Assembly: GCF_016765675.1 (NCBI RefSeq)
Contig: NZ_JAESWB010000005.1
Location: 1-64,000, forward strand
DNA: 64,000 nucleotides
DNA from: Neobacillus paridis
GTDB lineage: Bacteria > Bacillota > Bacilli > Bacillales > Cytobacillaceae
Reading direction: 5' to 3'
Shown here: piece after piece, positions 1-64,000 of the stretch
Numbering within the stretch: the stretch's first letter is position 1
Layout: every line of letters begins with the position of its first letter
Program-made: the position numbers and the translations under genes
The notes under the pieces: generated by a model
Told to the model about the DNA's origin: nothing
The model's database searches: none
What the model saw: the letters and a program-made list of their open reading frames with translations, nothing else

Positions 1-65
1 TAAATTGTTGGTTTGGTTACTTACAATTTTACAAGAAATGACGATTTTTTTGTGCAATTTTTTAG

Positions 66-125
66 AAAAAAAATAATGAGGACTGTCCTCAAAAGTCATT
101 TTTCAATGACTTTTTGGACAGCCCC
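66..125 (-). terminator. terminator-like compound hairpin downstream of tRNA-Pro
   Basis: On the minus strand an outer arm (GGGGCTGTCC / GGACAGTCC) encloses a perfect inner hairpin (AAAAGTCATT-GAAA-AATGACTTTT) and is followed by a run of T. It lies about 10 bases past the tRNA 3' end and fits a rho-independent terminator of that transcript. Confidence 0.75.
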
Positions 126-135
126 TTTTGAGTAA

Positions 136-209
136 TCGGAAAGACAGGACTTGAACCTGCGACCCCCAGTACCCCATACTGGTGCTCTACCAAGCTGAGC
201 TACTTCCCG
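136..209 (-). tRNA. tRNA-Pro (anticodon GGG)
   Basis: The minus strand folds into a full cloverleaf. The acceptor stem is CGGGAAG/CTTTCCG with one G-U pair, the D arm is GCTC...GAGC, the anticodon stem is CCAGT/ACTGG with 7-base loop ATGGGGT (anticodon GGG), and the T arm is GCAGG-TTCAAGT-CCTGT. The discriminator base is A. The 3' CCA is not encoded (TTA follows), so CCA must be added after transcription. No other tRNA is adjacent. Confidence 0.95.
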
Positions 210-280
210 AATGAAGCTTTATTACTCTTTATTATAGAAAAATTATCTGTCAGTTTCAAGATATTTTACAGCAAAAAAAA

Positions 281-410
281 GGATGAGCCGGTTACTGCCC
301 GAAATGGGTGGCAGCAAGGCATTCGGTCAACTATCCGGGTTCTAGCTGCCCCAAATGGGTGGGCAGCAAAGATTCGGTCAGGCAGGATGGCTGTAACCGT
401 CCGAAGTCCA
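281..410 (-). repeat. structured tandem repeat (two 35-base units)
   Basis: Two near-identical 35-base units lie at 295-329 and 346-380. Each can fold into its own hairpin (CTGCC...GGCAG and CTGCCC...GGGCAG) and ends in ATTCGGTCA. An outer stem CGGTTAC (289-295) / GTAACCG (393-399) encloses both, giving a multi-branch fold. Read on the minus strand, a run of nine T follows the outer stem, so it could end the transcript of the upstream K+ channel gene. A small hairpin GAAGT...ACTTC follows at 403-419. It does not match a riboswitch class I can recognise. Confidence 0.55.
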
Positions 411-428
411 AAAAACTTCCATAATTAA

Positions 429-1514
429 TTATGACTGTTTTGCCTTAGGGTTAAGTTGTTCAAAGGTTTGTTTATCACAAATGACAAATAATTGGGCATC
501 TTCCGGTATGAGATAATCCAATTTTTGATTGATGTGCATATCGCCACCGTCGGCAACTAAGGTGGCACCTTTGTCAAGCAAATCGATAAAGGCATCGCGG
601 TATGTCCGCCATTCTGCCTGTTTCTCGATCTCATACATCGAATCCCCGTACTGAGTACTCATTAATTCTGTATACATGTGAGTCACACCGTGGGAAAATA
701 ACGAGCGCACGGCCGCATGAGAGATCATTTCCTGTGTTGGAATGAACTCGTCGACCTTCACTTGTTCGAATAGGGGGATATGCTGCTGATTGATAACCTC
801 CGCGGTAATATGGATATCTTTATTAAATTTTTTTTCAATTAAAGTAATCGCCGTGGCTATCAATAGTGTTTTTCCGTCTACAAGCAGCGGGTCTTTTCCG
901 GCAAACTGATCCTGAGTAGCTTGGTCGGCAAAAATGATCACCCCTTTTGCTTTTGGTAAATTGGCATCCAGCAGTGTTTTTTCATCCGTCGCATTGCCGC
1001 GAATATAGAACAACCGCTCCTCCAGCATGGGTGCTTTTTCCAAATCGTCGATTATCACGATATCGGTTTTTATATCTGATTTAAATATTTCCTGAATCGC
1101 TAACTGCGATTTCGTGCTCCAGCCGATTAGGATAATATGATCTTTCCCGGTATATTTCATCTTTCCTCCAACCTTTAATTTATCAATCAGATAAACATAT
1201 TTGAAAACTCTCCCTAAAAATACACTAAGCAGGCCGATCCCGGTGATGTACAGGACAATCGTGTAGGCTTTCCCCGCTTCCGTGACAGGAGCGTAATCGC
1301 CAAAGCCTACGGTTGCCAGCGTTGTGAATACCCAGTAAATCGCGGTCAGAAAGGAAGGAAATGTTTGCGGCTCGATAAGATAGATGCCCAAACCAGCTAG
1401 CAATATGTAGATGATGACAAACGGGAAAAAGATAATATTCCGAAGTTTGATTAAATAATAGAGCCATTTTTTAAAAAACATCCCCACAACCGTCATCCTA
1501 CCCTTATGATTCAT
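429..1514 (-). CDS. two-TM potassium channel with RCK/TrkA-N domain (YugO-like)
   Basis: This is a 361-residue K+ channel subunit of the 2TM-pore-2TM plus RCK type. A first membrane helix (about residues 27-47) is followed by the pore helix and the selectivity filter TVGFGD (68-73), a second helix (about 83-105), and then a cytosolic Rossmann-type RCK domain from about residue 124 (HIILIGW...). The domain order matches MthK and B. subtilis YugO. An ATAAGG sequence 7 bases before the first ATG supports that start, but internal ATGs at residues 7 and 12 are possible. The gene stands alone between a repeat and a structured 3' element. The family role is certain; orthology to YugO is inferred. 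Confidence 0.88.
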   Translation of the reverse strand: MNHKGRMTVVGMFFKKWLYYLIKLRNIIFFPFVIIYILLAGLGIYLIEPQTFPSFLTAIYWVFTTLATVGFGDYAPVTEAGKAYTIVLYITGIGLLSVFLGRVFKYVYLIDKLKVGGKMKYTGKDHIILIGWSTKSQLAIQEIFKSDIKTDIVIIDDLEKAPMLEERLFYIRGNATDEKTLLDANLPKAKGVIIFADQATQDQFAGKDPLLVDGKTLLIATAITLIEKKFNKDIHITAEVINQQHIPLFEQVKVDEFIPTQEMISHAAVRSLFSHGVTHMYTELMSTQYGDSMYEIEKQAEWRTYRDAFIDLLDKGATLVADGGDMHINQKLDYLIPEDAQLFVICDKQTFEQLNPKAKQS

Positions 1515-1554
1515 TGTTAAGCCTTATCTTTCCAAATTCCTCCTGAAAGTATGT

Positions 1555-1700
1555 TTGCGAATTAGAAAAGCGCAAGCGCCTTGGCCAGCGGCGTATGGCC
1601 TCCTTGAAAAAGCTATCGCTTTTCCTTCGTGCGATGCAAATGCTGTCGAAGCCTTCCTTGTGGAGCTAGACAATTCTCAAAGTCGAAAATTTATGCTTTC
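1555..1700. repeat. degenerate intergenic repeat (bcr-like)
   Basis: This stretch begins GAAAAGCGCAAGCGCCTTG and ends GGAGCTAGACA, words I associate with dispersed intergenic repeats of Bacillus and relatives. It contains short inverted repeats (AGCGC-AA-GCGCT-like and AAAAGC...GCTTTT). A 79-codon open frame runs through it, but has no ribosome binding site and no protein-like composition, so I treat it as non-coding. Confidence 0.45.
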
Positions 1701-1776
1701 TTATCCTATAAATGAAAACTCGCCGACTGGTGCATCCTTATGGACGATTCATGAGGCGCAGTTGGAATTTATGCGA

Positions 1777-1808
1777 CAAAAAAAATCCCCCTGAGCAGAA
1801 GGGGGATT
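1777..1808 (-). terminator. rho-independent terminator of the RraA-like gene
   Basis: On the minus strand the hairpin AATCCCCC / GGGGGATT with a 9-base loop is followed by eight T. It lies directly downstream of the RraA-like stop codon. Confidence 0.9.
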
Positions 1809-1813
1809 GGGCA

Positions 1814-2431
1814 TTATTTGGAGAGAAGCTTGTCCAAATGTGTAATGATCGCTTCACGATTTCCGGAAATTTGTTCTTCACGGATTTGATCTTTTTTTAG
1901 TTTGGCTAAGGCTTTTTCTAAGACGGCCTGTTCGATTTCCTGTGGAACAACAACGACACCATCGGCATCACCAATGATGATGTCACCCGGCTTCACAGCC
2001 ATACCGCCGCAGGATATTGGCACGTTCACCTCGCCCACACCAGCCTTTCCGCTGGCAGCGACTGTTGTTCCCTTGCTGAAAACAGGGAAGTTCAGTGCCT
2101 TTATTCCGGCAATATCGCGAATCACTCCATCCACGACAAGACCAGCAATTCCCATTGTCTGCATCATCCCGACAACGAAATCGCCAGCAATCGCGCGGTA
2201 TTCGTCGCCCTTGGCATCGACAACTAAAACATCTCCTGGTTTTGCCTCACGGATCGCTTTTAAAACAGCAAGATTATCACCGACAGGAATTTTAACCGTG
2301 AAGGCCCTGCCCACAACCTTATATTCCTCCTTTAACGGTTTGATCGAAGGGTGGAGGTTATTTAATCCATCCGTCGCATCCGAAACGCATGTGGTCGGAA
2401 TGTTCACAAAGTCTAGTACAAGCTGATCCAT
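1814..2431 (-). CDS. RraA-like protein / HMG aldolase family
   Basis: This 205-residue protein belongs to the RraA / 4-hydroxy-4-methyl-2-oxoglutarate aldolase fold. The central region GDVLVVDAKGD and the downstream GVIRDIAGI segment (with the Arg-Asp pair that in family aldolases supports the divalent metal and substrate) are both present, as is the C-terminal GDADGVVVVP. Family members either cleave 4-carboxy-4-hydroxy-2-oxoadipate or HMG, decarboxylate oxaloacetate, or in proteobacteria inhibit RNase E. Bacillus lacks a classical RNase E, so an aldolase or oxaloacetate decarboxylase role is more likely. The gene is monocistronic, and no aromatic-degradation genes sit nearby, so the substrate is open. 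Confidence 0.85.
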   Translation of the reverse strand: MDQLVLDFVNIPTTCVSDATDGLNNLHPSIKPLKEEYKVVGRAFTVKIPVGDNLAVLKAIREAKPGDVLVVDAKGDEYRAIAGDFVVGMMQTMGIAGLVVDGVIRDIAGIKALNFPVFSKGTTVAASGKAGVGEVNVPISCGGMAVKPGDIIIGDADGVVVVPQEIEQAVLEKALAKLKKDQIREEQISGNREAIITHLDKLLSK

Positions 2432-2504
2432 TAAAAAATCTCCTCTCTATATGAAAACTACTTTTTTATTATAACGAATTTTTATAAAATTAGGAGATTT
2501 CAGA

Positions 2505-2540
2505 GACGAAAAATAGCTGGAGGAATTTTTCCAGCTATTT
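2505..2540 (-). terminator. terminator of the GerP-like operon
   Basis: The hairpin AAATAGCTGG / CCAGCTATTT (10 bp) lies at the stop codon of the last gene of the operon; the T tract on the minus strand is short. Confidence 0.7.
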
Positions 2541-2776
2541 TAGAAGATAGAATTATTTTTTCCTGTCCAGCTGTCACTAACATCTGAATCAAAAATATAG
2601 CCGATCGGAATCAAGTAGGGAACGAAGTCGCCATTTTGTTCGCCATAGGCCTGATTTCGTTTATAAGAAACATACTGGTCCATTAACTGATTTGGTCCCA
2701 TAACTAATAGAGAGGCATGATCAAAAACATTGACTTTGAGGTTACCAAAGTTTACCACCATTGGTGCGAAGATCAA
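2540..2776 (-). CDS. GerPA/GerPF-family spore protein, paralog 3
   Basis: This is a 78-residue protein (start MIFAPMVVNFG) and the third of three tandem paralogs. I place the start at the TTG at 2776, because GGAGTG lies 6 bases before it and the next gene upstream uses the same TTG-xxx-xTC-GCA-CCA-ATG arrangement; a GTG at 2785 overlaps the binding site. Shared positions with its neighbours are V-N near residue 15, GPNQ, the block SYKRNQAYGEQNGD, an IPI segment and a C-terminal DSDVSDS. The pattern resembles short GerPA/GerPF-like spore proteins such as YpzD, thought to act in the spore coat or germinant access. The exact role is not known. Confidence 0.65.
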   Translation of the reverse strand: MIFAPMVVNFGNLKVNVFDHASLLVMGPNQLMDQYVSYKRNQAYGEQNGDFVPYLIPIGYIFDSDVSDSWTGKNNSIF

Positions 2777-2797
2777 CCTATACACTCCTTTATCACG

Positions 2798-3031
2798 TTA
2801 TACTATGCTATTTTTCGCCGTGTTGCTATCAGTTACATCAGTGTCACCGATCCATGAAATGGGAATGTTCACTGGAGAGATGTCACCGTTCTGTTCGCCA
2901 ACGCCTTGATTACGCTTATAGGAAACAAATTGATCGATAAATTGATTGGGCCCCAAATTCAGGAACGCGCCATTATCCAAGGAATTTACCTTAAAACCTA
3001 AAAAATTAAAGGCCATTGGTGCGATATTCAA
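2798..3031 (-). CDS. GerPA/GerPF-family spore protein, paralog 2
   Basis: This is a 77-residue protein with KVNSLDNG near residue 15, GPNQFIDQ, SYKRNQGVGEQNGD, IPI and TDVTDS. It aligns along its whole length with both neighbours, so the three arose by tandem duplication. The start is a TTG at 3031, with GGAGTGG six bases upstream; this TTG overlaps the TGA of the preceding gene (TTGA), which points to translational coupling. A 5'-proximal ATG at codon 6 has no ribosome binding site. Likely expressed in sporulation, by family; no sigma-factor promoter is clear enough to call. Confidence 0.68.
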   Translation of the reverse strand: MNIAPMAFNFLGFKVNSLDNGAFLNLGPNQFIDQFVSYKRNQGVGEQNGDISPVNIPISWIGDTDVTDSNTAKNSIV

Positions 3032-3288
3032 TATTCACCACTCCTATGCGTTGTTGACACCCTTTTACTGTTAAACGAGGGCAAATCAATGATGTCATCA
3101 TCCAATACTATGCCAAGCGGGATAAGAGTAGAAGAAATATCAGCAAATTGTTGGCCATAGGCCTGATTTTTCTTGCCCGCTACATGGATGTTTACTTGCA
3201 TTGTTGAACCAAAATTAATCGTGCTGCGATTGTCGGGAGTATTCACTTTAACATCGCCAATGTTCAGTTTAGTTGGAATAAAAAACAT
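3028..3288 (-). CDS. GerPA/GerPF-family spore protein, paralog 1
   Basis: This is the 86-residue first gene of the three-gene operon, with ATG start and an AAAGGAG site. It shows the family pattern KVNTPDN, an N-F-G segment, AGKKNQAYGQQFAD, a short LIPLG segment and acidic DDDIIDLP. The C-terminus is about ten residues longer than in its paralogs. GerPA/GerPF-like proteins are small, structurally repetitive spore proteins; GerP operons help germinants cross the spore outer layers. The assignment rests on overall pattern, so a different small coat-associated family is possible. Confidence 0.65.
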   Translation of the reverse strand: MFFIPTKLNIGDVKVNTPDNRSTINFGSTMQVNIHVAGKKNQAYGQQFADISSTLIPLGIVLDDDIIDLPSFNSKRVSTTHRSGEY

Positions 3289-3596
3289 CTAGAAGGCTCC
3301 TTTCTTTTAAAAAAGACCTCGAAACTCGATGTTTTATTATGTATATTCGGAGCAGTCTTCCAACAGACCAGGGAAACGAGGAAACTCTTCGCCTGAAACA
3401 GGTCGTATATTTATAGATTGACGAGCCTTTAAAGTGAAGACAGAGGCGTAGTTACACTTATGCCTGATGGGAAAGTTTTTCCTATCGACCAAAAAAAAAG
3501 TGGCCAAAAAGCCACTTTAAAAGAAGGAAAAATTAAATGGGTTACTTTAATCTATGTGAGAGCTTGTACGTGAATGTAGTGCTCTTGTCCAATTTT
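3289..3596. other. intergenic region between GerP-like operon and SRAP gene
   Basis: These 308 bases hold the leader of the GerP-like operon (minus strand) and the SRAP gene terminator at 3491-3518. No further gene, tRNA or known RNA motif is visible. A minus-strand CATAATAA around 3335-3342 could be part of a sporulation -10 box, but I cannot support a full promoter. Confidence 0.5.
3491..3518 (-). terminator. terminator downstream of the SRAP gene
   Basis: The hairpin AAAGTGGC / GCCACTTT is followed on the minus strand by nine or more T. It lies about 80 bases past the SRAP stop codon. On the plus strand the tail is weaker. Confidence 0.8.
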
Positions 3597-4286
3597 TTAA
3601 AATGTGCTCCAACCTATTTTTTGAATCAGCTCGATCGAATTGTTTTTCGGTGAATTGACTAATGGAGATACCTCATAAGCTTCCATCAGTTCGTCGTCAT
3701 ATGGCACCAGGAATTGCTGCAAAAAATTGATATCGGAAATGTCAGGGGACAACCATGTTTTTTCATCCTCTTGTTTTAAAATAACAGGCATCCGGTCATG
3801 TATTTCCTTCATCAGCGGATTAGCTGCAGTCGTTATGACGGAGCAGCTGAAGACAGATTTTCCCTCCGGTGATTTCCATTGTTCCCAAATACCGGCCATT
3901 GCAAATAGCTCATTTGACTTTAGCTTTATCCTCATTGGTGTTTTTGTTTGACCTCCATGTCGCTTCCATTCGTAAAAACTATCAGCGATGATTAAACATC
4001 GCTTCTTTTGGAAAGCCTTGCGAAAACTTGGTTTTTCAGCAAGCGTTTCCGCCCGGGCGTTAATCAACTTGTTGCCGATGGAAGGATCCTTTGCCCATGG
4101 GGGAATGAGTCCCCATTTTAGAAATCCCATACGGTTTGACTTTCCGTCATTGATGACAGCTAAAACCATCTGAGAAGGTGCAATGTTATAACTGGGAGAA
4201 AAATTTTTAGCATCCAGGAACGCTTGGATTTCGAAGCGATCTATTATTTGCTCAATGGAAGCAGTTAATGTAAACCGGCCACACAT
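3597..4286 (-). CDS. SRAP-domain protein (HMCES/YedK-like)
   Basis: This 229-residue protein starts with MCGRFTLT. In SRAP proteins the initiator Met is removed and Cys2 forms a thiazolidine crosslink to abasic sites in single-stranded DNA, shielding them from breakage. Further conserved parts are NARAETL, the RCLIIADSFYEWK block with its catalytic Glu, and the HDRMPVIL segment with the active-site His. Length is normal for the family. The gene is monocistronic and has an AGGTGA-type ribosome binding site. No LexA box is obvious upstream, although the family is often SOS-linked. Confidence 0.93.
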   Translation of the reverse strand: MCGRFTLTASIEQIIDRFEIQAFLDAKNFSPSYNIAPSQMVLAVINDGKSNRMGFLKWGLIPPWAKDPSIGNKLINARAETLAEKPSFRKAFQKKRCLIIADSFYEWKRHGGQTKTPMRIKLKSNELFAMAGIWEQWKSPEGKSVFSCSVITTAANPLMKEIHDRMPVILKQEDEKTWLSPDISDINFLQQFLVPYDDELMEAYEVSPLVNSPKNNSIELIQKIGWSTF

Positions 4287-4411
4287 ACATATTCACCTCC
4301 ATCCTATTGTAACAGACCTGTTGAAAAAACTCATCGAATTACCTGAAAGTGGATATGTCGAAAATTATATCATTTTCCTACTGGATATAATTTTACCTTT
4401 TATATAAACAT

Positions 4412-4440
4412 TTGGTAAAATGAGAATGGTTCTCTATAAT
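4412..4440 (+). promoter_or_regulatory. promoter of the TerC gene with a palindrome in the spacer
   Basis: TTGGTA (4412-4417) and TATAAT (4435-4440) are separated by 17 bases. The spacer holds a perfect inverted repeat GAGAA-TGG-TTCTC (4422-4434) that extends to a near 7-1-7 pattern, similar in layout to Fur-family boxes. A metalloregulator binding here would block the promoter. Which regulator is not decided. Confidence 0.55.
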
Positions 4441-4506
4441 TGAATTTTAAAAATATTACATTAGCTTATTTTCATCTGCCGGTTTGGTAAAGAAAGGAGT
4501 ATTTGA

Positions 4507-5277
4507 TTGGAAATTATAAATGAAATCTTAGCAACCTACGCCTCTTTTTTTGAATGGGATATGTGGGTTGAAGTTCTGACCGATCCTGTTTCCTGGGGTT
4601 ACATAGGCACACTGGTGATTCTTGAGGGGCTGCTTTCGGCAGATAACGCTTTAGTGCTGGCCGTAATGGTGAAGCATTTACCGCCGAAACAGCGAAAAAA
4701 AGCGTTGACATATGGGTTATTTGGGGCCTATTTTTTCCGATTTGTGTTTATTGGGCTGGGAATGCTGTTGATCAAGTTCTGGTGGGTGAAGGTTCTCGGC
4801 GCTGCTTACCTGGCCTGGCTTGTGATCAAGCATTTCTGGTTGGGCGAACAAGAAGAAGAAGTGGAGGGAATGAAAAAGGAAGGCTGGCTTGTCCGTACTT
4901 TTGGCGTCTTCTGGGGAACGGTTATTTCTGTTGAACTGATGGACATTGCTTTCTCAGCGGACAGTATTTTAGCTGCCTTCGCCGTTTCCGAAAAAGTTTG
5001 GGTGCTTTTGATTGGCGGAATGCTGGGAATCTTGATGATGCGGACGGTGGCCAAGTTTTTCTTGGTGTTAATTGATCGAATTCCGGAACTGGAAAATACG
5101 GCATTCATTTTAATCGCTATTATTGCAGCAAAGATGTTTGCCAGTGTTCTCGGATTTGAATTGCACCACTTCGTCTTTTTTGGTATTCTGGTTCTTGCTT
5201 TTGTGGCAACCTTTATTGTTCATAATATAAATAAGAAAAAGTCAGCTGCTGAAATAGCTGCAACCAAGGAAAAATAA
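4507..5277 (+). CDS. TerC-family membrane protein (MeeF/MeeY-like metal exporter)
   Basis: This 256-residue integral membrane protein has about seven hydrophobic segments and the paired TerC signatures LEGLLSADNALVLAVM (about 39-54) and ELMDIAFSADSILAAF in the second half, whose acidic residues are thought to bind metal. In B. subtilis TerC proteins YceF (MeeF) and YkoY (MeeY) export manganese and metalate secreted enzymes; length and layout match. Start is TTG with an AAAGGAG site. No yybP-ykoY manganese riboswitch is seen upstream, but a palindrome lies inside the promoter. A terminator follows directly, so the gene is monocistronic. Manganese as substrate is inferred. Confidence 0.88.
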   Translation: MEIINEILATYASFFEWDMWVEVLTDPVSWGYIGTLVILEGLLSADNALVLAVMVKHLPPKQRKKALTYGLFGAYFFRFVFIGLGMLLIKFWWVKVLGAAYLAWLVIKHFWLGEQEEEVEGMKKEGWLVRTFGVFWGTVISVELMDIAFSADSILAAFAVSEKVWVLLIGGMLGILMMRTVAKFFLVLIDRIPELENTAFILIAIIAAKMFASVLGFELHHFVFFGILVLAFVATFIVHNINKKKSAAEIAATKEK

Positions 5278-5293
5278 CAATTGAAAATAGCTC

Positions 5294-5329
5294 AATCCGC
5301 TAATTCTTTCTAATTGGCGGATTTTTTTT
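5294..5329 (+). terminator. terminator of the TerC gene
   Basis: A 12-bp stem AATCCGCTAATT / AATTGGCGGATT (with G-U pairs) is followed by eight T. Confidence 0.92.
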
Positions 5330-5346
5330 GGAGAGTTACAACCATG

Positions 5347-5381
5347 AAAAAACCGGTTCCACCACGAAAAGATGGAACCGG
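5347..5381 (-). terminator. terminator of the MocR gene
   Basis: On the minus strand the stem CCGGTTCCA / TGGAACCGG is followed by six T, 20 bases past the MocR stop codon. Confidence 0.88.
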
Positions 5382-5401
5382 AGCTGTTTCTGATCCCTGT
5401 T

Positions 5402-6787
5402 TCACTGCTCAATCCAAGCCCTTTTTAAGAGCTCGACCCCACGTCCAATCTCATCACAAGAAAGATGACTAAATCCAAGTTTAATGATTGGGTCATCGGC
5501 TTTATTGTTAACAAAATACAGCGAGGTGGGACACACTTTTACACCAAATGAAGCAGCGCGTTCGATGAACCATTCTTCGGAATGGTTCAGCTGTAATTTG
5601 ATTAATAAGTATAAACCTGACTGCTCGCCAATAATAGAAATATTATCGCCGAATTGTTTTCTTAGTTCAGATACCAGGTGTTGCATTTTTCGTTTATAAA
5701 CAAGCCGCATTCGTTTCACATGGCGGTTCCATTCTCCCAATTCCATAAATTTTGCCATTGTGAGTTGGCTGAAAAGCGATGCGGGACTCTCAAACTGAGA
5801 AAAATAGTTTTTATATTGATTCAAAACTGGCTCTGGCAGGACCATATAAGCTAAACGGATTCCTGGAAGGAATGATTTTGAAAAATTCCCTAAATAAATG
5901 ACTCTCGCTGAATCAATCGAGGCCAGGGCAGGGAATGGTTTTTGAGTATAGCGGAATTCACTATCATAATCGTCTTCGATAATATATCCCTGTACCTTGT
6001 TTACCCAATGAATCAGCATTTGCCGCTGTTGTATCGACATGCTTACGCCAAGTGGACTTTGGTGGGAAGGGGTAACATAGATCAACCGAGATTTCATTAC
6101 GTCTAAATGTGAAAGATCAGCACCTGTTTCATAAACCGGCAACGCTTCTAACCTAAATTGGTGGAACAGAAAAGCTTCCCTGGCACCGTCGTAACCAGGG
6201 TCTTCCACGATAATGCTCTGGAATTCCTCCTTAAGTATATGCCCTAGGTATACAAGCATTTGCTGGGTGCTACTCCCGATTATGATGGCATCAGGATTTG
6301 TTTTCACGCCGCGTGATTGAAGTAAGTATGTGGAAATTTGCTCGCGCAAGGCTTCCTCCCCAAATGGTTCTCCGTACCGAAAGCTATCCTGTAAGGTTAG
6401 TACTTGATTGGCCACTCTCCGCCAAATTTTCAGCGGGAAATGCGTTTGATCAACGGCATCAGCCCTGAAAGTAACGACCGGAGATTTCTTGGACCCTGTT
6501 TGTTTTTTGTTTTCGGAGATGCTGTCCTTCTGAACTATTAGCGGTTCCAACTCATTTGCAAAGTAGCCTTTTCGGCCCTCACCACGAATATACCCTTCAG
6601 CAACCAGTTGTTCATAGGCCAATAACGTTGTATTGCGGCTTACATGTAAGGAATCGGCAAGCTGCCGAATGGAGGGTAATTGTTCATTCGCTAAAATAGT
6701 TCCCTGTTCAATATATGTTTTAAATTTCTCGTAGATTTGTTTGTATTTTGGAGAGTCATCTGTAAAAGTAAAAATGGTATTATTCAT
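5402..6787 (-). CDS. MocR/PdxR-type GntR regulator with aminotransferase domain
   Basis: This is a regulator of about 461 residues. An N-terminal GntR winged helix (YKQIYEKFKTYIEQG ... LPSIRQLADSLHVSRNTTLLAYEQLVAEGYI) is joined by a linker to a fold-type I aminotransferase domain that binds PLP; the Schiff-base Lys lies in YLGNFSKSFLPGIRLAY and the EDDYDSEFRY segment is typical. MocR proteins sense PLP or amino-acid derivatives. I choose the ATG at 6787 because AAGGAA lies 5 bases before it; an ATG six codons upstream lacks a site. It is divergent from the paiB-like gene, which is its most likely target. Confidence 0.9.
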   Translation of the reverse strand: MNNTIFTFTDDSPKYKQIYEKFKTYIEQGTILANEQLPSIRQLADSLHVSRNTTLLAYEQLVAEGYIRGEGRKGYFANELEPLIVQKDSISENKKQTGSKKSPVVTFRADAVDQTHFPLKIWRRVANQVLTLQDSFRYGEPFGEEALREQISTYLLQSRGVKTNPDAIIIGSSTQQMLVYLGHILKEEFQSIIVEDPGYDGAREAFLFHQFRLEALPVYETGADLSHLDVMKSRLIYVTPSHQSPLGVSMSIQQRQMLIHWVNKVQGYIIEDDYDSEFRYTQKPFPALASIDSARVIYLGNFSKSFLPGIRLAYMVLPEPVLNQYKNYFSQFESPASLFSQLTMAKFMELGEWNRHVKRMRLVYKRKMQHLVSELRKQFGDNISIIGEQSGLYLLIKLQLNHSEEWFIERAASFGVKVCPTSLYFVNNKADDPIIKLGFSHLSCDEIGRGVELLKRAWIEQ

Positions 6788-6901
6788 CTGCATTCCTTCT
6801 GACATGTATATTTGTTTATTATTGTACCTTTTTTTATGTCAGTTTGTATAATATTATTTTTTTATTAGAATATTCAATAACTGGTCGAAAGGAGGATTTT
6901 T

Positions 6902-7531
6902 GTGTACATTCCTAAGCAATATCGAATGGATCATGATGAGGCCGTTCAATTTATGAAGTCTAACCCGTTTGCCTTATTAGTGACGGTCGACGAACAACAA
7001 CGTCCCCTGGCAACGCATATTCCTGTGGAAATTCGCGAAGCAGAAGGGAAAATCTATGGGACTGGGCACATTGCCTATGGTAACAAGCAGAAAAGAACTT
7101 TAGACAATCATAGCGATGTGTTACTAATTTTTCAAGGGCCGCACGCTTATATTTCATCAAGTTGGTATCAGGTCGAAGAGGTTCCTACTTGGGACTATCT
7201 AGCTGTACATGCCTATGGAACAGCACGTATCATTACGGAAGATGAACTGAAATCGGCTTTGGCTACAATGCTTGCACATTATGAGTCCGACCGCGAAAAT
7301 GGCCGGCTCTGGGATACATTTGATCCTGAGCTGCTTAAGCGTGAACTGAAAGGAATAGTTGGCTTTGAAATTGAAATGACATCTATTCAAGCAGCAGCTA
7401 AAATGAGCCAAAATCGTCATGATATTGATTACAAATCGATTGTGACAGAGCTTGAAAAATCAAAGGATCAAGATGAAATTCAGGTTGCCAAGTGGATGCG
7501 CGAGAAACGGAAAGAGTTGTTTGAAAAATAG
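6902..7531 (+). CDS. PaiB-family FMN-binding protein
   Basis: This 209-residue protein has the PaiB fold (flavin-reductase-like split barrel): MYIPKQYRM start, FALLVTVDEQQRPLATHIPV, GTGHIAYGNKQ, and the conserved PHAYISSSWY and VPTWDYLAVHAYGTARI blocks. B. subtilis PaiB acts with the acetyltransferase PaiA in control of sporulation and protease genes; many homologs are only known as FMN-binding proteins. No paiA-like gene is adjacent. The start is GTG with GGAGGA nearby. The gene is divergent from the MocR regulator with about 110 bases between them, which suggests regulation by it. Confidence 0.88.
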   Translation: MYIPKQYRMDHDEAVQFMKSNPFALLVTVDEQQRPLATHIPVEIREAEGKIYGTGHIAYGNKQKRTLDNHSDVLLIFQGPHAYISSSWYQVEEVPTWDYLAVHAYGTARIITEDELKSALATMLAHYESDRENGRLWDTFDPELLKRELKGIVGFEIEMTSIQAAAKMSQNRHDIDYKSIVTELEKSKDQDEIQVAKWMREKRKELFEK

Positions 7532-7532
7532 G

Positions 7533-7617
7533 AAAAACTGCAGATATAATTGAAAAATTGCAGATATATCAGGAAAACTGCAGATAAATTAAAAAACTGC
7601 GGATATATTTAAAAAAT
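7533..7617 (+). repeat. four-copy tandem repeat, unit about 20 bases
   Basis: The unit AAAACTGCAGATATA-TT occurs four times in a row with small changes (CTGCAGATATAA, TTGCAGATATAT, CTGCAGATAAAT, CTGCGGATATAT), each preceded by a run of A. Each unit carries a PstI-like CTGCAG palindrome in two of the copies. It lies between paiB-like and the B3/4-domain gene and ends just before the ribosome binding site. Confidence 0.8.
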
Positions 7618-7647
7618 GCTACCAAGATAGAAATGGAGAGATATTTT

Positions 7648-8352
7648 ATGCCTAAATTTATTATTGAAGAAGATTTTTGGACGTTGTTCCCTCAAGCAAA
7701 AATAGGGATCGTTGTTTGCCAAGGGATTGATAATTCCATTAGGGACGTTGAAACCTACGAGAAGCTGCTACAGGAAGCAGAAAAGGAATCGCATAAGTTT
7801 CTCGGTCTTGAGGAATTCAGTAGTAATCCGGTCATTTCCGTCTGGCGGGAGGCTTTTAAGAAATTCAAGACAAAGAAAGGGGCAAGGTGCTCGATTGAAG
7901 CCTTATTAAAAAGAGTAAAAAATGGCAATCATATCGGAACAATCAACCCGCTTGTTGATATCTATAATTCCATTTCCTTACGCTACGGGCTTCCCTGTGG
8001 TGGAGAGGATATCGACACCTTTGTTGGCGATATTCGGCTAACACAGGCAAATGGCAACGAACCATTTCTCCCATTGGGAAGTGATGAAAATGCTTCACCA
8101 TATGAGGGTGAAATTGTTTATAAAGATGATGCCGGTGCGATTTGCAGATGCTGGAATTGGCGGGAAGCTCAGAGGACGATGCTGACAGAAAATACGAAAA
8201 ATGCCTTCCTCTGTATCGAATTAGTAGATGAAACCAGAAGTGATGAATTTCATATGGCGCTTAAAACATTGACGGATTTAGTGTCAGAGTATCTTGGTGG
8301 TACCGTTAAAATAGAAGTGTTAGATCTTCATAATAAGGAAATGACAATCTAA
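7648..8352 (+). CDS. B3/4-domain protein (tRNA synthetase beta-type editing domain)
   Basis: This 234-residue protein is composed mainly of a B3/4 domain, known from the phenylalanyl-tRNA synthetase beta chain, where it edits mischarged tRNA. Visible family features include the early AKIGIVVCQGIDN strand, the central region NPLVDIYNSISLRYGLPCGGEDID, and the SPYEGEIVYKDD segment. Stand-alone members are thought to bind tRNA or act as trans-editing or amino-acid-related proteins; none of this is shown here. I start at the ATG at 7648 with GGAGAG upstream; an ATG five codons earlier is not preceded by a binding site. Confidence 0.85.
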   Translation: MPKFIIEEDFWTLFPQAKIGIVVCQGIDNSIRDVETYEKLLQEAEKESHKFLGLEEFSSNPVISVWREAFKKFKTKKGARCSIEALLKRVKNGNHIGTINPLVDIYNSISLRYGLPCGGEDIDTFVGDIRLTQANGNEPFLPLGSDENASPYEGEIVYKDDAGAICRCWNWREAQRTMLTENTKNAFLCIELVDETRSDEFHMALKTLTDLVSEYLGGTVKIEVLDLHNKEMTI

Positions 8353-8499
8353 GAAGAGGATGGTTTGAAGGAACCTTTTTCTTTACTGCTTTAATCTATT
8401 GAAATATTTTTCTAAAACTGATAAAATAAGGACTGTTTAAATTCTTCTGAATTTAGACCTCCTAAAGTGGGATTTTGGCGTATATGCAGGATCCCAATT

Positions 8500-8530
8500 A
8501 ACCTTTGAACTTGTTCAAAGGTTCTTTTTT
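8500..8530 (+). terminator. terminator downstream of the B3/4-domain gene
   Basis: The hairpin AACCTTTGAA-CTTG-TTCAAAGGTT is followed by CTTTTTT. It lies about 150 bases after the stop codon, so the transcript would carry a long 3' end. Confidence 0.88.
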
Positions 8531-8600
8531 GCTAAATGATTGGTTTTATTAAGGATAGATTGGTAAATAATATATTTTGAAAATGAAAGGAGCTTTTTAT

Positions 8601-9011
8601 ATGAAAGGACAAGCAACACCCTATTTGATGTTTGACGGAAATGCCAAAGAAGCGCTGGATTTTTATCAACAAGTATTTGGCGGGGAACAATCGGATTTAA
8701 GGACGTTTGCGGAAGCGGGCTATCAAACACCGCCGGAAGCCAAAGACCGATTGATTCATGGCCGGTTTAAAAAGGATGATTTATTTTTCATGGTTTCGGA
8801 TTGCTTCCCCGGCTCATCCGTGGTGATCGGCAGTAATATTTCATTAGTGCTGGATTTTGAAAGCGAGGAGGAAATTCAAGCTATTTACAACGCATTATCT
8901 GAAAAAGGTACTGTTCATATGGAATTACAGGATACCTTTTGGGGAGCCAAATATGCCAAAGTGAAGGATCCGTTTGGCGTGATTTGGGATTTGAATTACC
9001 AAAAGGCCTAA
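8601..9011 (+). CDS. VOC-superfamily protein (PhnB-like glyoxalase fold)
   Basis: This 136-residue protein has the PhnB-like vicinal-oxygen-chelate pattern: YLMFDGNAKEALDFYQQVFGGE at the N-terminus, IHGRFKKDDLFFMVSDCFPG in the middle, and WGAKYAKVKDPFGVIWDLNY at the C-terminus, where family members place metal or substrate contacts. The substrate is unknown. The ATG at 8601 has AAAGGAGC eight bases upstream, which decides it over an earlier ATG. The gene is monocistronic, between two terminators. Confidence 0.9.
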   Translation: MKGQATPYLMFDGNAKEALDFYQQVFGGEQSDLRTFAEAGYQTPPEAKDRLIHGRFKKDDLFFMVSDCFPGSSVVIGSNISLVLDFESEEEIQAIYNALSEKGTVHMELQDTFWGAKYAKVKDPFGVIWDLNYQKA

Positions 9012-9017
9012 TAAAAA

Positions 9018-9051
9018 GCGGCAGCCTATTGTGAATGGCTGCTGTTTTTTA
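9018..9051 (+). terminator. terminator of the VOC gene
   Basis: The stem CGGCAGCC / GGCTGCTG with a 10-base loop is followed by six to seven T, just after the stop codon. Confidence 0.9.
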
Positions 9052-9174
9052 GGCTTTAAATCGCTTTTTATCTCGTCTTTTTCATTTTCAAAGGAAATAG
9101 ATTGAAACAAAATGTAAAAAATATCGTATGATTATTTGAAAGAGTTTAATAGATTAAGATTAGGGGGGCAGTTA

Positions 9175-9543
9175 ATGGATTTTGATCAAGGATTTGACAT
9201 GTTTTCCATGATGGGAACGATTTTTCCGATATTTTTTATTCTTGTAGCGGGAATTATACTTTTTGTTATTTTTCGCGGGATAAAAGAATGGAGTTATAAT
9301 AATCAACAGCCAAGATTGAATGTGGCGGCGGTGGTTGTTTCGAAACGGACAAACGTTAGCGGCGGCCCCGACCACCATTCCAGCACCTGGTATTATGTCA
9401 CCTTTCAGGTCGAAAGCGGTGACCGAATGGAGTTCACCGTCAATGGCCGTGAATATGGGCAGCTGGCAGAAGGGGATGCGGGTGAACTTCAATTTCAAGG
9501 CACAAGGTATCTTGGATTTGTCCGCCAACAAGCACAAATCTAA
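9175..9543 (+). CDS. DUF2500-family membrane protein
   Basis: This is a 122-residue protein with one N-terminal membrane helix (about residues 13-35, GTIFPIFFILVAGIILFVIF) followed by a soluble beta-rich domain. The pattern AAVVVSKRTNVSGG ... STWYYVTFQVESGDRMEF and the end GTRYLGFVR match DUF2500. Function is not known; the topology suggests a domain on one face of the membrane. ATG at 9175 follows AGGGGGG; an in-frame ATG 13 codons upstream has no site. Confidence 0.85.
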   Translation: MDFDQGFDMFSMMGTIFPIFFILVAGIILFVIFRGIKEWSYNNQQPRLNVAAVVVSKRTNVSGGPDHHSSTWYYVTFQVESGDRMEFTVNGREYGQLAEGDAGELQFQGTRYLGFVRQQAQI

Positions 9544-9544
9544 C

Positions 9545-9730
9545 AGCCATCTGCTTGATCACCCTCTGATGTCATTTTTTCCAGTCAGAGGGCTAATCGG
9601 CCAAAGCTATCTGACTTCTACATCATATTTTCGTTTTCAGAGGGCTAGTAGATCTATTCTACCCTCTGATGTTATTTTTCCCAATCATGTGGCTGTTAGA
9701 GCTTGTCTATCTACCCCCTGTATCATATTT
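9545..9730 (+). repeat. array of imperfect intergenic repeats with CCCTCTGAT / AGAGGGCTA ends
   Basis: The words ACCCTCTGATGT-ATTTTT(C) and TCAGAGGGCTA alternate, e.g. CCCTCTGATGTCATTTTTTC...GTCAGAGGGCTA (9560-9595), then a copy with only the right end (9636-9649), then ACCCTCTGATGTTATTTTTC (9659-9680) with a changed right end. Each full unit is a potential hairpin (CCCTCTGA / TCAGAGGG). The array fills the gap between DUF2500 and the nitronate monooxygenase gene; no gene is visible in it. Confidence 0.75.
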
Positions 9731-9804
9731 ATGGAAAATTGTTGTCAAAATAAAGGGGAATTCAATCAAACATAGAATTTAATACAGGTAGGGAGGTTGA
9801 AAAT

Positions 9805-10881
9805 ATGTTAAGCAACGAATTAACGAAGCTATTGAAAATAGATTATCCGATTATTCAGGCGCCAATGGCAGGGGGTGTAACCTCTGCTGAATTAGTGGCG
9901 GCAGTTTCCAATGCCGGCGGGCTTGGAATGATTGGGGCGGGTTATTTAAGTCCGGAACAATTAAGGGCAGAAATTCATCATGTGAGAGGGTTAACGAAGC
10001 GAAAATTTGGCGTGAATCTATTTGTCCCGAGTGAGTATTCGGTCGACGAACAAAAGATCAATCAGTCAAAAGCCTATCTTCGGCCGATGGAACAGGAATT
10101 AGGAATTGAGGATCATGCCCCGGATCTTTCAAATTACTTACAGGATGTCGAAACATTTCAAGAAATGGTTGAGATCATGCTCGAGGAACATATTCCGGTT
10201 TGTTCCTTTACTTTTGGAATTCCTTCGAAAAAAATTAGAACCAAATTAAAGGAAAATGCGTCTATTATAATGGGAACGGCGACCACTGTTCAGGAAGCCA
10301 TTTTAAATCAAGAAGCCGGCATGGATGCTGTGGTTGTTCAAGGTTCGGAAGCTGGCGGGCATCGGGGAACTTTTGCCGGGGACGCGCGTCATAGTTTGAT
10401 AGGACTGATGTCTTTGATACCGCAGACGGCCGACCAAATTTCGATTCCGATTATTGCCGCAGGTGGAATCATGGATGCCAGAGGTTTGCTGGCGGCGCAA
10501 TGCTTAGGGGCCCAAGGCGTCCAAATGGGAACAGCATTTCTAGTTTGTAAAGAAAGCGGGGCCAATCCGCTCCATAAGAATGCGATCCTTGAAGCGGCAG
10601 AGGACCAAGTGGTTCTCACTAAGGCATTCTCTGGAAAAATGGCGCAGGGGATAAATAATCGTTTTATTGAAAAACTTCAGCATGTCGAAGCGGAGCTGCC
10701 CGATTATCCGCTGCAAAATGACTTAACAAAAGCGATTAGAAAAGCCGCGGCAGCTAGCGAAAATCGCGAATATATCTCGCTTTGGTCGGGGCAGAGTCCA
10801 AGATTAGCAAAGGGACAAACCGTTAACGAGCTTATCAGAAACATTATAAGCGAGATAGAGAAAGCGAAAATTGGAATATAA
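9805..10881 (+). CDS. nitronate monooxygenase family protein (YrpB/FabK-like)
   Basis: This is a 358-residue FMN-dependent TIM-barrel enzyme of the 2-nitropropane dioxygenase family. Seen are PIIQAPMAGGVTSAELVAAVSNAGGLGMIGAG at the N-terminus, the FGVNLFVP strand, VVQGSEAGGHRG with the conserved His, and the flavin-phosphate region IIAAGGIMDARG...GAQGVQMGTAFL. Members oxidise alkyl nitronates such as propionate-3-nitronate; the related FabK reduces enoyl-ACP. Overall layout fits B. subtilis YrpB. A second, more distant family member lies at 30430-31437. The ribosome site AGGGAGG supports the ATG start. Confidence 0.9.
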   Translation: MLSNELTKLLKIDYPIIQAPMAGGVTSAELVAAVSNAGGLGMIGAGYLSPEQLRAEIHHVRGLTKRKFGVNLFVPSEYSVDEQKINQSKAYLRPMEQELGIEDHAPDLSNYLQDVETFQEMVEIMLEEHIPVCSFTFGIPSKKIRTKLKENASIIMGTATTVQEAILNQEAGMDAVVVQGSEAGGHRGTFAGDARHSLIGLMSLIPQTADQISIPIIAAGGIMDARGLLAAQCLGAQGVQMGTAFLVCKESGANPLHKNAILEAAEDQVVLTKAFSGKMAQGINNRFIEKLQHVEAELPDYPLQNDLTKAIRKAAAASENREYISLWSGQSPRLAKGQTVNELIRNIISEIEKAKIGI

Positions 10882-10947
10882 TAATGTTCGACAAAATTCG
10901 GGTAAGCTAGTAATATTATATTGATTTTATATTGGGGAGGGGAGAGT

Positions 10948-11595
10948 TTGAAGTTTTTTTTAAAAAAGGCCCCCTATTTGTTGTTGATGTCAGTCATACC
11001 ATTACTTGGATTAGTATATCGATTATTAAATGCCAATGCGCAAAATGCAACGGATTTAATCACACCAATTGATAAAATGATCCCGTATATGCCAATTTTT
11101 ATCATTCCATATATCCTTTGGTATGCCTATCTTGCTGGTTTTTTAGTCTATTTTTGCTTTAAGGATACCAAGGTCTATTTGAAAACATTATTATTGCTGA
11201 GTCTTGGGGAACTGGCTTGCTTCGTCATTTATTTCTTCTTTCAGACGACGGTGCCAAGACCTTCTGTTGAAGGAAATGATTTTCTGACAATTCTGGTGAA
11301 ATGGATTTACACCATTGACCAGCCGTACAATTGCTTCCCGAGCATTCATGTTCAAACGACTTTTTCAATCATGCTGGCCTCGCTGCATATTAAAAATAAG
11401 CATGTGATCAACCATATTCTGCTTCATATCGGCGGCGGTCTGATTATTGTTTCGACGCTATTTGTCAAGCAGCATGTGATTTTTGACATGGTTGGCTCGA
11501 TGTTTCTGGTAGCCTTTATCTATGGATTTACGTTTGAATTATTCTCACTTCGTGTTCCAAGTAAATCGAAAGCCGTATATGTGAAAAACAAATAA
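10948..11595 (+). CDS. PAP2-family membrane phosphatase
   Basis: This 215-residue protein has about six membrane helices and the PAP2 catalytic motifs: a first motif ending TVPRP, the PSIHV motif with its acid/base His (FPSIHVQTTFS), and a third motif KQHVIFDMVGS with the nucleophile His. Such enzymes dephosphorylate lipid phosphates such as undecaprenyl pyrophosphate or phosphatidate in the membrane; the Aur1/IPC-synthase-like subgroup is also close. The first motif is less complete than usual. Start is TTG at 10948 with GGGGAGGGGAGAG upstream. Confidence 0.85.
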   Translation: MKFFLKKAPYLLLMSVIPLLGLVYRLLNANAQNATDLITPIDKMIPYMPIFIIPYILWYAYLAGFLVYFCFKDTKVYLKTLLLLSLGELACFVIYFFFQTTVPRPSVEGNDFLTILVKWIYTIDQPYNCFPSIHVQTTFSIMLASLHIKNKHVINHILLHIGGGLIIVSTLFVKQHVIFDMVGSMFLVAFIYGFTFELFSLRVPSKSKAVYVKNK

Positions 11596-11624
11596 AATGG
11601 GCAAACAATTTTTGTCCGGGCATT

Positions 11625-11655
11625 AAGGCACAAGCTCTACAGCATGTGCCTTTTT
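11625..11655 (+). terminator. terminator of the PAP2 gene
   Basis: The stem AAGGCACA / TGTGCCTT is followed by TTTTTG. Confidence 0.85.
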
Positions 11656-11772
11656 GCTGTCCAGGAAACGGTAAAATACCGGGCTTTAATCGGGAACCTA
11701 ATCAAAGATGCGAATAAAACAGAATTTTGTTTAATACGATTTAGTAGGTGGAGATGACAAGGGAGTGGTAGT

Positions 11773-12567
11773 TTGAAAAAATTATGGAAGTCAGGATTAT
11801 TCCTAATCGTGCTGATGGTGATCCTGGTGGTTAGTGCCTGTGGACAGGATAAGGCGAAGGAAAAGGATTCAGGAAAAGGGAGGGAGCAAAAGGAATTTTA
11901 TTACGCGATGAGCGGCTTATACAAACCGTTTAATTTCAAAGAGGATGGAAAATTACTGGGATTCGATGTCGAAATTGGCGAAGCGCTGGCGAAAAAAATG
12001 GGAATGAAGCCGGTTGCCGTTACCAATCCTTGGGAAACTTTAATCCAGGGCTTACAGGCGAAAAAATATGATGCGATTATAGGCAGTATGACGATTACCG
12101 AGGAGCGGCTCAAGTCGGTTAATTTCACCGATCCATATTACCGCTCTGGTGCACAGGTATTTGTTGCTGAAAACAACCAAGACATTTCCGGACCAGCAGA
12201 TTTAAAAGGTAAGAAAATCGGTGTCGTGAAGGCAAGCACATATAAGGAACTGGCCTTAAAATATACCGAAAAAAAGAAGATTGTTGAATATGACAGCGAT
12301 ATTACCGCATTAATGGATTTGCCGACAGGAAGACTCGATGCGGTGATCACCGACCAAATGGTTGGACTGCCGATTATAAAGGAAGGTGCCATCAAGATTA
12401 AAGATGTCGGTGAAACCATGACCCAGGATGACCAAGGGATTGCCGTCCGTAAAGAAGATCAAGAGTTGTTGGATAAGTTGAATAAAGCACTTGCGGAAAT
12501 TATAAAAGACGGAACCTATGAAGACATCAGTAAAAAGTGGTTCGGCCGTAATATTTTAGGAGAGTAA
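11773..12567 (+). CDS. polar amino-acid ABC importer, substrate-binding lipoprotein
   Basis: This 264-residue family-3 solute-binding protein has a lipoprotein signal (MKKLWKSGLFLIVLMVILVVSACG; lipobox VSAC, Cys23) and the SBP_bac_3 domain: FYYAMSGLYKPFNF, LLGFDVEIGEALAKKMG, a DAIIGSMTITEERLKSVNFTDPYY segment that carries the amino-acid alpha-group contacts, and the ADLKGKKIGVVKASTY hinge strand. The ligand is not readable from sequence. Start is TTG, after GGGAGTGG. It forms an operon with the permease 57 bases downstream; an inverted repeat lies between them. The convergent neighbour is D-serine dehydratase, which hints at an amino acid such as D-serine. Confidence 0.92.
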   Translation: MKKLWKSGLFLIVLMVILVVSACGQDKAKEKDSGKGREQKEFYYAMSGLYKPFNFKEDGKLLGFDVEIGEALAKKMGMKPVAVTNPWETLIQGLQAKKYDAIIGSMTITEERLKSVNFTDPYYRSGAQVFVAENNQDISGPADLKGKKIGVVKASTYKELALKYTEKKKIVEYDSDITALMDLPTGRLDAVITDQMVGLPIIKEGAIKIKDVGETMTQDDQGIAVRKEDQELLDKLNKALAEIIKDGTYEDISKKWFGRNILGE

Positions 12568-12571
12568 GAGT

Positions 12572-12610
12572 TTCAAAGGGTGTTGCTTCCAGCGGACAGG
12601 CACCCTTTGA
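12572..12610 (+). promoter_or_regulatory. intercistronic inverted repeat between binding protein and permease
   Basis: The arms TCAAAGGGTG (12572-12581) and CACCCTTTGA (12601-12610) pair perfectly over 10 bp with a 19-base loop. There is no T tract, so it is not a strong terminator. Such hairpins often protect the upstream mRNA and give more binding protein than permease. Confidence 0.65.
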
Positions 12611-12624
12611 TTCAAAAGAAGGTG

Positions 12625-13284
12625 ATGATAATCTTTGATATTTTTCTTAACACGTTAGATGTGTTCCCCCGCGCTGCTTTGTTGACCTTGCAATTAACGG
12701 TCACATCGTTAATCCTAGGCTGCATAATTGGACTTATTTTCGCGTTTTTTAGAATTTCCAGCAGTAAGCTGTTAAACTATCTTGCAACAATCTACATTGG
12801 TCTGATCCGCGGTACCCCGTTAATCGTGCAAATTGCCATCCTATATTTCGGAATGGCCTCGATTGTGACATTTTCACAGTTTTGGGCTGGAGCTTTGGCA
12901 CTGGCTGTGCATAATGGTGCCTATATTGCTGAAATCTTCCGTGGAGCGATTCAATCGATTGACAAAGGACAAATGGAAGCAGCTCGTTCGCTGGGGATGA
13001 GTTATTCGCTGGCCATGCACAAGATCATTTTGCCACAGGCTTTTAAATTCTCGATCCCACCTCTTGGCAATCAATTTATCATCGGACTTAAGGATTCATC
13101 TTTAGTAGCTTATGTCGGGATGGCGGAGCTTTGGGGATCAGGTTTAAGCGAAGCCGCCTCTAATTTCCGCCAGCTGGAATCCTATATCGTTGTCGGTATT
13201 TATTACTTAGCACTTGTGATGCTGTTTTCCTTCCTGTTAAAGCAGTTGGAGAAAAGGATGAGCTTAGATTCCAAAACAGTCTAA
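12625..13284 (+). CDS. polar amino-acid ABC importer, permease
   Basis: This is a 219-residue HisM/GlnP-type permease with about five membrane helices. The EAA loop that docks the ATPase is clear: GQMEAARSLGMSYSLAMHKIILPQA. N-terminal ALLTLQLTVTSLILG and IRGTPLIVQIAILYF are typical of the family. The start is uncertain: the ATG at 12625 follows AAGG very closely, while an upstream GTG at 12580 has no good site. No ATP-binding gene follows; a terminator ends the operon, so the ATPase must be supplied by another locus. Confidence 0.9.
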   Translation: MIIFDIFLNTLDVFPRAALLTLQLTVTSLILGCIIGLIFAFFRISSSKLLNYLATIYIGLIRGTPLIVQIAILYFGMASIVTFSQFWAGALALAVHNGAYIAEIFRGAIQSIDKGQMEAARSLGMSYSLAMHKIILPQAFKFSIPPLGNQFIIGLKDSSLVAYVGMAELWGSGLSEAASNFRQLESYIVVGIYYLALVMLFSFLLKQLEKRMSLDSKTV

Positions 13285-13320
13285 AAAGGACGGAGCCGTT
13301 TCAATCGCTCTGTCCTTTTT
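13283..13320. terminator. bidirectional terminator between ABC permease and dsdA
   Basis: A 13-bp stem AAAAAGGACGGAG / CTCTGTCCTTTTT serves both convergent genes. The dsdA stop codon (13301-13303) lies in the loop region, so the hairpin includes the last codons of dsdA. Confidence 0.9.
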
Positions 13321-14656
13321 CATTTGATCCTTTGCGGTAATATTGTTCCATCTCTTGTTTCGGGACCATGCTGCCGCCGGTGCCCCAGACAATATGGGCG
13401 GCCTGATTGATTTTAGTCGATAAATCGTGGTTTTCAAGATAATGCTGCCCTTCTGCCGCTAGTTTTACCGGTCCAATCATTCCGGCAAGGGCGGACGGTT
13501 CCAAATAAATCCCCTCAGTATCGGCGAGATCTTTTAGCAGCTTGAGCATCTGTTGGTCACTGATCGTATAGCTGCCGCTTAAGAAGGGTTCAATTACCCT
13601 GCCGACAAATCCTGAAGGTCTTCCAACCGCAAGGCCATCTGCGGCTGTTTGGTTATCAATCCCGATATCCTGAACGGCAATTTTGTCATGAAGTCCACTG
13701 ATAAGTCCAAGTAGCATGCAAGGGGAGTGGGTGGGTTCGGCAAAGAAACAGTGAACATGGTCCTGAAATATAAGCTTTAGCCCAAAGGCGACGCCGCCGG
13801 GACCGCCGCCCACTCCGCATGGTAAATAGACAAATAAAGGATGATTCTCATCAACAGTGATTCCCGCAAGCTCCAGTTGTTTTTGTAAGCGGAGGGCGGC
13901 TACCGCATAGCCTAAAAATAAGTCACGGGAATTTTCATCATCAATAAAATGGCATGTTGGATCAGCTTCGGCCAACCGCCTTCCTTCCTCGACAGCTTTA
14001 CTATAATCTGCGGCATATTCGATCACCTTAACGTTTTTACTACGTAAAAGGTCTTTCTTCCATTGCTTGGCATCTGCCGACATATGGACAGTGACGGAAA
14101 AACCTAATTTGGCACTCATGATGCCAATGCTTAGGCCTAAATTACCGGTGGAACCGACGGCGATGGAATATTTCGAGAAGAAGGAGCGGAACTTGTCGCT
14201 AGCCAAGATGGAGTAATCATCCTCTATGGATAACATCCCCTTACTTATGGCCAAATCCTCGGCAATCTTAAGCACTTCATAAATCCCGCCTCTAGCTTTA
14301 ATCGATCCTGAGATAGGCAAGTGACTATCACATTTCAAATATAAATCCCCAAAAATCTGCTGCCCGTAATCATCTTCCAGTTTTGCCTGCATCTGCGGTA
14401 TTTTTACCAGAGGAGATTCGATGATCCCATTTGTCGTCTGTGTTTCCGGAAACACCTTTGCGAGATAAGGGGCAAAGCGGCTTAATCTTTTCTCGGCTTC
14501 CAGCACATCGCTGAAGGAAAGCGGACATTTTTCGATACCAGCTTGGAACGCTTCAAGCTTGGGATTAAACCAAATGACTTCTTCTAAGGAAATGAGTTTC
14601 TGAATGAATGGATTTGTGTGGTTTTGCAGCCATGCTCGGCTATTGATTCGTTTCAT
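13301..14656 (-). CDS. dsdA: D-serine ammonia-lyase (D-serine dehydratase)
   Basis: This 451-residue fold-type II PLP enzyme converts D-serine to pyruvate and ammonia. The PLP Lys is in [12 protein letters not shown], followed by the phosphate-binding [13 protein letters not shown] loop region (GSTGNLGLS) and the C-terminal [14 protein letters not shown] glycine-rich segment; the N-terminal FNPKLEAF part is typical of DsdA. Length agrees with the family (about 440). The gene stands alone with its own GGAGG-like site. It removes toxic D-serine or lets it be used as carbon and nitrogen source; the convergent ABC importer may bring in the substrate. Confidence 0.93.
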
Positions 14657-14711
14657 TTTAGACCTCCTTGCATCAAATGATAAAACAAGTGTACCACATC
14701 AAAAAAGGAGG

Positions 14712-14750
14712 AAAAGAGAAAACAGTCATGTTTTTATCCATGACTGTTTT
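14712..14750 (-). terminator. terminator of the yjcZ-like gene
   Basis: On the minus strand AAAACAGTCATG / CATGACTGTTTT (12 bp, 8-base loop) is followed by CTCTTTTCC, a weak T tract. Confidence 0.75.
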
Positions 14751-14774
14751 CAATAAACACCTTATGGTTATTTC

Positions 14775-14888
14775 TTAATAATAGAAACCATAGCCGCCCA
14801 TGAAGCTTGCGCCCACGATGATCAGCAGAATAAAGAGTACAACAATAAGAGCAAATCCTGCTCCGCCTGAATATCCGCCGCCACTCAT
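14775..14888 (-). CDS. YjcZ-family sporulation peptide
   Basis: This 37-residue peptide begins [15 protein letters not shown], has one membrane segment (about residues 12-28, [17 protein letters not shown]) and ends GGYGFYY. Gly/Tyr-rich ends around a single hydrophobic helix are the hallmark of the YjcZ/YrhK-like sporulation peptides of Bacillus. A strong AGGTGAAGGAT site precedes the ATG. The product is too short for usual ORF cut-offs. Role is unknown; expression late in sporulation is inferred from the family. Confidence 0.88.
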
Positions 14889-14981
14889 ATCCTTCACCTC
14901 CAACACGTTTACTACAGCGTATGTTGGATTTGAAAGGGCGTATAGACAAACATGCAGTTTTTTCTGCTATTTTTTTCGGCT

Positions 14982-15278
14982 CTAATTACTTTCGTGTATT
15001 TCGTGTTTTTCGCTGGATTCCCCAAACTCCTCACCCATCGGCATAAACCCGAATGGACCCATTGGAGGTCTGCGTTCTGCCCGATAAATTGCCACTACTT
15101 CTTCAATCCGAATGAATAGTTTGACAGGGCGTCCTCCCATTTGGCGTGATTCCAGGACGATTACATCGTTCCCAACACTAAGAAGCTTTCCTTCAAAATT
15201 ACCTTGTCTGGTAATGACAATGACTTCATGATGTAGAAGCTCACCGGCAACTTGATGGAATGTTTTCTCGCTCATCAT
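14982..15278 (-). CDS. DUF2642-family protein (YuzF-like)
   Basis: This is a 98-residue protein. Residues about 8-65 resemble an Sm-like/DUF2642 barrel (VAGELLHHEVIVITRQGNFEGKLLSVGNDVIVLESRQ ... LFIRIEEVVAIYRA), followed by a Pro/Met/Gly-rich tail and an acidic-histidine end (ESSEKHEIHESN). DUF2642 proteins are found in spore-formers, some in the coat; function is not known. The tandem start ATGATG has GGAGGAG upstream. It precedes the yjcZ-like gene by about 90 bases and could be co-transcribed with it. Confidence 0.65.
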   Translation of the reverse strand: MMSEKTFHQVAGELLHHEVIVITRQGNFEGKLLSVGNDVIVLESRQMGGRPVKLFIRIEEVVAIYRAERRPPMGPFGFMPMGEEFGESSEKHEIHESN

Positions 15279-15592
15279 TTAACCAACTCCTCCTCTCAGA
15301 AATAGTAAATGCAAAACCAATAAAAATGGGATTGTCTTAATCGGATTTTTATGAAAAATTTCCTAATAAAAAAGCAAGAGCGTTTTTTCTTCTGTTCTTG
15401 TTAACAGGGTTCAACGATTTCATTATGAAATGACAAATAATTGAAGATAATACCTATATTGGACAAAATTCATTTTTTGAAATGGTGCTAGAACTCAGAA
15501 AAAATAGCCAAGACTGGAATAACTTCATGCTTGAACAGCTGAATAACTGCATACCGATTACAAACTCTAATGGTAACAGGGGGTGATGTTTC
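15279..15592. other. intergenic region, no clear gene
   Basis: In these 314 bases I see no RNA gene or promoter I can support. A frame from an ATG at 15482 to a TGA at 15584 (34 codons) reads like protein (LELRKNSQDWNNFMLEQLNN) but has no ribosome binding site; its stop overlaps the AGGGGGTGA site of the next gene. It may be a gene remnant. Confidence 0.4.
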
Positions 15593-15760
15593 ATGAAGCA
15601 AAATAATCACAGCAACCATAAGGGAATGACAGCTACTCAACAAAATTCAGGCTCGCAATACCACGAAGAGCATGCCGGCCATGTAACTGGCTATGGGGAA
15701 ATGGACCCAGTTGCTGAGGGGGGAAGCAATATGTCGAACCAGCCTAATTCAACGTCATAA
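15593..15760 (+). CDS. small hydrophilic protein of unknown function
   Basis: This 55-residue protein has an ATG start with a strong AGGGGGTGAT site and a terminator directly behind. It is rich in Asn, Gln, His, Gly and Ser (MKQNNHSNHKGMTATQQNSG ... EEHAGHVTGYGEMDPVAEGG), has no Cys or Trp and no hydrophobic stretch, so it is likely disordered. I do not recognise a family. The position beside splAB and its composition would suit a small spore protein, but this is only inference. Confidence 0.7.
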   Translation: MKQNNHSNHKGMTATQQNSGSQYHEEHAGHVTGYGEMDPVAEGGSNMSNQPNSTS

Positions 15761-15763
15761 ATG

Positions 15764-15787
15764 AACGCCTCACCGCGGCGTTTTTTC
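15764..15787 (+). terminator. terminator of the small hydrophilic protein gene
   Basis: The hairpin AACGCC / GGCGTT with a 7-base loop is followed by TTTTC. Confidence 0.8.
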
Positions 15788-15834
15788 TTTGCAGCATTTG
15801 ATTTTTCTAAATATCCGCTAGGAAGGTGAACAAT

Positions 15835-16080
15835 GTGGAAGTAACTATGGATAATCAAGCCTATAATCCAGGAGATCTCGTCTATGTATTTTATCGAAAT
15901 CCTCATACACAGGATGTCGCCAACGTCCAAGCAGCGGCAGTTGTAAATCATCCCGACAATCCCGACCAATTGGCATTATTTCTTTATGAAACCTATTATC
16001 CGTTAACGAATGAAATAGCGGTTTATCGAAGTGAAGCGGAAGCGATTCAAGCCTATAAGCAGTATTTCGGAGATTTTTAA
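15835..16080 (+). CDS. splA: SplA, transcriptional regulator of splAB
   Basis: This 81-residue protein matches SplA: PGDLVYVFYRNPHTQDVANVQAAAVVNHPDNPDQLALFLYETYYPLT. In B. subtilis SplA is a TRAP-like negative regulator that limits expression of spore photoproduct lyase. I choose the GTG at 15835 because AAGGTGA lies 5-6 bases before it; a GTG three codons upstream overlaps the site. It lies 15 bases before splB with its own AGGAGG-like site and is clearly in one operon with it. Confidence 0.93.
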   Translation: MEVTMDNQAYNPGDLVYVFYRNPHTQDVANVQAAAVVNHPDNPDQLALFLYETYYPLTNEIAVYRSEAEAIQAYKQYFGDF

Positions 16081-16095
16081 ACTGGAGGTCCTAGC

Positions 16096-17124
16096 ATGAT
16101 CAAACCATTTACGCCTCATCTCGTCTACTTTGAACCGAAAGCATTGGAATACCCGCTTGGGGCACAGCTAAAAGAAAAATTTGAAAAGATGAATATCGAG
16201 ATCCGCTATACAACCTCCCATAACCAAGTCAGAAACCTTCCGGGTGACAACGATTTTCAAAGGTACCGAATCGCAAAATCAACGCTTGTTGTGGGGATTC
16301 GCAAGACTCTTAAGTTTGATACATCAAAGCCCTCAGCAGAATACGCGATTCCGTTTGCCACCGGCTGTATGGGGCATTGTCATTACTGTTATTTACAAAC
16401 GACAATGGGAACGAAGCCGTACATCCGCACTTATGTGAATGTTGATGAGATTTTAGATGCGGCTGATCAGTACATGGAGGAACGGGCTCCCGAAATTACC
16501 AGATTTGAAGCTTCCTGTACATCGGATATTGTTGGAATCGATCATTTAACTCATACATTAAAACGGGCGATTGAACATTTTGGTCAACGAGATCTGGGCA
16601 AACTGCGGTTTGTGACGAAATTTCATCATGTCGATCATTTGCTTGATGCAAAACATAATGGAAAAACACGGTTCCGCTTTAGTGTGAATGCCGATTATGT
16701 GATTAAAAATTTCGAGCCGGGGACCTCACCATTGGCCAAACGAATTGAAGCAGCCGGAAAAGTTGCGAGAGCCGGTTATCCGCTTGGATTTATCATCGCA
16801 CCGATTTACCTGCATGAAGGCTGGGAGGAAGGCTACCATCATTTGTTCGAGCGGCTCGATGCCGAGCTGCCAATGGATGCAAGGGATGATATCACCTTTG
16901 AATTTATTCAACACCGATTTACCAAACCGGCCAAGCGGATTATTGAAAAGAACTACCCAATGACTAAATTAGAATTGGATGAAGCGGCACGAAGATATAA
17001 ATGGGGCAAATACGGGATTGGCAAGTATGTCTATCAAAAGGAACAAGAAGAAGATATTAAAAGTCATCTTTATTCCTACATGGAGAAATTTTTCCCCAAG
17101 GCGAAATTGGAATACTTTACTTAA
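16096..17124 (+). CDS. splB: spore photoproduct lyase
   Basis: SplB is a 342-residue radical-SAM enzyme that reverses 5-thyminyl-5,6-dihydrothymine, the UV lesion of spore DNA, at germination. The [4Fe-4S] cluster Cys motif C-x3-C-x2-C is visible as CMGHCHYC (about residues 90-97), and the H-atom donor Cys lies in FEASCTSDIVGID (B. subtilis Cys141). Length and the end KAKLEYFT fit the family. It follows splA and ends in its own terminator. Expression is expected from a forespore sigma-G promoter upstream of splA, not identified here. Confidence 0.97.
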   Translation: MIKPFTPHLVYFEPKALEYPLGAQLKEKFEKMNIEIRYTTSHNQVRNLPGDNDFQRYRIAKSTLVVGIRKTLKFDTSKPSAEYAIPFATGCMGHCHYCYLQTTMGTKPYIRTYVNVDEILDAADQYMEERAPEITRFEASCTSDIVGIDHLTHTLKRAIEHFGQRDLGKLRFVTKFHHVDHLLDAKHNGKTRFRFSVNADYVIKNFEPGTSPLAKRIEAAGKVARAGYPLGFIIAPIYLHEGWEEGYHHLFERLDAELPMDARDDITFEFIQHRFTKPAKRIIEKNYPMTKLELDEAARRYKWGKYGIGKYVYQKEQEEDIKSHLYSYMEKFFPKAKLEYFT

Positions 17125-17138
17125 AATGATTTGCATGA

Positions 17139-17178
17139 AGCACACGATTTTTCAATTCGAAACATTGTGTGTTTTTTA
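17139..17178 (+). terminator. terminator of splAB
   Basis: The stem CACACGAT / ATTGTGTG (one G-U) with a 15-base loop is followed by TTTTTT. Confidence 0.82.
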
Positions 17179-17222
17179 TAATTGCAGATTTTGAAGAAAT
17201 ATTGAATAGTGAGTAAAAACTC

Positions 17223-17280
17223 TTTACAAAATTTTTTTGTGAGTTATAATACCCATATAGGTATAAACCCCATGGGGTAT
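17223..17280 (+). promoter_or_regulatory. promoter and double CstR-type operator of the CoA-disulfide reductase gene
   Basis: TTTACA (17223-17228) and TATAAT (17245-17250) are 16 bases apart. The -10 box runs into ATACCC-ATATA-GGTAT (17249-17264), and 2 bases further lies the perfect palindrome ACCCCATGGGGT (17267-17278). G/C tracts flanked by AT in this form are the operator type of CsoR/CstR-family repressors. The same word occurs before other genes of the cluster. Confidence 0.75.
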
Positions 17281-17304
17281 TTTTAATAAACGGAGGGTTT
17301 TGAA

Positions 17305-18963
17305 ATGACCAAAAAAATTATTATTATTGGCGGGGTGGCCGGCGGTGCAACCGCTGCTGCTCGGTTAAGAAGATTAAGTGAAGATACTGAAATTATTCTA
17401 ATTGAACGCGGGGAGCATATTTCCTTCGCAAATTGCGGGCTGCCTTATTACATTGGTGAAACCATTAAAGAACGCAATAAATTGCTGGTACAAACGGTCA
17501 AAGGAATGTCAGACCGCTTCAACTTGGACATTCGTACATTAAGTGAAGCGGTAAGCATCCATCCGGAAAATAAAACGGTCTCAATTAAGAATTTACAAAC
17601 AGGTGAAATATACGAAGAAACATACGACAAATTACTATTATCTCCCGGAGCCAGACCGATTGTTCCGCCTATTCCTGGGTTACAAGAGAATCAATCTTTA
17701 TTCACCTTGAGAAATATTCCAGACACTGATAACATTAAACATTATGTCGATACTGCCCAGCCGAAACAGGCGGTTATTATCGGCGGGGGATTCATTGGCA
17801 TCGAAATGGCTGAAAACCTTGCCGCTAGAGGAATTGAGGTAACCATAATCGAACGTGGCAATCAGATTATGGCTCCACTTGATTTAGAAATGGCCAGTAT
17901 TTTGCACACTCATTTAACAGAAAAAGGGGTCAAGTTAATTCTTGAAAACGGCGTTGAAGCCTTTTCCGATGCTGGAAAGAAAGTGATTTTGACAGATGGC
18001 ACAGAAATTGAAACAGAGTTAACGATTCTTGCGATCGGCGTCAGACCGGAAAATGAATTAGCGAAAAATGCCGGTCTTGAATTAGGAGAGCGGGGAGGAA
18101 TTGTTGTTAACGAATACCTGCAAACCTCAAACGCTGACATTTATGCTGTAGGCGATGCCATCGAGGTCGTCGATTATATAAACGAAACAAAGGTGATGAT
18201 TCCGCTTGCCGGACCGGCAAACCGTCAAGGTCGGATTGCCGCCAATAATATCATGGGTAAAGCCGAGAAGTATCAAGGCACGATGGGTACTTCGATTGCG
18301 AAAGTGTTTGATCTGGCCGTTGCGACTACGGGGAATAACGAAAAAACATTAAAACGTTTAGGTGTTTCTTATGAAGTGGTCCATATTCACCCAAGCTCCC
18401 ATGCCGGTTATTATCCTGGAGCGGCGCCAATTGCCTTAAAGCTGATTTTTGATAAGGAAACGGGCAAAATCTATGGTGCCCAAGCAGTTGGAGCGGATGG
18501 GGTCGATAAACGGATGGACGTCATTGCCACGGCGATTAAAGGCGGGTTGACAGTGGAGGATTTAACCAACCTGGAATTATCGTACGCACCTCCATTTTCT
18601 TCTGCAAAGGATCCGGTAAATATGGCCGGCTATGTGGCAACAAATATCATGGATGGCGAATTGGAGCATATTCAATGGCATGAAGTCGATCAAATTGTTG
18701 CGAATGGCGGACTGTTAATTGACGTGCGCGAACCTAAGGAACGGGAAGCTGGTTATATTAAGGGTTCCATCAATATTTCATTAAATGATTTGCGGAAGCG
18801 GTTATCAGAACTGCCAAAAGACGAGACCATTTATGTCAGCTGCCAAGTTGGCCTAAGAGGTTATTTGGCCAGCCGAATTCTAAAAAACAACGGCTTCCGG
18901 GTGAAAAATGTTGACGGTGGCTGGAAAACCTATTCAGCAGTTTATAGAAGTAATGCAAATTAA
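17305..18963 (+). CDS. CoA-disulfide reductase fused to rhodanese domain
   Basis: This 552-residue flavoprotein has an FAD-binding IIIIGGVAGGATAAARLRR start, the active-site Cys44 in SFANCGLPYYIG, the NAD(P)H-binding GGGFIGIEMAENLAARG segment, and the YAVGDAIEV FAD contact, then a C-terminal rhodanese domain (about 450-552) with nucleophile Cys513 in VSCQVGLRG. Such CoADR-rhodanese fusions reduce CoA disulfides, CoA persulfide and polysulfide with NAD(P)H, and the rhodanese hands over sulfane sulfur. It heads the persulfide cluster and carries CstR-type operators upstream, so induction by sulfide or polysulfide is likely. Confidence 0.93.
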   Translation: MTKKIIIIGGVAGGATAAARLRRLSEDTEIILIERGEHISFANCGLPYYIGETIKERNKLLVQTVKGMSDRFNLDIRTLSEAVSIHPENKTVSIKNLQTGEIYEETYDKLLLSPGARPIVPPIPGLQENQSLFTLRNIPDTDNIKHYVDTAQPKQAVIIGGGFIGIEMAENLAARGIEVTIIERGNQIMAPLDLEMASILHTHLTEKGVKLILENGVEAFSDAGKKVILTDGTEIETELTILAIGVRPENELAKNAGLELGERGGIVVNEYLQTSNADIYAVGDAIEVVDYINETKVMIPLAGPANRQGRIAANNIMGKAEKYQGTMGTSIAKVFDLAVATTGNNEKTLKRLGVSYEVVHIHPSSHAGYYPGAAPIALKLIFDKETGKIYGAQAVGADGVDKRMDVIATAIKGGLTVEDLTNLELSYAPPFSSAKDPVNMAGYVATNIMDGELEHIQWHEVDQIVANGGLLIDVREPKEREAGYIKGSINISLNDLRKRLSELPKDETIYVSCQVGLRGYLASRILKNNGFRVKNVDGGWKTYSAVYRSNAN

Positions 18964-18985
18964 TAATATTAACACTTTAGAAATG

Positions 18986-19014
18986 TTGACAATATACCCT
19001 CATACGTATAATAT
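18986..19014 (+). promoter_or_regulatory. promoter/CstR-type operator of cstR
   Basis: TTGACA (18986-18991) is followed by the operator word ATACCC-TCATAC-GTAT (18994-19009) and a -10 TAATAT (19009-19014; 17-base spacing). The site lies between -35 and -10, as expected for autorepression. Confidence 0.68.
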
Positions 19015-19052
19015 TTTGCTTATTAGTAAGTCCCATCGAAGGGAGGGGCATC

Positions 19053-19316
19053 ATGGAATATAATGATCAAATAAAAAATCGCGTCAAGCGGATTGAAGGA
19101 CAATTAAGAGGAATCTTAAAAATGATGGAAGAAAATAAAGATTGTAAAGAAGTCATTACACAGCTATCCGCCTCCAGAACGGCGATTGATCGCGCCATTG
19201 GGGTGATAGTCAGCTCCAATTTGGTTGATTGTGTAAAAAAAGCCAACGATCAAGGAGAGCAAAATATGGAAGATTTAGTAAAAGAAGCGGTGAATTTATT
19301 GGTTAGAAGTCGATAA
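19053..19316 (+). CDS. cstR: CstR, persulfide-sensing CsoR-family repressor
   Basis: This 87-residue four-helix DUF156 repressor has IKNRVKRIEGQLRGI at the N-terminus and the two Cys of CstR at positions 31 (NKDC) and 60 (NLVDC). The His that completes the copper site in CsoR is an Asn here (SSNLVDC), so it should not sense copper; in S. aureus CstR, Cys31 and Cys60 are linked by sulfane sulfur, releasing DNA. GGGAGGGG precedes the ATG. It sits amid rhodaneses and CoADR, and its operator word occurs before its own gene and others of the cluster. The true copper sensor CsoR is at 35664. Confidence 0.93.
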   Translation: MEYNDQIKNRVKRIEGQLRGILKMMEENKDCKEVITQLSASRTAIDRAIGVIVSSNLVDCVKKANDQGEQNMEDLVKEAVNLLVRSR

Positions 19317-19340
19317 AAAGGGTGAATACCCTTTTTATTT
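19315..19340 (+). terminator. terminator of cstR
   Basis: The stem AAAAGGGT-GAAT-ACCCTTTT is followed by ATTTA. Confidence 0.75.
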
Positions 19341-19351
19341 AGCAATCCAGT

Positions 19352-19366
19352 ATACTCATATGGGTA
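19352..19366 (+). promoter_or_regulatory. CstR-type operator upstream of rhodanese 1
   Basis: ATACTC-ATAT-GGGTA lies 44 bases before the rhodanese start and matches the other cluster operators with one change. A TATAGA 8 bases further could be the -10 box. Confidence 0.6.
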
Positions 19367-19409
19367 AAAAATGCTATAGAGGTATCAAAAGGAAAGGGGA
19401 AAATGTTAA

Positions 19410-19706
19410 ATGAAACAAATCACGGCAAAAGAAGTTGAGGCCTTACTGAACCAAAATAAACAATTAAATATCATCGATGTTCGTGAAGTAAGTGAAGTAG
19501 CGACAGGCAAAATTCCAGGTGCAGTGAACATCCCACTAGGACTGTTAGAATTTCGCATGCAAGAATTGGACAAATCAAAGGAATATATCATTGTTTGCCA
19601 TTCAGGGGGGAGGAGCTTCCGAGCGGCCCAATTCCTTGAAAGCTATGGATATAATGTCACTAACATGAATGGTGGAATGCTTGCCTGGACTGGCCGAGTA
19701 GAATAA
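19410..19706 (+). CDS. rhodanese-domain protein (single domain, cytosolic)
   Basis: This is a 98-residue single-domain rhodanese. The fold starts with ITAKEVEALL and IIDVREVSEVATGKIPGAVNIPL, and the catalytic loop CHSGGRS carries the persulfide-forming Cys. No signal or membrane segment. It moves sulfane sulfur between thiols; together with CoADR and CstR it belongs to a sulfide/persulfide homeostasis operon. The ribosome site AGGGGA lies before the ATG. The HesB-like selenoprotein gene follows 84 bases downstream. Confidence 0.93.
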   Translation: MKQITAKEVEALLNQNKQLNIIDVREVSEVATGKIPGAVNIPLGLLEFRMQELDKSKEYIIVCHSGGRSFRAAQFLESYGYNVTNMNGGMLAWTGRVE

Positions 19707-19790
19707 ACCATAGGTAAAATCTAGATCAAATACGTTTTTCAGAACCGGGAAAACTGATTCTATCTTAAATGAAAATGGAGGAAAAACATC

Positions 19791-20078
19791 ATGCTAAAAG
19801 TCACGCCTGCTGCCATCACAGCGATTACCAAAGAGGTTCAAGATGTAATTGATGAAGGGAAAAAGCCGCTAATCCGCTTATCTATGGGAATTGGCTGAGG
19901 GGGTCCGCAGCTTCGTCTGACTCTGGAAGAGTCAGCTTTAGATAGTGATGAAATCACGGAACAGGACGGCATTCAATTTTTGGTCAATGAAAGAGACCAA
20001 GTATATTTTAATCAAACAAAACTGGATTATGTTAAATCTTTATTTGGAGAAGGAGAATTTAAGCTGCTCCGGGTATAA
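19791..20078 (+). CDS. HesB-like selenoprotein (in-frame UGA at codon 36)
   Basis: Read with UGA (19896-19898) as selenocysteine, this is a 95-residue protein: MLKVTPAAITAITKEV at the start, then SMGIG-U-GGPQLRLTLEE, and FGEGEFKLLRV at the end. The pattern is that of the HesB/IscA-like fold, and of the known HesB-like selenoprotein family in which Sec replaces the Cys of the G-x-G-C-G-G motif. Frame and protein character continue over 59 codons past the UGA to a TAA and terminator. AATGGAGG lies before the ATG. A hairpin CTGACTC-TGGAA-GAGTCAG starts 18 bases after the UGA and can be the SECIS. Only the Sec position carries a thiol/selenol; there are no Cys residues. It lies between two rhodanese genes. 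Confidence 0.88.
19917..19935 (+). promoter_or_regulatory. putative SECIS hairpin of the HesB-like selenoprotein gene
   Basis: A 7-bp perfect stem CTGACTC / GAGTCAG has loop TGGAA, with G at the second loop position. It begins 18 bases after the UGA, within the usual bacterial SECIS distance. Inference from position and shape. Confidence 0.6.
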
Positions 20079-20079
20079 G

Positions 20080-20111
20080 GAAAGGCAGCGGTTTAAGCTG
20101 CCTTCTTTTCT
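20080..20111 (+). terminator. terminator of the HesB-like selenoprotein gene
   Basis: The stem AAGGCAGC / GCTGCCTT with a 7-base loop is followed by CTTTTCT. Confidence 0.82.
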
Positions 20112-20168
20112 GAAAATCCTGTAAAGAATGAATTCTAAACTTTGATGAATCTAATTTTATATTTTTCA

Positions 20169-20184
20169 ATACCCATACCGGTAT
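20169..20184 (+). promoter_or_regulatory. CstR-type operator upstream of rhodanese 2
   Basis: ATACCC-ATACC-GGTAT is a near-perfect copy of the cluster operator. It abuts the AGGAGG ribosome site, so repressor binding would be just downstream of transcription start. Confidence 0.65.
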
Positions 20185-20197
20185 AGGAGGTTGCAAA

Positions 20198-20560
20198 ATG
20201 CAATATCTAAATTATATTATTATTGCCTTACTTATTTTTCTGATCGTTAAGCGGTTCTTGCCTGTAAAAGGGATTACCAATATTTCTACTGCTGAATTAA
20301 AAACCATTCTAAATGACAAGAACAAACAATTTGTCGATGTCCGTACACCTGGGGAATATAAAGGAAATCACATAAGAGGGTTCAAAAATATCCCGCTCCA
20401 GCAGCTTGGACAAAAGGCAGCAAAAGAACTGTCCAAGGAAAAAGAAGTAGTCGTCATTTGTCAAAGCGGAATGAGAAGCAAACAGGCCAGTAAATTGTTA
20501 AAAAAACTAGGATACTCAAATGTCATTAATGTAAAAGGCGGCATGAGTGCCTGGTACTAA
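20198..20560 (+). CDS. membrane-anchored rhodanese-domain protein
   Basis: This 120-residue protein has an N-terminal membrane helix (about residues 5-22, NYIIIALLIFLIVKRFL) followed by a rhodanese domain: ISTAELKTILND, FVDVRTPGEYKGNHIRGFKNIPL and catalytic loop CQSGMRS. Positive residues after the helix place the domain on the cytosolic side. It resembles YqhL/YibN-type proteins. A CstR-type operator sits directly in front of the AGGAGG site, so it is a member of the persulfide regulon. Confidence 0.92.
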   Translation: MQYLNYIIIALLIFLIVKRFLPVKGITNISTAELKTILNDKNKQFVDVRTPGEYKGNHIRGFKNIPLQQLGQKAAKELSKEKEVVVICQSGMRSKQASKLLKKLGYSNVINVKGGMSAWY

Positions 20561-20630
20561 ACAAAATGAGAATCTAATTTTTATCATATCATCTATTATA
20601 ATGTTAAAATTACGTATTGGATATTCTTTA

Positions 20631-20660
20631 CCTGTTATACTCCCTATAAGGTATAACAGG
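20631..20660 (+). promoter_or_regulatory. perfect inverted repeat upstream of unknown membrane protein
   Basis: The arms CCTGTTATAC and GTATAACAGG (10 bp, 10-base centre) contain ATACTCCC...AAGGTAT, a variant of the CstR-type word. It lies 34 bases before the start codon and may be an operator of the same regulator. Confidence 0.55.
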
Positions 20661-20694
20661 TAAAGAGCTATGCCATCTTAATTAGGGGGACCAG

Positions 20695-21363
20695 ATGCAG
20701 GTTATCCAAATGGGTTCAATCGCTGTTTTGCTTAAATGGCTGCTGCTTGGGGCGGCACTATTTATTGGGCTGGCGATTTTGAAGCTGTGGTTGAGGCGAA
20801 CACAAGAAAAAATACTACATAAACAAGTTATCGATTTATTTTTTAATAGCTTATTTTTCGGTTTTATTTGCTGGAAAGGGAGTTTATTTATTATTGATCC
20901 AGTACTAGTAATTAAAAGCCCCTTGTCATTATTATATTTTACCGGGGGAACGACAGGGCTCGTTCTCGCCGTTGTCGGCTCGATCATTTTCTATTTTTTT
21001 AAAGCAAATAAATCCAACATAACAGATAGGCTTATTTTACAATCCGGATTCTTATACAGTTTCGCTGTGATAGGCGTTTATCACCTCTTGGCCACGCTTT
21101 TGCTTGAGGAGCAGAAGTTGAATCATATTATTTCAGGTTTATACACATTTGCAATCGTTATTTTCGCATTTTGGAAACATCAGATGGTTACCCAACAGCG
21201 AATTTTTTCCAGTCTCATCCTATTTTCGTTTCTTAGCCTTAGCCTATCGTTCATACAGCTGAGCGTTGAACGGAAAATATGGTTATTTTCAGCACAACAG
21301 TGGTTTTTCGTTGTCCTCATAATTGTTTCATTAATTTTTTGGGATAAAAAGTCGAAATCTTAA
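20695..21363 (+). CDS. polytopic membrane protein of unknown function
   Basis: This 222-residue protein has about seven hydrophobic segments and one Cys (GFICWKGSLF). I do not recognise a family with confidence; the middle part (FICWKGSLF ... YFTGGTTGLVLAVVGSIIF) is faintly reminiscent of prolipoprotein diacylglyceryl transferase, but the catalytic His/Arg pattern is not evident. AGGGGGA supports the ATG. It is followed after 35 bases by a TlpA/ResA-like thioredoxin and lies behind a CstR-type repeat, so a role in membrane thiol or persulfide handling is plausible. Confidence 0.75.
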   Translation: MQVIQMGSIAVLLKWLLLGAALFIGLAILKLWLRRTQEKILHKQVIDLFFNSLFFGFICWKGSLFIIDPVLVIKSPLSLLYFTGGTTGLVLAVVGSIIFYFFKANKSNITDRLILQSGFLYSFAVIGVYHLLATLLLEEQKLNHIISGLYTFAIVIFAFWKHQMVTQQRIFSSLILFSFLSLSLSFIQLSVERKIWLFSAQQWFFVVLIIVSLIFWDKKSKS

Positions 21364-21398
21364 TTTATATATATTTTTCCGTCAGAAGGAGTGACATC

Positions 21399-21965
21399 AT
21401 GTTAAAAAAAATCATTGCCGTCATTTTTTTGCTTGGACTGGTTGGCTGGGCAATTTATGATCATACCTCAAAACCAACAGAAGCTGAAAAAACGGTGCAG
21501 GAAGCTCAGCCATCCGGGCAAAAATCAGCAAAAATTGGCTTTCAAGAAGGAAACAGAGCGCCTAATTTTGAATTGCAGACTCTAGACGGAAAACAAATAA
21601 GCCTCTCTGATATGAAAGGGAAGAGGCTGATTCTCAATTTCTGGGCGACCTGGTGCCCGCCATGTAAAGCGGAAATGCCGCATATGCAGAAATTTTATCA
21701 GGAACAGAAAGGCAACAATATCGAAATCCTGGCCGTTAATTTAACAACAGGAGAGAAAAATCCAAAAGATGTTGCGAAATTTGTCAAAGATTACGGTTTG
21801 ACCTTTCCAATCTTACTCGACAGCTCAGGAGAAATAGGTGAGGCTTATCAAGCCTTCACGATTCCGACCAGCTATATTATTGATTCCCATGGAATCATCA
21901 AAAAGAAAATAGTCGGGCCAATGGATAAGGAAATGATGACTGAGCTTATCAAGAGCATTGACTAG
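21399..21965 (+). CDS. TlpA/ResA-family thiol-disulfide oxidoreductase
   Basis: This 188-residue membrane-anchored thioredoxin-like protein has an N-terminal helix (about residues 5-20) and, outside the membrane, a TlpA/AhpC-type domain with active site WCPPC (in NFWATWCPPCKAEMPHM) and the cis-Pro segment FTIPTSYIID. ResA-type proteins reduce extracytoplasmic thiols, for example apocytochrome c. The protein directly follows the unknown membrane protein and is likely in one operon with it. A paralog with WCGPC lies at 44749. Confidence 0.92.
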   Translation: MLKKIIAVIFLLGLVGWAIYDHTSKPTEAEKTVQEAQPSGQKSAKIGFQEGNRAPNFELQTLDGKQISLSDMKGKRLILNFWATWCPPCKAEMPHMQKFYQEQKGNNIEILAVNLTTGEKNPKDVAKFVKDYGLTFPILLDSSGEIGEAYQAFTIPTSYIIDSHGIIKKKIVGPMDKEMMTELIKSID

Positions 21966-22067
21966 TTTTTACAACAAGACTTTAGGCTGTTAGTAATTTG
22001 GAAGTATTTCTATTTTTAGGGTAAACTTAGGAAAGCGTAGTGATTTTTAAAAAAAGCAGGTGAATTC

Positions 22068-24134
22068 ATGGCAATAAATAAAAAGCCGAATCGCTTAATT
22101 ACCGAGAAATCTCCCTATTTGCTGCAGCATGCTTATAATCCGGTAGATTGGTTTCCTTGGGGACCTGAAGCTTTTGAAAAAGCAAAGCAGGAGAACAAGC
22201 CAGTTTTCGTCAGTATTGGTTATTCGACTTGCCACTGGTGTCATGTGATGGAGCGTGAAAGCTTTGAGGACGAAGAGGTCGCAAGGCTTTTAAATGAACG
22301 GTTTGTTTCCATTAAAGTCGACCGCGAGGAACGTCCTGATATCGATTCCATTTATATGAACGTCTGTCAAATGATGACCGGACATGGCGGCTGGCCGATG
22401 AGTATATTTATGACGCCGGATAAAGTTCCGTTTTATGCGGGCACTTATTTTCCAAAAGAAGCCCGTTACGGTTATCCCGGGTTTAAAGAGATCATCGCGG
22501 GCTTATCCACGAAATACCAAAAAGATCCCGACCATATAAACGAGGTTGCCGGCAGCGTGTTAGAAGCCTTACAGCCCGGTAAAAGCAAAGCCACCGCCCC
22601 AATAACGAAACAGCTGATTGAAGCGGGATACAAGCAGTTTGTCAGAACATTTGACGGGAAGTATGGAGGTTTTGGGCAGGCCCCCAAATTCCCGATGCCG
22701 CACTCGTTGACATTTCTGCTGCGCTATTATCAATACAGCGGTGAGCGCCATGCCCTGGACATGGTTGTCAAGACTTTGAAGGGCCTGGCCAAGGGCGGTA
22801 TTTATGATCACATTGGCTACGGTTTTTCCCGCTATTCGGTAGACGATCAATTTTTGGTTCCCCATTTTGAAAAAATGCTCTATGATAATGCCTTGCTTGC
22901 CATCGCCTATACTGAAACCTACCAAGTTACGCAGGAGGGGCTTTTTAAAACAATAGCCGAGCAGATTCTCACCTATGTCCTCCGTGACATGCAGCACACA
23001 CAAGGGGGATTTTATTCTGCTGAGGATGCTGATTCCGAAGGGGAAGAAGGCAAATTTTACGTATGGACTCCTGAAGAAATCATTAAGGTCCTTGGCGAGG
23101 AAACGGGAGCATTATTTTGCCATGTTTATGATATTACAACCCAGGGGAATTTCGAGGGGAAAAGCATTCCGAATCTAATTCACCAGGATGTACAGCAATT
23201 TGCGTCGCAAAATGGGCTTGAATATGAAAAGCTGCTTGGCCAATTGGAAGCGGCGCGGGAAAAGCTATTTAAAGTTCGTAATCAAAGGGTTCATCCTCAC
23301 AAAGATGACAAAATACTCACGTCATGGAATGGACTGATGATTGCGGCGCTCGCAAAGGCCGGCCGGGTTTTTAACCAGAAGGAGTTTATTTTGGCCGGGG
23401 AAAAAGCAATCCGCTTTATTGAAACAAACCTTGTTTTGAAAAATCGCTTAATGGTCCGTTATCGTGACGGAGAAGTAAAACAGAAGGGCTTTATTGATGA
23501 TTATGCTTTCATGGTATGGGCCTATATAGAAATGTATGAAAGTACATTAGAACTGCGCTATTTACAAAGGGCAGTTCAAGTAACCGAGCAAATGTTAGAA
23601 CTGTTTTGGGATGATGAGGCGGGTGGATTTTTCTTTTATGGCAACGATAACGAGGAATTGTTAGTCCGGCAAAAGGAGGCCTATGATGGAGCTATTCCTT
23701 CGGGAAATAGTGTCGCGGCGATGCAAATGATCCGTTTGGCGCGTCTTACAGGCAATTTTCAATTAGAGGAAAAAGTGCAGCAGTTGTTTAACACCTTTAG
23801 CGTTGAATTAACACAATATCCAGCAGGGCAAACATTCCTGTTGCAAAGCTATTTGTTGACACAGATGGGAATGAAAGAGGTCATTGTACTGGAGCGTGAT
23901 GAACGATCGTCGACACTAGTCAAAGAACTGCAGCAGGGATTCCATCCTGAAATTACCTATTTGATCAGTTCCGACCGTGGTAAATTAGCAGAAATCGCTC
24001 CGTTCACGAAGGAATATCAAACGATCAATGAGCAGACGACCATCTATGTTTGCGAAAATTTCGTTTGCAACAAACCTACAACCGATATCAATGAAGCAAT
24101 AAAAATGATTGCCACAGCAAAAAATGACGTGTAA
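22068..24134 (+). CDS. thioredoxin-domain / N-acylglucosamine-epimerase-like protein (YyaL-like)
   Basis: This 688-residue protein has an N-terminal thioredoxin-like DUF255 domain ([29 protein letters not shown] motif in [15 protein letters not shown]) and a C-terminal (alpha/alpha)6 barrel-like part with [17 protein letters not shown] and [20 protein letters not shown]. This matches B. subtilis YyaL and mammalian SPATA20. The biochemical function is not known; the CxxC suggests redox chemistry. Its position behind TlpA-like and rhodanese genes fits the thiol theme, but it may be transcribed on its own. The stop codon lies inside the terminator hairpin. Confidence 0.92.
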
Positions 24135-24153
24135 AAGATACACGTCATTTTTT
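24121..24153. terminator. bidirectional terminator between YyaL-like and 24159 gene
   Basis: AAAATGACGTGTA / TACACGTCATTTT (13 bp, 5-base loop) with T tracts in both directions serves both convergent genes. The YyaL-like stop codon is inside the stem. Confidence 0.92.
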
Positions 24154-24158
24154 CAAGG

Positions 24159-24503
24159 TTATTGCTCAATTGCATGAGAGGCTTCACTGTAATCCCAGTA
24201 TTTTAATGTATCTGTTCTGGAGGTAGGAATTTCTTCTTTAATATTGCCCTCTTTATCCTTATAAATTTCATATTCCTGATACGTTTCCACAATATAGCCG
24301 CCATCTTTTTCGGATTTTTCCAGTTTTTCTACCAGCTCCGGTTCATCTTTGGAAGGCTGGATGGCTGCCGGTTTAGCGACTACCGGCTGATCGGCTGTAT
24401 AGGTATAGTTAATATTTAAGAATGAGTACGGTGAATCCAAATAGGCGGCGGCCCCTAACGTCAGTAAAAGGCCTAATGCACTTATGAAAGTGGTTAATTT
24501 CAT
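24159..24503 (-). CDS. small secreted or membrane-anchored protein, unknown function
   Basis: This 114-residue protein has an N-terminal hydrophobic segment (LTTFISALGLLLTLGAAAYL) that may be a signal peptide or anchor, then a charged outer part rich in Glu, Lys and Tyr (EKLEKSEKDGGYIVETYQEYEIYKDKEGNI). A GGAGCC site precedes the ATG. I do not recognise a family. It is monocistronic, between the YyaL-like gene and an MFS transporter gene. Confidence 0.75.
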   Translation of the reverse strand: MKLTTFISALGLLLTLGAAAYLDSPYSFLNINYTYTADQPVVAKPAAIQPSKDEPELVEKLEKSEKDGGYIVETYQEYEIYKDKEGNIKEEIPTSRTDTLKYWDYSEASHAIEQ

Positions 24504-24564
24504 GGTTCCGGCTCCTTTTCCATTGAATCTTCGTACTCATTCTATGCTCGTCCGCGCCCAAAGA

Positions 24565-25722
24565 TTACACGTTTGAGGCACTTACTTTTGGCCGGAAAAC
24601 GAGAAATAGCCCAAAAGCTAAGATGGTAATGATCACGCCGGAAATATACGGTAGTCCCATTGCAATAGAATACAGCCAGCCGCCAAGAGTCGGTCCAATA
24701 ATCCGCCCTAATGAATCAAATGAAGACAAAAGCCCTGTCGAACTCCCGTGCCCGGAAGCGGAGGTTTTCGTCAGCAGTGCCGAGACACTGGGGCGGATCA
24801 CACCGTTTCCGAGCCCGAAGATCGTTAAATAAATGGCCGCAGTGGCAAAATTGTTCACCAGCAAAATCAACCCAAAGCCGATCGCCGAGACAATCATCCC
24901 GCCTTGAATGACGACGTTTTCTCCGTATTTTCGCGTCCATCTTCCGACTAATCCACCTTGAACCATGGCACTGCCAAAGCCCATAATCATGAAAATATAG
25001 CCCAGTTGCACCGTACCCAACCCTGCTTTTTTTGCTGCAAAGTAAGCAAACGTAGCTTCCAGTCCGGAAAGAGATAAGGAAACAAATAATTGCACAATGA
25101 ATAAAACCGTTACATGACTATTAAAGGCACTCAAGAATGACGGTTTTTCAGGTTCCGATTCATGGTTCTTCTGTTTTGATTCCTTTAATAGGATGAGAAC
25201 AAGAAATAAGGTAATCAACGATGAACCACAGGCAATATAAAACGGCATACTTAAGCTGATTTTTGAAAAAATTCCGCCAATCGCCGGCCCGAAAACGAAG
25301 CCTAATCCGGTTGCCGCCCCGACAATTCCCATGCCTTTGCCGCGGTTTTCTTCCGTGGTGATGTCAGCAACATAGGCCATCGCTGTTGGCATGTTCGCTG
25401 CTGAGAGGATCCCGCCCAAAATTCGGGCCACAAATAGCATCCACAGTGCAGTGGAGATCGCTTGGATAAAGAAAGACAGGGCCAGTCCGGCAATTCCGAT
25501 CATCATCACCGGTTTGCGGCCAATGCGGTCGGAAACATGTCCCCACAACGGGGCGAATATAAACTGCATCAGCGAATAGACGGACATCAGCAGTCCCAGT
25601 TCCGTAGGGTTTGCGCCAATTTCTTGAGCATAAAACGGCAGGACTGGGATAATGATGCCAAATCCCACCATGACCAAAAACATCACGATAAACAGAATCG
25701 GTAAAGCAGACTTTGTTTGCAA
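24565..25722 (-). CDS. MFS multidrug efflux transporter (DHA1 type)
   Basis: This 385-residue 12-helix transporter begins MQTKSALPILFIVMFLVMVGFGIIIPVLPFY. Motif A between helices 2 and 3 is GHVSDRIGRKPVM, and motif C in helix 5 is GAATGLGFVFGPAIGG, the antiporter signature of drug/H+ exporters such as TetA, NorA and Bmr. Start is TTG with AAAGGAGTGAG eight or nine bases upstream; no ATG is in position. The gene is monocistronic and no drug-binding regulator gene is adjacent, so substrate is open. Confidence 0.92.
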   Translation of the reverse strand: MQTKSALPILFIVMFLVMVGFGIIIPVLPFYAQEIGANPTELGLLMSVYSLMQFIFAPLWGHVSDRIGRKPVMMIGIAGLALSFFIQAISTALWMLFVARILGGILSAANMPTAMAYVADITTEENRGKGMGIVGAATGLGFVFGPAIGGIFSKISLSMPFYIACGSSLITLFLVLILLKESKQKNHESEPEKPSFLSAFNSHVTVLFIVQLFVSLSLSGLEATFAYFAAKKAGLGTVQLGYIFMIMGFGSAMVQGGLVGRWTRKYGENVVIQGGMIVSAIGFGLILLVNNFATAAIYLTIFGLGNGVIRPSVSALLTKTSASGHGSSTGLLSSFDSLGRIIGPTLGGWLYSIAMGLPYISGVIITILAFGLFLVFRPKVSASNV

Positions 25723-25923
25723 AGGATACTCACTCCTTTAAAACTCCAAATTAATGTTGATATTATATAAGAACACTTACAATTATCACTCAGCAAGGGA
25801 TGACAATGCAACCTGATATGAAAATTTTAAACGATGCGGGTAGTTTACGGATAGATTTTTGCCTGAGGGTAAACTAAACCGCTTCAATAATAATCTTACA
25901 TTCGGCGTATTTATCGAAAATGA

Positions 25924-25950
25924 GAAAAGACTCCCGGTGGGGGGAGCCTT
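25924..25950 (-). terminator. terminator of the ABC-F gene
   Basis: On the minus strand GGCTCCC / GGGAGTC is followed by TTTTCTC, just past the stop codon. Confidence 0.7.
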
Positions 25951-25952
25951 GA

Positions 25953-27506
25953 TTAACTTGATTGTTGTGCCCATTCTTCGACATTCCATACTTTTGTAAC
26001 CCAATCTGTATAAAAGTCCGGTTCGTGGCAGACCAAAACCACCGTTCCCTTATAGGCCTTTAGTGCCCGTTTCAATTCCGCTTTGGCATCGACATCGAGA
26101 TGGTTGGTTGGCTCGTCGAATAAAATCCAGTTGCTTTCCGTCATCATCAATTTACAGAGACGAACCTTTGCCTGCTCACCGCCGCTCAACTGATTTAACG
26201 GACGGGAGATGTGTTCATTTTTCAAGCCGCAGCGGGCAAGGGCAGCGCGGACCTGATGCTGGTCCATGTGCGGGAACGCGTTCCAGACATCTTCAATCGG
26301 AGTTACATGGCCGGCTTTGACTTCCTGTTCAAAATAAGAAGGGAAGAGGAAGTCACCGCGTTCTATTTTGCCGCCAAGAGGATCAATTTTTCCAAGCATG
26401 GTCTTTAACAACGTCGATTTACCGACACCGTTGCAGCCGATGATGGCCACTTTTTCACCACGCTCCAAGGATAGATCCATTTTTGGCAGCAGTGGGTGAG
26501 AATAGCCAATTTCTAGGCTTTCCGCCTCAAAAACAAACCGGCCGCTGCTGCGGGATTCCTTGAATTCAAACGTCGGTTTCACCGCAGTCTCCGGACGGTC
26601 AATCCGCTCCAACCGCTCCAATTGTTTTTGCCGGCTCTTGGCCCGTCCGGTGGTTGAATAACGAGCTTTATTCCTGGCGATGAAATCCTCTTGCTTTTTA
26701 ATAAATTCCTGTTGCTTTTCGTACGCATTTATATGTTGATTTTTTGTGATTTCCGCAAGTTCGAGGAATTTTTCATAGCTTGCCGTATAACGTGTCAGCT
26801 TGGAAAACTCCAAGTGAAAAATAACATTGGAGACTTGATTCATAAACTCGGTATCATGGGAAATTAAAATAAAGGCATACGGGTAATCCTTCAAATAAGA
26901 AGCAAGCCACTGGATATGCTCCACATCAAGATAGTTGGTCGGCTCGTCAAGCAGCAGAACTTTTGGCTGCTCCAACAGCAGCTTGGCTAACAGCACCTTG
27001 GTGCGCTGTCCGCCGCTTAGGGTGGCGACATCACGCTCCAGCCCAATAACATCCAATCCTAATCCTCTTGCTGCCTCTTCGATTTTAATATCCAATGAAT
27101 AAAAACCACTGGCATCAAGTACGTCTTGAATTTCTCCCATTTTTTCCAACAAAGCCTCGAGTTCCTCCGGTGAGGCCTCGGCCATTTTCATCGTTACTTC
27201 GGTTAATTCTTTTTCTTTTTCAAACAGGGGTAGGAAGGCATCGCGGAGCACATTGCGCATCGTTTTTCCCGGTGTCAATACCGTGTGCTGGTCCAGGTAG
27301 CCGTATTGAATTCCTGGTGTCCATTCGACCCGCCCGCTGTCATGAATTAATTGGCCGGTTATAATGTTCATTAATGTCGATTTGCCGACGCCGTTTGCCC
27401 CGACAAGACCGATATGATCCTCGGCTAACAAGCGGAAAGAAACATTTTTAAATAATGTTCGATCCCCAAATGTATGTGATAAATTTTCTACATTTAATAA
27501 ACTCAT
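25953..27506 (-). CDS. ABC-F family ATPase (YfmM-like)
   Basis: This 517-residue soluble protein has two ABC domains and no membrane helices. First: Walker A GANGVGKST, signature LSGGQ, Walker B LLLDEPTN. Second: GCNGVGKST, LSGGE, ILFDEPTNHLD. Between them is a charged linker (about 240-320, ITKNQHINAYEKQQEFIKKQEDFIARNKAR), the P-site tRNA interaction motif of ABC-F factors, which rescue or tune stalled ribosomes. The N-terminal SLLNVENLSHTFGDRTLF and length match B. subtilis YfmM. No ribosomal-antibiotic leader peptide is seen, and the linker is of housekeeping length, so drug resistance is less likely. Confidence 0.92.
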   Translation of the reverse strand: MSLLNVENLSHTFGDRTLFKNVSFRLLAEDHIGLVGANGVGKSTLMNIITGQLIHDSGRVEWTPGIQYGYLDQHTVLTPGKTMRNVLRDAFLPLFEKEKELTEVTMKMAEASPEELEALLEKMGEIQDVLDASGFYSLDIKIEEAARGLGLDVIGLERDVATLSGGQRTKVLLAKLLLEQPKVLLLDEPTNYLDVEHIQWLASYLKDYPYAFILISHDTEFMNQVSNVIFHLEFSKLTRYTASYEKFLELAEITKNQHINAYEKQQEFIKKQEDFIARNKARYSTTGRAKSRQKQLERLERIDRPETAVKPTFEFKESRSSGRFVFEAESLEIGYSHPLLPKMDLSLERGEKVAIIGCNGVGKSTLLKTMLGKIDPLGGKIERGDFLFPSYFEQEVKAGHVTPIEDVWNAFPHMDQHQVRAALARCGLKNEHISRPLNQLSGGEQAKVRLCKLMMTESNWILFDEPTNHLDVDAKAELKRALKAYKGTVVLVCHEPDFYTDWVTKVWNVEEWAQQSS

Positions 27507-27799
27507 TTTTGCTTTTTAATCCTCGCTTTGTTCATAAAATCAATCATTCTTTCATCATACTAAAATTTCCAACATACGACCAGATTTTTCAGCGGAAATT
27601 TCTCATTTTTATGCTGTTTTTTTATCCAAAATAGGTGTTATTAAGCCTATTTTGTTCCTAATCTTACTATCGCTGGATTTTCCGCTTAGAGAAAACGGCC
27701 CGTTTAACGAAAACTTAAAACCACCTGTGTTGTTATCATTAGCGGACTGGAGAGCTTGTACATAGGATAATAAAGAAAAGAGGGGGGAGGAAAATCGAG
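27507..27799. other. intergenic region with a 9-bp inverted repeat
   Basis: The only structure I see is CAAAATAGG (27627-27635) / CCTATTTTG (27646-27654), a perfect inverted repeat without T tract. The region also holds the two divergent leaders. No gene is visible. Confidence 0.5.
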
Positions 27800-27985
27800 G
27801 TGACGAAAAACCCATTTGGGGCTAACATTGGTACGGTTTCCGGCGGAATTGTCAATTTTGGCGGTGCCGTCACGATTGCACCGATTTCGGTTACCAGAAC
27901 AATCTCAGGTGCCGGTGGAGGAAATACTGGTTCGATTATTACTACGAATACCGGTTTTAGTATTTCTACTGGGACAAGGCCATAG
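27800..27985 (+). CDS. GerPA/GerPF-family spore germination protein
   Basis: This 61-residue protein contains the canonical GerPA/PF pattern: GTVSGGIVNFGGAVTIAPIS...TRTISGAGGGNTGSIITTNTG. GerP proteins of the spore coat allow germinants to reach their receptors. It differs from the three more divergent copies at 2540-3288 by keeping the NFG and GSGxxNTG elements. Start is GTG with GGGGGGAGG ten bases upstream. The gene stands alone here, not in a gerPABCDEF operon, as many Bacillus paralogs do. Confidence 0.87.
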   Translation: MTKNPFGANIGTVSGGIVNFGGAVTIAPISVTRTISGAGGGNTGSIITTNTGFSISTGTRP

Positions 27986-27992
27986 ATTTAAA

Positions 27993-28022
27993 TAGACGGA
28001 GCAAAATGAGACTCCGTCTAAT
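27993..28022. terminator. terminator between GerP gene and pbuX
   Basis: A 9-bp stem TAGACGGAG / CTCCGTCTA with 10-base loop lies between the two convergent genes. T tracts are short on both sides, so it may be a weak bidirectional terminator. Confidence 0.65.
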
Positions 28023-28035
28023 TTACTTGGTTTGG

Positions 28036-30069
<2,034 letters not shown>

Positions 30070-30127
30070 ATCATAAAGGTTAGGAAGGAAGTCCGCAAAA
30101 AAATCATGCGGAAATAATCTCATTACC

Positions 30128-30198
30128 CACTCATAGTCGGATCGTTTACGGCAATCCGGTAGAAACTTGCGGGCCCTATCCCCGCGATTATATGAGTG
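30128..30198 (-). promoter_or_regulatory. purine (guanine-class) riboswitch aptamer of xpt-pbuX
   Basis: The minus strand reads CACTCATATAATCGCGGGGA...CCGACTATGAGTG, the purine aptamer with helix P1 (CACTCAT/ATGAGTG), P2 and P3 loops with the conserved tertiary bases, and the core GACTATG, in which the specificity base is C, so it should bind guanine or hypoxanthine and not adenine. It precedes xpt-pbuX. Confidence 0.95.
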
Positions 30199-30223
30199 AA
30201 ACAATATTAAATTGAATAATGAC

Positions 30224-30252
30224 ATTATAAACAGAAGAAATCGTTAAATCAA
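30224..30252 (-). promoter_or_regulatory. sigma-A promoter of xpt-pbuX
   Basis: On the minus strand TTGATT (30252-30247) and TATAAT (30229-30224) are exactly 17 bases apart, about 26 bases before the aptamer. A PurR box is not evident. Confidence 0.85.
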
Positions 30253-30429
30253 TCATTTTTTTGTAAAAACCGAATACTGACTTAAAAATTATCGTTTTCG
30301 TTCGGGATTTGGAAGCCTTTTCATTCATTCAATTCAACAGTTTAATGAAAGATTGAATCACCATTCATTTTAAGGTAAGATTAATCTGTATGTATGTTCT
30401 GAAAATTCCAAACTTAGAGGTGAATTAGT

Positions 30430-31437
30430 GTGGCAAAAACAATTCCTGAAACATGGTGGAACAAATTAAGGTTGCCGGTAATTTCGGCGCCAATGTTTTT
30501 GGTGTCAGGCACCAAATTGGTTAAAAACTGCTGTCTTAATGGAGTAATCGGTTCTTTTCCGGCTCCGAATGCACGCCCGATTGAGGTGCTCGATCAATGG
30601 ATGGGAACGTTGAATGAAGAATTGAAGCTGGAGCAAGAAAAAGACCCGGAACGTAAAATTGCACCTTGGGCGATGAATATGGTCGTACATAGCTCCTACA
30701 GCCGCTTACAGGACGAACTGGCCCTAGTCAAGAAGCATAAGCCGCAATTGGTCATTACCTCATTAGGCAGCCCAAAGCAAGTGGTCGAGATTGTCCATGA
30801 ATATGGCGGGCTGGTATTTTCTGATGTCAGTGATGTGAAGTTTGCCCGGAAAGCAGCAGAAGCAGGAGTCGACGGCTTGATCCTCGTTGCCAGCGGGGCT
30901 GGTGGTCATGCCGGGCAAATTAATAGCTTCGCTTTTGTTGATATGGTTCGTTCCTTCTGGGATGGTATTATTGTGCTCGCAGGTTCAATTTCAACCGGGA
31001 AAGGAATTTTGGCGGCACAAGCGGCTGGGGCCGACTTGGCTTATATGGGAACGCGGTTTATTGTTGCAACAGAGAGTATGGCTAATGACGAATACCGGCA
31101 AATGCTGGTTGAATCGACACAGGAAGATATTATTTTGACAGATGCTTTTTCCGGGGTCCATGCAAATATGCTTAAGCCAAGTATCGAAAAGGCAGGACTT
31201 GACCCTGAGAAGCTGGTACGAAAAGATAGGGTCGATTTTGATGATATGCAAAAAGAATCGGCGGTGAAGAATGTTAAGGCGTGGCGCGATATTTGGTCGG
31301 CAGGACACGGGGTAGGCGCAATTGACCGGATCGAATCGGTCGCGGAGATTATTCAGCGGCTGGAGATTGAGTATAATGAGGCTCTTAAAAGAATAAATGC
31401 AAGTGCCGCGATTTTCACCGGTATTCCTGCGAAATAA
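30430..31437 (+). CDS. nitronate monooxygenase family protein
   Basis: This 335-residue FMN TIM-barrel enzyme has LPVISAPMFLVSGTKLVKNCCLNGVIGSFPAPNA at the N-terminus, the conserved His in ILVASGAGGHAGQ, and the phosphate region LAGSISTGKGILAAQAAGADLAYMGTRFI. It is of the class that includes proteobacterial and fungal nitronate monooxygenases and is distant from the protein at 9805. It probably detoxifies alkyl nitronates; substrate is inferred. Start is GTG after TTAGAGGTGA. The gene is monocistronic. Confidence 0.88.
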   Translation: MAKTIPETWWNKLRLPVISAPMFLVSGTKLVKNCCLNGVIGSFPAPNARPIEVLDQWMGTLNEELKLEQEKDPERKIAPWAMNMVVHSSYSRLQDELALVKKHKPQLVITSLGSPKQVVEIVHEYGGLVFSDVSDVKFARKAAEAGVDGLILVASGAGGHAGQINSFAFVDMVRSFWDGIIVLAGSISTGKGILAAQAAGADLAYMGTRFIVATESMANDEYRQMLVESTQEDIILTDAFSGVHANMLKPSIEKAGLDPEKLVRKDRVDFDDMQKESAVKNVKAWRDIWSAGHGVGAIDRIESVAEIIQRLEIEYNEALKRINASAAIFTGIPAK

Positions 31438-31495
31438 GTAATTGTGAAAGCAGTCTAAGAGATTAGGCTGCTTTTTTAATGCGTTCTAAACTGAC

Positions 31496-31610
31496 CGGAT
31501 GGTGGAGACGGGTAAAGTTAAATTTTTGACGGGTAAATCTTCCGTTCAGACGGGTAAACTCAAAATTTAGGCGGGTAAATCCTCAAAATAGATCAGATTC
31601 AAATTGGGCA
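31496..31610 (+). repeat. four-copy tandem repeat with GACGGGTAAA
   Basis: The word (G)ACGGGTAAA recurs four times with about 21-base spacing (around 31507, 31531, 31552 and 31573), separated by AT-rich spacers of unlike sequence such as GTTAAATTTTTG and TCTTCCGTTCAG. The pattern resembles the array at 7533 in period but not in sequence. It lies downstream of the nitronate monooxygenase gene. Confidence 0.8.
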
Positions 31611-31801
31611 CGCTAAATCGAAAAGAAAATAGGCAAATTTGTCCTCTTGACACGAACATTTTTCGAATAATATGATAAAGTATAAGTAGAAAATCCTTTT
31701 ATAATGCGGTATAGACTAATTTACACTGTCCACTCCAGATGGACAAATGTATTTTCTATAACGACAATGGCAGCTATTTTGATAAAAAGGAGGGTTTGAC
31801 G

Positions 31802-32992
31802 ATGTCAAGCCATATTTTGGAGAAATTTTTAAATGAAAACCTTGAGGATTTAAAAAGAAAAGGCCTGTATAACGTGATTGATCCACTTGAAAGCCCGAAT
31901 GGTCCCGTGATCACCATTAACGGCAAAGAACTGATCAACCTTTCATCGAATAACTATCTCGGTTTAGCTACCGATGAACGCTTGAAAAAAGCAGCAGCTG
32001 AAGCGCTGCAAAAATTTGGGGTTGGTGCTGGCGCCGTACGCACCATTAACGGCACGCTAAAAATCCACCTCGAACTTGAAGAAAAATTGGCCGAGTTTAA
32101 ACATACCGAGGCAGCCATCGCCTATCAATCTGGATTTAACTGTAATATGGCAGCGATTTCAGCCGTCATGGACCAAAACGATGCGATTTTATCCGATGAA
32201 TTAAACCATGCCTCCATTATCGACGGTTGCCGGCTTTCCAAAGCGAAAATCATCCGCTTTAACCACTCCGATATGGAAGATCTTCGTGCTAAGGCAAAGG
32301 AAGCCAAGGAGTCAGGGCAGTACAACAAACTGATGGTCATTACTGATGGTGTTTTTTCGATGGACGGAGACATTGCCCATTTGCCGGAAATTGTTAAAAT
32401 TGCCGAGGAATTTGACCTGATTACATATGTCGACGATGCCCATGGCTCTGGTGTTCTTGGCGATGGAGCGGGGACGGTCAAACATTTCGGCCTTTCCGAC
32501 AAAATCGATTTTCAAATTGGAACACTCTCAAAAGCTATTGGTGTCGTCGGCGGTTATGTAGCCGGTAAGAAGAATTTGATTGATTGGTTAAAAGTACGCA
32601 GTCGTCCCTTCCTATTTTCTACCTCTTTAACACCGGCTGATGTCGCTGCAAGTAAACGGGCGATTGAAATCCTGATGGAAAGTACAGAGCTCAATCAAAA
32701 ACTATGGGAAAACGGTGATTATTTGAAGAAGGGACTTAAGCAGCTTGGATTTAACATTGGCAATAGTGAAACCCCAATTACACCATGCATTATTGGCGAA
32801 GAAAAGATGGCCCAGCAATTCAGTCAACGCTTAATTGAAGAAGGGGTATATGCAAAAGCCATCGTTTTCCCAACAGTTCCTAAAGGAACAGGCCGTGTTC
32901 GCAACATGCCGACTGCTGCCCATACAAAAGCAATGCTCGACAAAGCGATTTCTATTTACGAAAAGGTCGGCAAGGAAATGAACATTATTTAA
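31802..32992 (+). CDS. kbl: glycine C-acetyltransferase (2-amino-3-ketobutyrate CoA ligase)
   Basis: This 396-residue alpha-oxoamine synthase uses PLP to cleave 2-amino-3-ketobutyrate with CoA to glycine and acetyl-CoA. The PLP Lys is in [16 protein letters not shown], with [10 protein letters not shown] and [12 protein letters not shown] before it. The ATG at 31802 follows AAAGGAGGG. It is followed after about 30 bases by tdh; the pair forms the threonine degradation operon as in B. subtilis. No T-box is visible in the leader. Confidence 0.96.
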
Positions 32993-33023
32993 ACAGAAAT
33001 TCAGATAAGGACGGGGAACATCG

Positions 33024-33986
33024 ATGAAGCGTATATTAATCACCGGGGCTTTGGGCCAAATTGGCTCGGAGCTGACCTTAAAGCTTAGAGAGCTATACGG
33101 CATTGACAATGTCATTGCCACCGATATTAAAAAAAATGACAGTGAAGCAGCCTTAGGCGGTCCGTTTGAAACTTTAGACGTAACTGATGGCAAAAAAATG
33201 GTGGAGATCGCCAAAAAATATCGGGTTGATACGATTATGCATCTGGCGGCGCTTTTATCGGCTACGGCTGAAGCCAAGCCGGTGTTTGCCTGGAATTTAA
33301 ACATGGGCGGGTTATTAAATGCTCTTGAAACCGCCCGAGAGGTAAAGGCCCAATTTTTCACACCAAGCTCGATTGGGGCATTTGGCCCATCGACACCAAA
33401 AGACAGGACACCGCAGGATACGATCATGCGTCCGACAACGATGTATGGGGTAAACAAAGTAGCCGGTGAGCTGTTGGCTGATTATTACTATCATAAATTT
33501 GCTGTCGACACGAGAGGCGTCCGTTTTCCCGGATTAATTTCTTATGTTGCCCTGCCAGGGGGCGGAACAACCGATTATGCAGTCGAAATATATTATGAAG
33601 CAGTAAAACATCGCCGCTATACTTGTTATATTGATAAAGGTACCTACATGGACATGATGTACATGCCTGATGCCTTAAATGCCATTGTTGACCTAATGGA
33701 AGCTGACCCAGCCAAGTTGATTCATCGTAATTCCTTTAATGTCAGCGCGATGAGTTTTGATCCTGAGGAAATTGCCTCTAGTATCGCCAAGTATATTCCT
33801 GGATTTAAGATTTCCTATGATGTCGACCCGGCACGGCAGAAAATCGCCGAAAGCTGGCCTAATTCCCTTGATACCACTGCTGCTAAAGAAGAATGGGGAT
33901 TTCATTACGAGTATGATTTAGATAAAATGACTGAGGATATGATTGATAAACTGCGCCAGAAATTCCACTATCGAATATCGGGCTAA
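33024..33986 (+). CDS. tdh: L-threonine 3-dehydrogenase (SDR type)
   Basis: This 320-residue extended short-chain dehydrogenase has the NAD-binding ILITGALGQIGSELTLKL, the catalytic YxxxK as MYGVNKVAGE, and the substrate region SIGAFGPSTP. It is the epimerase-like L-threonine dehydrogenase found in B. subtilis and animals, not the zinc alcohol-dehydrogenase type of E. coli. Its product, 2-amino-3-ketobutyrate, is the substrate of the upstream kbl product. The operon ends at the shared terminator with selD. Confidence 0.94.
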   Translation: MKRILITGALGQIGSELTLKLRELYGIDNVIATDIKKNDSEAALGGPFETLDVTDGKKMVEIAKKYRVDTIMHLAALLSATAEAKPVFAWNLNMGGLLNALETAREVKAQFFTPSSIGAFGPSTPKDRTPQDTIMRPTTMYGVNKVAGELLADYYYHKFAVDTRGVRFPGLISYVALPGGGTTDYAVEIYYEAVKHRRYTCYIDKGTYMDMMYMPDALNAIVDLMEADPAKLIHRNSFNVSAMSFDPEEIASSIAKYIPGFKISYDVDPARQKIAESWPNSLDTTAAKEEWGFHYEYDLDKMTEDMIDKLRQKFHYRISG

Positions 33987-34025
33987 AAAAACAGCGAAGC
34001 AACTGACGCTTCGCTGTTATCTTTT
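33986..34025. terminator. bidirectional terminator between tdh and selD
   Basis: AACAGCGAAGC / GCTTCGCTGTT (11 bp, 7-base loop) with an A run on one side and ATCTTTT on the other. The selD stop codon lies at the stem foot. Confidence 0.9.
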
Positions 34026-35069
34026 AACATAGATCCATTTATCTTGTTTTTCCAAAACGCGCCCGACAATAGCCGCTTGGGCAATTCCCTTTGACCGAAG
34101 TTGCTGCACATATTGTTCAGCTTCTGCTTCCAGAAGCGAAACCAGCAGCCCGCCTGATGTAACGGCGTCACATAAGACTAATTGCTCCTCAGGCAAAATG
34201 TCCTCATAAACGATATCATTTTGGAGCCATTTGTGATTGGATTTCGAACCGCCCGGAACAACACCATTTTTCGCTAATTCCACCGTACCGTTAAGGAGCG
34301 GTACCTGAGAGAATGAAATTTCGAAACTAACATCACTCCCGCGGGCCATTTCGCTGCCATGACCGAGCAGGCCAAATCCGGTTACATCGGTAACAGCATG
34401 CGGCTGGAAGGCTGATAAGGTTTCGGCAGCTATTTTATTGAGCATCGCCATCGTTTCGGTAACGAGTTGCTCCTGCTCGGCTGTAACCGCACCTCGCTTT
34501 ATTCCGGTAGTCAAGATGCCGACTCCAATCGGCTTTGTTAACACAAGAGCATCACCTGGTTTGGCACCAACATTTTTCCATACTTTTTCCGGATGAACAA
34601 TACCTGTGACGGAGAGGCCAAACTTTGGTTCCTGGTCGTCGACTGAATGTCCGCCGACCGTCACGGCTCCTGCTTCTTTGACTTTATCAGCAGCCCCGCG
34701 TAATATTTCCACCAGCATGTCTGGACCGAGCTTTTGAATCGGATATCCGACAATGTTGAGAACAGTTTTTGGCTCACCGCCCATGGCATATACATCACTC
34801 AAGGCATTGGCAGCCGCAATTTGTCCAAACATATAGGGATCATCCACCACTGGTGTAAAATAATCAACCGTTTGGATGAGAGCAATGTCATCAGTTAATT
34901 GGTATACCCCGGCGTCATCACTTGTCTCGTTGCCAACAAGCAATTCCGGAACTGGATCTTGTTTTGGTAACTGACGCAAAACTTGCGTCAAGTCCTCAGG
35001 ACCAATTTTGCAGCCTCAACCGGCTTTTGTTGATAATGAGGTTAGGCGGATTTTCTCTTGTTCACTCAT
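34017..35069 (-). CDS. selD: selenide, water dikinase (selenophosphate synthetase), Sec-containing
   Basis: SelD makes selenophosphate from selenide and ATP for Sec and selenouridine synthesis. With the UGA at 35018-35016 read as Sec the protein has 350 residues: MSEQEKIRLTSLSTKAG-U-GCKIGPEDL..., Sec at position 18, where other SelDs have Cys or Sec, and the essential Lys at 21. A GGAGGTG site precedes the ATG at 35069. Without Sec decoding only a truncated form starting past the active site would be called. Downstream parts VQTVDYFTPVVDDPYMFG, GGHSVDDQEPKFG and TDVTGFGLLGHG are the ATP/Mg region. A hairpin TGACGCAA-GTT-TTGCGTCA follows the UGA by 25 bases. Divergent from the SelW-like gene. 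Confidence 0.95.
34972..34990 (-). promoter_or_regulatory. putative SECIS hairpin of selD
   Basis: On the minus strand TGACGCAA-GTT-TTGCGTCA forms a perfect 8-bp stem with a GTT loop, 25 bases after the UGA. A smaller hairpin GTCC-TGA-GGAC begins 13 bases after the UGA and is an alternative. Both meet the usual bacterial distance of loop to UGA. Confidence 0.55.
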
Positions 35070-35137
35070 TTTGTACACCTCCAATACTTAGTAGTATACC
35101 TTTTTCAGTTTAAAACCGCACGAGTCAAGCAAAGGAT

Positions 35138-35166
35138 TTGCAAACCAAGATTGGCTGAGATAGAAT
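35138..35166 (+). promoter_or_regulatory. promoter of the SelW-like gene
   Basis: TTGCAA (35138-35143) and TAGAAT (35161-35166) are 17 bases apart, 44 bases before the TTG start, in the divergent selD / SelW-like spacer. Confidence 0.6.
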
Positions 35167-35210
35167 ATTTTAAACCAAATAGATATTGTTTTAAAATGGA
35201 GGTCTTTATC

Positions 35211-35450
35211 TTGAAAAAGTATCAGGTCATCATTGAATTTTGCATGATGTGAAATTACGCGCCTAAAGCCGCGAGTTTCGCGGAAGAGTTAATTACCCAT
35301 TTTAGAAGAGGCATTGAAAAAGTAGAATTAATTCCCAGTTCCGGCGGGGTTTTCGAAGTAACGGTCAACGGAGAAAAAATATATTCAAAGGATGAAACAG
35401 GTCTTTTCCCAGACACCGAGGAAATAATTAAAATAATGGAAGCAGAATAA
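35211..35450 (+). CDS. SelW/Rdx-family selenoprotein (in-frame UGA at codon 14)
   Basis: With UGA (35250-35252) read as Sec, this is a 79-residue protein: MKKYQVIIEFCMM-U-NYAPKAASFAEELI..., then SSGGVFEVTVNGEKIYSKDETGLFPDTEEIIKIME. The C-x-x-U motif at the end of the first strand, followed by the helix and the G-x-F-E-V...G-x-x-I-x-S-K...G-x-F-P elements, is the complete thioredoxin-like Rdx/SelW pattern. These are thiol redox proteins. TGGAGG lies 8 bases before the TTG start; an ATG five codons upstream overlaps that site. A hairpin CCGCGA-GTT-TCGCGG starts 16 bases after the UGA. The gene is divergent from selD and ends with a strong terminator. Confidence 0.92.
35269..35283 (+). promoter_or_regulatory. 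putative SECIS hairpin of the SelW-like gene
   Basis: CCGCGA-GTT-TCGCGG is a perfect 6-bp stem with loop GTT, 16 bases after the UGA. The loop begins with G, as in bacterial SECIS elements, and has the same GTT triloop as the selD hairpin. Confidence 0.65.
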
Positions 35451-35462
35451 CGGAGGGATCCA

Positions 35463-35495
35463 ATGTTCAGCAGGCTCCGAAACTTAGCAGATTGA
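35463..35495 (+). other. mini-ORF with good ribosome site ending in a terminator stem
   Basis: GGAGGG lies 5-6 bases before an ATG that opens a ten-codon frame (MFSRLRNLAD) ending at a UGA (35493-35495) that is part of the 5' arm of the terminator. It could be a leader peptide or chance. Confidence 0.3.
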
Positions 35496-35523
35496 GAACA
35501 AAACTTCTTGATCTGCTTTTTTT
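35486..35523 (+). terminator. terminator downstream of the SelW-like gene
   Basis: A 13-bp stem AGCAGATTGAGAA / TTCTTGATCTGCT with loop CAAAAC is followed by seven T. Confidence 0.93.
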
Positions 35524-35603
35524 GACTAAATATAATTTAAAAGTTACAATTTTAGATTTTTTCCCGGTTCTAATTAAAGATGAATTTTGAGGATATTTTT
35601 TTG

Positions 35604-35633
35604 TTGACTAAATATAGGATAGGGGGGTATAGT
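35604..35633 (+). promoter_or_regulatory. promoter and CsoR operator of csoR-copA
   Basis: TTGACT (35604-35609) and TATAGT (35628-35633) flank TATAGGATAGGGGGGTATA. The G-tract half matches the CsoR operator seen before copZA-type operons in Bacillus; the left half is degenerate. Confidence 0.68.
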
Positions 35634-35663
35634 AATAGTACAAACAAAAGGGAAGTGATTTTA

Positions 35664-35966
35664 ATGGAGAAATTCTTACACGATCACCCGAGTACCCCTA
35701 GGAGCAAAGACGAAAAGCAAGCGATTATCAACCGTTTAAAACGAATAGAGGGTCAAGTTCGCGGCATACAAAAAATGGTCGAGGACGATCGATATTGTAT
35801 CGATATTTTAGTCCAAATCAGCTCGATTCAATCAGCATTAAAACAAGTAGGTTTCTCAATTACCGAACGGCACATCAAACATTGTGTCAGCGATGCGATC
35901 AAAGCTGGTGAGGGGAATGAAACAATTGAAGAATTAATGACTGTCATGAAGCAATTTTCTAAGTAA
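35664..35966 (+). CDS. csoR: CsoR, copper-sensing repressor
   Basis: This 100-residue DUF156 repressor has the full copper site: Cys45 (DDRYC), His70 and Cys74 (ERHIKHC), with the same numbering as B. subtilis CsoR. Cu(I) binding releases the repressor from the copper operon. The ATG at 35664 follows GGGAAGTGA; a longer frame upstream covers the promoter and is not translated. It lies ten bases ahead of copA and is probably co-transcribed and autoregulated by the G-rich operator. Compare CstR at 19053, which lacks the His. Confidence 0.95.
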   Translation: MEKFLHDHPSTPRSKDEKQAIINRLKRIEGQVRGIQKMVEDDRYCIDILVQISSIQSALKQVGFSITERHIKHCVSDAIKAGEGNETIEELMTVMKQFSK

Positions 35967-35975
35967 GGGGTGGTT

Positions 35976-38366
35976 ATGGTGAGTGAATTAAAGCATGCAA
36001 CACTTGGAGTTACAGGAATGACCTGTGCCGCCTGCTCTAACCGGATAGAAAAAACATTAAATAAAATGGCCGGTGTGGAAGCACAAGTGAATTTTACAAC
36101 AGAAAAGGCATCTGTTCATTACGATCCGGAAAAAACCTCGATCGCCGAGATTACCGATAAAATTGAAAATATCGGTTATGGTGTTCTGACGGAAAAAGCG
36201 GAATTCGATGTCTTCGGGATGACGTGTGCCGCTTGTTCCAGCCGGATTGAAAAAGTACTCAACAAACAAGCTGGCGTTAAGCAGGCAACGGTAAACCTAA
36301 CAACGGAAAGTGCAACCATTGAATATACACCTGGATTAATAGATGAAAAAACCTTAATTGAAAAAATCCAACATATCGGCTATGACGCCAAACCAAAGGC
36401 AGAGGCAGAAGAAAAACAAACGTATAAAGAGAAAGAGCTGCAGCATAAGAAAACAAAGTTAATGATTTCCGCAGTTCTATCTGCACCATTATTAATCACC
36501 ATGCTCGTTCATTTATTCGGCATGACGCTGCCAGAAATTTTCATGAATCCATGGTTCCAATTTGCTTTGGCGACCCCGGTTCAATTTATTATTGGCTGGC
36601 AATTCTATGAAGGTGCTTATAAGAACCTAAAGAATGGCGGCGCAAATATGGATGTGCTGGTCGCATTAGGAACAAGCGCTGCCTATTTCTATAGTTTATA
36701 TGAAGCATTAAAGACGATTGGCGATCCTGCTTACATGCCGCATTTATACTATGAAACAAGTGCGGTTTTAATCACCTTGATTTTATTTGGCAAATATTTA
36801 GAGGCAAGAGCGAAGAGCCAAACAACCAATGCGATCTCCGAATTGCTTAATTTACAAGCTAAAGAAGCCCGTGTGATTAGAGATGGGAAAGAAGTGATGA
36901 TTCCTGTCGAAGCTGTAGTCGTTGGCGATCATTTAATCGTCAAACCAGGAGAAAAAATACCCGTAGACGGTATGGTTATTAAAGGAAGAACATCCGTCGA
37001 TGAATCGATGTTGACCGGCGAATCGATTCCAATTGAAAAAGAACCCGGGGCGAATTTAATCGGGTCGACCATCAATAAAAATGGTTCAATTGAAATGGAG
37101 GCCAAGAAAGTTGGGAAAGATACCGCACTTGCCTCGATTATCAAAGTAGTCGAGGAAGCTCAAGGATCGAAAGCGCCGATCCAACGGTTGGCCGATGTAA
37201 TTTCCGGTTATTTCGTTCCAATTGTCATTGGGATAGCTGTCCTAACCTTTATCATTTGGATTTCTTTTGTTCAACCTGGACAATTTGAACCGTCATTAGT
37301 CGCGGCCATTGCCGTCCTTGTTATTGCTTGTCCATGTGCACTGGGGCTGGCAACTCCTACTTCAATAATGGTAGGTACCGGAAGAGCTGCTGAAAGCGGA
37401 ATTTTATTTAAAGGCGGCGAACACTTAGAACGAACTCATGAAATTAATGCGATTGTTTTGGATAAGACGGGAACCATTACAAAGGGAAAACCAGAGGTAA
37501 CTGATTTTTCAGGTGATGCAGAAACATTGCAATTATTAGCTAGTGCCGAAAAAGGTTCTGAACACCCGCTTGCGGAAGCGATCGTGGCCTATGCAGCAGA
37601 GAAAAATATTCATTTCTTGGAAGTGGATCATTTTGCGGCGATACCCGGTCACGGGATCGAAGCAGAGATTTCTGGACAGCAGATTCTTGTCGGAAATCGA
37701 AAATTAATGAACGATCACCAAATTGACATCGAAAGTGCGACTGAAGAGAAATTAATTGAATTTGAAACCGGTGGTAAAACAGCGATGCTGATTGCCATTG
37801 AGGGAGAGTATCGCGGCATCATTGCGGTGGCTGATACAATTAAAGACACCGCTCCAGAAGCGATCAAGCAATTAAAAGAAATGGGCATTGAAGTGATCAT
37901 GTTAACGGGTGATAACGAGCGGACAGCCCAAGCCATTGCCAAACAAGCCGGCATCGATCAAGTGATTGCTCAAGTGCTGCCTGAGGAAAAAGCAGATAAA
38001 GTAAAAGAAATACAGCAACAGGGTAAAAAAGTGGCCATGGTGGGTGATGGCGTGAATGATGCACCAGCATTAGTAACCGCTGATATTGGGATTGCGATTG
38101 GAACTGGAACAGAAGTAGCCATTGAAGCCGCTGACGTGACGATTCTCGGCGGTGAGCTATTGCTGATTCCAAAAGCGATTAAAATCAGCAAAGCAACCAT
38201 TCGCAATATCCGCCAAAATCTTTTCTGGGCTTTCGGATACAACACAGCGGGCATTCCAATTGCCGCGCTTGGCCTGCTGGCACCATGGATCGCCGGTGCT
38301 GCCATGGCCTTAAGTTCGGTAAGTGTTGTCTCTAACTCACTCCGCTTAAAACGGGTGAAACTCTAG
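35976..38366 (+). CDS. copA: copper-exporting P1B-type ATPase
   Basis: This protein of about 796 residues exports Cu(I). Two N-terminal heavy-metal domains carry [13 protein letters not shown] and [13 protein letters not shown]. The membrane part has the CPC ion site ([15 protein letters not shown]), the A domain has the TGES loop ([11 protein letters not shown]), and the ATPase head has [10 protein letters not shown] (phosphorylated Asp), the SEHPLAEAI motif and [10 protein letters not shown]. The start is either ATG at 35976, 5 bases after AAGGGG, or the next GTG. It is regulated by csoR upstream; copZ follows after a repeat. Confidence 0.96.
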
Positions 38367-38370
38367 AGGG

Positions 38371-38428
38371 GAACTTCCATCAGCGGGGATTCCACAACCA
38401 ATTGGGGGGATCAAACTGCCCGTTAAGG
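38371..38428 (+). repeat. short copy of a two-hairpin repeat between copA and copZ
   Basis: GAACTTCCATCAGCGGGGA...CCAATTGGGGGATC-AAACTGCCCGTTAAGG shares its two ends with the long copy at 38741-38880 (AAACTTCCATCAGTGGGG and TTACTGCCCGTTAAGG) but lacks the middle. It looks like a deletion derivative of the same element. Confidence 0.7.
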
Positions 38429-38464
38429 CCAGATCAAAGATCCCTTTAAAGGAGGTGAAAAGGA

Positions 38465-38674
38465 ATGGAAAAGAAAACATTAGATGTTCAAGGCATGTCA
38501 TGCGGCCACTGCAAAGCTGCCGTAGAAGGCGCTTTGAAAAAATTAGCTGGCGTATCAGCAGCTGAAGCTCATTTAGAAACAGGTAAAGTTGATGTTACCT
38601 TTGACGAAGGAAAAGTTACAGTTGCGGCGATGAAAGAAGCAATTGAAGAACAAGGCTATGATGTTATTGCCTAA
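38465..38674 (+). CDS. copZ: copper chaperone CopZ
   Basis: This 69-residue HMA-domain protein has the Cu(I) site in VQGMSCGHCKAAVE and the beta-alpha-beta fold ending EEQGYDVIA. It delivers Cu(I) to CopA and CsoR. A strong AAAGGAGGTGAAAAGG site precedes the ATG. In B. subtilis copZ comes before copA; here it follows, with a 98-base gap that holds a repeat element, so read-through from copA is expected. Confidence 0.96.
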   Translation: MEKKTLDVQGMSCGHCKAAVEGALKKLAGVSAAEAHLETGKVDVTFDEGKVTVAAMKEAIEEQGYDVIA

Positions 38675-38684
38675 ATGAAACACT

Positions 38685-38722
38685 AAAAAGCTGGTTTTCT
38701 AAGGGAAAATCAGCTTTTTTCA
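38685..38722 (+). terminator. terminator of copZ
   Basis: AAAAAGCTGGTTTTC-TAAG-GGAAAATCAGCTTTTT is a long stem with one mismatch followed by T. Confidence 0.88.
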
Positions 38723-38740
38723 TCCTTTTTCGATAAACTG

Positions 38741-38880
38741 AAACTTCCATCAGTGGGGTTTTTTTCATTCCCCACTGATGGTTAGTTGAACCAATCGGAC
38801 CTTTACGGGCAGTTGATCCCCCACCTAGATTCCTTGTAGACTTGAATTCTCGAGGTGGGGGTCTTACTGCCCGTTAAGGC
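38741..38880. repeat. long copy of a two-hairpin repeat (MITE-like)
   Basis: Two hairpins stand side by side. The first is CCATCAGTGGGG / CCCCACTGATGG (38748-38782). The second is CCTTTACGGGCAGT ... ACTGCCCGTTAAGG enclosing CCCCCACCT / AGGTGGGGG (38799-38879). A shortened copy lies before copZ. The element has no coding capacity and lies between convergent copZ and hsp20. Confidence 0.75.
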
Positions 38881-38892
38881 GGGATAACATCT

Positions 38893-39297
38893 TCATGGCA
38901 AGGGAATATAACGATTTTTTCCTGAGCCATTTTCTGCTTTGGTGATGAAAATCTCTAACAGTCCATTTTGGAAAACGGCCGTTACACCATGTCGGATAAT
39001 CACAAAGGGAAAATCAATGATCCGTTCTTTTTTGGGAAATGATGTTAGCGGGGAATGGTTCTGTTTTTGTGCGGAAATGATTAATTTGCTATTTTCGACT
39101 TTCACTTTTATTTCTGAGCTTGCATAATCTTGCAGGACCACCTCGACAATCCAATGATCATCGGTTTCATATATATCTATTTTAAAAATCGCATTATCTT
39201 CATATTCAGTATGAGGGTCAAGAAAAAAATCCCTTAACCACTGTTCCATCCAGTCGGGATCAGGAGATTGATGTTCGGTTGATTTTTTCTTATTCAA
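38893..39297 (-). CDS. Hsp20/alpha-crystallin-family protein
   Basis: This 134-residue protein carries an alpha-crystallin domain (about 40-130): KIDIYETDDHWIVEVVLQDY, IKVKVENSKLIISAQ, and the dimer/strand motif ...GVTAVFQNGLLEIFITK (G-x-L-x-I form). The N-terminal WMEQWLRDFF is likely a hydrophobic client or assembly region. It is divergent in sequence, like spore-associated Hsp20 members such as CotM. Single gene, divergent from selA by 100 bases. Role in spore or heat stress is inferred. Confidence 0.82.
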   Translation of the reverse strand: MNKKKSTEHQSPDPDWMEQWLRDFFLDPHTEYEDNAIFKIDIYETDDHWIVEVVLQDYASSEIKVKVENSKLIISAQKQNHSPLTSFPKKERIIDFPFVIIRHGVTAVFQNGLLEIFITKAENGSGKNRYIPLP

Positions 39298-39397
39298 AGC
39301 CAGCTCCCCCTTGCTCGTTTCATTCTATTCAAACAGGTGGAAAACGTGAAAGATGGTATAATAGGTCAAAAGAAGGATTTGTAAAGGAGTTTTAGTT

Positions 39398-40813
39398 GTG
39401 AAAGAAACTTTACAGATGATCCCGCCTGTCCATGAACTGCAGCACCATCCACAATTTGCAGATATTGTTAAACAGACGAGACTCGACACGGTCCAGCTGA
39501 CGAAGCAATTAAAAATAGTAATAGAAGAAATACGAAAAGCGATTCTTCAAGGTAATTGGAATGGGCCGCTTCCTGGAACGGCTGGCTTCATCGAGGAACT
39601 TTTTCAATTGCTGCTAAAGTCAGCCACAAAGGAATTTTCTTTTACTTTAAAAAGAGTGATCAATGCAACCGGGACGATTTTACATACCAATTTGGGCAGA
39701 GCCCGTTTAAGCAAGACTGCAATTAGCCATGTGGTTGAGACCGCAGAAAATTATTCCAATCTTGAGTATCGGCTGGATCAAGGGGAAAGAGGTTCCCGTC
39801 ACAGTCACATTGAAGCTCTATTGACAAAAATTACCGGTGCAGAAGCTGCGATGGTCGTGAACAATAATGCCGCTGCTGTGTACCTAGTCTTGCGGGCGCT
39901 GGCTGAAAATAAAGAAGTGGTCGTTTCAAGGGGCCAGCTTGTCGAGATTGGCGGTTCATTCCGCATTTCTTCTATTATGAAGGAAAGCGGCGCCAGACTA
40001 GTGGAAATTGGGACAACCAATAAAACGCATCTATATGATTACGAAAACGCGATCACGCCAGACACAGCGATGATCATGAAGGTCCACACCAGCAATTTTA
40101 AGGTGATTGGTTTTGCCGAAACGGTACCCACAGCGGAACTTGTTCAGTTTACCAAAACGCTTGATGATGTGATCTATTACGAAGATTTGGGCAGTGGGGC
40201 CTTATTTGACTTTAGACAGCATGGTATTGGTGAGGAGCCGGTGGTTAAAGAGGTCATTGCTATGGGGACGGATATTGTAACCTTTAGCGGCGATAAATTG
40301 CTGGGAGGGCCTCAGGCAGGAATTATTGCCGGGAAAAAGACATTTATTGATCGGTTGAAAAAACATCAATTGGCAAGAGTAGTCCGGGTCGATAAGATGA
40401 CCCTTGCGGCGCTTGAAGGTACATTATTAGATTATGCCCGCGGTGAAAAAGCGATTCGCAATATTCCAACCATTCGTGATTTATTGCGGTCAGTTAATGA
40501 AATAGACGAACGATCACACGCTTTTGTTACAAAACTATTACAAAAAACTACCATTTTTGAAGCGAATATTTTTCCTGATGTCAGTCAAGTAGGCGGTGGA
40601 ACAATGCCTGAAGTTCAGCTGCCAACCATGGTGATTGCTTTAAGACATCAGTCCTTGACTGCCGAACAGCTGAGCAGAAAATTACGCATCGAGGCCAAAC
40701 CAGCGATTATCGGCCGGATCCAAAAGGATGAATTTCTCCTTGATCTACGAACGGTTTCCAAAGAAGAAGAGGAGCTGATTCTTGAAGCCTTAGCGAATAT
40801 TGAGACACATTAA
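39398..40813 (+). CDS. selA: L-seryl-tRNA(Sec) selenium transferase
   Basis: SelA is a 471-residue PLP enzyme that converts Ser-tRNA(Sec) to Sec-tRNA(Sec) with selenophosphate. Seen are INATGTILHTNLGRARLS, the YSNLEYRLDQGERGSRHSHIE segment, and the PLP Lys in VTFSGDKLLGGPQAGII; length matches the family (about 460). Start GTG after AAAGGAG. The usual partner selB does not follow; the next genes are spore genes. Presence of selA distinguishes true Sec insertion from selenouridine-only use of SelD, so it supports the three UGA-containing genes in this window. Confidence 0.96.
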   Translation: MKETLQMIPPVHELQHHPQFADIVKQTRLDTVQLTKQLKIVIEEIRKAILQGNWNGPLPGTAGFIEELFQLLLKSATKEFSFTLKRVINATGTILHTNLGRARLSKTAISHVVETAENYSNLEYRLDQGERGSRHSHIEALLTKITGAEAAMVVNNNAAAVYLVLRALAENKEVVVSRGQLVEIGGSFRISSIMKESGARLVEIGTTNKTHLYDYENAITPDTAMIMKVHTSNFKVIGFAETVPTAELVQFTKTLDDVIYYEDLGSGALFDFRQHGIGEEPVVKEVIAMGTDIVTFSGDKLLGGPQAGIIAGKKTFIDRLKKHQLARVVRVDKMTLAALEGTLLDYARGEKAIRNIPTIRDLLRSVNEIDERSHAFVTKLLQKTTIFEANIFPDVSQVGGGTMPEVQLPTMVIALRHQSLTAEQLSRKLRIEAKPAIIGRIQKDEFLLDLRTVSKEEEELILEALANIETH

Positions 40814-40840
40814 AGAAATCGGCTGATTGCCGATTTCTTA
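40811..40840. terminator. hairpin between selA and sspP
   Basis: AAGAAATCGGC / GCCGATTTCTT (11 bp, 5-base loop) lies between the convergent genes; T tracts are part of the stem. Confidence 0.75.
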
Positions 40841-40978
40841 CATATCATGACTGGAATTATGCTTGGCTCGAGTGTGGTTGCGATTTTTTACTTTTTTTGA
40901 ACCGCTTAACGGTTCCGGCTGTCCGGATATTTTTGGAGCGTTTCGCCGCATGTCTTTGCCATCATTTTTATTGGTCAT
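40838..40978 (-). CDS. sspP: small acid-soluble spore protein P
   Basis: This 46-residue protein reads [15 protein letters not shown]...[29 protein letters not shown], nearly identical in pattern to SspP of Bacillus, a minor SASP made in the forespore. AGGAGGG precedes the ATG. It is too short for common ORF cut-offs. It lies near sspO and acnA, as in B. subtilis. Confidence 0.96.
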
Positions 40979-41090
40979 TTTTAATCCCTCCTCATTAAGT
41001 TAGGATGCAAGGAAACATCCTTTTTATGCTGAATATTTTTCAATTGTTTGTGCAGTTTAAAGGGTAAACGAAAATGAAGGAGGGAAAAGC

Positions 41091-41363
41091 GTGACCCAAA
41101 GAAATCCTTATAATAAGAATAAACAAGAGGCGTTTCAAGCGGCCCAGCAGGGATTTGAAAATGCCCAAGGCCTGTTTGAAACGATTGTCAATGATTCCGC
41201 CAGCTACGGTCATCAATTAAAGCATTTAAAAAATGAAGTGAATGAAGCGTACCAGCAAATTGAAAATGCCTTGGAAGTAGCTTCTGAAAAACAACGCGAA
41301 CAATTAGAGCGATTCCAGCGTGATTTACAACAAATGGTGACAGAAGTCAATCAAGCAGATTAA
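41091..41363 (+). CDS. small coiled-coil protein of unknown function
   Basis: This 90-residue acidic and Gln/Glu-rich protein is mostly helical, with heptad-like QIENALEVASEKQREQLERFQRDLQQMVTEV, so a coiled coil is likely. It has no Cys, no signal and no membrane segment. Start is GTG after AGGAGGG. I do not recognise the family, but the gene lies inside the conserved sspP-sspO-acnA block, and such proteins are common there. Single gene with a terminator shared with sspO. Confidence 0.8.
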   Translation: MTQRNPYNKNKQEAFQAAQQGFENAQGLFETIVNDSASYGHQLKHLKNEVNEAYQQIENALEVASEKQREQLERFQRDLQQMVTEVNQAD

Positions 41364-41370
41364 TAGTAGA

Positions 41371-41417
41371 AAAGCGAAGAACGGACCTTGTCAGGTACGA
41401 GTCTTCGCTATTTTTTC
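41371..41417. terminator. bidirectional terminator between the coiled-coil gene and sspO
   Basis: AGCGAAGA / TCTTCGCT encloses ACC...GGT and is followed by ATTTTTT on the plus strand; an AAAA run precedes it for the minus strand. Confidence 0.82.
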
Positions 41418-41418
41418 C

Positions 41419-41568
41419 TCACTGATTTTTCTTTCGCTTCTTATTATTTCGTTTCTCCATTTCCGTTAACGGCTCATTGGCCATTTCCTCATGAAATCCT
41501 GCACCATTTCCTTGCGCTTTTGCCGCATTCATCCCCGGAATTACATGATTCGCCTTGTTTTTTGCCAT
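41419..41568 (-). CDS. sspO: small acid-soluble spore protein O
   Basis: This 49-residue protein, [49 protein letters not shown], has the SspO pattern (NHVI-GMN-AK-QG-GAG...E-LT--E-NNKKRK-NQ). A minor forespore SASP. AGGTGATTGGG precedes the ATG. It is divergent from acnA, as in B. subtilis. Confidence 0.96.
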
Positions 41569-41730
41569 CCCAATCACCTCCTATTACCGTTACTATTTCC
41601 AGAGAATCAAAATAAATGACAAATAAAAGTTTTTTTGCCATAATGATAGTGGTTTTCCGTTCAGTTTTTTTAAAAAATGACCCAAGTAGAGGCAAGAATT
41701 TTTAAATTTTCTGAACAATTTACATAAAAA

Positions 41731-41800
41731 TTGATAAGAAAAACTTATCAAACTCAATAACTTTCTTGTTATTTACTTATGTAATCGCTTGTATTAAGAT
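41731..41800 (+). promoter_or_regulatory. acnA promoter with CcpC-like dyads
   Basis: A perfect dyad TTGATAAG-AAAAA-CTTATCAA (41731-41751) holds ATAA-N7-TTAT, the CcpC box of Bacillus citB. A second dyad AATAAC-TTTCTT-GTTATT (41756-41773) overlaps a weak -35 (TTTACT, 41772-41777), 17 bases ahead of TAAGAT (41795-41800). This fits citrate-responsive CcpC control. Confidence 0.7.
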
Positions 41801-41885
41801 AGGGTTGAAGCTGGATGGAAAAATTATAACTTTTTAGTATTTGTTATTGGATGTTTTTTTATGTCGAAAAAGGGGGTTTTTTGAA

Positions 41886-44591
41886 ATGGTGAAAAACGAT
41901 GTATTTAACGCGCGTTCTTCTTTTGATGTAAACGGCAAAAGCTATCATTTTTACCGTTTAAGCGCATTAGAAGAGGCTGGAATTGGCAATGTATCAAAGC
42001 TGCCATATTCCGTGAAAGTATTACTTGAATCAGTGCTGCGTCAGTACGATGGCCGGGTAATTACGAAAGAGCATGTTGAAAATTTAGCAAAATGGGGTAC
42101 GGATGAGCTGAAGGAAGTGGATGTTCCCTTTAAGCCATCCCGTGTTATTCTACAAGACTTTACAGGGGTTCCGGCAGTTGTTGACCTTGCATCTTTAAGA
42201 AAAGCAATGGCTGATCTTGGCGGCGATCCTGATAAAATTAATCCGGAGAAACAAGTCGATCTTGTCATTGACCACTCAGTGCAAGTCGATGCTTACGGTT
42301 CTCAGGATTCGTTAAAAATTAATATGGATTTTGAATTCGAACGTAATGCTGAGCGTTATCAGTTCTTAAGCTGGGCACAAAAAGCATTTAATAACTATCG
42401 TGCTGTACCGCCTGCAACTGGTATTGTACACCAAGTTAACCTTGAGTATTTAGCAGATGTTGTTCATGTTGCCGAAGTTGACGGTACTTTAGAAACATAT
42501 CCTGATACATTAGTAGGTACTGACTCTCATACCACGATGATCAATGGCCTTGGCGTTCTTGGCTGGGGCGTTGGCGGTATTGAAGCAGAAGCAGGCATGC
42601 TTGGCCAGCCTTCATACTTCCCGGTTCCTGAAGTTGTCGGGGTTAAATTAATTGGTGAGCTGCCAAACGGGGCAACTGCTACCGACCTGGCATTGAAAGT
42701 AACCCAAGTTCTTCGTAAACATGGGGTAGTGGGCAAATTTGTGGAATATTTCGGACCTGGAGTATCTACACTGCCGCTTGCAGACCGGGCAACCATTGCC
42801 AACATGGCTCCTGAATACGGGGCAACTTGCGGCTTCTTCCCAATTGACGAAGAATCGCTTGCTTACCTGCGTTTAACAGGTCGCGATGAGGAGCACATCC
42901 AAGTGGTTGAACAATATTGCAAAGCCAATGGCTTATTCTTCAACCCTGCAGAAGAGCCTGTATATACAGATGTGATTGAAATTAACCTTGCTGAAATCGA
43001 AGCAAATCTTTCCGGCCCTAAGCGTCCACAAGATTTAATTCCGCTTTCAAAAATGAAGCAAGAATTTGTGAAGGCAGTATCTGCTCCACAAGGAAACCAA
43101 GGGTTCGGCCTAACCGCTGATGAATTGGAAAAATCAGCAATGGTTAAATTTAATAATGGTGACGAAGCCGAAATCAAAACTGGTGCCGTTGCGATCGCGT
43201 CGATCACAAGCTGTACGAATACTTCTAACCCTTATGTTCTTGTGGCCGCCGGCTTAGTTGCCAAAAAAGCCGTGGAGCTTGGCATGGAAGTACCAAAATT
43301 TGTGAAAACATCTTTAGCACCAGGTTCCAAGGTTGTTACCGGCTATCTTCGTGATTCCGGCCTGCTCCCATACCTTGAAAAGATCGGTTTCAATCTAGTA
43401 GGTTACGGCTGTACCACATGTATTGGAAACTCTGGTCCATTAAAAGAAGAAATTGAAAAAACAATTGCCGAAAACGATCTTTTAGTTACATCTGTGCTTT
43501 CCGGTAACCGTAACTTTGAAGGTCGGATTCATCCGCTTGTCAAAGCAAACTATCTGGCCTCACCACCGTTAGTTGTTGCTTATGCCCTGGCCGGTTCAGT
43601 AAATGTTGACTTTGCAACTGAACCAATCGGTAAAGATAAAGATGGCAATGACGTCTTCTTTAAAGACATTTGGCCATCAACTGCGGAAGTAAATGATGTG
43701 GTTAAACGCACCGTTACACCTGAACTATTCCGCAAAGAATACGAAAATGTCTTCGGTGACAACGAGCGCTGGAACGAAATCAAAACGAGCAATGAGCCAT
43801 TGTACAACTGGGATGCGGATTCAACTTATATCCAAAATCCACCATTCTTCGAAGGCTTATCCAAAGAACCAGGTACTGTTGCTCCATTAACAGGACTTCG
43901 TGTTGTTGGTAAGTTCGGGGATTCAGTCACAACTGACCATATTTCACCAGCAGGAGCCATCGGCAAGACTACTCCAGCAGGTAAATATTTATTAGAAAAA
44001 GGCGTTCAACCGCGTGATTTCAACTCTTACGGTTCCCGCCGCGGTAACCATGAAGTCATGATGCGCGGAACATTCGCGAACATCCGCATCCGCAACCAAA
44101 TCGCACCTGGTACAGAAGGCGGCTTCACGACTTACTGGCCTACAGGCGAAGTTATGTCCATTTACGATGCTTGCATGAAGTACAAGGAAGACGGCACTGG
44201 CTTAATGGTTGTTGCCGGCAAAGATTATGGTATGGGTTCATCCCGTGACTGGGCTGCTAAAGGAACAAACCTATTAGGCATTAAGACTGTTCTAGCTGAA
44301 AGCTTTGAGCGAATCCACCGTTCAAACCTTGTGTTAATGGGTGTTCTACCGCTTCAATTTAAAGCAGGTGAAAATGCCGAAACATTAGGATTAACGGGTA
44401 AAGAAACGTTTGAAGTCCAAGTAGACGAAAACGTAAAACCACATGATCTTGTGAAAGTAACTGCTACTGACGAAGACGGCAATAAGAAAGAATTCGAAGT
44501 AGTGGTCCGCTTCGATTCCGAAGTAGAAATTGACTACTATCGTCACGGTGGTATCTTACAAATGGTCCTTCGTGAAAAATTACAAGCTTAA
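41886..44591 (+). CDS. acnA: aconitate hydratase
   Basis: Aconitase (CitB in B. subtilis) of 901 residues converts citrate to isocitrate in the TCA cycle and, without its cluster, can bind RNA. The [4Fe-4S] ligands are visible as [11 protein letters not shown] and [24 protein letters not shown] and [16 protein letters not shown] are in the fourth domain. The ATG at 41886 ([13 protein letters not shown]) is chosen by homology and a nearby AAAGGGGG; the longer open frame enters the leader. Regulated by CcpC-like dyads upstream. Confidence 0.97.
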
Positions 44592-44606
44592 TTTGTACAC
44601 CCTTTT

Positions 44607-44642
44607 TAAACACCATGCGTTGTTTGCGCATGGTGTTTGTTA
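44607..44642 (+). terminator. terminator of acnA
   Basis: AAACACCATGCG / CGCATGGTGTTT is a perfect 12-bp stem; the tail TGTTATGTT is only moderately T-rich. Confidence 0.8.
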
Positions 44643-44748
44643 TGTTCATAAAACTGTCACATTATTGCCAAATTGAAATTTTGTTTAACCTAAGTTAATA
44701 GTGTAAAATCAGATATAGTGATGATGATTTCAAGAAGGGGGATTTGGG

Positions 44749-45288
44749 GTGGTCAAGAAAATCATTGCGGCAGTAATCCTAATTACCTTACTTACCGTAG
44801 CAATTGTCCAAGCAGTCGATAAAAAACCAGAAAAGCAGTCCGATACCGCAAAAGAAGCTTCAGCACAAACGAATGGATTAACAATTGGGGCAAAAGCACC
44901 TGATTTTGAGCTGAAGACACTGACCGGGGAAACGGTAAAACTTTCAGACCTAAAAGGAAAAAAAGTTATCTTAAATTTTTGGGCAACCTGGTGTGGGCCA
45001 TGTAAGAAGGAAATGCCGGAAATGGAGAAATTTTTTAAACAAGCGGATAAGAATATCACAATTCTTGCAGTCAATATTGACCCGCAATTAGATGTCAAAG
45101 GATTTGCGAATGAGTACAAAATTACTTTCCCAATCCTGCTCGACAAGGATGATCAAGTAAATAAGACCTATCAAGTGATTTCGATTCCAACCACTTATTT
45201 TATTGACAGTGACGGCCTCATTCAAAATAAATTGGTTGGTTCGATGAAACTGGATGATATGGTCAATTTTACAGGAAAATTAAAATAA
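44749..45288 (+). CDS. TlpA/ResA-family thioredoxin-like protein (YneN-like)
   Basis: This 179-residue protein has an N-terminal membrane helix or uncleaved signal (IIAAVILITLLTVAIVQA), a short linker, and a TlpA-type domain with APDFELKTLTGETVKLSDLKGKKVILNFWATWCGPC and cis-Pro segment ISIPTTYFID. Position behind acnA corresponds to yneN of B. subtilis. It probably reduces disulfides outside the membrane; partner is not known. Start is GTG after AGGGGGATTTGGG. Confidence 0.92.
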   Translation: MVKKIIAAVILITLLTVAIVQAVDKKPEKQSDTAKEASAQTNGLTIGAKAPDFELKTLTGETVKLSDLKGKKVILNFWATWCGPCKKEMPEMEKFFKQADKNITILAVNIDPQLDVKGFANEYKITFPILLDKDDQVNKTYQVISIPTTYFIDSDGLIQNKLVGSMKLDDMVNFTGKLK

Positions 45289-45296
45289 GCCTTTTG

Positions 45297-45326
45297 AGAC
45301 GTTGATGATATATTCAACGTCTTTAC
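45297..45326 (+). terminator. terminator of the YneN-like gene
   Basis: AGACGTTGA / TCAACGTCT (9 bp) is followed by TTACTGTTT. Confidence 0.75.
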
Positions 45327-45490
45327 TGTTTATTTTACCCCATTGGGATTAAAGTGAAATGCATTTATGACAACTTTGCAACATTTTCATATTTATTAAA
45401 TAAACGATTTAATTTTCAAAAAGTTGTAATAATTGCAAGCGTTTTAGGACATAATAACTGCTATAATGAGTCATAAGGAAGGTGAAAAAC

Positions 45491-45622
45491 ATGAGAAGAC
45501 CAAGAAAACGTTCTTTTGAGGAACTAGTTTCTGAAAATAAATCACAGCTTTTGAAAGACAGTGCTGCGTTGGAGAAAATTGAAAAACGCCTTGAACAAAA
45601 GCGATTAGGCAAGGCAGAATAG
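45491..45622 (+). CDS. FbpB-family small basic protein
   Basis: This 43-residue basic protein, MRRPRKRSFEELVSENKSQLLKDSAALEKIEKRLEQKRLGKAE, matches the FbpB family, small Fur-regulated proteins that in B. subtilis assist the iron-sparing sRNA FsrA. GGAAGGTGA precedes the ATG. Upstream at 45424-45438 TTGTAATAATTGCAA is a near 7-1-7 palindrome that could be a Fur-type box, and TATAAT at 45462-45467 a -10. Targets next door include acnA, a known iron-sparing target in B. subtilis; the link is inferred. Confidence 0.8.
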   Translation: MRRPRKRSFEELVSENKSQLLKDSAALEKIEKRLEQKRLGKAE

Positions 45623-45690
45623 CGATAATTTTTTTCCAATCATGGTCCCTCTTCTTTTTGGACAAAATAGTGCTAAGGAGGGGATCAAAA

Positions 45691-45831
45691 ATGGGTAAAG
45701 GGTATCAAACAAAACGTTTTCGCCCAACGCATATTGGAACACAGCCTCGGAGTTTTGGCGGAAATAAAGGAAAACAAATGCAAGATAACTCTGGAGAACA
45801 CGCTCAGGTTATGCAAACAAAAGGTGAATAA
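45691..45831 (+). CDS. sspN: small acid-soluble spore protein N
   Basis: This 46-residue protein, MGKGYQTKRFRPTHIGTQPRSFGGNKGKQMQDNSGEHAQVMQTKGE, has the SspN core (THIGTQ...GGNKGKQMQD). AAGGAGGGG precedes the ATG. It is followed by tlp after 69 bases, as in B. subtilis, where sspN-tlp is a sigma-G operon. Confidence 0.95.
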   Translation: MGKGYQTKRFRPTHIGTQPRSFGGNKGKQMQDNSGEHAQVMQTKGE

Positions 45832-45900
45832 ATAAGAAGCGCAATCGCCTTCGGGACACACACAGTAACAAGAACATTCATTAGGAGGAATATTCAACAA

Positions 45901-46137
45901 ATGACTTATAACAACAAACCAAAACCTGATGATCGAAGTGATAATGTTGAAAAGCTGCAGTCGATGATTCACCATACAATTGAGAATATGGAAGCGGCAG
46001 AAGAATCTTTAGAGTTTACTGACAGCGAAGCACAGCGTCAGCAGATTGCGAAAAAAAATGAGCGCAGACGCCAAGCAATTGATTCATTCCGCTCCGAAGT
46101 AAAAGATGAAGCCAACCACAACAATACTCAAGGCTAA
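45901..46137 (+). CDS. tlp: small acid-soluble spore protein Tlp
   Basis: This 78-residue protein, MTYNNKPKPDDRSDNVEKLQSMIHHTIENMEAAEESLEF..., is Tlp, an SASP-like forespore protein (the name thioredoxin-like is historic; there is no CxxC). AGGAGGAAT precedes the ATG. It is likely co-transcribed with sspN. Confidence 0.96.
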   Translation: MTYNNKPKPDDRSDNVEKLQSMIHHTIENMEAAEESLEFTDSEAQRQQIAKKNERRRQAIDSFRSEVKDEANHNNTQG

Positions 46138-46142
46138 TGTTA

Positions 46143-46174
46143 CCGGGACCTTTCACTATGACAGGTCCTTTTTC
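46143..46174 (+). terminator. terminator of sspN-tlp
   Basis: GGGACCT / AGGTCC with 12-base loop is followed by TTTTTC. Confidence 0.85.
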
Positions 46175-46322
46175 TAAGCAAAAATGAAAAGCAACATCAC
46201 TTTCCAATCCTGCCGTTCATTCCCCTCATTACAATCTCTCATTTTCTTATGATAAGATAGAGAAGTGAAAAGAAAAAGGAAAACATTGATAAAAGTTTAT
46301 TAAAAGAGGAGAAATGGTAACG

Positions 46323-46778
46323 ATGGAAGATTTTTTTGTTTCGACTAGAGAAATTCAGCTTTATTATGCCGACACTGATATGATGGGTGTTATTTATCAC
46401 GCCAATTATTTAAAATTTTTTGAGTTAGGCCGTACAGGGTTAATAGAGGATCTTGGTTATCAGTATGTAGCCATGGAAGAGGCAGGTTTTTACGCACCTG
46501 TATACGATGTCCAGGTAACTTATAAGAAACCGCTGCGCTATGGGGACCAAGCCTTCGTTAAAACATGGGTCGACCATAATGATGGTATTAAAACGATTTA
46601 TGGCTACAACATTATCAATGGGGATGAAGAGTTGTGCGCCACGGGAAAAACTACTCACATCATTGTAAAGAAAGATAATTTTAGACCCACTTCCTTTAAA
46701 AAAGCATTTCCCGAATGGTTCTTAAAATATGAAGAAATTAAAAAAATTGAATTAACGATTGATAATAAAACTACATAG
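46323..46778 (+). CDS. acyl-CoA thioesterase, hot-dog fold (YneP/YbgC-like)
   Basis: This 151-residue protein has the 4HBT signature YADTDMMGVIYHANYLKFFELGRTGL with the catalytic Asp and the YxxP-like loop region, and VQVTYKKPLRYGD further on. It hydrolyses acyl-CoA thioesters; the physiological substrate is not known. I start at the second ATG (46323), as the first lies only two bases after GGAG. In B. subtilis yneP has the same neighbours (tlp upstream, plsY downstream). Confidence 0.9.
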   Translation: MEDFFVSTREIQLYYADTDMMGVIYHANYLKFFELGRTGLIEDLGYQYVAMEEAGFYAPVYDVQVTYKKPLRYGDQAFVKTWVDHNDGIKTIYGYNIINGDEELCATGKTTHIIVKKDNFRPTSFKKAFPEWFLKYEEIKKIELTIDNKTT

Positions 46779-46803
46779 GAGCATCCTTAAGATGCTCCGC
46801 TTC
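46779..46803. terminator. hairpin between the YneP-like gene and the 46807 gene
   Basis: GGAGCATC-CTTAA-GATGCTCC lies between the convergent genes; tails are weak (GCTTCTTG). Confidence 0.65.
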
Positions 46804-46806
46804 TTG

Positions 46807-46974
46807 TTATACTGTCAATTGTTCAAAAAAATCAATTAATTCATCAAAATTCCGCGTTACTTTGGGAGAGCCATTGCTTGGGTCAGCTGGGAAAAATTCA
46901 ATAACAAATTCATTTCGATCCATACTTTCATTCACAAATGTTGAAAACTGATACTCTTTCAGACGATTTTGCAT
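46807..46974 (-). CDS. small protein of unknown function
   Basis: This 55-residue protein (MQNRLKEYQFSTFVNESMDRNEFVIEFFPADPSNGSPKVTRNFDELIDFFEQLTV) looks like a compact alpha/beta domain without Cys or membrane segment. GGAGGGTGGAGAG leads into the ATG at 46974; a longer frame starts inside that site. I do not recognise a family. It sits between yneP-like and plsY, in the place where B. subtilis has yneQ/yneR. Confidence 0.75.
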   Translation of the reverse strand: MQNRLKEYQFSTFVNESMDRNEFVIEFFPADPSNGSPKVTRNFDELIDFFEQLTV

Positions 46975-47061
46975 CTCTCCACCCTCCAATTAGTAACATC
47001 CTCATATCATTATTTTACATTAGTTCAAATGAATGGAATGGTTGAAAAATGAAAATTTTAT

Positions 47062-47092
47062 GAAAAAAGGCTGCAGCGTAAAGCTACAGCCA
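47062..47092 (-). terminator. terminator of plsY
   Basis: On the minus strand GGCTGTAGC / GCTGCAGCC (one mismatch) is followed by six T. The plsY stop codon is inside the stem. Confidence 0.85.
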
Positions 47093-47683
47093 TTTAATTT
47101 TTGGTTCCGTTTTGCTCATTATTCGTTTTATATTCGCGCGGTGTCGGTAAACGACAAATGATGCTAACAGGATGATAACAATGAGAAGTGGGAAATCCCA
47201 TTTGCTGATGATTCCGGAAATGATGACGTAAATAACCGCAACAAGTGCGGCAACCATCGATGATAGTGATACATATTTTGTGATATATAAAGAAATGAAA
47301 AAAGCGAGAATCAGCGTAGCAAATAAAAACGGCGCATAGCATAGGATGACCCCGCCTGAAGTCGCCACGGCTTTTCCGCCACGAAAGCTGGCAAAGATCG
47401 GGTAAGTATGACCAAGAACAGCTAAAACTCCTGGTATTAATGGATGTAAGTGAACCGATAAAATCAACGGTAGTGCTGTTGCAAGGGTACCTTTTAGAAT
47501 ATCCGCGCTGGTCACGACCAATCCTGCTTTAACTCCAAGAGTCCGAAATGTATTCGTGCCCCCCAAATTGCCACTCCCATGTTCACGAATATCAGTATTG
47601 TAGAAAACCCTTCCAATAATCAAGCCTGAAGGAATCGATCCGAGTAAATAGGCAAGAACTAAGATGGAAATAATCTGAACCAT
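47084..47683 (-). CDS. plsY: glycerol-3-phosphate acyltransferase PlsY
   Basis: This 199-residue five-helix membrane enzyme acylates glycerol-3-phosphate with acyl-phosphate, the first step of phospholipid synthesis. The three family motifs are [29 protein letters not shown] (phosphate-binding) and [21 protein letters not shown]. Monocistronic with AGGAGTAA upstream. In B. subtilis it lies in the same place (yneS). Confidence 0.97.
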
Positions 47684-47982
47684 GTAAAATTACTCCTTTA
47701 GAAAAAGATCAAGCTATTTAATTTTACACCATGAAATAATGAAAATCACCATATGTTTCTATTTTTCATGATAATTTATCTAATTTTGTATGATTAGAGT
47801 CATTTTTTTTACAATTATATGGACAATTTTCAAACCATTTGTTAATTCGCCCCGTGTCATATATCTTAGGCTGTTGAAATAGGTTAAAATAATTTTAATG
47901 AAGTCGATATATAACTGGTAACTATATGTTTATAATATGGACCGATTGATCATATCAAGTTTTTTTAAAATGAGGTGAGCTT
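47684..47982. other. intergenic region between divergent plsY and histidine kinase gene
   Basis: These 299 AT-rich bases contain the two divergent promoters. A TATAAT at about 47932 before the kinase gene has no clear -35. No gene or RNA motif is visible. Confidence 0.5.
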
Positions 47983-48798
47983 ATGAGTAATAGTAATGAA
48001 ACAGAGATCAACTACCGTGAATTAGCGGAAAAATATGAGGCTATTAATCGTATCCTAGAAAAACGTCTAGAGGAGGAAATTCGGAAAAACCACGAGAAAG
48101 ACCAAATTATCATCCAACATTCCCGGCTGGCGGCCATGGGTGAAATGATGGCTAGTATCGGTCATCAATGGCGGCAGCCGTTAAACAGCCTATTGCTCTT
48201 GGTTCAAGATGTCAGAGATGCGTTGGAATATGGAGAAATAAATGAATCTTATATCGACCGTTTTACCCGGGAAAGCACGATCCAGATTAAGCATATGTCC
48301 CAAACGATTAGAGATTTTCGCAATTTTTATAAACCAAATAGTGAAAAAACCACTTTTTCCGTCGGAGATGCGATTGAGGACGCGCTGTCAATTTATTCGC
48401 TAAACCTACAAAATCATGGTATTAAAGTAGAATTTGAAAATAGAGGGCAACAGGTAGCCTATGGGTATCCAAATGAATTCAGTCAAATCGTGCTGAACAT
48501 TTTAGCAAATGCTCGTGATGCCTTTATCCAAAAAGAAATCGCGAATCGAAAAATTATGATTAAAATTAAAGAAACGACAGATTTTATCACGGCAGAATTC
48601 ACCGATAATGCCGGAGGGATCGATGCGGCTTTTCTTGAAAAGGTATTTGAACCAAATTTCACGACCAAACCACATGGTTCTGGGCTCGGATTGTACATGG
48701 CCAAGACCGTAATTGAGCGAATGGATGGCAGTGTATCCGTTGAAAACGTCGGAAACGGAGCGCAGTTTAGACTTTCCATTCCCAAACCCCAGTTTTAG
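47983..48798 (+). CDS. orphan soluble sensor histidine kinase
   Basis: This 271-residue protein has no membrane segment. An N-terminal coiled coil (about 10-45) leads into the dimerization helix with phospho-acceptor His61 in MGEMMASIGHQWRQPLNSLLLLVQD, and a HATPase domain with N box LNILANARDAF, G1 DNAGGID and G2 GSGLGLYMAKTVIERM. No separate sensor domain exists beyond the coiled coil, and no response regulator is adjacent. GHQWRQP is typical for kinases of sensor-poor, cytosolic groups; a link to sporulation phosphorelay is possible but not shown. B. subtilis has no gene here (between plsY and yneT). Confidence 0.9.
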   Translation: MSNSNETEINYRELAEKYEAINRILEKRLEEEIRKNHEKDQIIIQHSRLAAMGEMMASIGHQWRQPLNSLLLLVQDVRDALEYGEINESYIDRFTRESTIQIKHMSQTIRDFRNFYKPNSEKTTFSVGDAIEDALSIYSLNLQNHGIKVEFENRGQQVAYGYPNEFSQIVLNILANARDAFIQKEIANRKIMIKIKETTDFITAEFTDNAGGIDAAFLEKVFEPNFTTKPHGSGLGLYMAKTVIERMDGSVSVENVGNGAQFRLSIPKPQF

Positions 48799-48883
48799 GC
48801 TAAGCTTCATGAGCCATTTAGTTGTGTAATATTTACAGAATCAGATAAAATATAGTTAATTCATTGATATTGGGGTGGAATAG

Positions 48884-49300
48884 ATGACGATTGAAAATCC
48901 TAGCCGCGAAGAAATCAAGGAGATTTTAAAAAAAGCAAAACGGATTGCTGTAGTTGGATTAAGCAATAACCCAGAAAGAACTTCTTATCAAGTTTCAGCC
49001 GCCATGCAAAAGGCCGGTTATGAAATTATTCCGGTAAATCCTACCATTGATGAGGCACTTGGTGTCAAAGCTGTCGCCTCGTTAAAGGATATCGAAGGTC
49101 ATGTAGACATTGTGAATGTATTTCGCCGCTCAGAGCAGCTATTGGATGTGGCCAAGGAATTTGTCAACATTGATGCTGATGTTTTTTGGGCACAGCAAGG
49201 CCTCGTAAATGAACAAGCCTATCAGTTCCTGAAGGAAAAGGGTTATACTGTTATTATGGATCGCTGTATAAAAGTGGAACATGCCCTAACGAAGGCGTAA
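48884..49300 (+). CDS. CoA-binding domain protein (YneT-like)
   Basis: This 138-residue Rossmann-like protein has IAVVGLSNNPERTSYQVSAAMQKAGYEIIPVNP and DVFWAQQGLVNEQAYQFLKEKGYTVIMDRCIKVEH, the pattern of the small CoA-binding (YneT/YccU) family. Ligand and role are not known. It lies just upstream of parE, as in B. subtilis. A strong terminator follows. Confidence 0.92.
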   Translation: MTIENPSREEIKEILKKAKRIAVVGLSNNPERTSYQVSAAMQKAGYEIIPVNPTIDEALGVKAVASLKDIEGHVDIVNVFRRSEQLLDVAKEFVNIDADVFWAQQGLVNEQAYQFLKEKGYTVIMDRCIKVEHALTKA

Positions 49301-49307
49301 GGAATTT

Positions 49308-49339
49308 TCGCTGCCAGACATCTGGCAGCTATTTTTTTC
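49308..49339 (+). terminator. terminator of the YneT-like gene
   Basis: GCTGCCAGA-CA-TCTGGCAGC followed by TATTTTTTT. Confidence 0.93.
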
Positions 49340-49527
49340 CCTAAAAAACGACTAAAAATACCATATAAAATAGACGATGATACATATAACTATTTGCTAA
49401 ATCAAAATAAATCGCTAAAATAAGGCATAGACTCTTGGATTTGTTATGATAAAATGAACTTAGCGCAAACATTAGTTCTTAATGTAAAATGGAATAGTGG
49501 TCTTGTAAGTATGAAAGGGGAATTTTA

Positions 49528-51507
49528 GTGGCAAGAATTCAACAAGCTTTTGATTATAATGATGATGCCATCCAAGTACTTGAAGGGCTGGACGCCGTTC
49601 GCAAGCGTCCCGGGATGTACATTGGCAGCACTGATTCGCGCGGACTTCATCATCTTGTTTATGAAATTGTCGATAACTCCGTCGATGAAGTGCTTGCGGG
49701 ATATGGCGATCATATTATCGTTAAAATACACAAAGATAACTCAATCAGCGTCGTCGATAAAGGGCGCGGCATGCCGGTGGGAATGCATAAAATGGGAAAA
49801 CCAACGACGGAAGTCATCCTCACCATTCTTCATGCCGGCGGAAAATTTGGTCAAGGCGGCTATAAGACAAGCGGTGGTTTGCATGGTGTCGGTGCTTCCG
49901 TCGTCAATGCGTTATCTGAATGGCTGACTGTTACGATTAAACGAGACGGGTTTATTTATCAACAGCGCTTTGAGCATGGCGGAAAGCCAGTCACGACGCT
50001 CGAAAAAATCGGGAAAACAAACCAAACGGGAACGACGATTCACTTTAAACCGGACCCGACGATTTTTTCAACTATCACGTTTAATTTTGAAATCCTATGT
50101 GAGCGTCTCCGCGAATCCGCTTTCCTGTTAAAAGGCTTAAAGATTGAAATTTTTGATGAACGCAATGATTTGCATGAGGTTTTCCATTATGAAAATGGCA
50201 TCGAGGCGTTTGTCAAATATTTGAATGAGGAAAAAGATGTCCTTCATCCTGTTGTCAGCTTTGAAGGCATTCAAAATCATATCGAGGTGGAGTTTGCTTT
50301 TCAATTTAATGATGGTTATTCAGAAAACATCCTCTCGTTTGTAAACAATGTCCGGACAAAGGACGGAGGGACACATGAGGTCGGGGCGAAAACCGCATTG
50401 ACTAGGTCGTTTAACGATTATGCCCGTAAGGTTGGCCTGTTAAAAGAAAAGGATAAAAACCTGGAAGGATCTGATATCCGTGAAGGGTTATCGGCGATTA
50501 TTTCCGTTCGCATTCCTGAGGAACTGCTGCAGTTCGAAGGACAAACGAAGGGGAAATTGGGCACAAGCGAAGCACGATCAGCAGTAGACGCAGTTTGTTC
50601 CGAGCATTTATCCTACTTCTTAGAGGAAAATCCCGATATCAGTTCCCTCTTAATTAAAAAGTCCATTAAAGCATCGCAGGCGCGGGAGGCAGCAAGAAAG
50701 GCCCGGGAAGATGCCCGGAGCGGCAAGAAACGCAAACGCTCGGAAACCTCTCTTTCAGGCAAGCTGACGCCAGCGCAATCGCGCAACCCGCAAAAAAATG
50801 AACTTTACCTGGTTGAGGGTGACTCTGCGGGAGGATCGGCGAAACAAGGTCGTGACCGGCGTTTCCAAGCGGTCCTGCCGCTTCGCGGTAAAGTCATTAA
50901 CACGGAAAAGGCCAAGCTGTCCGATATCTTTAAGAATGAAGAAATCAACACGATTATCTATACGATCGGTGCCGGGGTCGGCTCCGACTTTACGATTGAA
51001 GATATCAATTATGACAAAATTATTATCATGACCGATGCGGATACGGATGGGGCCCATATTCAAGTATTGCTATTAACCTTCTTCTACCGCTATATGAAGC
51101 CGCTCGTGGAAGCCGGCAGGGTCTATATTGCCCTTCCGCCACTTTACAAGGTTAGCCGCGGGGCTGGTAAAAAAGAAGTGATAGAGTACGCCTGGAATGA
51201 AGAAGAATTGCAGGCTGCCATCAAAAAGATCGGCAGAGGCTATATCATCCAGCGCTACAAAGGGCTTGGCGAAATGAATGCCGACCAGCTCTGGGAAACA
51301 ACGATGAATCCGGAAACAAGGACACTGATCCGCGTGAAAATCGATGATGCTGCCCGGGCGGAGCGGCGAATCACAACGCTAATGGGTGATAAAGTTGAAC
51401 CGCGCCGCAAGTGGATTGAAAATAACGTTTCTTTCGGCTTGGAAGATGACGATACAATTTTAGAAAATGAAAATATTATGGTTTCCGAAGGGGGCTACGA
51501 AGGATGA
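49528..51507 (+). CDS. parE: DNA topoisomerase IV subunit B
   Basis: ParE (659 residues) is the ATPase subunit of topoisomerase IV, which decatenates daughter chromosomes. GHKL motifs are [28 protein letters not shown] and [15 protein letters not shown]; the TOPRIM metal site is [21 protein letters not shown] and [10 protein letters not shown]. Start is GTG after AAGGGGAA. It overlaps parC by four bases (ATGA), so the subunits are translationally coupled. Distinction from gyrB rests on the paired parC and gene neighbourhood. Confidence 0.96.
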
Positions 51508-53963
51508 GCACGCCAGAAAAATTCCGTGTCCTCCCTTTAGAAGAGGTTCTCGGCGACCGCTTCGGACGGTACAGTAAATATATTATTCAAGAACGGGCCC
51601 TGCCGGATGTCCGTGACGGGTTGAAACCGGTGCAGCGCAGAATTTTGTATGCGATGCATGTGGAAGGAAACACCCATGAAAAAGGGTTCCGAAAAGCAGC
51701 CAAAACGGTTGGTAACGTGATTGGTAACTATCATCCTCATGGCGATACATCTGTGTATGAAGCGATGGTGCGGATGAGCCAGGACTGGAAGGTTCGAAAT
51801 GTATTAATTGAAATGCATGGTAATAACGGCAGCGTCGATGGCGACCCGCCAGCAGCGATGCGTTATACCGAGGCCAGATTGTCAGCGATTGCAGCTGAAT
51901 TAATGCGTGACATTGAAAAACAAACCGTCGACTTTATTCCAAACTTTGACGATACGGCAAAGGAACCGACGGTAATGCCGGCCTTGTTTCCGAACTTGCT
52001 GGTAAATGGTTCGACTGGTATTTCAGCTGGCTATGCAACCGATATCCCGCCGCATAACCTTGGTGAGATTATTGACGGTGTGATTATGAAAATGGAAAAG
52101 CCGGATGTATCCGTTGATGAACTAATGACGGTTATTAAAGGTCCAGATTTTCCGACAGCTGGCATCATTCAAGGAATCGAAGGGATTAAAAAGGCCTATG
52201 AAACTGGTAAAGGAAAAATCATTGTCCGTAGCAAGGCAGAGATTGAAGATATGCGCGGCGGTAAGCAGCAGATTGTGATCAGTGAAATCCCATACGAAGT
52301 GAATAAAGCAAATCTCGTCAAAAAAATGGATGAATTTCGCCTTGATCGTAAAGTCGAGGGGATTTCCGAGGTTCGCGATGAAACAGACCGTACCGGCCTC
52401 CGTATCGTCGTTGAGTTGAAAAAAGATGCCGATGCCGCCGGGGTTTTGAATTATTTATATAAAAACAGCGATCTTCAGGTTACCTATAACTTTAATATGG
52501 TGGCAATTTACAACAAACGTCCGAAGCTAATGGGCTTGCGCGAGCTGCTTCAAGCATATATTGAACATCAAAAGGATGTCGTCACCAGAAGAACGAAATT
52601 TGATCTGCAAAAAGCACAGGAACGACAGCATATTGTTGAAGGCTTGATGAAGGCTTTATCAATTCTTGATGAAGTGATTGCGACGATTCGGGCATCAAAG
52701 GATAAGCGCGATGCCAAGGATCATTTAATCGCCAAATTTGCTTTTTCCGAAGCCCAGGTCGAAGCTATCGTTTCCTTACAATTGTATCGTTTGACCAATA
52801 CAGACATCACCGCACTTAGAAACGAAGCGACCGAACTGGAGAAGAAAATTGCCGAATTGACAAGCATTTTAGAAAGTGAGAAAAAGCTTCTATCCGTCAT
52901 CAAAAAGGAATTAAAGGATGTCAAAAAACGCTTTGCTGATCCACGCCGTTCGAAAATCGAGGCGGAAATTGAAGAGATTAAAATTAACCTGAAAGTCTTG
53001 GTTCCTAGTGAGGACGTTATCGTGACGGTCACAAAAGAAGGCTATGTAAAACGAACAAGCCAGCGTTCTTTTGCTGCTTCGAACGGCCAGGATTTCGCCA
53101 TGAAGGAAACGGACAGACTGTTAGCTCAGCTTGATATGAATACACAGGACGTCTTGCTGCTATTCACTAATAAGGGCAATTATTTACACTGTCCGGTTCA
53201 TGAACTTCCGGATATTCGTTGGAAAGACCTTGGACAGCACATTGCCAATATCATTCCGATTGACCGTGATGAGGTAATTATCAAAGCGATTCCGGTTAAG
53301 GATTTTGACACGGAGGACTTCCTGCTGTTTGTCACGAAAAATGGCATGGTCAAGAAAACGGAATTAAAGCAGTATAAAGCACAGCGTTACTCCAAGCCGC
53401 TTGTTGCCATTCATCTCAAGGAGGATGACCAGGTGATCAATGTCCATCAAACCGATGGAGCGAAACAGCTGTTCTTGATCTCTCATCTCGGCTATGCCTT
53501 GTGGTTCGACGAGGAAGAAGTTAGTAATATCGGTGTCCGGGCAGCCGGGGTAAAGGGAATGAACTTAAAGGACGGCGACTATATCGTCGATGGCCAGCTC
53601 ATTTCTCCTGACAGCAGTGATGCTGAATCGATTGTCGTTGTAACACAGCGCGGTGCGGTAAAACGGATGAAATTATCCGAGTTTGAAAAAGCTACCCGGG
53701 CTAAGCGCGGCCTTGTCATCCTCCGAGAATTAAAAGCGCACCCGCATCGGATTACCGGCTTTACGGTCGCCCGTGAACAGGATGAGATCTTCATCCAAAC
53801 AGAAAAAGGGTATATCGAAATGTTAAAAACCGGAGAAATTCGTTTTAGTGACCGCTATTCCAATGGTTCGTTTATCCTGGATGAGACCGAAAACGGCAAG
53901 GTGGTCGACCTTTGGAAGGTGGAAGCGGCGCTGACTCCAAGTGAAGCAGATCGCACAGATTGA
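51504..53963 (+). CDS. parC: DNA topoisomerase IV subunit A
   Basis: ParC (819 residues) carries the DNA breakage-reunion domain, with catalytic Tyr in [14 protein letters not shown] and the quinolone-determining region [22 protein letters not shown], where Asp-Thr-Ser are in the places of known fluoroquinolone positions and appear wild type (HGDTS). The C-terminal part (from about 500) forms the DNA-wrapping beta-pinwheel with repeats such as [19 protein letters not shown] and [11 protein letters not shown]. Operon with parE; a terminator follows. Confidence 0.96.
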
Positions 53964-53990
53964 TATTTTTGCTGTTAGCAACAGCTTAAA

Positions 53991-54023
53991 AAAGATTCTC
54001 TAGAAATTAGAGAGTCTTTTTTT
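53991..54023 (+). terminator. terminator of parEC
   Basis: GATTCTCTA-GAAAT-TAGAGAGTC is followed by seven T. A small hairpin GCTGTT-AGC-AACAGC stands directly before it. Confidence 0.92.
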
Positions 54024-54081
54024 CATCTTTTTCCCAAAGTTGGGCATAATAGCATGTATCGATGGAACGGGAGGCAAAAAG

Positions 54082-54831
54082 ATGAAAAAAGAAACATTTT
54101 TAGCTTTTGTCGCGCTTTTTCTACTGACACTGACCAGTGTTGTCTATGCCTTGGAAGAAACGACAAAAACGGTAACCATTGCGGAGCAGAAAGCAGATAT
54201 AACAGGGGATCGGGAATTGGATACGATTCTGTTAAAGGGTGTTCCATACCAGGATGAAACTGATTATTTAAAGCAAATTTTTCTTGAAGTTTCAGCGTCT
54301 AATGGAACAGCGTACACCATTCCTTTGGAAAGCGGCGCAAAAGCGTCATTCCAATTGGTTGATATGAACGATGATGGTGTAAAAGATCTGTTTTCAAGTG
54401 TACAAACAGGCGGAAGCGGCGGAATAGTCTTAAGCTATTTACATTCCTTAAAGGATAACGTTCTTGTCGATTTACCTGTGCCTGATCCAGTTGAGATCGA
54501 TAGTCACTTTTTGAATGGTTATCAGGCTGAAATTAAAATCAAACAGACGGGAAAAACCTACCGCTTCCTTTTAAAGGATCGGAAATCATACTATAAAAAG
54601 CTGGGACTATATTATAAAGGGAAATTAAACGAACCAACCGAGTTGATGGTAAATTCCTATCACAGCCTCAAACCTATTACCTTGAAAGATGGCAAACTGG
54701 GACTTAAAGGGGTGCAGAGAGTAGCAGGAATCGCCAATGCTGATACGATTGCTTATGTCGAGTCAACCTGGGCCTATCTGAATGGGAAGTGGAAATTGGA
54801 TAACGTTAAGGTATTGGAAAAAGACCAGTAG
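54082..54831 (+). CDS. secreted protein of unknown function
   Basis: This protein of 249 residues has a cleavable signal peptide (MKKETFLAFVALFLLTLTSVVYALE; likely cut after VYA). The mature part contains an Asp-rich loop DMNDDGVKDLFSS like the calcium-binding loops of VCBS/FG-GAP-type repeats, and mixed beta strands with no Cys. I do not recognise a named family; similar Bacillus proteins are annotated as hypothetical. GGGAGG before the ATG at 54082 decides the start. Single gene. Confidence 0.85.
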   Translation: MKKETFLAFVALFLLTLTSVVYALEETTKTVTIAEQKADITGDRELDTILLKGVPYQDETDYLKQIFLEVSASNGTAYTIPLESGAKASFQLVDMNDDGVKDLFSSVQTGGSGGIVLSYLHSLKDNVLVDLPVPDPVEIDSHFLNGYQAEIKIKQTGKTYRFLLKDRKSYYKKLGLYYKGKLNEPTELMVNSYHSLKPITLKDGKLGLKGVQRVAGIANADTIAYVESTWAYLNGKWKLDNVKVLEKDQ

Positions 54832-54834
54832 GTG

Positions 54835-54868
54835 AACAACACAGGGAGATCCTGTGTTGTTTTTTTCT
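54835..54868 (+). terminator. terminator of the secreted-protein gene
   Basis: AACAACACAGG-GAGAT-CCTGTGTTGTT followed by TTTTTC. Confidence 0.93.
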
Positions 54869-54924
54869 ATAAAATTGACAGCCCGTTTTTTTCGCCATAT
54901 AATTAAGCATGCTAATTAATAAGT

Positions 54925-54952
54925 AACTTAACTATTAGTAAACTTAACTATT
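54925..54952 (+). promoter_or_regulatory. direct repeats upstream of the MarR gene
   Basis: AACTTAACTATT occurs at 54925-54936 and again at 54941-54952, 16 bases apart, 19 bases before the start codon. They may be the MarR operator or include the -10 region. Confidence 0.5.
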
Positions 54953-54970
54953 TACAGTGAGGTGACAATC

Positions 54971-55420
54971 ATGGCAACGATGGAGAGTCAAACCGCCCAG
55001 AAATTACTGCAGTCGTTTATGCAATTTCGGAAAACCGCTCGTTATATGAGTCATATAGCCGGCTATAAGCCCAGTGAATTTAAGGTTTTGGCAACGATTG
55101 AACGTGGCGCTAACAACCAACAGACAGAAATGAAAGTATCAGAGATTAGCCAGCAATTACAGGTCACTCCGCCGACCGTTACTCAAATCATTAATTCGCT
55201 GGAAAAAGCCGGATTAGTTGAGCGAACGGTAGACCCGGAAGATCGGCGGGCGGTAAAAATCAAATTAACCTCTGCTGGAGTAGAAACAACCAAAAGAATA
55301 AGGGAGGCATTCACGGAAATTCTCCTCAACCTAATCGATTATCTTGGTGAGGAAGAAAGTGAACAATTAGCCGAATTACTTTCCAAAGTACATCATTATT
55401 TTCAAGAATTAAACCGTTAA
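54971..55420 (+). CDS. MarR-family transcriptional regulator
   Basis: This 149-residue winged-helix regulator has MKVSEISQQLQVTPPTVTQIINSLEKAGLVERTVDPEDRRAVKIKLTSAG, the complete MarR DNA-binding domain, between dimerization helices. The ATG at 54971 has AGGTGA five bases upstream. It lies 16 bases before the ABC exporter genes and is probably their repressor, released by a drug-like ligand. Two 12-base direct repeats in front could be its operator. Confidence 0.92.
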   Translation: MATMESQTAQKLLQSFMQFRKTARYMSHIAGYKPSEFKVLATIERGANNQQTEMKVSEISQQLQVTPPTVTQIINSLEKAGLVERTVDPEDRRAVKIKLTSAGVETTKRIREAFTEILLNLIDYLGEEESEQLAELLSKVHHYFQELNR

Positions 55421-55436
55421 TGGAGTGGTATGATCA

Positions 55437-57164
55437 ATGAATAAATTGATTAAATATTTGAAACCCTTTCAACTGCCGATTTACTTGGGCCTCGGCCTGG
55501 TTCTTCTGCAGTCTTTAGCCGAATTATATTTACCGACGTTAATGTCTGATATTGTGGATAAGGGAGTCGTTACCGGCGATACCCAATACATTTGGAAAAT
55601 AGGCGGCTTGATGCTGATTGTAGCTGCCGGCGGGATGATTTGCTCTGTCATGGCCAGCTTTTTTTCGGCAAAAGCCGCCTCGGGATTCGGAAAATCATTG
55701 CGAAGCAAGCTTTTTTCCCACGTTGGTGATTTTTCGTTACAAGAGTTTGATCAATTCGGTACGGCTTCGCTCATTACCAGAACAACGAATGATATCACCC
55801 AAATCCAGCAGGTGCTAATCATGATGTTGCGGATGATGGCAATGGCCCCAATGATGTGTATTGGCGGTATTATCATGGCTTTGTCCAAAGATACAAAATT
55901 AACGCTAGTCCTTGCCGTGGCGATTCCGATCCTGTTGTTGATTATTTTAATCGTCCAGAAAAAAGCGATTCCGCTGTTTAAAGCGATGCAGGTGAAACTC
56001 GATAAACTGAACCGCGTCCTTAGGGAAAATTTAACGGGAATCCGGGTCATTCGTTCTTTCAACCGAATTGACCATGAGAAAAAGCGGTTTGATCAGGCGA
56101 ACTGGGATTTAACGGCAACGGCCATCAAGGTAAATAAAATCATGGCGGCGATGATGCCGACGATGATGATTATATTGAACCTCACCACCGTCGCTATCAT
56201 TTGGTTCGGCGGCATCCGCATCGACCACGGGCATATGGAAGTTGGCGATATGATGGCTTTTATCCAATATGCGATGCAAATCATGTTTTCTTTCTTAATG
56301 CTGGCGATGATGTTTGTGATGATTCCACGGGCATCCGTATCCGCCGGGAGGATAGTCGAGGTGCTTGATACTGCGGCTGATATCAAAGACCCGGTCAATC
56401 CAATTGCACCAAAGCAAGAGCGAGGTGTAGTAGAATTTCAAAATGTCAGCTTCAGCTATCCAGGCGCGGAAATGCCGGCCATTTCTAATATTTCTTTTAA
56501 AATGAATCCAGGCGAGGTGACCGCGATTATTGGCGGAACCGGATCAGGCAAATCGACGCTGATTAATTTGATCCCCCGCTTTTATGATGTCGATTCCGGC
56601 AAGGTTCTTATTGATGGCACCGATGTCCGCGAAATGACCCAGGAAAGCCTGCGGCAAAAGATAGGCTTTGTCCCGCAGCAGGCCGTGCTGTTTTCCGGGA
56701 CCATTGCAGAGAACATTCGTTACGGCAAAGAGGAGGCGACCGATGAAGAAATCCGGCATGCGGCTGAAATTGCGCAAGCAGCAGACTTTATTGCCAAAAT
56801 GCCGGAGGGCTACAGTACGATGATTGCCCAGGGCGGAACAAATGTTTCCGGCGGACAAAAACAGCGGCTTGCAATTGCTCGTGCCCTTGTAAGAAAACCG
56901 GAAATCTATGTTTTTGACGATAGCTTTTCCGCCCTTGACTTTAAAACCGATGCCAAGCTGCGTGCTGCCTTAAAAGAGGAAACCGGGAATGCCGCCGTGT
57001 TAATCGTTGCTCAGCGCGTCAGCACGATTATGGATGCAAACCAAATTATTGTCCTGGATAATGGCCAAATTGCAGGGATCGGAACGCATAAACAGTTGAT
57101 GGAAACAAGCGAGGTTTACCGGGAAATTGTGATGTCACAGCTGTCAGAGGAGGAGATTGCATGA
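55437..57164 (+). CDS. heterodimeric ABC exporter, subunit with degenerate catalytic residues
   Basis: This 575-residue half-transporter has six membrane helices and an ABC domain from about residue 330. Walker A is GGTGSGKST and the signature VSGGQ is canonical, but the Walker B catalytic Glu is Asp (VFDDSFSALD) and the switch His is Gln (IVAQRVSTI). This is the pattern of the non-catalytic site in heterodimers such as TM287/288, LmrCD and BmrCD. Partner is the next gene, overlapping by ATGA. Likely drug or lipid export, regulated by the MarR gene in front. Confidence 0.93.
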   Translation: MNKLIKYLKPFQLPIYLGLGLVLLQSLAELYLPTLMSDIVDKGVVTGDTQYIWKIGGLMLIVAAGGMICSVMASFFSAKAASGFGKSLRSKLFSHVGDFSLQEFDQFGTASLITRTTNDITQIQQVLIMMLRMMAMAPMMCIGGIIMALSKDTKLTLVLAVAIPILLLIILIVQKKAIPLFKAMQVKLDKLNRVLRENLTGIRVIRSFNRIDHEKKRFDQANWDLTATAIKVNKIMAAMMPTMMIILNLTTVAIIWFGGIRIDHGHMEVGDMMAFIQYAMQIMFSFLMLAMMFVMIPRASVSAGRIVEVLDTAADIKDPVNPIAPKQERGVVEFQNVSFSYPGAEMPAISNISFKMNPGEVTAIIGGTGSGKSTLINLIPRFYDVDSGKVLIDGTDVREMTQESLRQKIGFVPQQAVLFSGTIAENIRYGKEEATDEEIRHAAEIAQAADFIAKMPEGYSTMIAQGGTNVSGGQKQRLAIARALVRKPEIYVFDDSFSALDFKTDAKLRAALKEETGNAAVLIVAQRVSTIMDANQIIVLDNGQIAGIGTHKQLMETSEVYREIVMSQLSEEEIA

Positions 57165-59050
57165 GTAAGAATGGAAAAGAACAACAAGCTGAGCATCGCG
57201 GGGGCCCGCAGGGAAGAGGCGGCGGCTTTGGGCCGCACGGCATGGGAATGCCTGTCCAAAAAGCCAAGGATTTCAAAGGAACGCTGAAGCGATTAATCAC
57301 CTATTTAAACCCATATAAAGGACAGCTGTTAGCCGTTTTTATCACAGCGATTATCAGTACCATTTTTTCCATCGTCAGCCCAAAAATTATGGGGAAAGCT
57401 ACGACCAAACTTTTTGAAGGCTTGATGATGAAATTTAAAGGGGTACCCGGTGCGAAAATTGATTTTGACTATATCGGCAATATCATCCTCTTACTGATTG
57501 GTCTCTATCTTCTAAGTGCTGCCTTTGCCTATGTCCAGCAATACATCATGGCAGGTGTGGCGCAAAAGACGGTGTACAATCTGCGTAAAGAAGTAGAAGA
57601 TAAGCTAAACAAGTTGCCATTAAAGTATTTTGATGCTCGAACACACGGGGAAATCTTAAGCCGTGCGGTTAACGATGTCGATAATATCAGTACAACCCTG
57701 CAGCAAAGCTTAACCCAGCTGATTACATCCGTTGTTACATTAATTGGGGTAATAGTAATGATGCTTTCCATCAGCCCGCTGATGACACTGATTGTTGTCG
57801 TGACCTTACCGCTCAGCTTTGTGGCCACGGCCAGCATTGCGAAAAAGTCGCAGCGTTATTTTAAGGGGCAGCAGGTTTCCCTTGGCCAGCTCAACGGTCA
57901 TGTGGAGGAAATGTATACTGGTCATAAAATTATCAAAGTGTTTGGTCATGAGAAGAGATCAATCGAAAAATTTGAAGCAATCAATGATCAATTGTACAAT
58001 GCCGGTTGGAAGGCACAGTTTGTTTCTGGGATGATCATGCCCATCATGTCATTCATCAACAATATTGGGTATGTGCTCGTATCGGTGGCCGGCGGTATTT
58101 TGGTGACGAAAAAGGCGATAGAAATCGGCGATATTCAAGCATTTATCCAATATGCGCGACAATTTTCACAGCCGATCACGCAAACAGCGCAAATCACAAA
58201 CATCATCCAATCCACCATTGCCAGTGCGGAGCGGGTGTTTGAAATCCTTGATGAGACGGAAGAGGTGTCGGAAGCGGCTTCACCTAAGGTCATTGCTGAA
58301 CCAAAAGGTAAAGTTGAATTTGCGCACGTGTCCTTCGGCTATAAAGCGGATGAATTGTTAATCGAAGACATGAATATTTCCGTGAAACCCGGTCAAAAGA
58401 TTGCCATTGTTGGACCGACTGGCGCTGGAAAAACGACGCTTATCAATCTATTAATGCGTTTCTATGAAGTAAACTCAGGTAAAATATTGATTGACGGCAT
58501 TGATACAAGGGATATGAAGAGAGCAGATTTGCGCGGTTTGTTTGGAATGGTGCTGCAGGATACATGGTTATTTAACAGTACAATTCGTGATAACATCGCC
58601 TATGGCCGTGAAGGGGCGACGGAGGAGGAAATCGTTGCTGCAGCGCGGGCGGCGAATGCTGATCACTTTATTCGGACACTTCCGGATGGTTATGACACCA
58701 TTCTAAACGAGGAAGCGTCTAATATTTCACAGGGGCAAAAGCAGCTGTTAACGATTGCCAGGGCGATATTGGCCAATCCACCGATGTTAATCTTGGATGA
58801 GGCAACAAGTAGCGTTGACACCCGGACGGAGGTACAAATTCAAAAGGCGATGGACCGTTTGATGCAAGGCCGTACAAGCTTTATCATTGCCCATCGTCTA
58901 TCGACCATCCGCGATGCCGATCTCATTTTAGTGATGAACCATGGAAAGGTCATTGAGAAAGGAAATCACGAAGAACTGCTGGCTCAAGGCGGTTTCTATG
59001 CAGATTTATATAATAGCCAATTTTCCGGCAGGATGAAAAATGCTGGATAG
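57161..59050 (+). CDS. heterodimeric ABC exporter, catalytic subunit
   Basis: This 629-residue half-transporter has a Gly/Pro-rich N-terminal extension (about residues 1-35, HRGGPQGRGGGFGPHG), six membrane helices and an ABC domain with Walker A GPTGAGKTT, Walker B LILDEATSSVD with catalytic Glu, and switch His (IIAHRLSTI). Its signature is ISQGQ instead of SGGQ, so the competent site is formed by its Walker motifs with the partner's signature. Same operon as the MarR gene and the partner. Confidence 0.94.
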   Translation: MSKNGKEQQAEHRGGPQGRGGGFGPHGMGMPVQKAKDFKGTLKRLITYLNPYKGQLLAVFITAIISTIFSIVSPKIMGKATTKLFEGLMMKFKGVPGAKIDFDYIGNIILLLIGLYLLSAAFAYVQQYIMAGVAQKTVYNLRKEVEDKLNKLPLKYFDARTHGEILSRAVNDVDNISTTLQQSLTQLITSVVTLIGVIVMMLSISPLMTLIVVVTLPLSFVATASIAKKSQRYFKGQQVSLGQLNGHVEEMYTGHKIIKVFGHEKRSIEKFEAINDQLYNAGWKAQFVSGMIMPIMSFINNIGYVLVSVAGGILVTKKAIEIGDIQAFIQYARQFSQPITQTAQITNIIQSTIASAERVFEILDETEEVSEAASPKVIAEPKGKVEFAHVSFGYKADELLIEDMNISVKPGQKIAIVGPTGAGKTTLINLLMRFYEVNSGKILIDGIDTRDMKRADLRGLFGMVLQDTWLFNSTIRDNIAYGREGATEEEIVAAARAANADHFIRTLPDGYDTILNEEASNISQGQKQLLTIARAILANPPMLILDEATSSVDTRTEVQIQKAMDRLMQGRTSFIIAHRLSTIRDADLILVMNHGKVIEKGNHEELLAQGGFYADLYNSQFSGRMKNAG

Positions 59051-59064
59051 TTAACTGCACATAT

Positions 59065-59100
59065 AGCTTAGGAGGCATTTTGCTTTCTAAGCTTTTTTTT
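59065..59100 (+). terminator. terminator of the MarR-ABC operon
   Basis: AGCTTAG / CTAAGCT with 15-base loop is followed by eight T. Confidence 0.85.
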
Positions 59101-59209
59101 ACACCCATTGTTCTCCCCAAAATGTTACTATAAGGAAAGGAAACCAGACCTTGTATTTCTACGCCGGATATACAGACCAATAGAACTAATTTTTATAGGA
59201 GTATCAACG

Positions 59210-59917
59210 ATGTACAAAATTTTGTTGATTGAAGACGATGTACAGCTAAGCAATCTGATTCAGGATCATTTAAAGCGCTACGGTTATTTGGTGTACCAAC
59301 CTGTGAATTTTACGAATATAGTTGAGGAGTTTACCAGATTACAACCGGATCTCGTTTTACTCGATATTAATCTGCCATATTATGACGGCTATTATCTATG
59401 CCGAAGTATTCGCAGCCAATCCACTGTCCCCATTCTGATTATTTCTGCACGCAGCCAGGAGCTGGATCAAATAATGGCAATCGAGCTGGGAGCGGATGAC
59501 TACATAACAAAGCCGTTCACGTTTGAAATGCTGCAATCCAAGGTCAAAGCAGCAGTCCGGAGGGTGTACGGAGAATATGCCGCAAAGGATTCCAACAACA
59601 CCTGTGTTGGGGCACTTTGCCTTGATGCGAATACCCTTACGTTAATGTACCTTGAGAAAAAAGTTGAACTCAGCAAAAACGAATATAAATTGATGAAAAA
59701 ATTAATCGATCATCACGATGCCTTTGTCTCACGGGAAGAGCTGATTGAAGAGGTGTGGGATGCGGTTACATTCGTCGATGATAATACGTTAACGGTTAAT
59801 ATCACGAGAATGAAATCAAAGCTTGCTGAACTAGGGATAAAAGATGCTATAAAAAGCCGAAGAGGAGCGGGATATCTACTTCACATTCCGGGAGCTAACG
59901 GAGAGGAACCATGCTAA
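59210..59917 (+). CDS. OmpR-family response regulator (BceR-like)
   Basis: This 235-residue regulator has a receiver domain (acidic pair at 9-10, phospho-Asp in LVLLDINLP, Lys in DDYITKPF) and a winged-helix domain (SKNEYKLMKKLIDHH ... DDNTLTVNITRMKSKL). It fits the BceR group that controls peptide-antibiotic ABC transporters. I start at 59210 with AGGAGTATC upstream. The next gene, the kinase, overlaps by seven bases. Its likely target site is the 7-4-7 palindrome at 60974. Confidence 0.92.
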   Translation: MYKILLIEDDVQLSNLIQDHLKRYGYLVYQPVNFTNIVEEFTRLQPDLVLLDINLPYYDGYYLCRSIRSQSTVPILIISARSQELDQIMAIELGADDYITKPFTFEMLQSKVKAAVRRVYGEYAAKDSNNTCVGALCLDANTLTLMYLEKKVELSKNEYKLMKKLIDHHDAFVSREELIEEVWDAVTFVDDNTLTVNITRMKSKLAELGIKDAIKSRRGAGYLLHIPGANGEEPC

Positions 59918-60939
59918 AAGCTATTTTAATCCAATTTTTAAAAGACCGAGCCCTTCTCATTCTATTTTATTTAATCAGCATGACATGCATCATTACGTTT
60001 TTTCACCTGAGTGAACCGGCTAACACGGAGTTTTTTTATCCGCTGTCGATTGGGATCTTTTTATTAATCGTCTACCTGGTAATTGATGGGGTCCGCTACT
60101 ATCAAACAAACCGAGCTATTCAGTTTTTGTTGCGGGATCAATATGCCGAATTACAGCCGCATACTGAGGAGGAAAAAGCGTTTCAGCAATTATTACATAA
60201 AATCATCACTGAACACACTAGTAAATACAATGAAATGAAAGAACAGAATAAAGAAAGATTCTATTTTTTATCGCATTGGATGCATTATTTAAAAACACCG
60301 GTTTCCGTTATCGAACTGATAATTAGTAAGGAGGAGGAAACAAAGGAAACAGGTGTATTTTTAGAAAAACTGCAGCAGGAAAACAAACGGCTGCTGACGT
60401 CGATCGAACAAGGACTGACGATGATTCGAATGGAAAGCTTTGAAACTGACTTGGAAGTAAAGTCTGTTGATTTACTCGCTTCATTAAGAAAAATTATTAA
60501 CGGACGGAAAAGGGAATGTATCTATCAATCTATCTTTCCATCCCTTGAATGTGAAGGAACAGCCGCCTATGTTGTCACCGATTCAAAATGGAACGAGATT
60601 TTATTAGATCAAATTCTCTCCAACGCCATTAAATACTCCAGTTTAAAAAACGGAAACAAAAAAATTATTTGCCGTATTGAGGAAAATGCAAAGTATACGA
60701 CGTTATCGATTACAGATGAAGGTGCGGGTATCCCACCGTATGATCTTGAACGAGTATTTCAGCCATTTTTTACAGGAGAAAACGGCCGGAAATTTGCCAA
60801 TTCCAGCGGCATCGGACTCTATCTTTGCAAAAAAATTGCCGATAAACTTGGTCAAACTATTTCCATTGAATCGAATGTTTCTGCAGGGACAACCGTCATC
60901 ATTCACTATGTAACGGGAAAAGGACCATCTGTCATTTAA
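59911..60939 (+). CDS. intramembrane-sensing histidine kinase (BceS-like)
   Basis: This 342-residue kinase has two membrane helices with almost no outer loop (about residues 14-60), the mark of intramembrane-sensing kinases that get their signal from the partner ABC transporter. Phospho-acceptor His lies in FLSHWMHYLKTPVSVIELI; the ATPase has LDQILSNAIKYS, DEGAGIPPYDLERVFQPFF and NSSGIGLYLCKKIADKL. Operon with the response regulator; transporter genes follow after 146 bases with their own operator. Confidence 0.93.
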   Translation: MLKAILIQFLKDRALLILFYLISMTCIITFFHLSEPANTEFFYPLSIGIFLLIVYLVIDGVRYYQTNRAIQFLLRDQYAELQPHTEEEKAFQQLLHKIITEHTSKYNEMKEQNKERFYFLSHWMHYLKTPVSVIELIISKEEETKETGVFLEKLQQENKRLLTSIEQGLTMIRMESFETDLEVKSVDLLASLRKIINGRKRECIYQSIFPSLECEGTAAYVVTDSKWNEILLDQILSNAIKYSSLKNGNKKIICRIEENAKYTTLSITDEGAGIPPYDLERVFQPFFTGENGRKFANSSGIGLYLCKKIADKLGQTISIESNVSAGTTVIIHYVTGKGPSVI

Positions 60940-60973
60940 TAGAAAACCGTAGTACCGGGCTAACGGTCCATTG

Positions 60974-60991
60974 CCTTACAAAAATGTAAGG
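60974..60991 (+). promoter_or_regulatory. BceR-type 7-4-7 operator
   Basis: CCTTACA-AAAA-TGTAAGG is a perfect 7-4-7 inverted repeat, the layout of binding sites of BceR/PsdR/YxdJ regulators. It lies 95 bases before the ATPase gene. A weaker half site CTTACA follows at 61001-61006. Confidence 0.75.
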
Positions 60992-61085
60992 TTTCTTTAG
61001 CTTACACGATGGCTGTGCCTACACGTGTACTTTAGAATGTGAGTAAAGGCCAACCACGACGGTTTAATGAAATGGAGGAAAAACG

Positions 61086-61850
61086 ATGGTCATATTAGAA
61101 GCTGATAAAATCGTAAAAATTTATGGGGAAACAAGCGGCGAGAGTGTCACGAAAGCCCTTTCTGGAATTAGTCTATCCGTGAAACAAGGAGAGTTTGTTG
61201 CGATTATGGGTCCGTCTGGGAGCGGAAAAACAACCCTGCTTAACATATTAAGCGGAATTGACAAACCTACATCCGGTGTGATGACAATCGCTGGTCATGC
61301 AATAAATAAAATGAAAAGGGATGAATTGGCGCTGTTTCGGCGCAAACAAATAGGCTTCGTGTTTCAGGAATTTAATCTTCTTGATAGCTTAACCGTAAAA
61401 GAAAATATTATTTTGCCAATGGTTCTCGAAAAGAAAAGTGCAGCTGAAATGGAAGAAAAGGTGCAAACCCTTGCCGGCCTGTTTGAGATCGAACCGATCT
61501 TACAAAAATATCCCTACAATATTTCCGGGGGCCAGCAGCAGCGAACTGCCGTCAGCCGTGCCCTGGTAAACAATCCAGGCATTATTTTTGCTGATGAACC
61601 GACAGGAAACTTAGACTCTAAATCGTCGACCGCGATTATGGAATGTTTTGAAAAAATTGTTCAGGAACTAAAAACTACCGTTCTCCTCGTCACTCATGAT
61701 GTATTTGCTGCCAGCTATTGTCAAAAGGTGATCTTTATTAAAGATGGTCACATCCATTCCTACATTGTTAAAAAAGGAAGCAGGAAGGAATTTTTAAATC
61801 AAATTATAGATAATCTTGCTGTCCTGGGGGGAAGAACCTATGACATTTAA
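61086..61850 (+). CDS. BceA-type ABC transporter ATPase
   Basis: This 254-residue ATPase of the MacB/Bce group has Walker [11 protein letters not shown] loop [12 protein letters not shown], signature [15 protein letters not shown], Walker [13 protein letters not shown] and switch His LVTHD. Together with the permease it forms a module that frees cell-wall lipid intermediates from peptide antibiotics and informs the BceS-like kinase. It overlaps the permease gene by about 11 bases. Confidence 0.94.
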
Positions 61851-63789
61851 GCAAATCGTCTGGAAAATGGCAAAGGTTCAATATAAAAAATATCTAATTT
61901 ACTTTCTATGCAACAGTTTTGCCGTCATGTTTTTCTTTATGTTTTCAACCGTTTATTTTAATGAACGAATAATCGAAGCGAAGAAATTAGACGGGATTCA
62001 GGATGCATTAGCTGTGCCGGCGGTTGCCCTTGTTGTCTTTACTGTATTTTTTATCAGTTATGCTCATAATGTTTTTATGAAAAGAAGGAAAAGTGAGTTT
62101 GGACTGTTCATGACACTAGGAATGTCGCATCGTGACATAAGCAAATTGTTATTGCTGGAAAATGGAGTCATCGGCCTATGTTCGATTGTTACTGGTATTA
62201 TCGGGGGTGCCATTTTTTCGAGATTATTCTTTTTGCTGTTAATGAAGAGTGTCGGTTTAGAAGAAATTCCTTTCCATTTTAATGGCAGCATGTTTTTATA
62301 CTCTATTGCTACCTTTGCCCTTGTATTCTTAGCAGCGGTAGGGAAATCTCTCTTTTTTACACTGAAAAAGGATGTCATTCAAAGTTTAAGGAGCAACAGG
62401 ACTGCCGAAACGATAAAGCTGAAAAGTCCCTTATTTGGAGGCTTTGGACTGGTAATGATGTTTGGGTCAATCCTGATGCTGTATTTTTCCTTTTCTAAAT
62501 CAAATGGAGGAGAACTGCTGCTTTGGACGATCGGAGTGTTAATAGGCTTGTATATCAGCCTTAATCAGTCCGTAAGTTTCTTAATCGAACTGGCGAAAAA
62601 AAATAAACCCTTTTATTATCGCAGGCTCTTATTACTAACGAGTCTAGATTATAAATTTAAACAACTGACCTCCATCCTGATGCTCGTGACTGTGATGATT
62701 ATGGTTACGATTATTTATACTACCTTGTTACTGACAATCTATCAATCATCGGAAAAAGACGCAATCGAAGGGAATCCTTATGATATTGCTATTGTTCAGG
62801 CAAAAACGAAAAACAATTTGTCGTCCGAAGAGATTTCTTCGATCATCAATAAACAAGACAACCCCATCAAACAACATCTTAAGATGCCAATCTTTTATTC
62901 CATTCAAACACTTCCTGGGGTAGAAGGGTATTTCACGAATGTCGTCATATCGGTGGATGATTTTAATAAGTTAACGTCTCAACAGAAGCAGCTGCAAGAG
63001 AGGGAGTATATCAATTATATAAATGAAGCTCCCGAATATGTTGGCAACAGTAATGATGATCATCAGGAACTGGCTTTTAACATTGGAAGTAAGGAACGCA
63101 CCTATCAACAAAAGGGCATGATTGCTGTAAAAAGCATCAACAATTTAAGTTATCTACATGAATTCATCATCGTAAATCAAGCTGAATTTGAGCTGCTGAA
63201 AAAGAATGCGGATGGATTTGCGGCTGAAATTCAATTATTTAATGTGGCCAACTGGAAAAACACAGCAGACGTTGTGGAGATATTGGATAAAAAGGTTAAA
63301 CACTACAGCAAAACAGCCCCGCAAATTGCTGATCGGGCTGGTATCCCTTCTCAACAGGAATTTTTTCAGATGGCTTCTAAAATCGATTCATATCAATATC
63401 ATAAAAATTCCAGTGGCATATTGTTCTGCGTAATCTCTTTTTTAAGTGTCATTTTTTTCTTTGGGACGTTCATTCTGCTTTACTTAAATCTTTTTTCTGA
63501 ACTGGATTTGGAACAAGCCAAATATCAAAAACTTTATAAAATTGGCATCACCGCCAGGGAAGTAAAAAGATTCATTTCCAATGAGTTGGCAACTCTGTTC
63601 TTCATCCCCTTGGTTCTCGGAACGACGTTAGCCTATCTATATGTTGCTATTTTGGCTACGGATGTTGGCGGGATTATGAAAAATCCGGAAATTTTGTTGC
63701 ATTTCGTTATCATTGCCAGCGGTTATCTATGCATTCAAGCGGGATATTTCTTTTATGCAAGGAGGAAGATGTGCACAAATATAATATAA
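61840..63789 (+). CDS. BceB-type ABC transporter permease
   Basis: This 649-residue FtsX-family permease has about ten membrane helices and a large extracellular domain of about 200 residues (about 300-515) between helices 7 and 8, where Bce-type transporters bind their peptide or lipid partner. N-terminal [35 protein letters not shown] is typical. The ATG at 61840 lies after GGGGGGAAG. Target peptide (bacitracin, nisin-like, or other) cannot be read from sequence. Confidence 0.93.
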   Translation: MTFKQIVWKMAKVQYKKYLIYFLCNSFAVMFFFMFSTVYFNERIIEAKKLDGIQDALAVPAVALVVFTVFFISYAHNVFMKRRKSEFGLFMTLGMSHRDISKLLLLENGVIGLCSIVTGIIGGAIFSRLFFLLLMKSVGLEEIPFHFNGSMFLYSIATFALVFLAAVGKSLFFTLKKDVIQSLRSNRTAETIKLKSPLFGGFGLVMMFGSILMLYFSFSKSNGGELLLWTIGVLIGLYISLNQSVSFLIELAKKNKPFYYRRLLLLTSLDYKFKQLTSILMLVTVMIMVTIIYTTLLLTIYQSSEKDAIEGNPYDIAIVQAKTKNNLSSEEISSIINKQDNPIKQHLKMPIFYSIQTLPGVEGYFTNVVISVDDFNKLTSQQKQLQEREYINYINEAPEYVGNSNDDHQELAFNIGSKERTYQQKGMIAVKSINNLSYLHEFIIVNQAEFELLKKNADGFAAEIQLFNVANWKNTADVVEILDKKVKHYSKTAPQIADRAGIPSQQEFFQMASKIDSYQYHKNSSGILFCVISFLSVIFFFGTFILLYLNLFSELDLEQAKYQKLYKIGITAREVKRFISNELATLFFIPLVLGTTLAYLYVAILATDVGGIMKNPEILLHFVIIASGYLCIQAGYFFYARRKMCTNII

Positions 63790-63806
63790 TGTAATATTCC
63801 GAAAAT

Positions 63807-63847
63807 GAGCGTTTAGCTGGTCGTTAGATCCTCTAAACGCTTTTTTG
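63807..63847 (+). terminator. terminator of the Bce-type operon
   Basis: GAGCGTTTAG / CTAAACGCTT with a 16-base loop is followed by TTTTTG. Confidence 0.88.
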
Positions 63848-63907
63848 AAACTTTTTATAAAATGTTTCGTAAAGAAACTAAGAAATGAAACAGGGGAGGG
63901 GAGGAGC

Positions 63908-64000
63908 ATGCGCTTTTACTCCAAAAAGGGACTTTTCATTGGCGCAATATTATGGGGAACGATCGCTTTTTTGATAGGAGCCTTTTTTGTTTTACCGGGC
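63908..64000 (+). CDS. partial membrane protein, cut by window end
   Basis: Only the first 31 codons are in the window (MRFYSKKGLFIGAILWGTIAF...). They form a start plus one membrane helix. AGGGGAGGGGAGG precedes the ATG. The K-K-G-L-F-I-G start followed by a helix is seen in small PH-domain membrane proteins of Bacillus, but the fragment is too short to decide. Confidence 0.7.
   Translation, partial: MRFYSKKGLFIGAILWGTIAFLIGAFFVLPG

Follow-up and report, generated by a model that had tools for sequence, protein, structure and literature searches.

A HesB-like gene with a predicted selenocysteine codon in a putative CstR-type sulfane-sulfur regulon of Neobacillus paridis and related bacilli

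HesB-like selenoproteins were catalogued in 2006 (PMC1794560), are described by the motif UxGP (PMC13188914) and amounted to 90 proteins in 86 organisms in a survey of 2016 (PMC5029168); 75Se labelling revealed one in Methanococcus maripaludis, the function of which was called not clear in 2024 (PMC11097638). For the sulfur chemistry of interest here, the nearest described systems are the yrkD/cst cluster of Bacillus licheniformis, with CstR/YrkD, DsrE, rhodanese, TusA, PDO and TauE (PMC9918477), DsrR, an IscA-like protein without Fe-S binding according to a title cited in PMC11406059, and ScCsoR, the sulfane-sulfur-sensing repressor of Streptomyces, whose site ATACC-N6-GGTAT was likened by its authors to the sites of copper CsoR and RicR (PMC7533328). 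In the titles and abstracts of the open-licence literature, we found no report linking a HesB-like selenoprotein to a CstR-type regulon. The initial annotation of the locus considered here did not know the combination as a whole from any description; the protein family is in fact long known, and it is the tie to a CstR-type regulon alone that seems new.

The analysed window comprises 64,000 nucleotides of Neobacillus paridis (contig NZ_JAESWB010000005.1, positions 1 to 64,000), and its relevant features are collected in Table 1. The hesB-like frame starts with ATG at 19791, contains an in-frame TGA at 19896-19898 (codon 36) and ends with TAA at 20076-20078, exactly where the initial annotation had placed it. 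The ribosome site and the terminator claimed there are likewise present, the former as a Shine-Dalgarno-like GGAGG 9 nt 5' of the ATG and the latter as a terminator-like hairpin. The translation (MLKVTPAAIT...MGIGUGGPQLRL...) has 95 residues, U counted, and contains no Cys at all, as had been stated. Two rhodaneses, a CoA-disulfide reductase (CoADR) and a repressor were correctly said to enclose the gene. This repressor has two Cys and no metal-site His (C31/C60/V61), as is typical of CstR-type repressors. The upstream rhodanese is separated from hesB by a gap of 84 nt, in which we looked for a terminator and found none, and the two genes probably form one transcription unit.

Table 1. Features of the window that bear on the hesB-like gene
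Feature	Position	Strand	Remarks
Two operator-like sites before CoADR	17249..17280	+	0 and 1 mismatch
CoADR fused to rhodanese	17305..18963	+	CoADR part matched by models, rhodanese part assigned by its likeness to the neighbouring rhodanese
Operator-like site ATACCCTCATACGTAT before cstR	18994..19009	+	1 mismatch, within promoter-like site
CstR-like DUF156 repressor	19053..19316	+	C31, C60, Val61
Operator-like site ATACTCATATGGGTAA	19352..19367	+	2 mismatches; 58 nt 5' of the rhodanese-hesB unit
Single-domain rhodanese	19410..19706	+	Upstream gene of same probable unit as hesB
hesB-like gene, predicted selenoprotein	19791..20078	+	95 aa with Sec as residue 36; PF01521 match (E 1.3e-8) above cut-off
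UGA read as selenocysteine	19896..19898	+	TGA in 61/61 relatives
Bacterial SECIS hairpin CUGACUCU-GGA-AGAGUCAG	19917..19935	+	Paired stem, conserved codons, core in 60/61
Intrinsic terminator-like hairpin 3' of hesB	20082..20104	+	
Perfect operator-like site ATACCCATACCGGTAT before rhodanese 20198-20560	20169..20184	+	
Rhodanese with hydrophobic N-terminus	20198..20560	+	
Operator-like site before 222 aa gene	20639		2 mismatches
Hydrophobic 222 aa protein	20695..21363	+	No Pfam or NCBIfam match
ResA/TlpA-type thiol-disulfide oxidoreductase	21399..21965	+	Homologs near 22/61 relatives
selD, itself with in-frame UGA 35018-35016	34017..35069	-	KAGUGCK; SECIS-like hairpin after UGA
selA	39398..40813	+	About 20 kb from hesB-like gene

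The initial annotation had named three findings that would speak against selenocysteine: a sense codon other than Cys in close homologs, a frame disrupted in related strains, and a genome lacking selB and tRNA-Sec. In a scan of named genomes, whose peptide patterns did not require TGA and neither step of which asked for it, the codon is TGA in 61 of 61 loci, and the frame is intact in the relatives. In a class-level sample of 398 genomes, 19 (the source genome among them) gave a match with an E value of 1e-13 or lower. Each of these matches carries one TGA, although the search profile itself has Cys in the Sec column. Close relatives with a Cys form were found neither among the 61 loci nor among these 19 matches. 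Matches free of a stop, among those listed, show only about 26-40% identity; of three that were read, two (L178 in genome G077 and L180 in G055) align as SufA type with the motif GGGCSG, with a CGCG end seen in L178, and the third (L179 in G043, 35% identity) has diverged and carries Cys where the window protein has Sec. The presence of TGA in 29 of 29 group 1 copies was discarded as evidence, because these copies had been picked by their TGA. The claim of protein-like sequence on both sides of the UGA is borne out by purifying selection, with a median dN/dS of 0.135 for codons 1-35 and of 0.148 for codons 37-92 (378 pairs of 28 sequences, of which 338 and 372, respectively, were usable).

Directly downstream of the UGA follows a hairpin that we assign to the bacterial SECIS elements by the usual rules of placement. 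Its core, CTCTGGARGAG, begins exactly 22 nt past the UGA in 60 of the 61 loci, the departure being a G for one T in L097, and this 11-mer occurs 61 times on the plus strand over the 1.03 Mb of these loci. Codon usage is frozen in the same region: all 29 group 1 copies have CTG at codons 43 and 45 and GAG at codon 47 (expected codon homozygosities 0.25, 0.74). Across 31 distinct sequences, 98.4% of the 248 cells of the eight-pair stem are paired, compared to 27-57% in slid controls. Covariation is modest in alignment A1, with one double change and a score reached by 37 of 500 shuffles, because the helix is mostly invariant, and we make no claim of strong covariation; it is somewhat better in the nine paralogs of alignment A2 (two double changes, 4 of 500 shuffles). 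The stability of the hairpin in the window, taken alone, is not unusual (z -0.4 to -1.7).

The source genome (4.63 Mb in 424 contigs) encodes the complete set of SelA, SelB, SelD and tRNA-Sec. The genes selA (561 bits) and selD (404 bits) lie within the window, and selB (369 bits, over the cut-off) and tRNA-Sec (66 bits, over the gathering score, with ARAGORN in agreement) lie on a contig other than that of the window. Among our own genome and 99 relatives, at least 56 have a one-TGA match of the window subfamily or its paralogs among the matches listed; 55 of these 56 possess selB, and the exception is a draft of 720 contigs that has tRNA-Sec. Of the 44 genomes without such a match among those listed, 22 have selB. 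By the evidence of sequence, we take the UGA to be a selenocysteine codon, because TGA is found in every relative, selection acts on both of its sides, a SECIS core follows it and selA, selB, selD and tRNA-Sec are present. The same observations lead us to reject the reading of the UGA as a true stop, with the frame a pseudogene or a product of chance, for which nothing was found beyond the stop codon itself and to which we assign a vanishingly small probability.

By its in-frame UGA, selD is itself a selenoprotein gene. The window contains a third one, a SelW-like frame at 35211-35450 on the plus strand that adjoins selD divergently (UGA at 35250-35252; Rdx, PF10262, 81.5 bits; CxxU as FCMMUNY). 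A purine riboswitch aptamer is located at 30114-30215 on the minus strand (92 bits).

The affiliation with the HesB-like families, for which the initial annotation had proposed a search, stands in the wide sense of an Fe-S_biosyn domain combined with UxGP: the protein matches PF01521 with 35.5 bits against a cut-off of 26.3, and its motif is UGGP. It does not extend to the curated family TIGR01911, which the window protein fails to match at E 1e-3; a search of its own genome at E 0.01 gave no match for the window gene either, and the curated cut-off of 66.35 bits is thus missed. The window protein shares with the TIGR01911 (UxGP) family the PF01521 domain, the in-frame UGA, the sequence U-G-G-P and the small, single-domain build, but differs by its tie to a CstR-type regulon. 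Among the relatives, 8 of the 19 members of alignment A3 match TIGR01911 at E 1e-3. A second HesB-like UGA frame of the same genome (L088:1453-1731, minus strand, G000:C253) has GFGUAEPK and a C-terminal CC, contains the core CTCTGGAGGAG as in the window gene and comes closer to TIGR01911, with 50.9 bits, still under the cut-off; an operator-like site is absent from the 1.5 kb upstream of it.

An AlphaFold2 model, obtained with 19 aligned relatives and with the UGA entered as Cys, reached a mean pLDDT of 92, and its best Foldseek matches are AQ_1857, IscA, SufA, HI1723, a model of YneR and DsrR of Allochromatium vinosum. The modelled fold is that of IscA, as known from the IscA/SufA/ErpA carriers (1r94, 1x0g, 2d2a), and in a profile alignment Sec36 falls on IscA Cys35, in line with the claim that the UGA occupies the place of the metal or redox Cys. 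Carriers of the A-type have three conserved Cys, one plus a C-terminal CxC, the latter being used by IscA for cluster binding. In the window protein, by comparison, the first of these Cys is Sec and the C-terminal CxC is missing, and it scores far under the curated cut-offs of the NCBIfam models for IscA, ErpA, SufA and IscA_HesB_Se; 54 of the 61 members are free of Cys, and the other seven have one. Fold and position of the Sec would be compatible with a carrier of the A-type, for Fe-S clusters or iron, that binds iron through the pair of selenolates in a dimer and serves to protect or repair clusters under sulfide and persulfide stress. This is the main rival of the function that we propose below, but the lack of the CxC and of Cys in most members argues against it, and we consider it unlikely. 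A further argument against it is DsrR (2k4z), which has the IscA fold, is linked to sulfur oxidation and, by the title cited in PMC11406059, does not bind Fe-S; unlike the window protein it belongs to the Dsr system, and the two share 26% identity. By analogy, DsrR may serve as a precedent for an IscA fold engaged in sulfur work.

The persulfide context that the initial annotation saw in the window is conserved in relatives. We inspected flanks of up to 9 kb per side of the 61 named-genome loci, several of them cut by contig ends, for ten cst/yrk-type markers. A first count found at least one marker in 45 loci; it was lowered to 41, because the sole marker of four loci (L097, L108, L112 and L113) was a repressor hit that we read as another DUF156 type, with 31-37% identity and a His-x-x-Cys-type end. 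By the same correction, loci with a CstR-like repressor fell from 30 to 26, and these repressors are 61-84% identical. At least three markers occur in 33 of the 61 loci, and a single one in 7 of the 41; PDO-rhodanese is found in 32, TusA in 32 and TauE in 29, and ResA, which was left out of the ten markers, in 22. In the flanks examined, 20 of the 61 loci have no cst-type marker. A frequent gene order is CstR, TusA, DsrE, rhodanese, rhodanese, TusA-rhodanese, DsrE, PDO-rhodanese, TusA, TauE, hesB. In the 18 class-level loci, with flanks of 1.5 kb, repressor and rhodanese lie close to hesB in four (L156, L158, L161, L172), from three families. Judged by gene content, the sulfur link of the hesB-like gene reaches beyond the window. 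The yrk cluster of B. licheniformis resembles the hesB-bearing clusters in its sulfur genes, but its 11 listed genes include no HesB and the word is absent from the main text of the paper (PMC9918477), which suggests that Bacilli are able to run the pathway without the hesB-like protein.

Two loci are noteworthy for their arrangement. The large plasmid pBO1 of Cytobacillus oceanisediminis (L177) carries a cst-type operon with a hesB-like selenoprotein gene; its table in PLSDB, which is incomplete and omits pseudogenes, has cst-type genes on both sides and no entry for hesB, likely an annotation gap. L051 (G018), which is also L097, has three tandem hesB-like frames in about 5 kb, two of them full with TGA and one a match without the UGA part.

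An ORF directly upstream on the same strand is present in 53 of the 61 loci. Among the 25 of 28 Pfam families listed for these genes, TauE leads with 16, followed by thioredoxin or redoxin types with 9, DsrE_2 with 8, rhodanese with 4 (two of them PDO-rhodaneses), glutaredoxin with 4, and TusA, repressor and OsmC with 2 each. A-type carriers work with glutaredoxins, and those found here would suit the Fe-S carrier; an Fe-S assembly family, which would have suited it as well, is not among the 25 listed. The thioredoxin or redoxin types, glutaredoxins and OsmC proteins could also point to a general one-Sec redox enzyme acting on peroxides, disulfides or electrophiles, which would share the CstR-type regulon by chance. 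The context, however, is dominated by sulfane-sulfur genes and operator-like sites, and we regard such an enzyme as improbable.

The persulfide context is extended by these operator-like sites, the motif of which is the same 16-mer as the ScCsoR site (compared with PMC7533328). In the window they precede CoADR, cstR, both rhodaneses and the 222 aa gene by 29 to 59 nt, with 0 to 2 mismatches, and the site before the rhodanese-hesB unit, with two mismatches, has clearer counterparts in relatives. The whole window contains 32 sites with at most two mismatches against 19.2 expected, and their density peaks on the cst cluster, with 7 in 3.5 kb (one inside a gene) against a mean of 1.8. An operator directly before hesB itself was rejected, the sole candidate, at -160, having two mismatches and lying inside the rhodanese gene. 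Among the relatives, 11 of 61 loci have a site with at most one mismatch in the 250 nt before the gene, against a dinucleotide-shuffle mean of 0.4; over 1500 nt the count rises to 20 of 61, against 1.9. Of 55 loci, a single one has such a site 5.0-6.5 kb downstream. Of the 20 markerless loci, 7 have such a site within 250 nt upstream (shuffles average 0.14, with a maximum of 3 in 100) and 13 within 2000 nt (mean 0.87, maximum 4), and none was found within 2 kb in L097, L127, L128, L129, L138, L143 and L151. Of five more distant relatives, L074, L076, L077 and L087 have a site 26-53 nt upstream and L075 has none; the UGA could be placed in 9 of the 18 class-level loci, and among these a site lies no more than 200 nt upstream in two (L155, L163) and at greater distance in three, with none in the other four.

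Nine HesB-like UGA paralogs (L078-L086) form a separate group, eight from the same genus and one from another family. The gene next to them encodes a glycerol-3-phosphate acyltransferase (cluster c9, by Pfam); they share 41-57% identity with the window protein, and both kinds occur together in several genomes. None of the nine has a site within 2000 nt or a sulfur gene of clusters c0 or c2-c6. The acyltransferase locus could not serve as a clean negative control, since L087, beside the same gene cluster, has an operator-like site at -26; the split thus follows the sequence group better than the locus. We read membership of the hesB-like gene in the putative regulon as partly independent of its gene neighbourhood.

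The motif alone names no regulator, because copper CsoR sites are similar. Conceivably, a copper CsoR binds the operator and the hesB-like protein serves in copper or metal handling, given that operators of the CsoR family resemble each other (PMC7533328) and that a CsoR-CopA pair is encoded at 35580-38366 of the same window. However, no site with at most two mismatches occurs in 35112-36168, around the csoR-copA promoter, and the repressor beside hesB has C31/C60/Val61, compared to a His-Cys pair (H101/C102) in the other repressor of the window. We therefore regard a role in copper handling as very improbable.

The computation supports UGA coding, the SECIS element, the Sec machinery, the fold, the conserved sulfur neighbourhood and the operator-like sites, and a part for the selenol in persulfide or Fe-S chemistry is our inference. 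We propose, at about an even chance, that the protein is a selenol-based acceptor or carrier of sulfane sulfur, made once a CstR-type repressor has been inactivated by sulfane sulfur and reset by thiol partners. Inactivation of the repressor, presumably CstR in the window strain, would permit transcription of the rhodanese-hesB unit, and SelB would insert Sec at the UGA through the SECIS hairpin just 3' of the codon. The single selenolate, positioned like Cys35 of IscA, could then take up sulfane sulfur as a selenenyl sulfide, with rhodanese, TusA, DsrE or low-molecular persulfides as donors, and the sulfur would be passed on, or the Sec reset by an external thiol of a glutaredoxin, a ResA-like protein or a low-molecular thiol. 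A protein with one selenolate and no resolving Cys would fit the part of a carrier or of a one-selenol reductase, and candidates for the reset are found among the neighbours in the glutaredoxin, ResA-like and thioredoxin-like proteins. Several observations weigh against the proposal: the 20 markerless loci, seven of which are also devoid of a site with at most one mismatch in the 2 kb upstream, the two mismatches of the site before the rhodanese-hesB unit, the likeness of the motif to copper CsoR sites, the operator-like site of L087 at the acyltransferase locus, and the B. licheniformis cluster with no HesB among its listed genes. More tentatively, and at somewhat under an even chance, we view the protein as a dedicated selenol-based carrier or reductase of sulfane sulfur, with an IscA fold that has lost the Cys for cluster binding and has one Sec, which may have been recruited to the persulfide-stress regulon of Sec-using bacilli.

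Both Sec coding and the persulfide-regulon setting of the hesB-like gene are supported by what can be read from genomes. If the carrier reading is true, this would be, to our knowledge, the first bacterial selenoprotein dedicated to reactive sulfur species, and a dedicated selenol carrier or reductase would represent the first function for HesB-like selenoproteins. The gene neighbourhood, together with operator-like sites that are present even at part of the markerless loci, opens the question of HesB-like function to direct experiment: the conserved tie to a sulfane-sulfur regulon would provide HesB-like selenoproteins with a testable role, accessible in bacilli.
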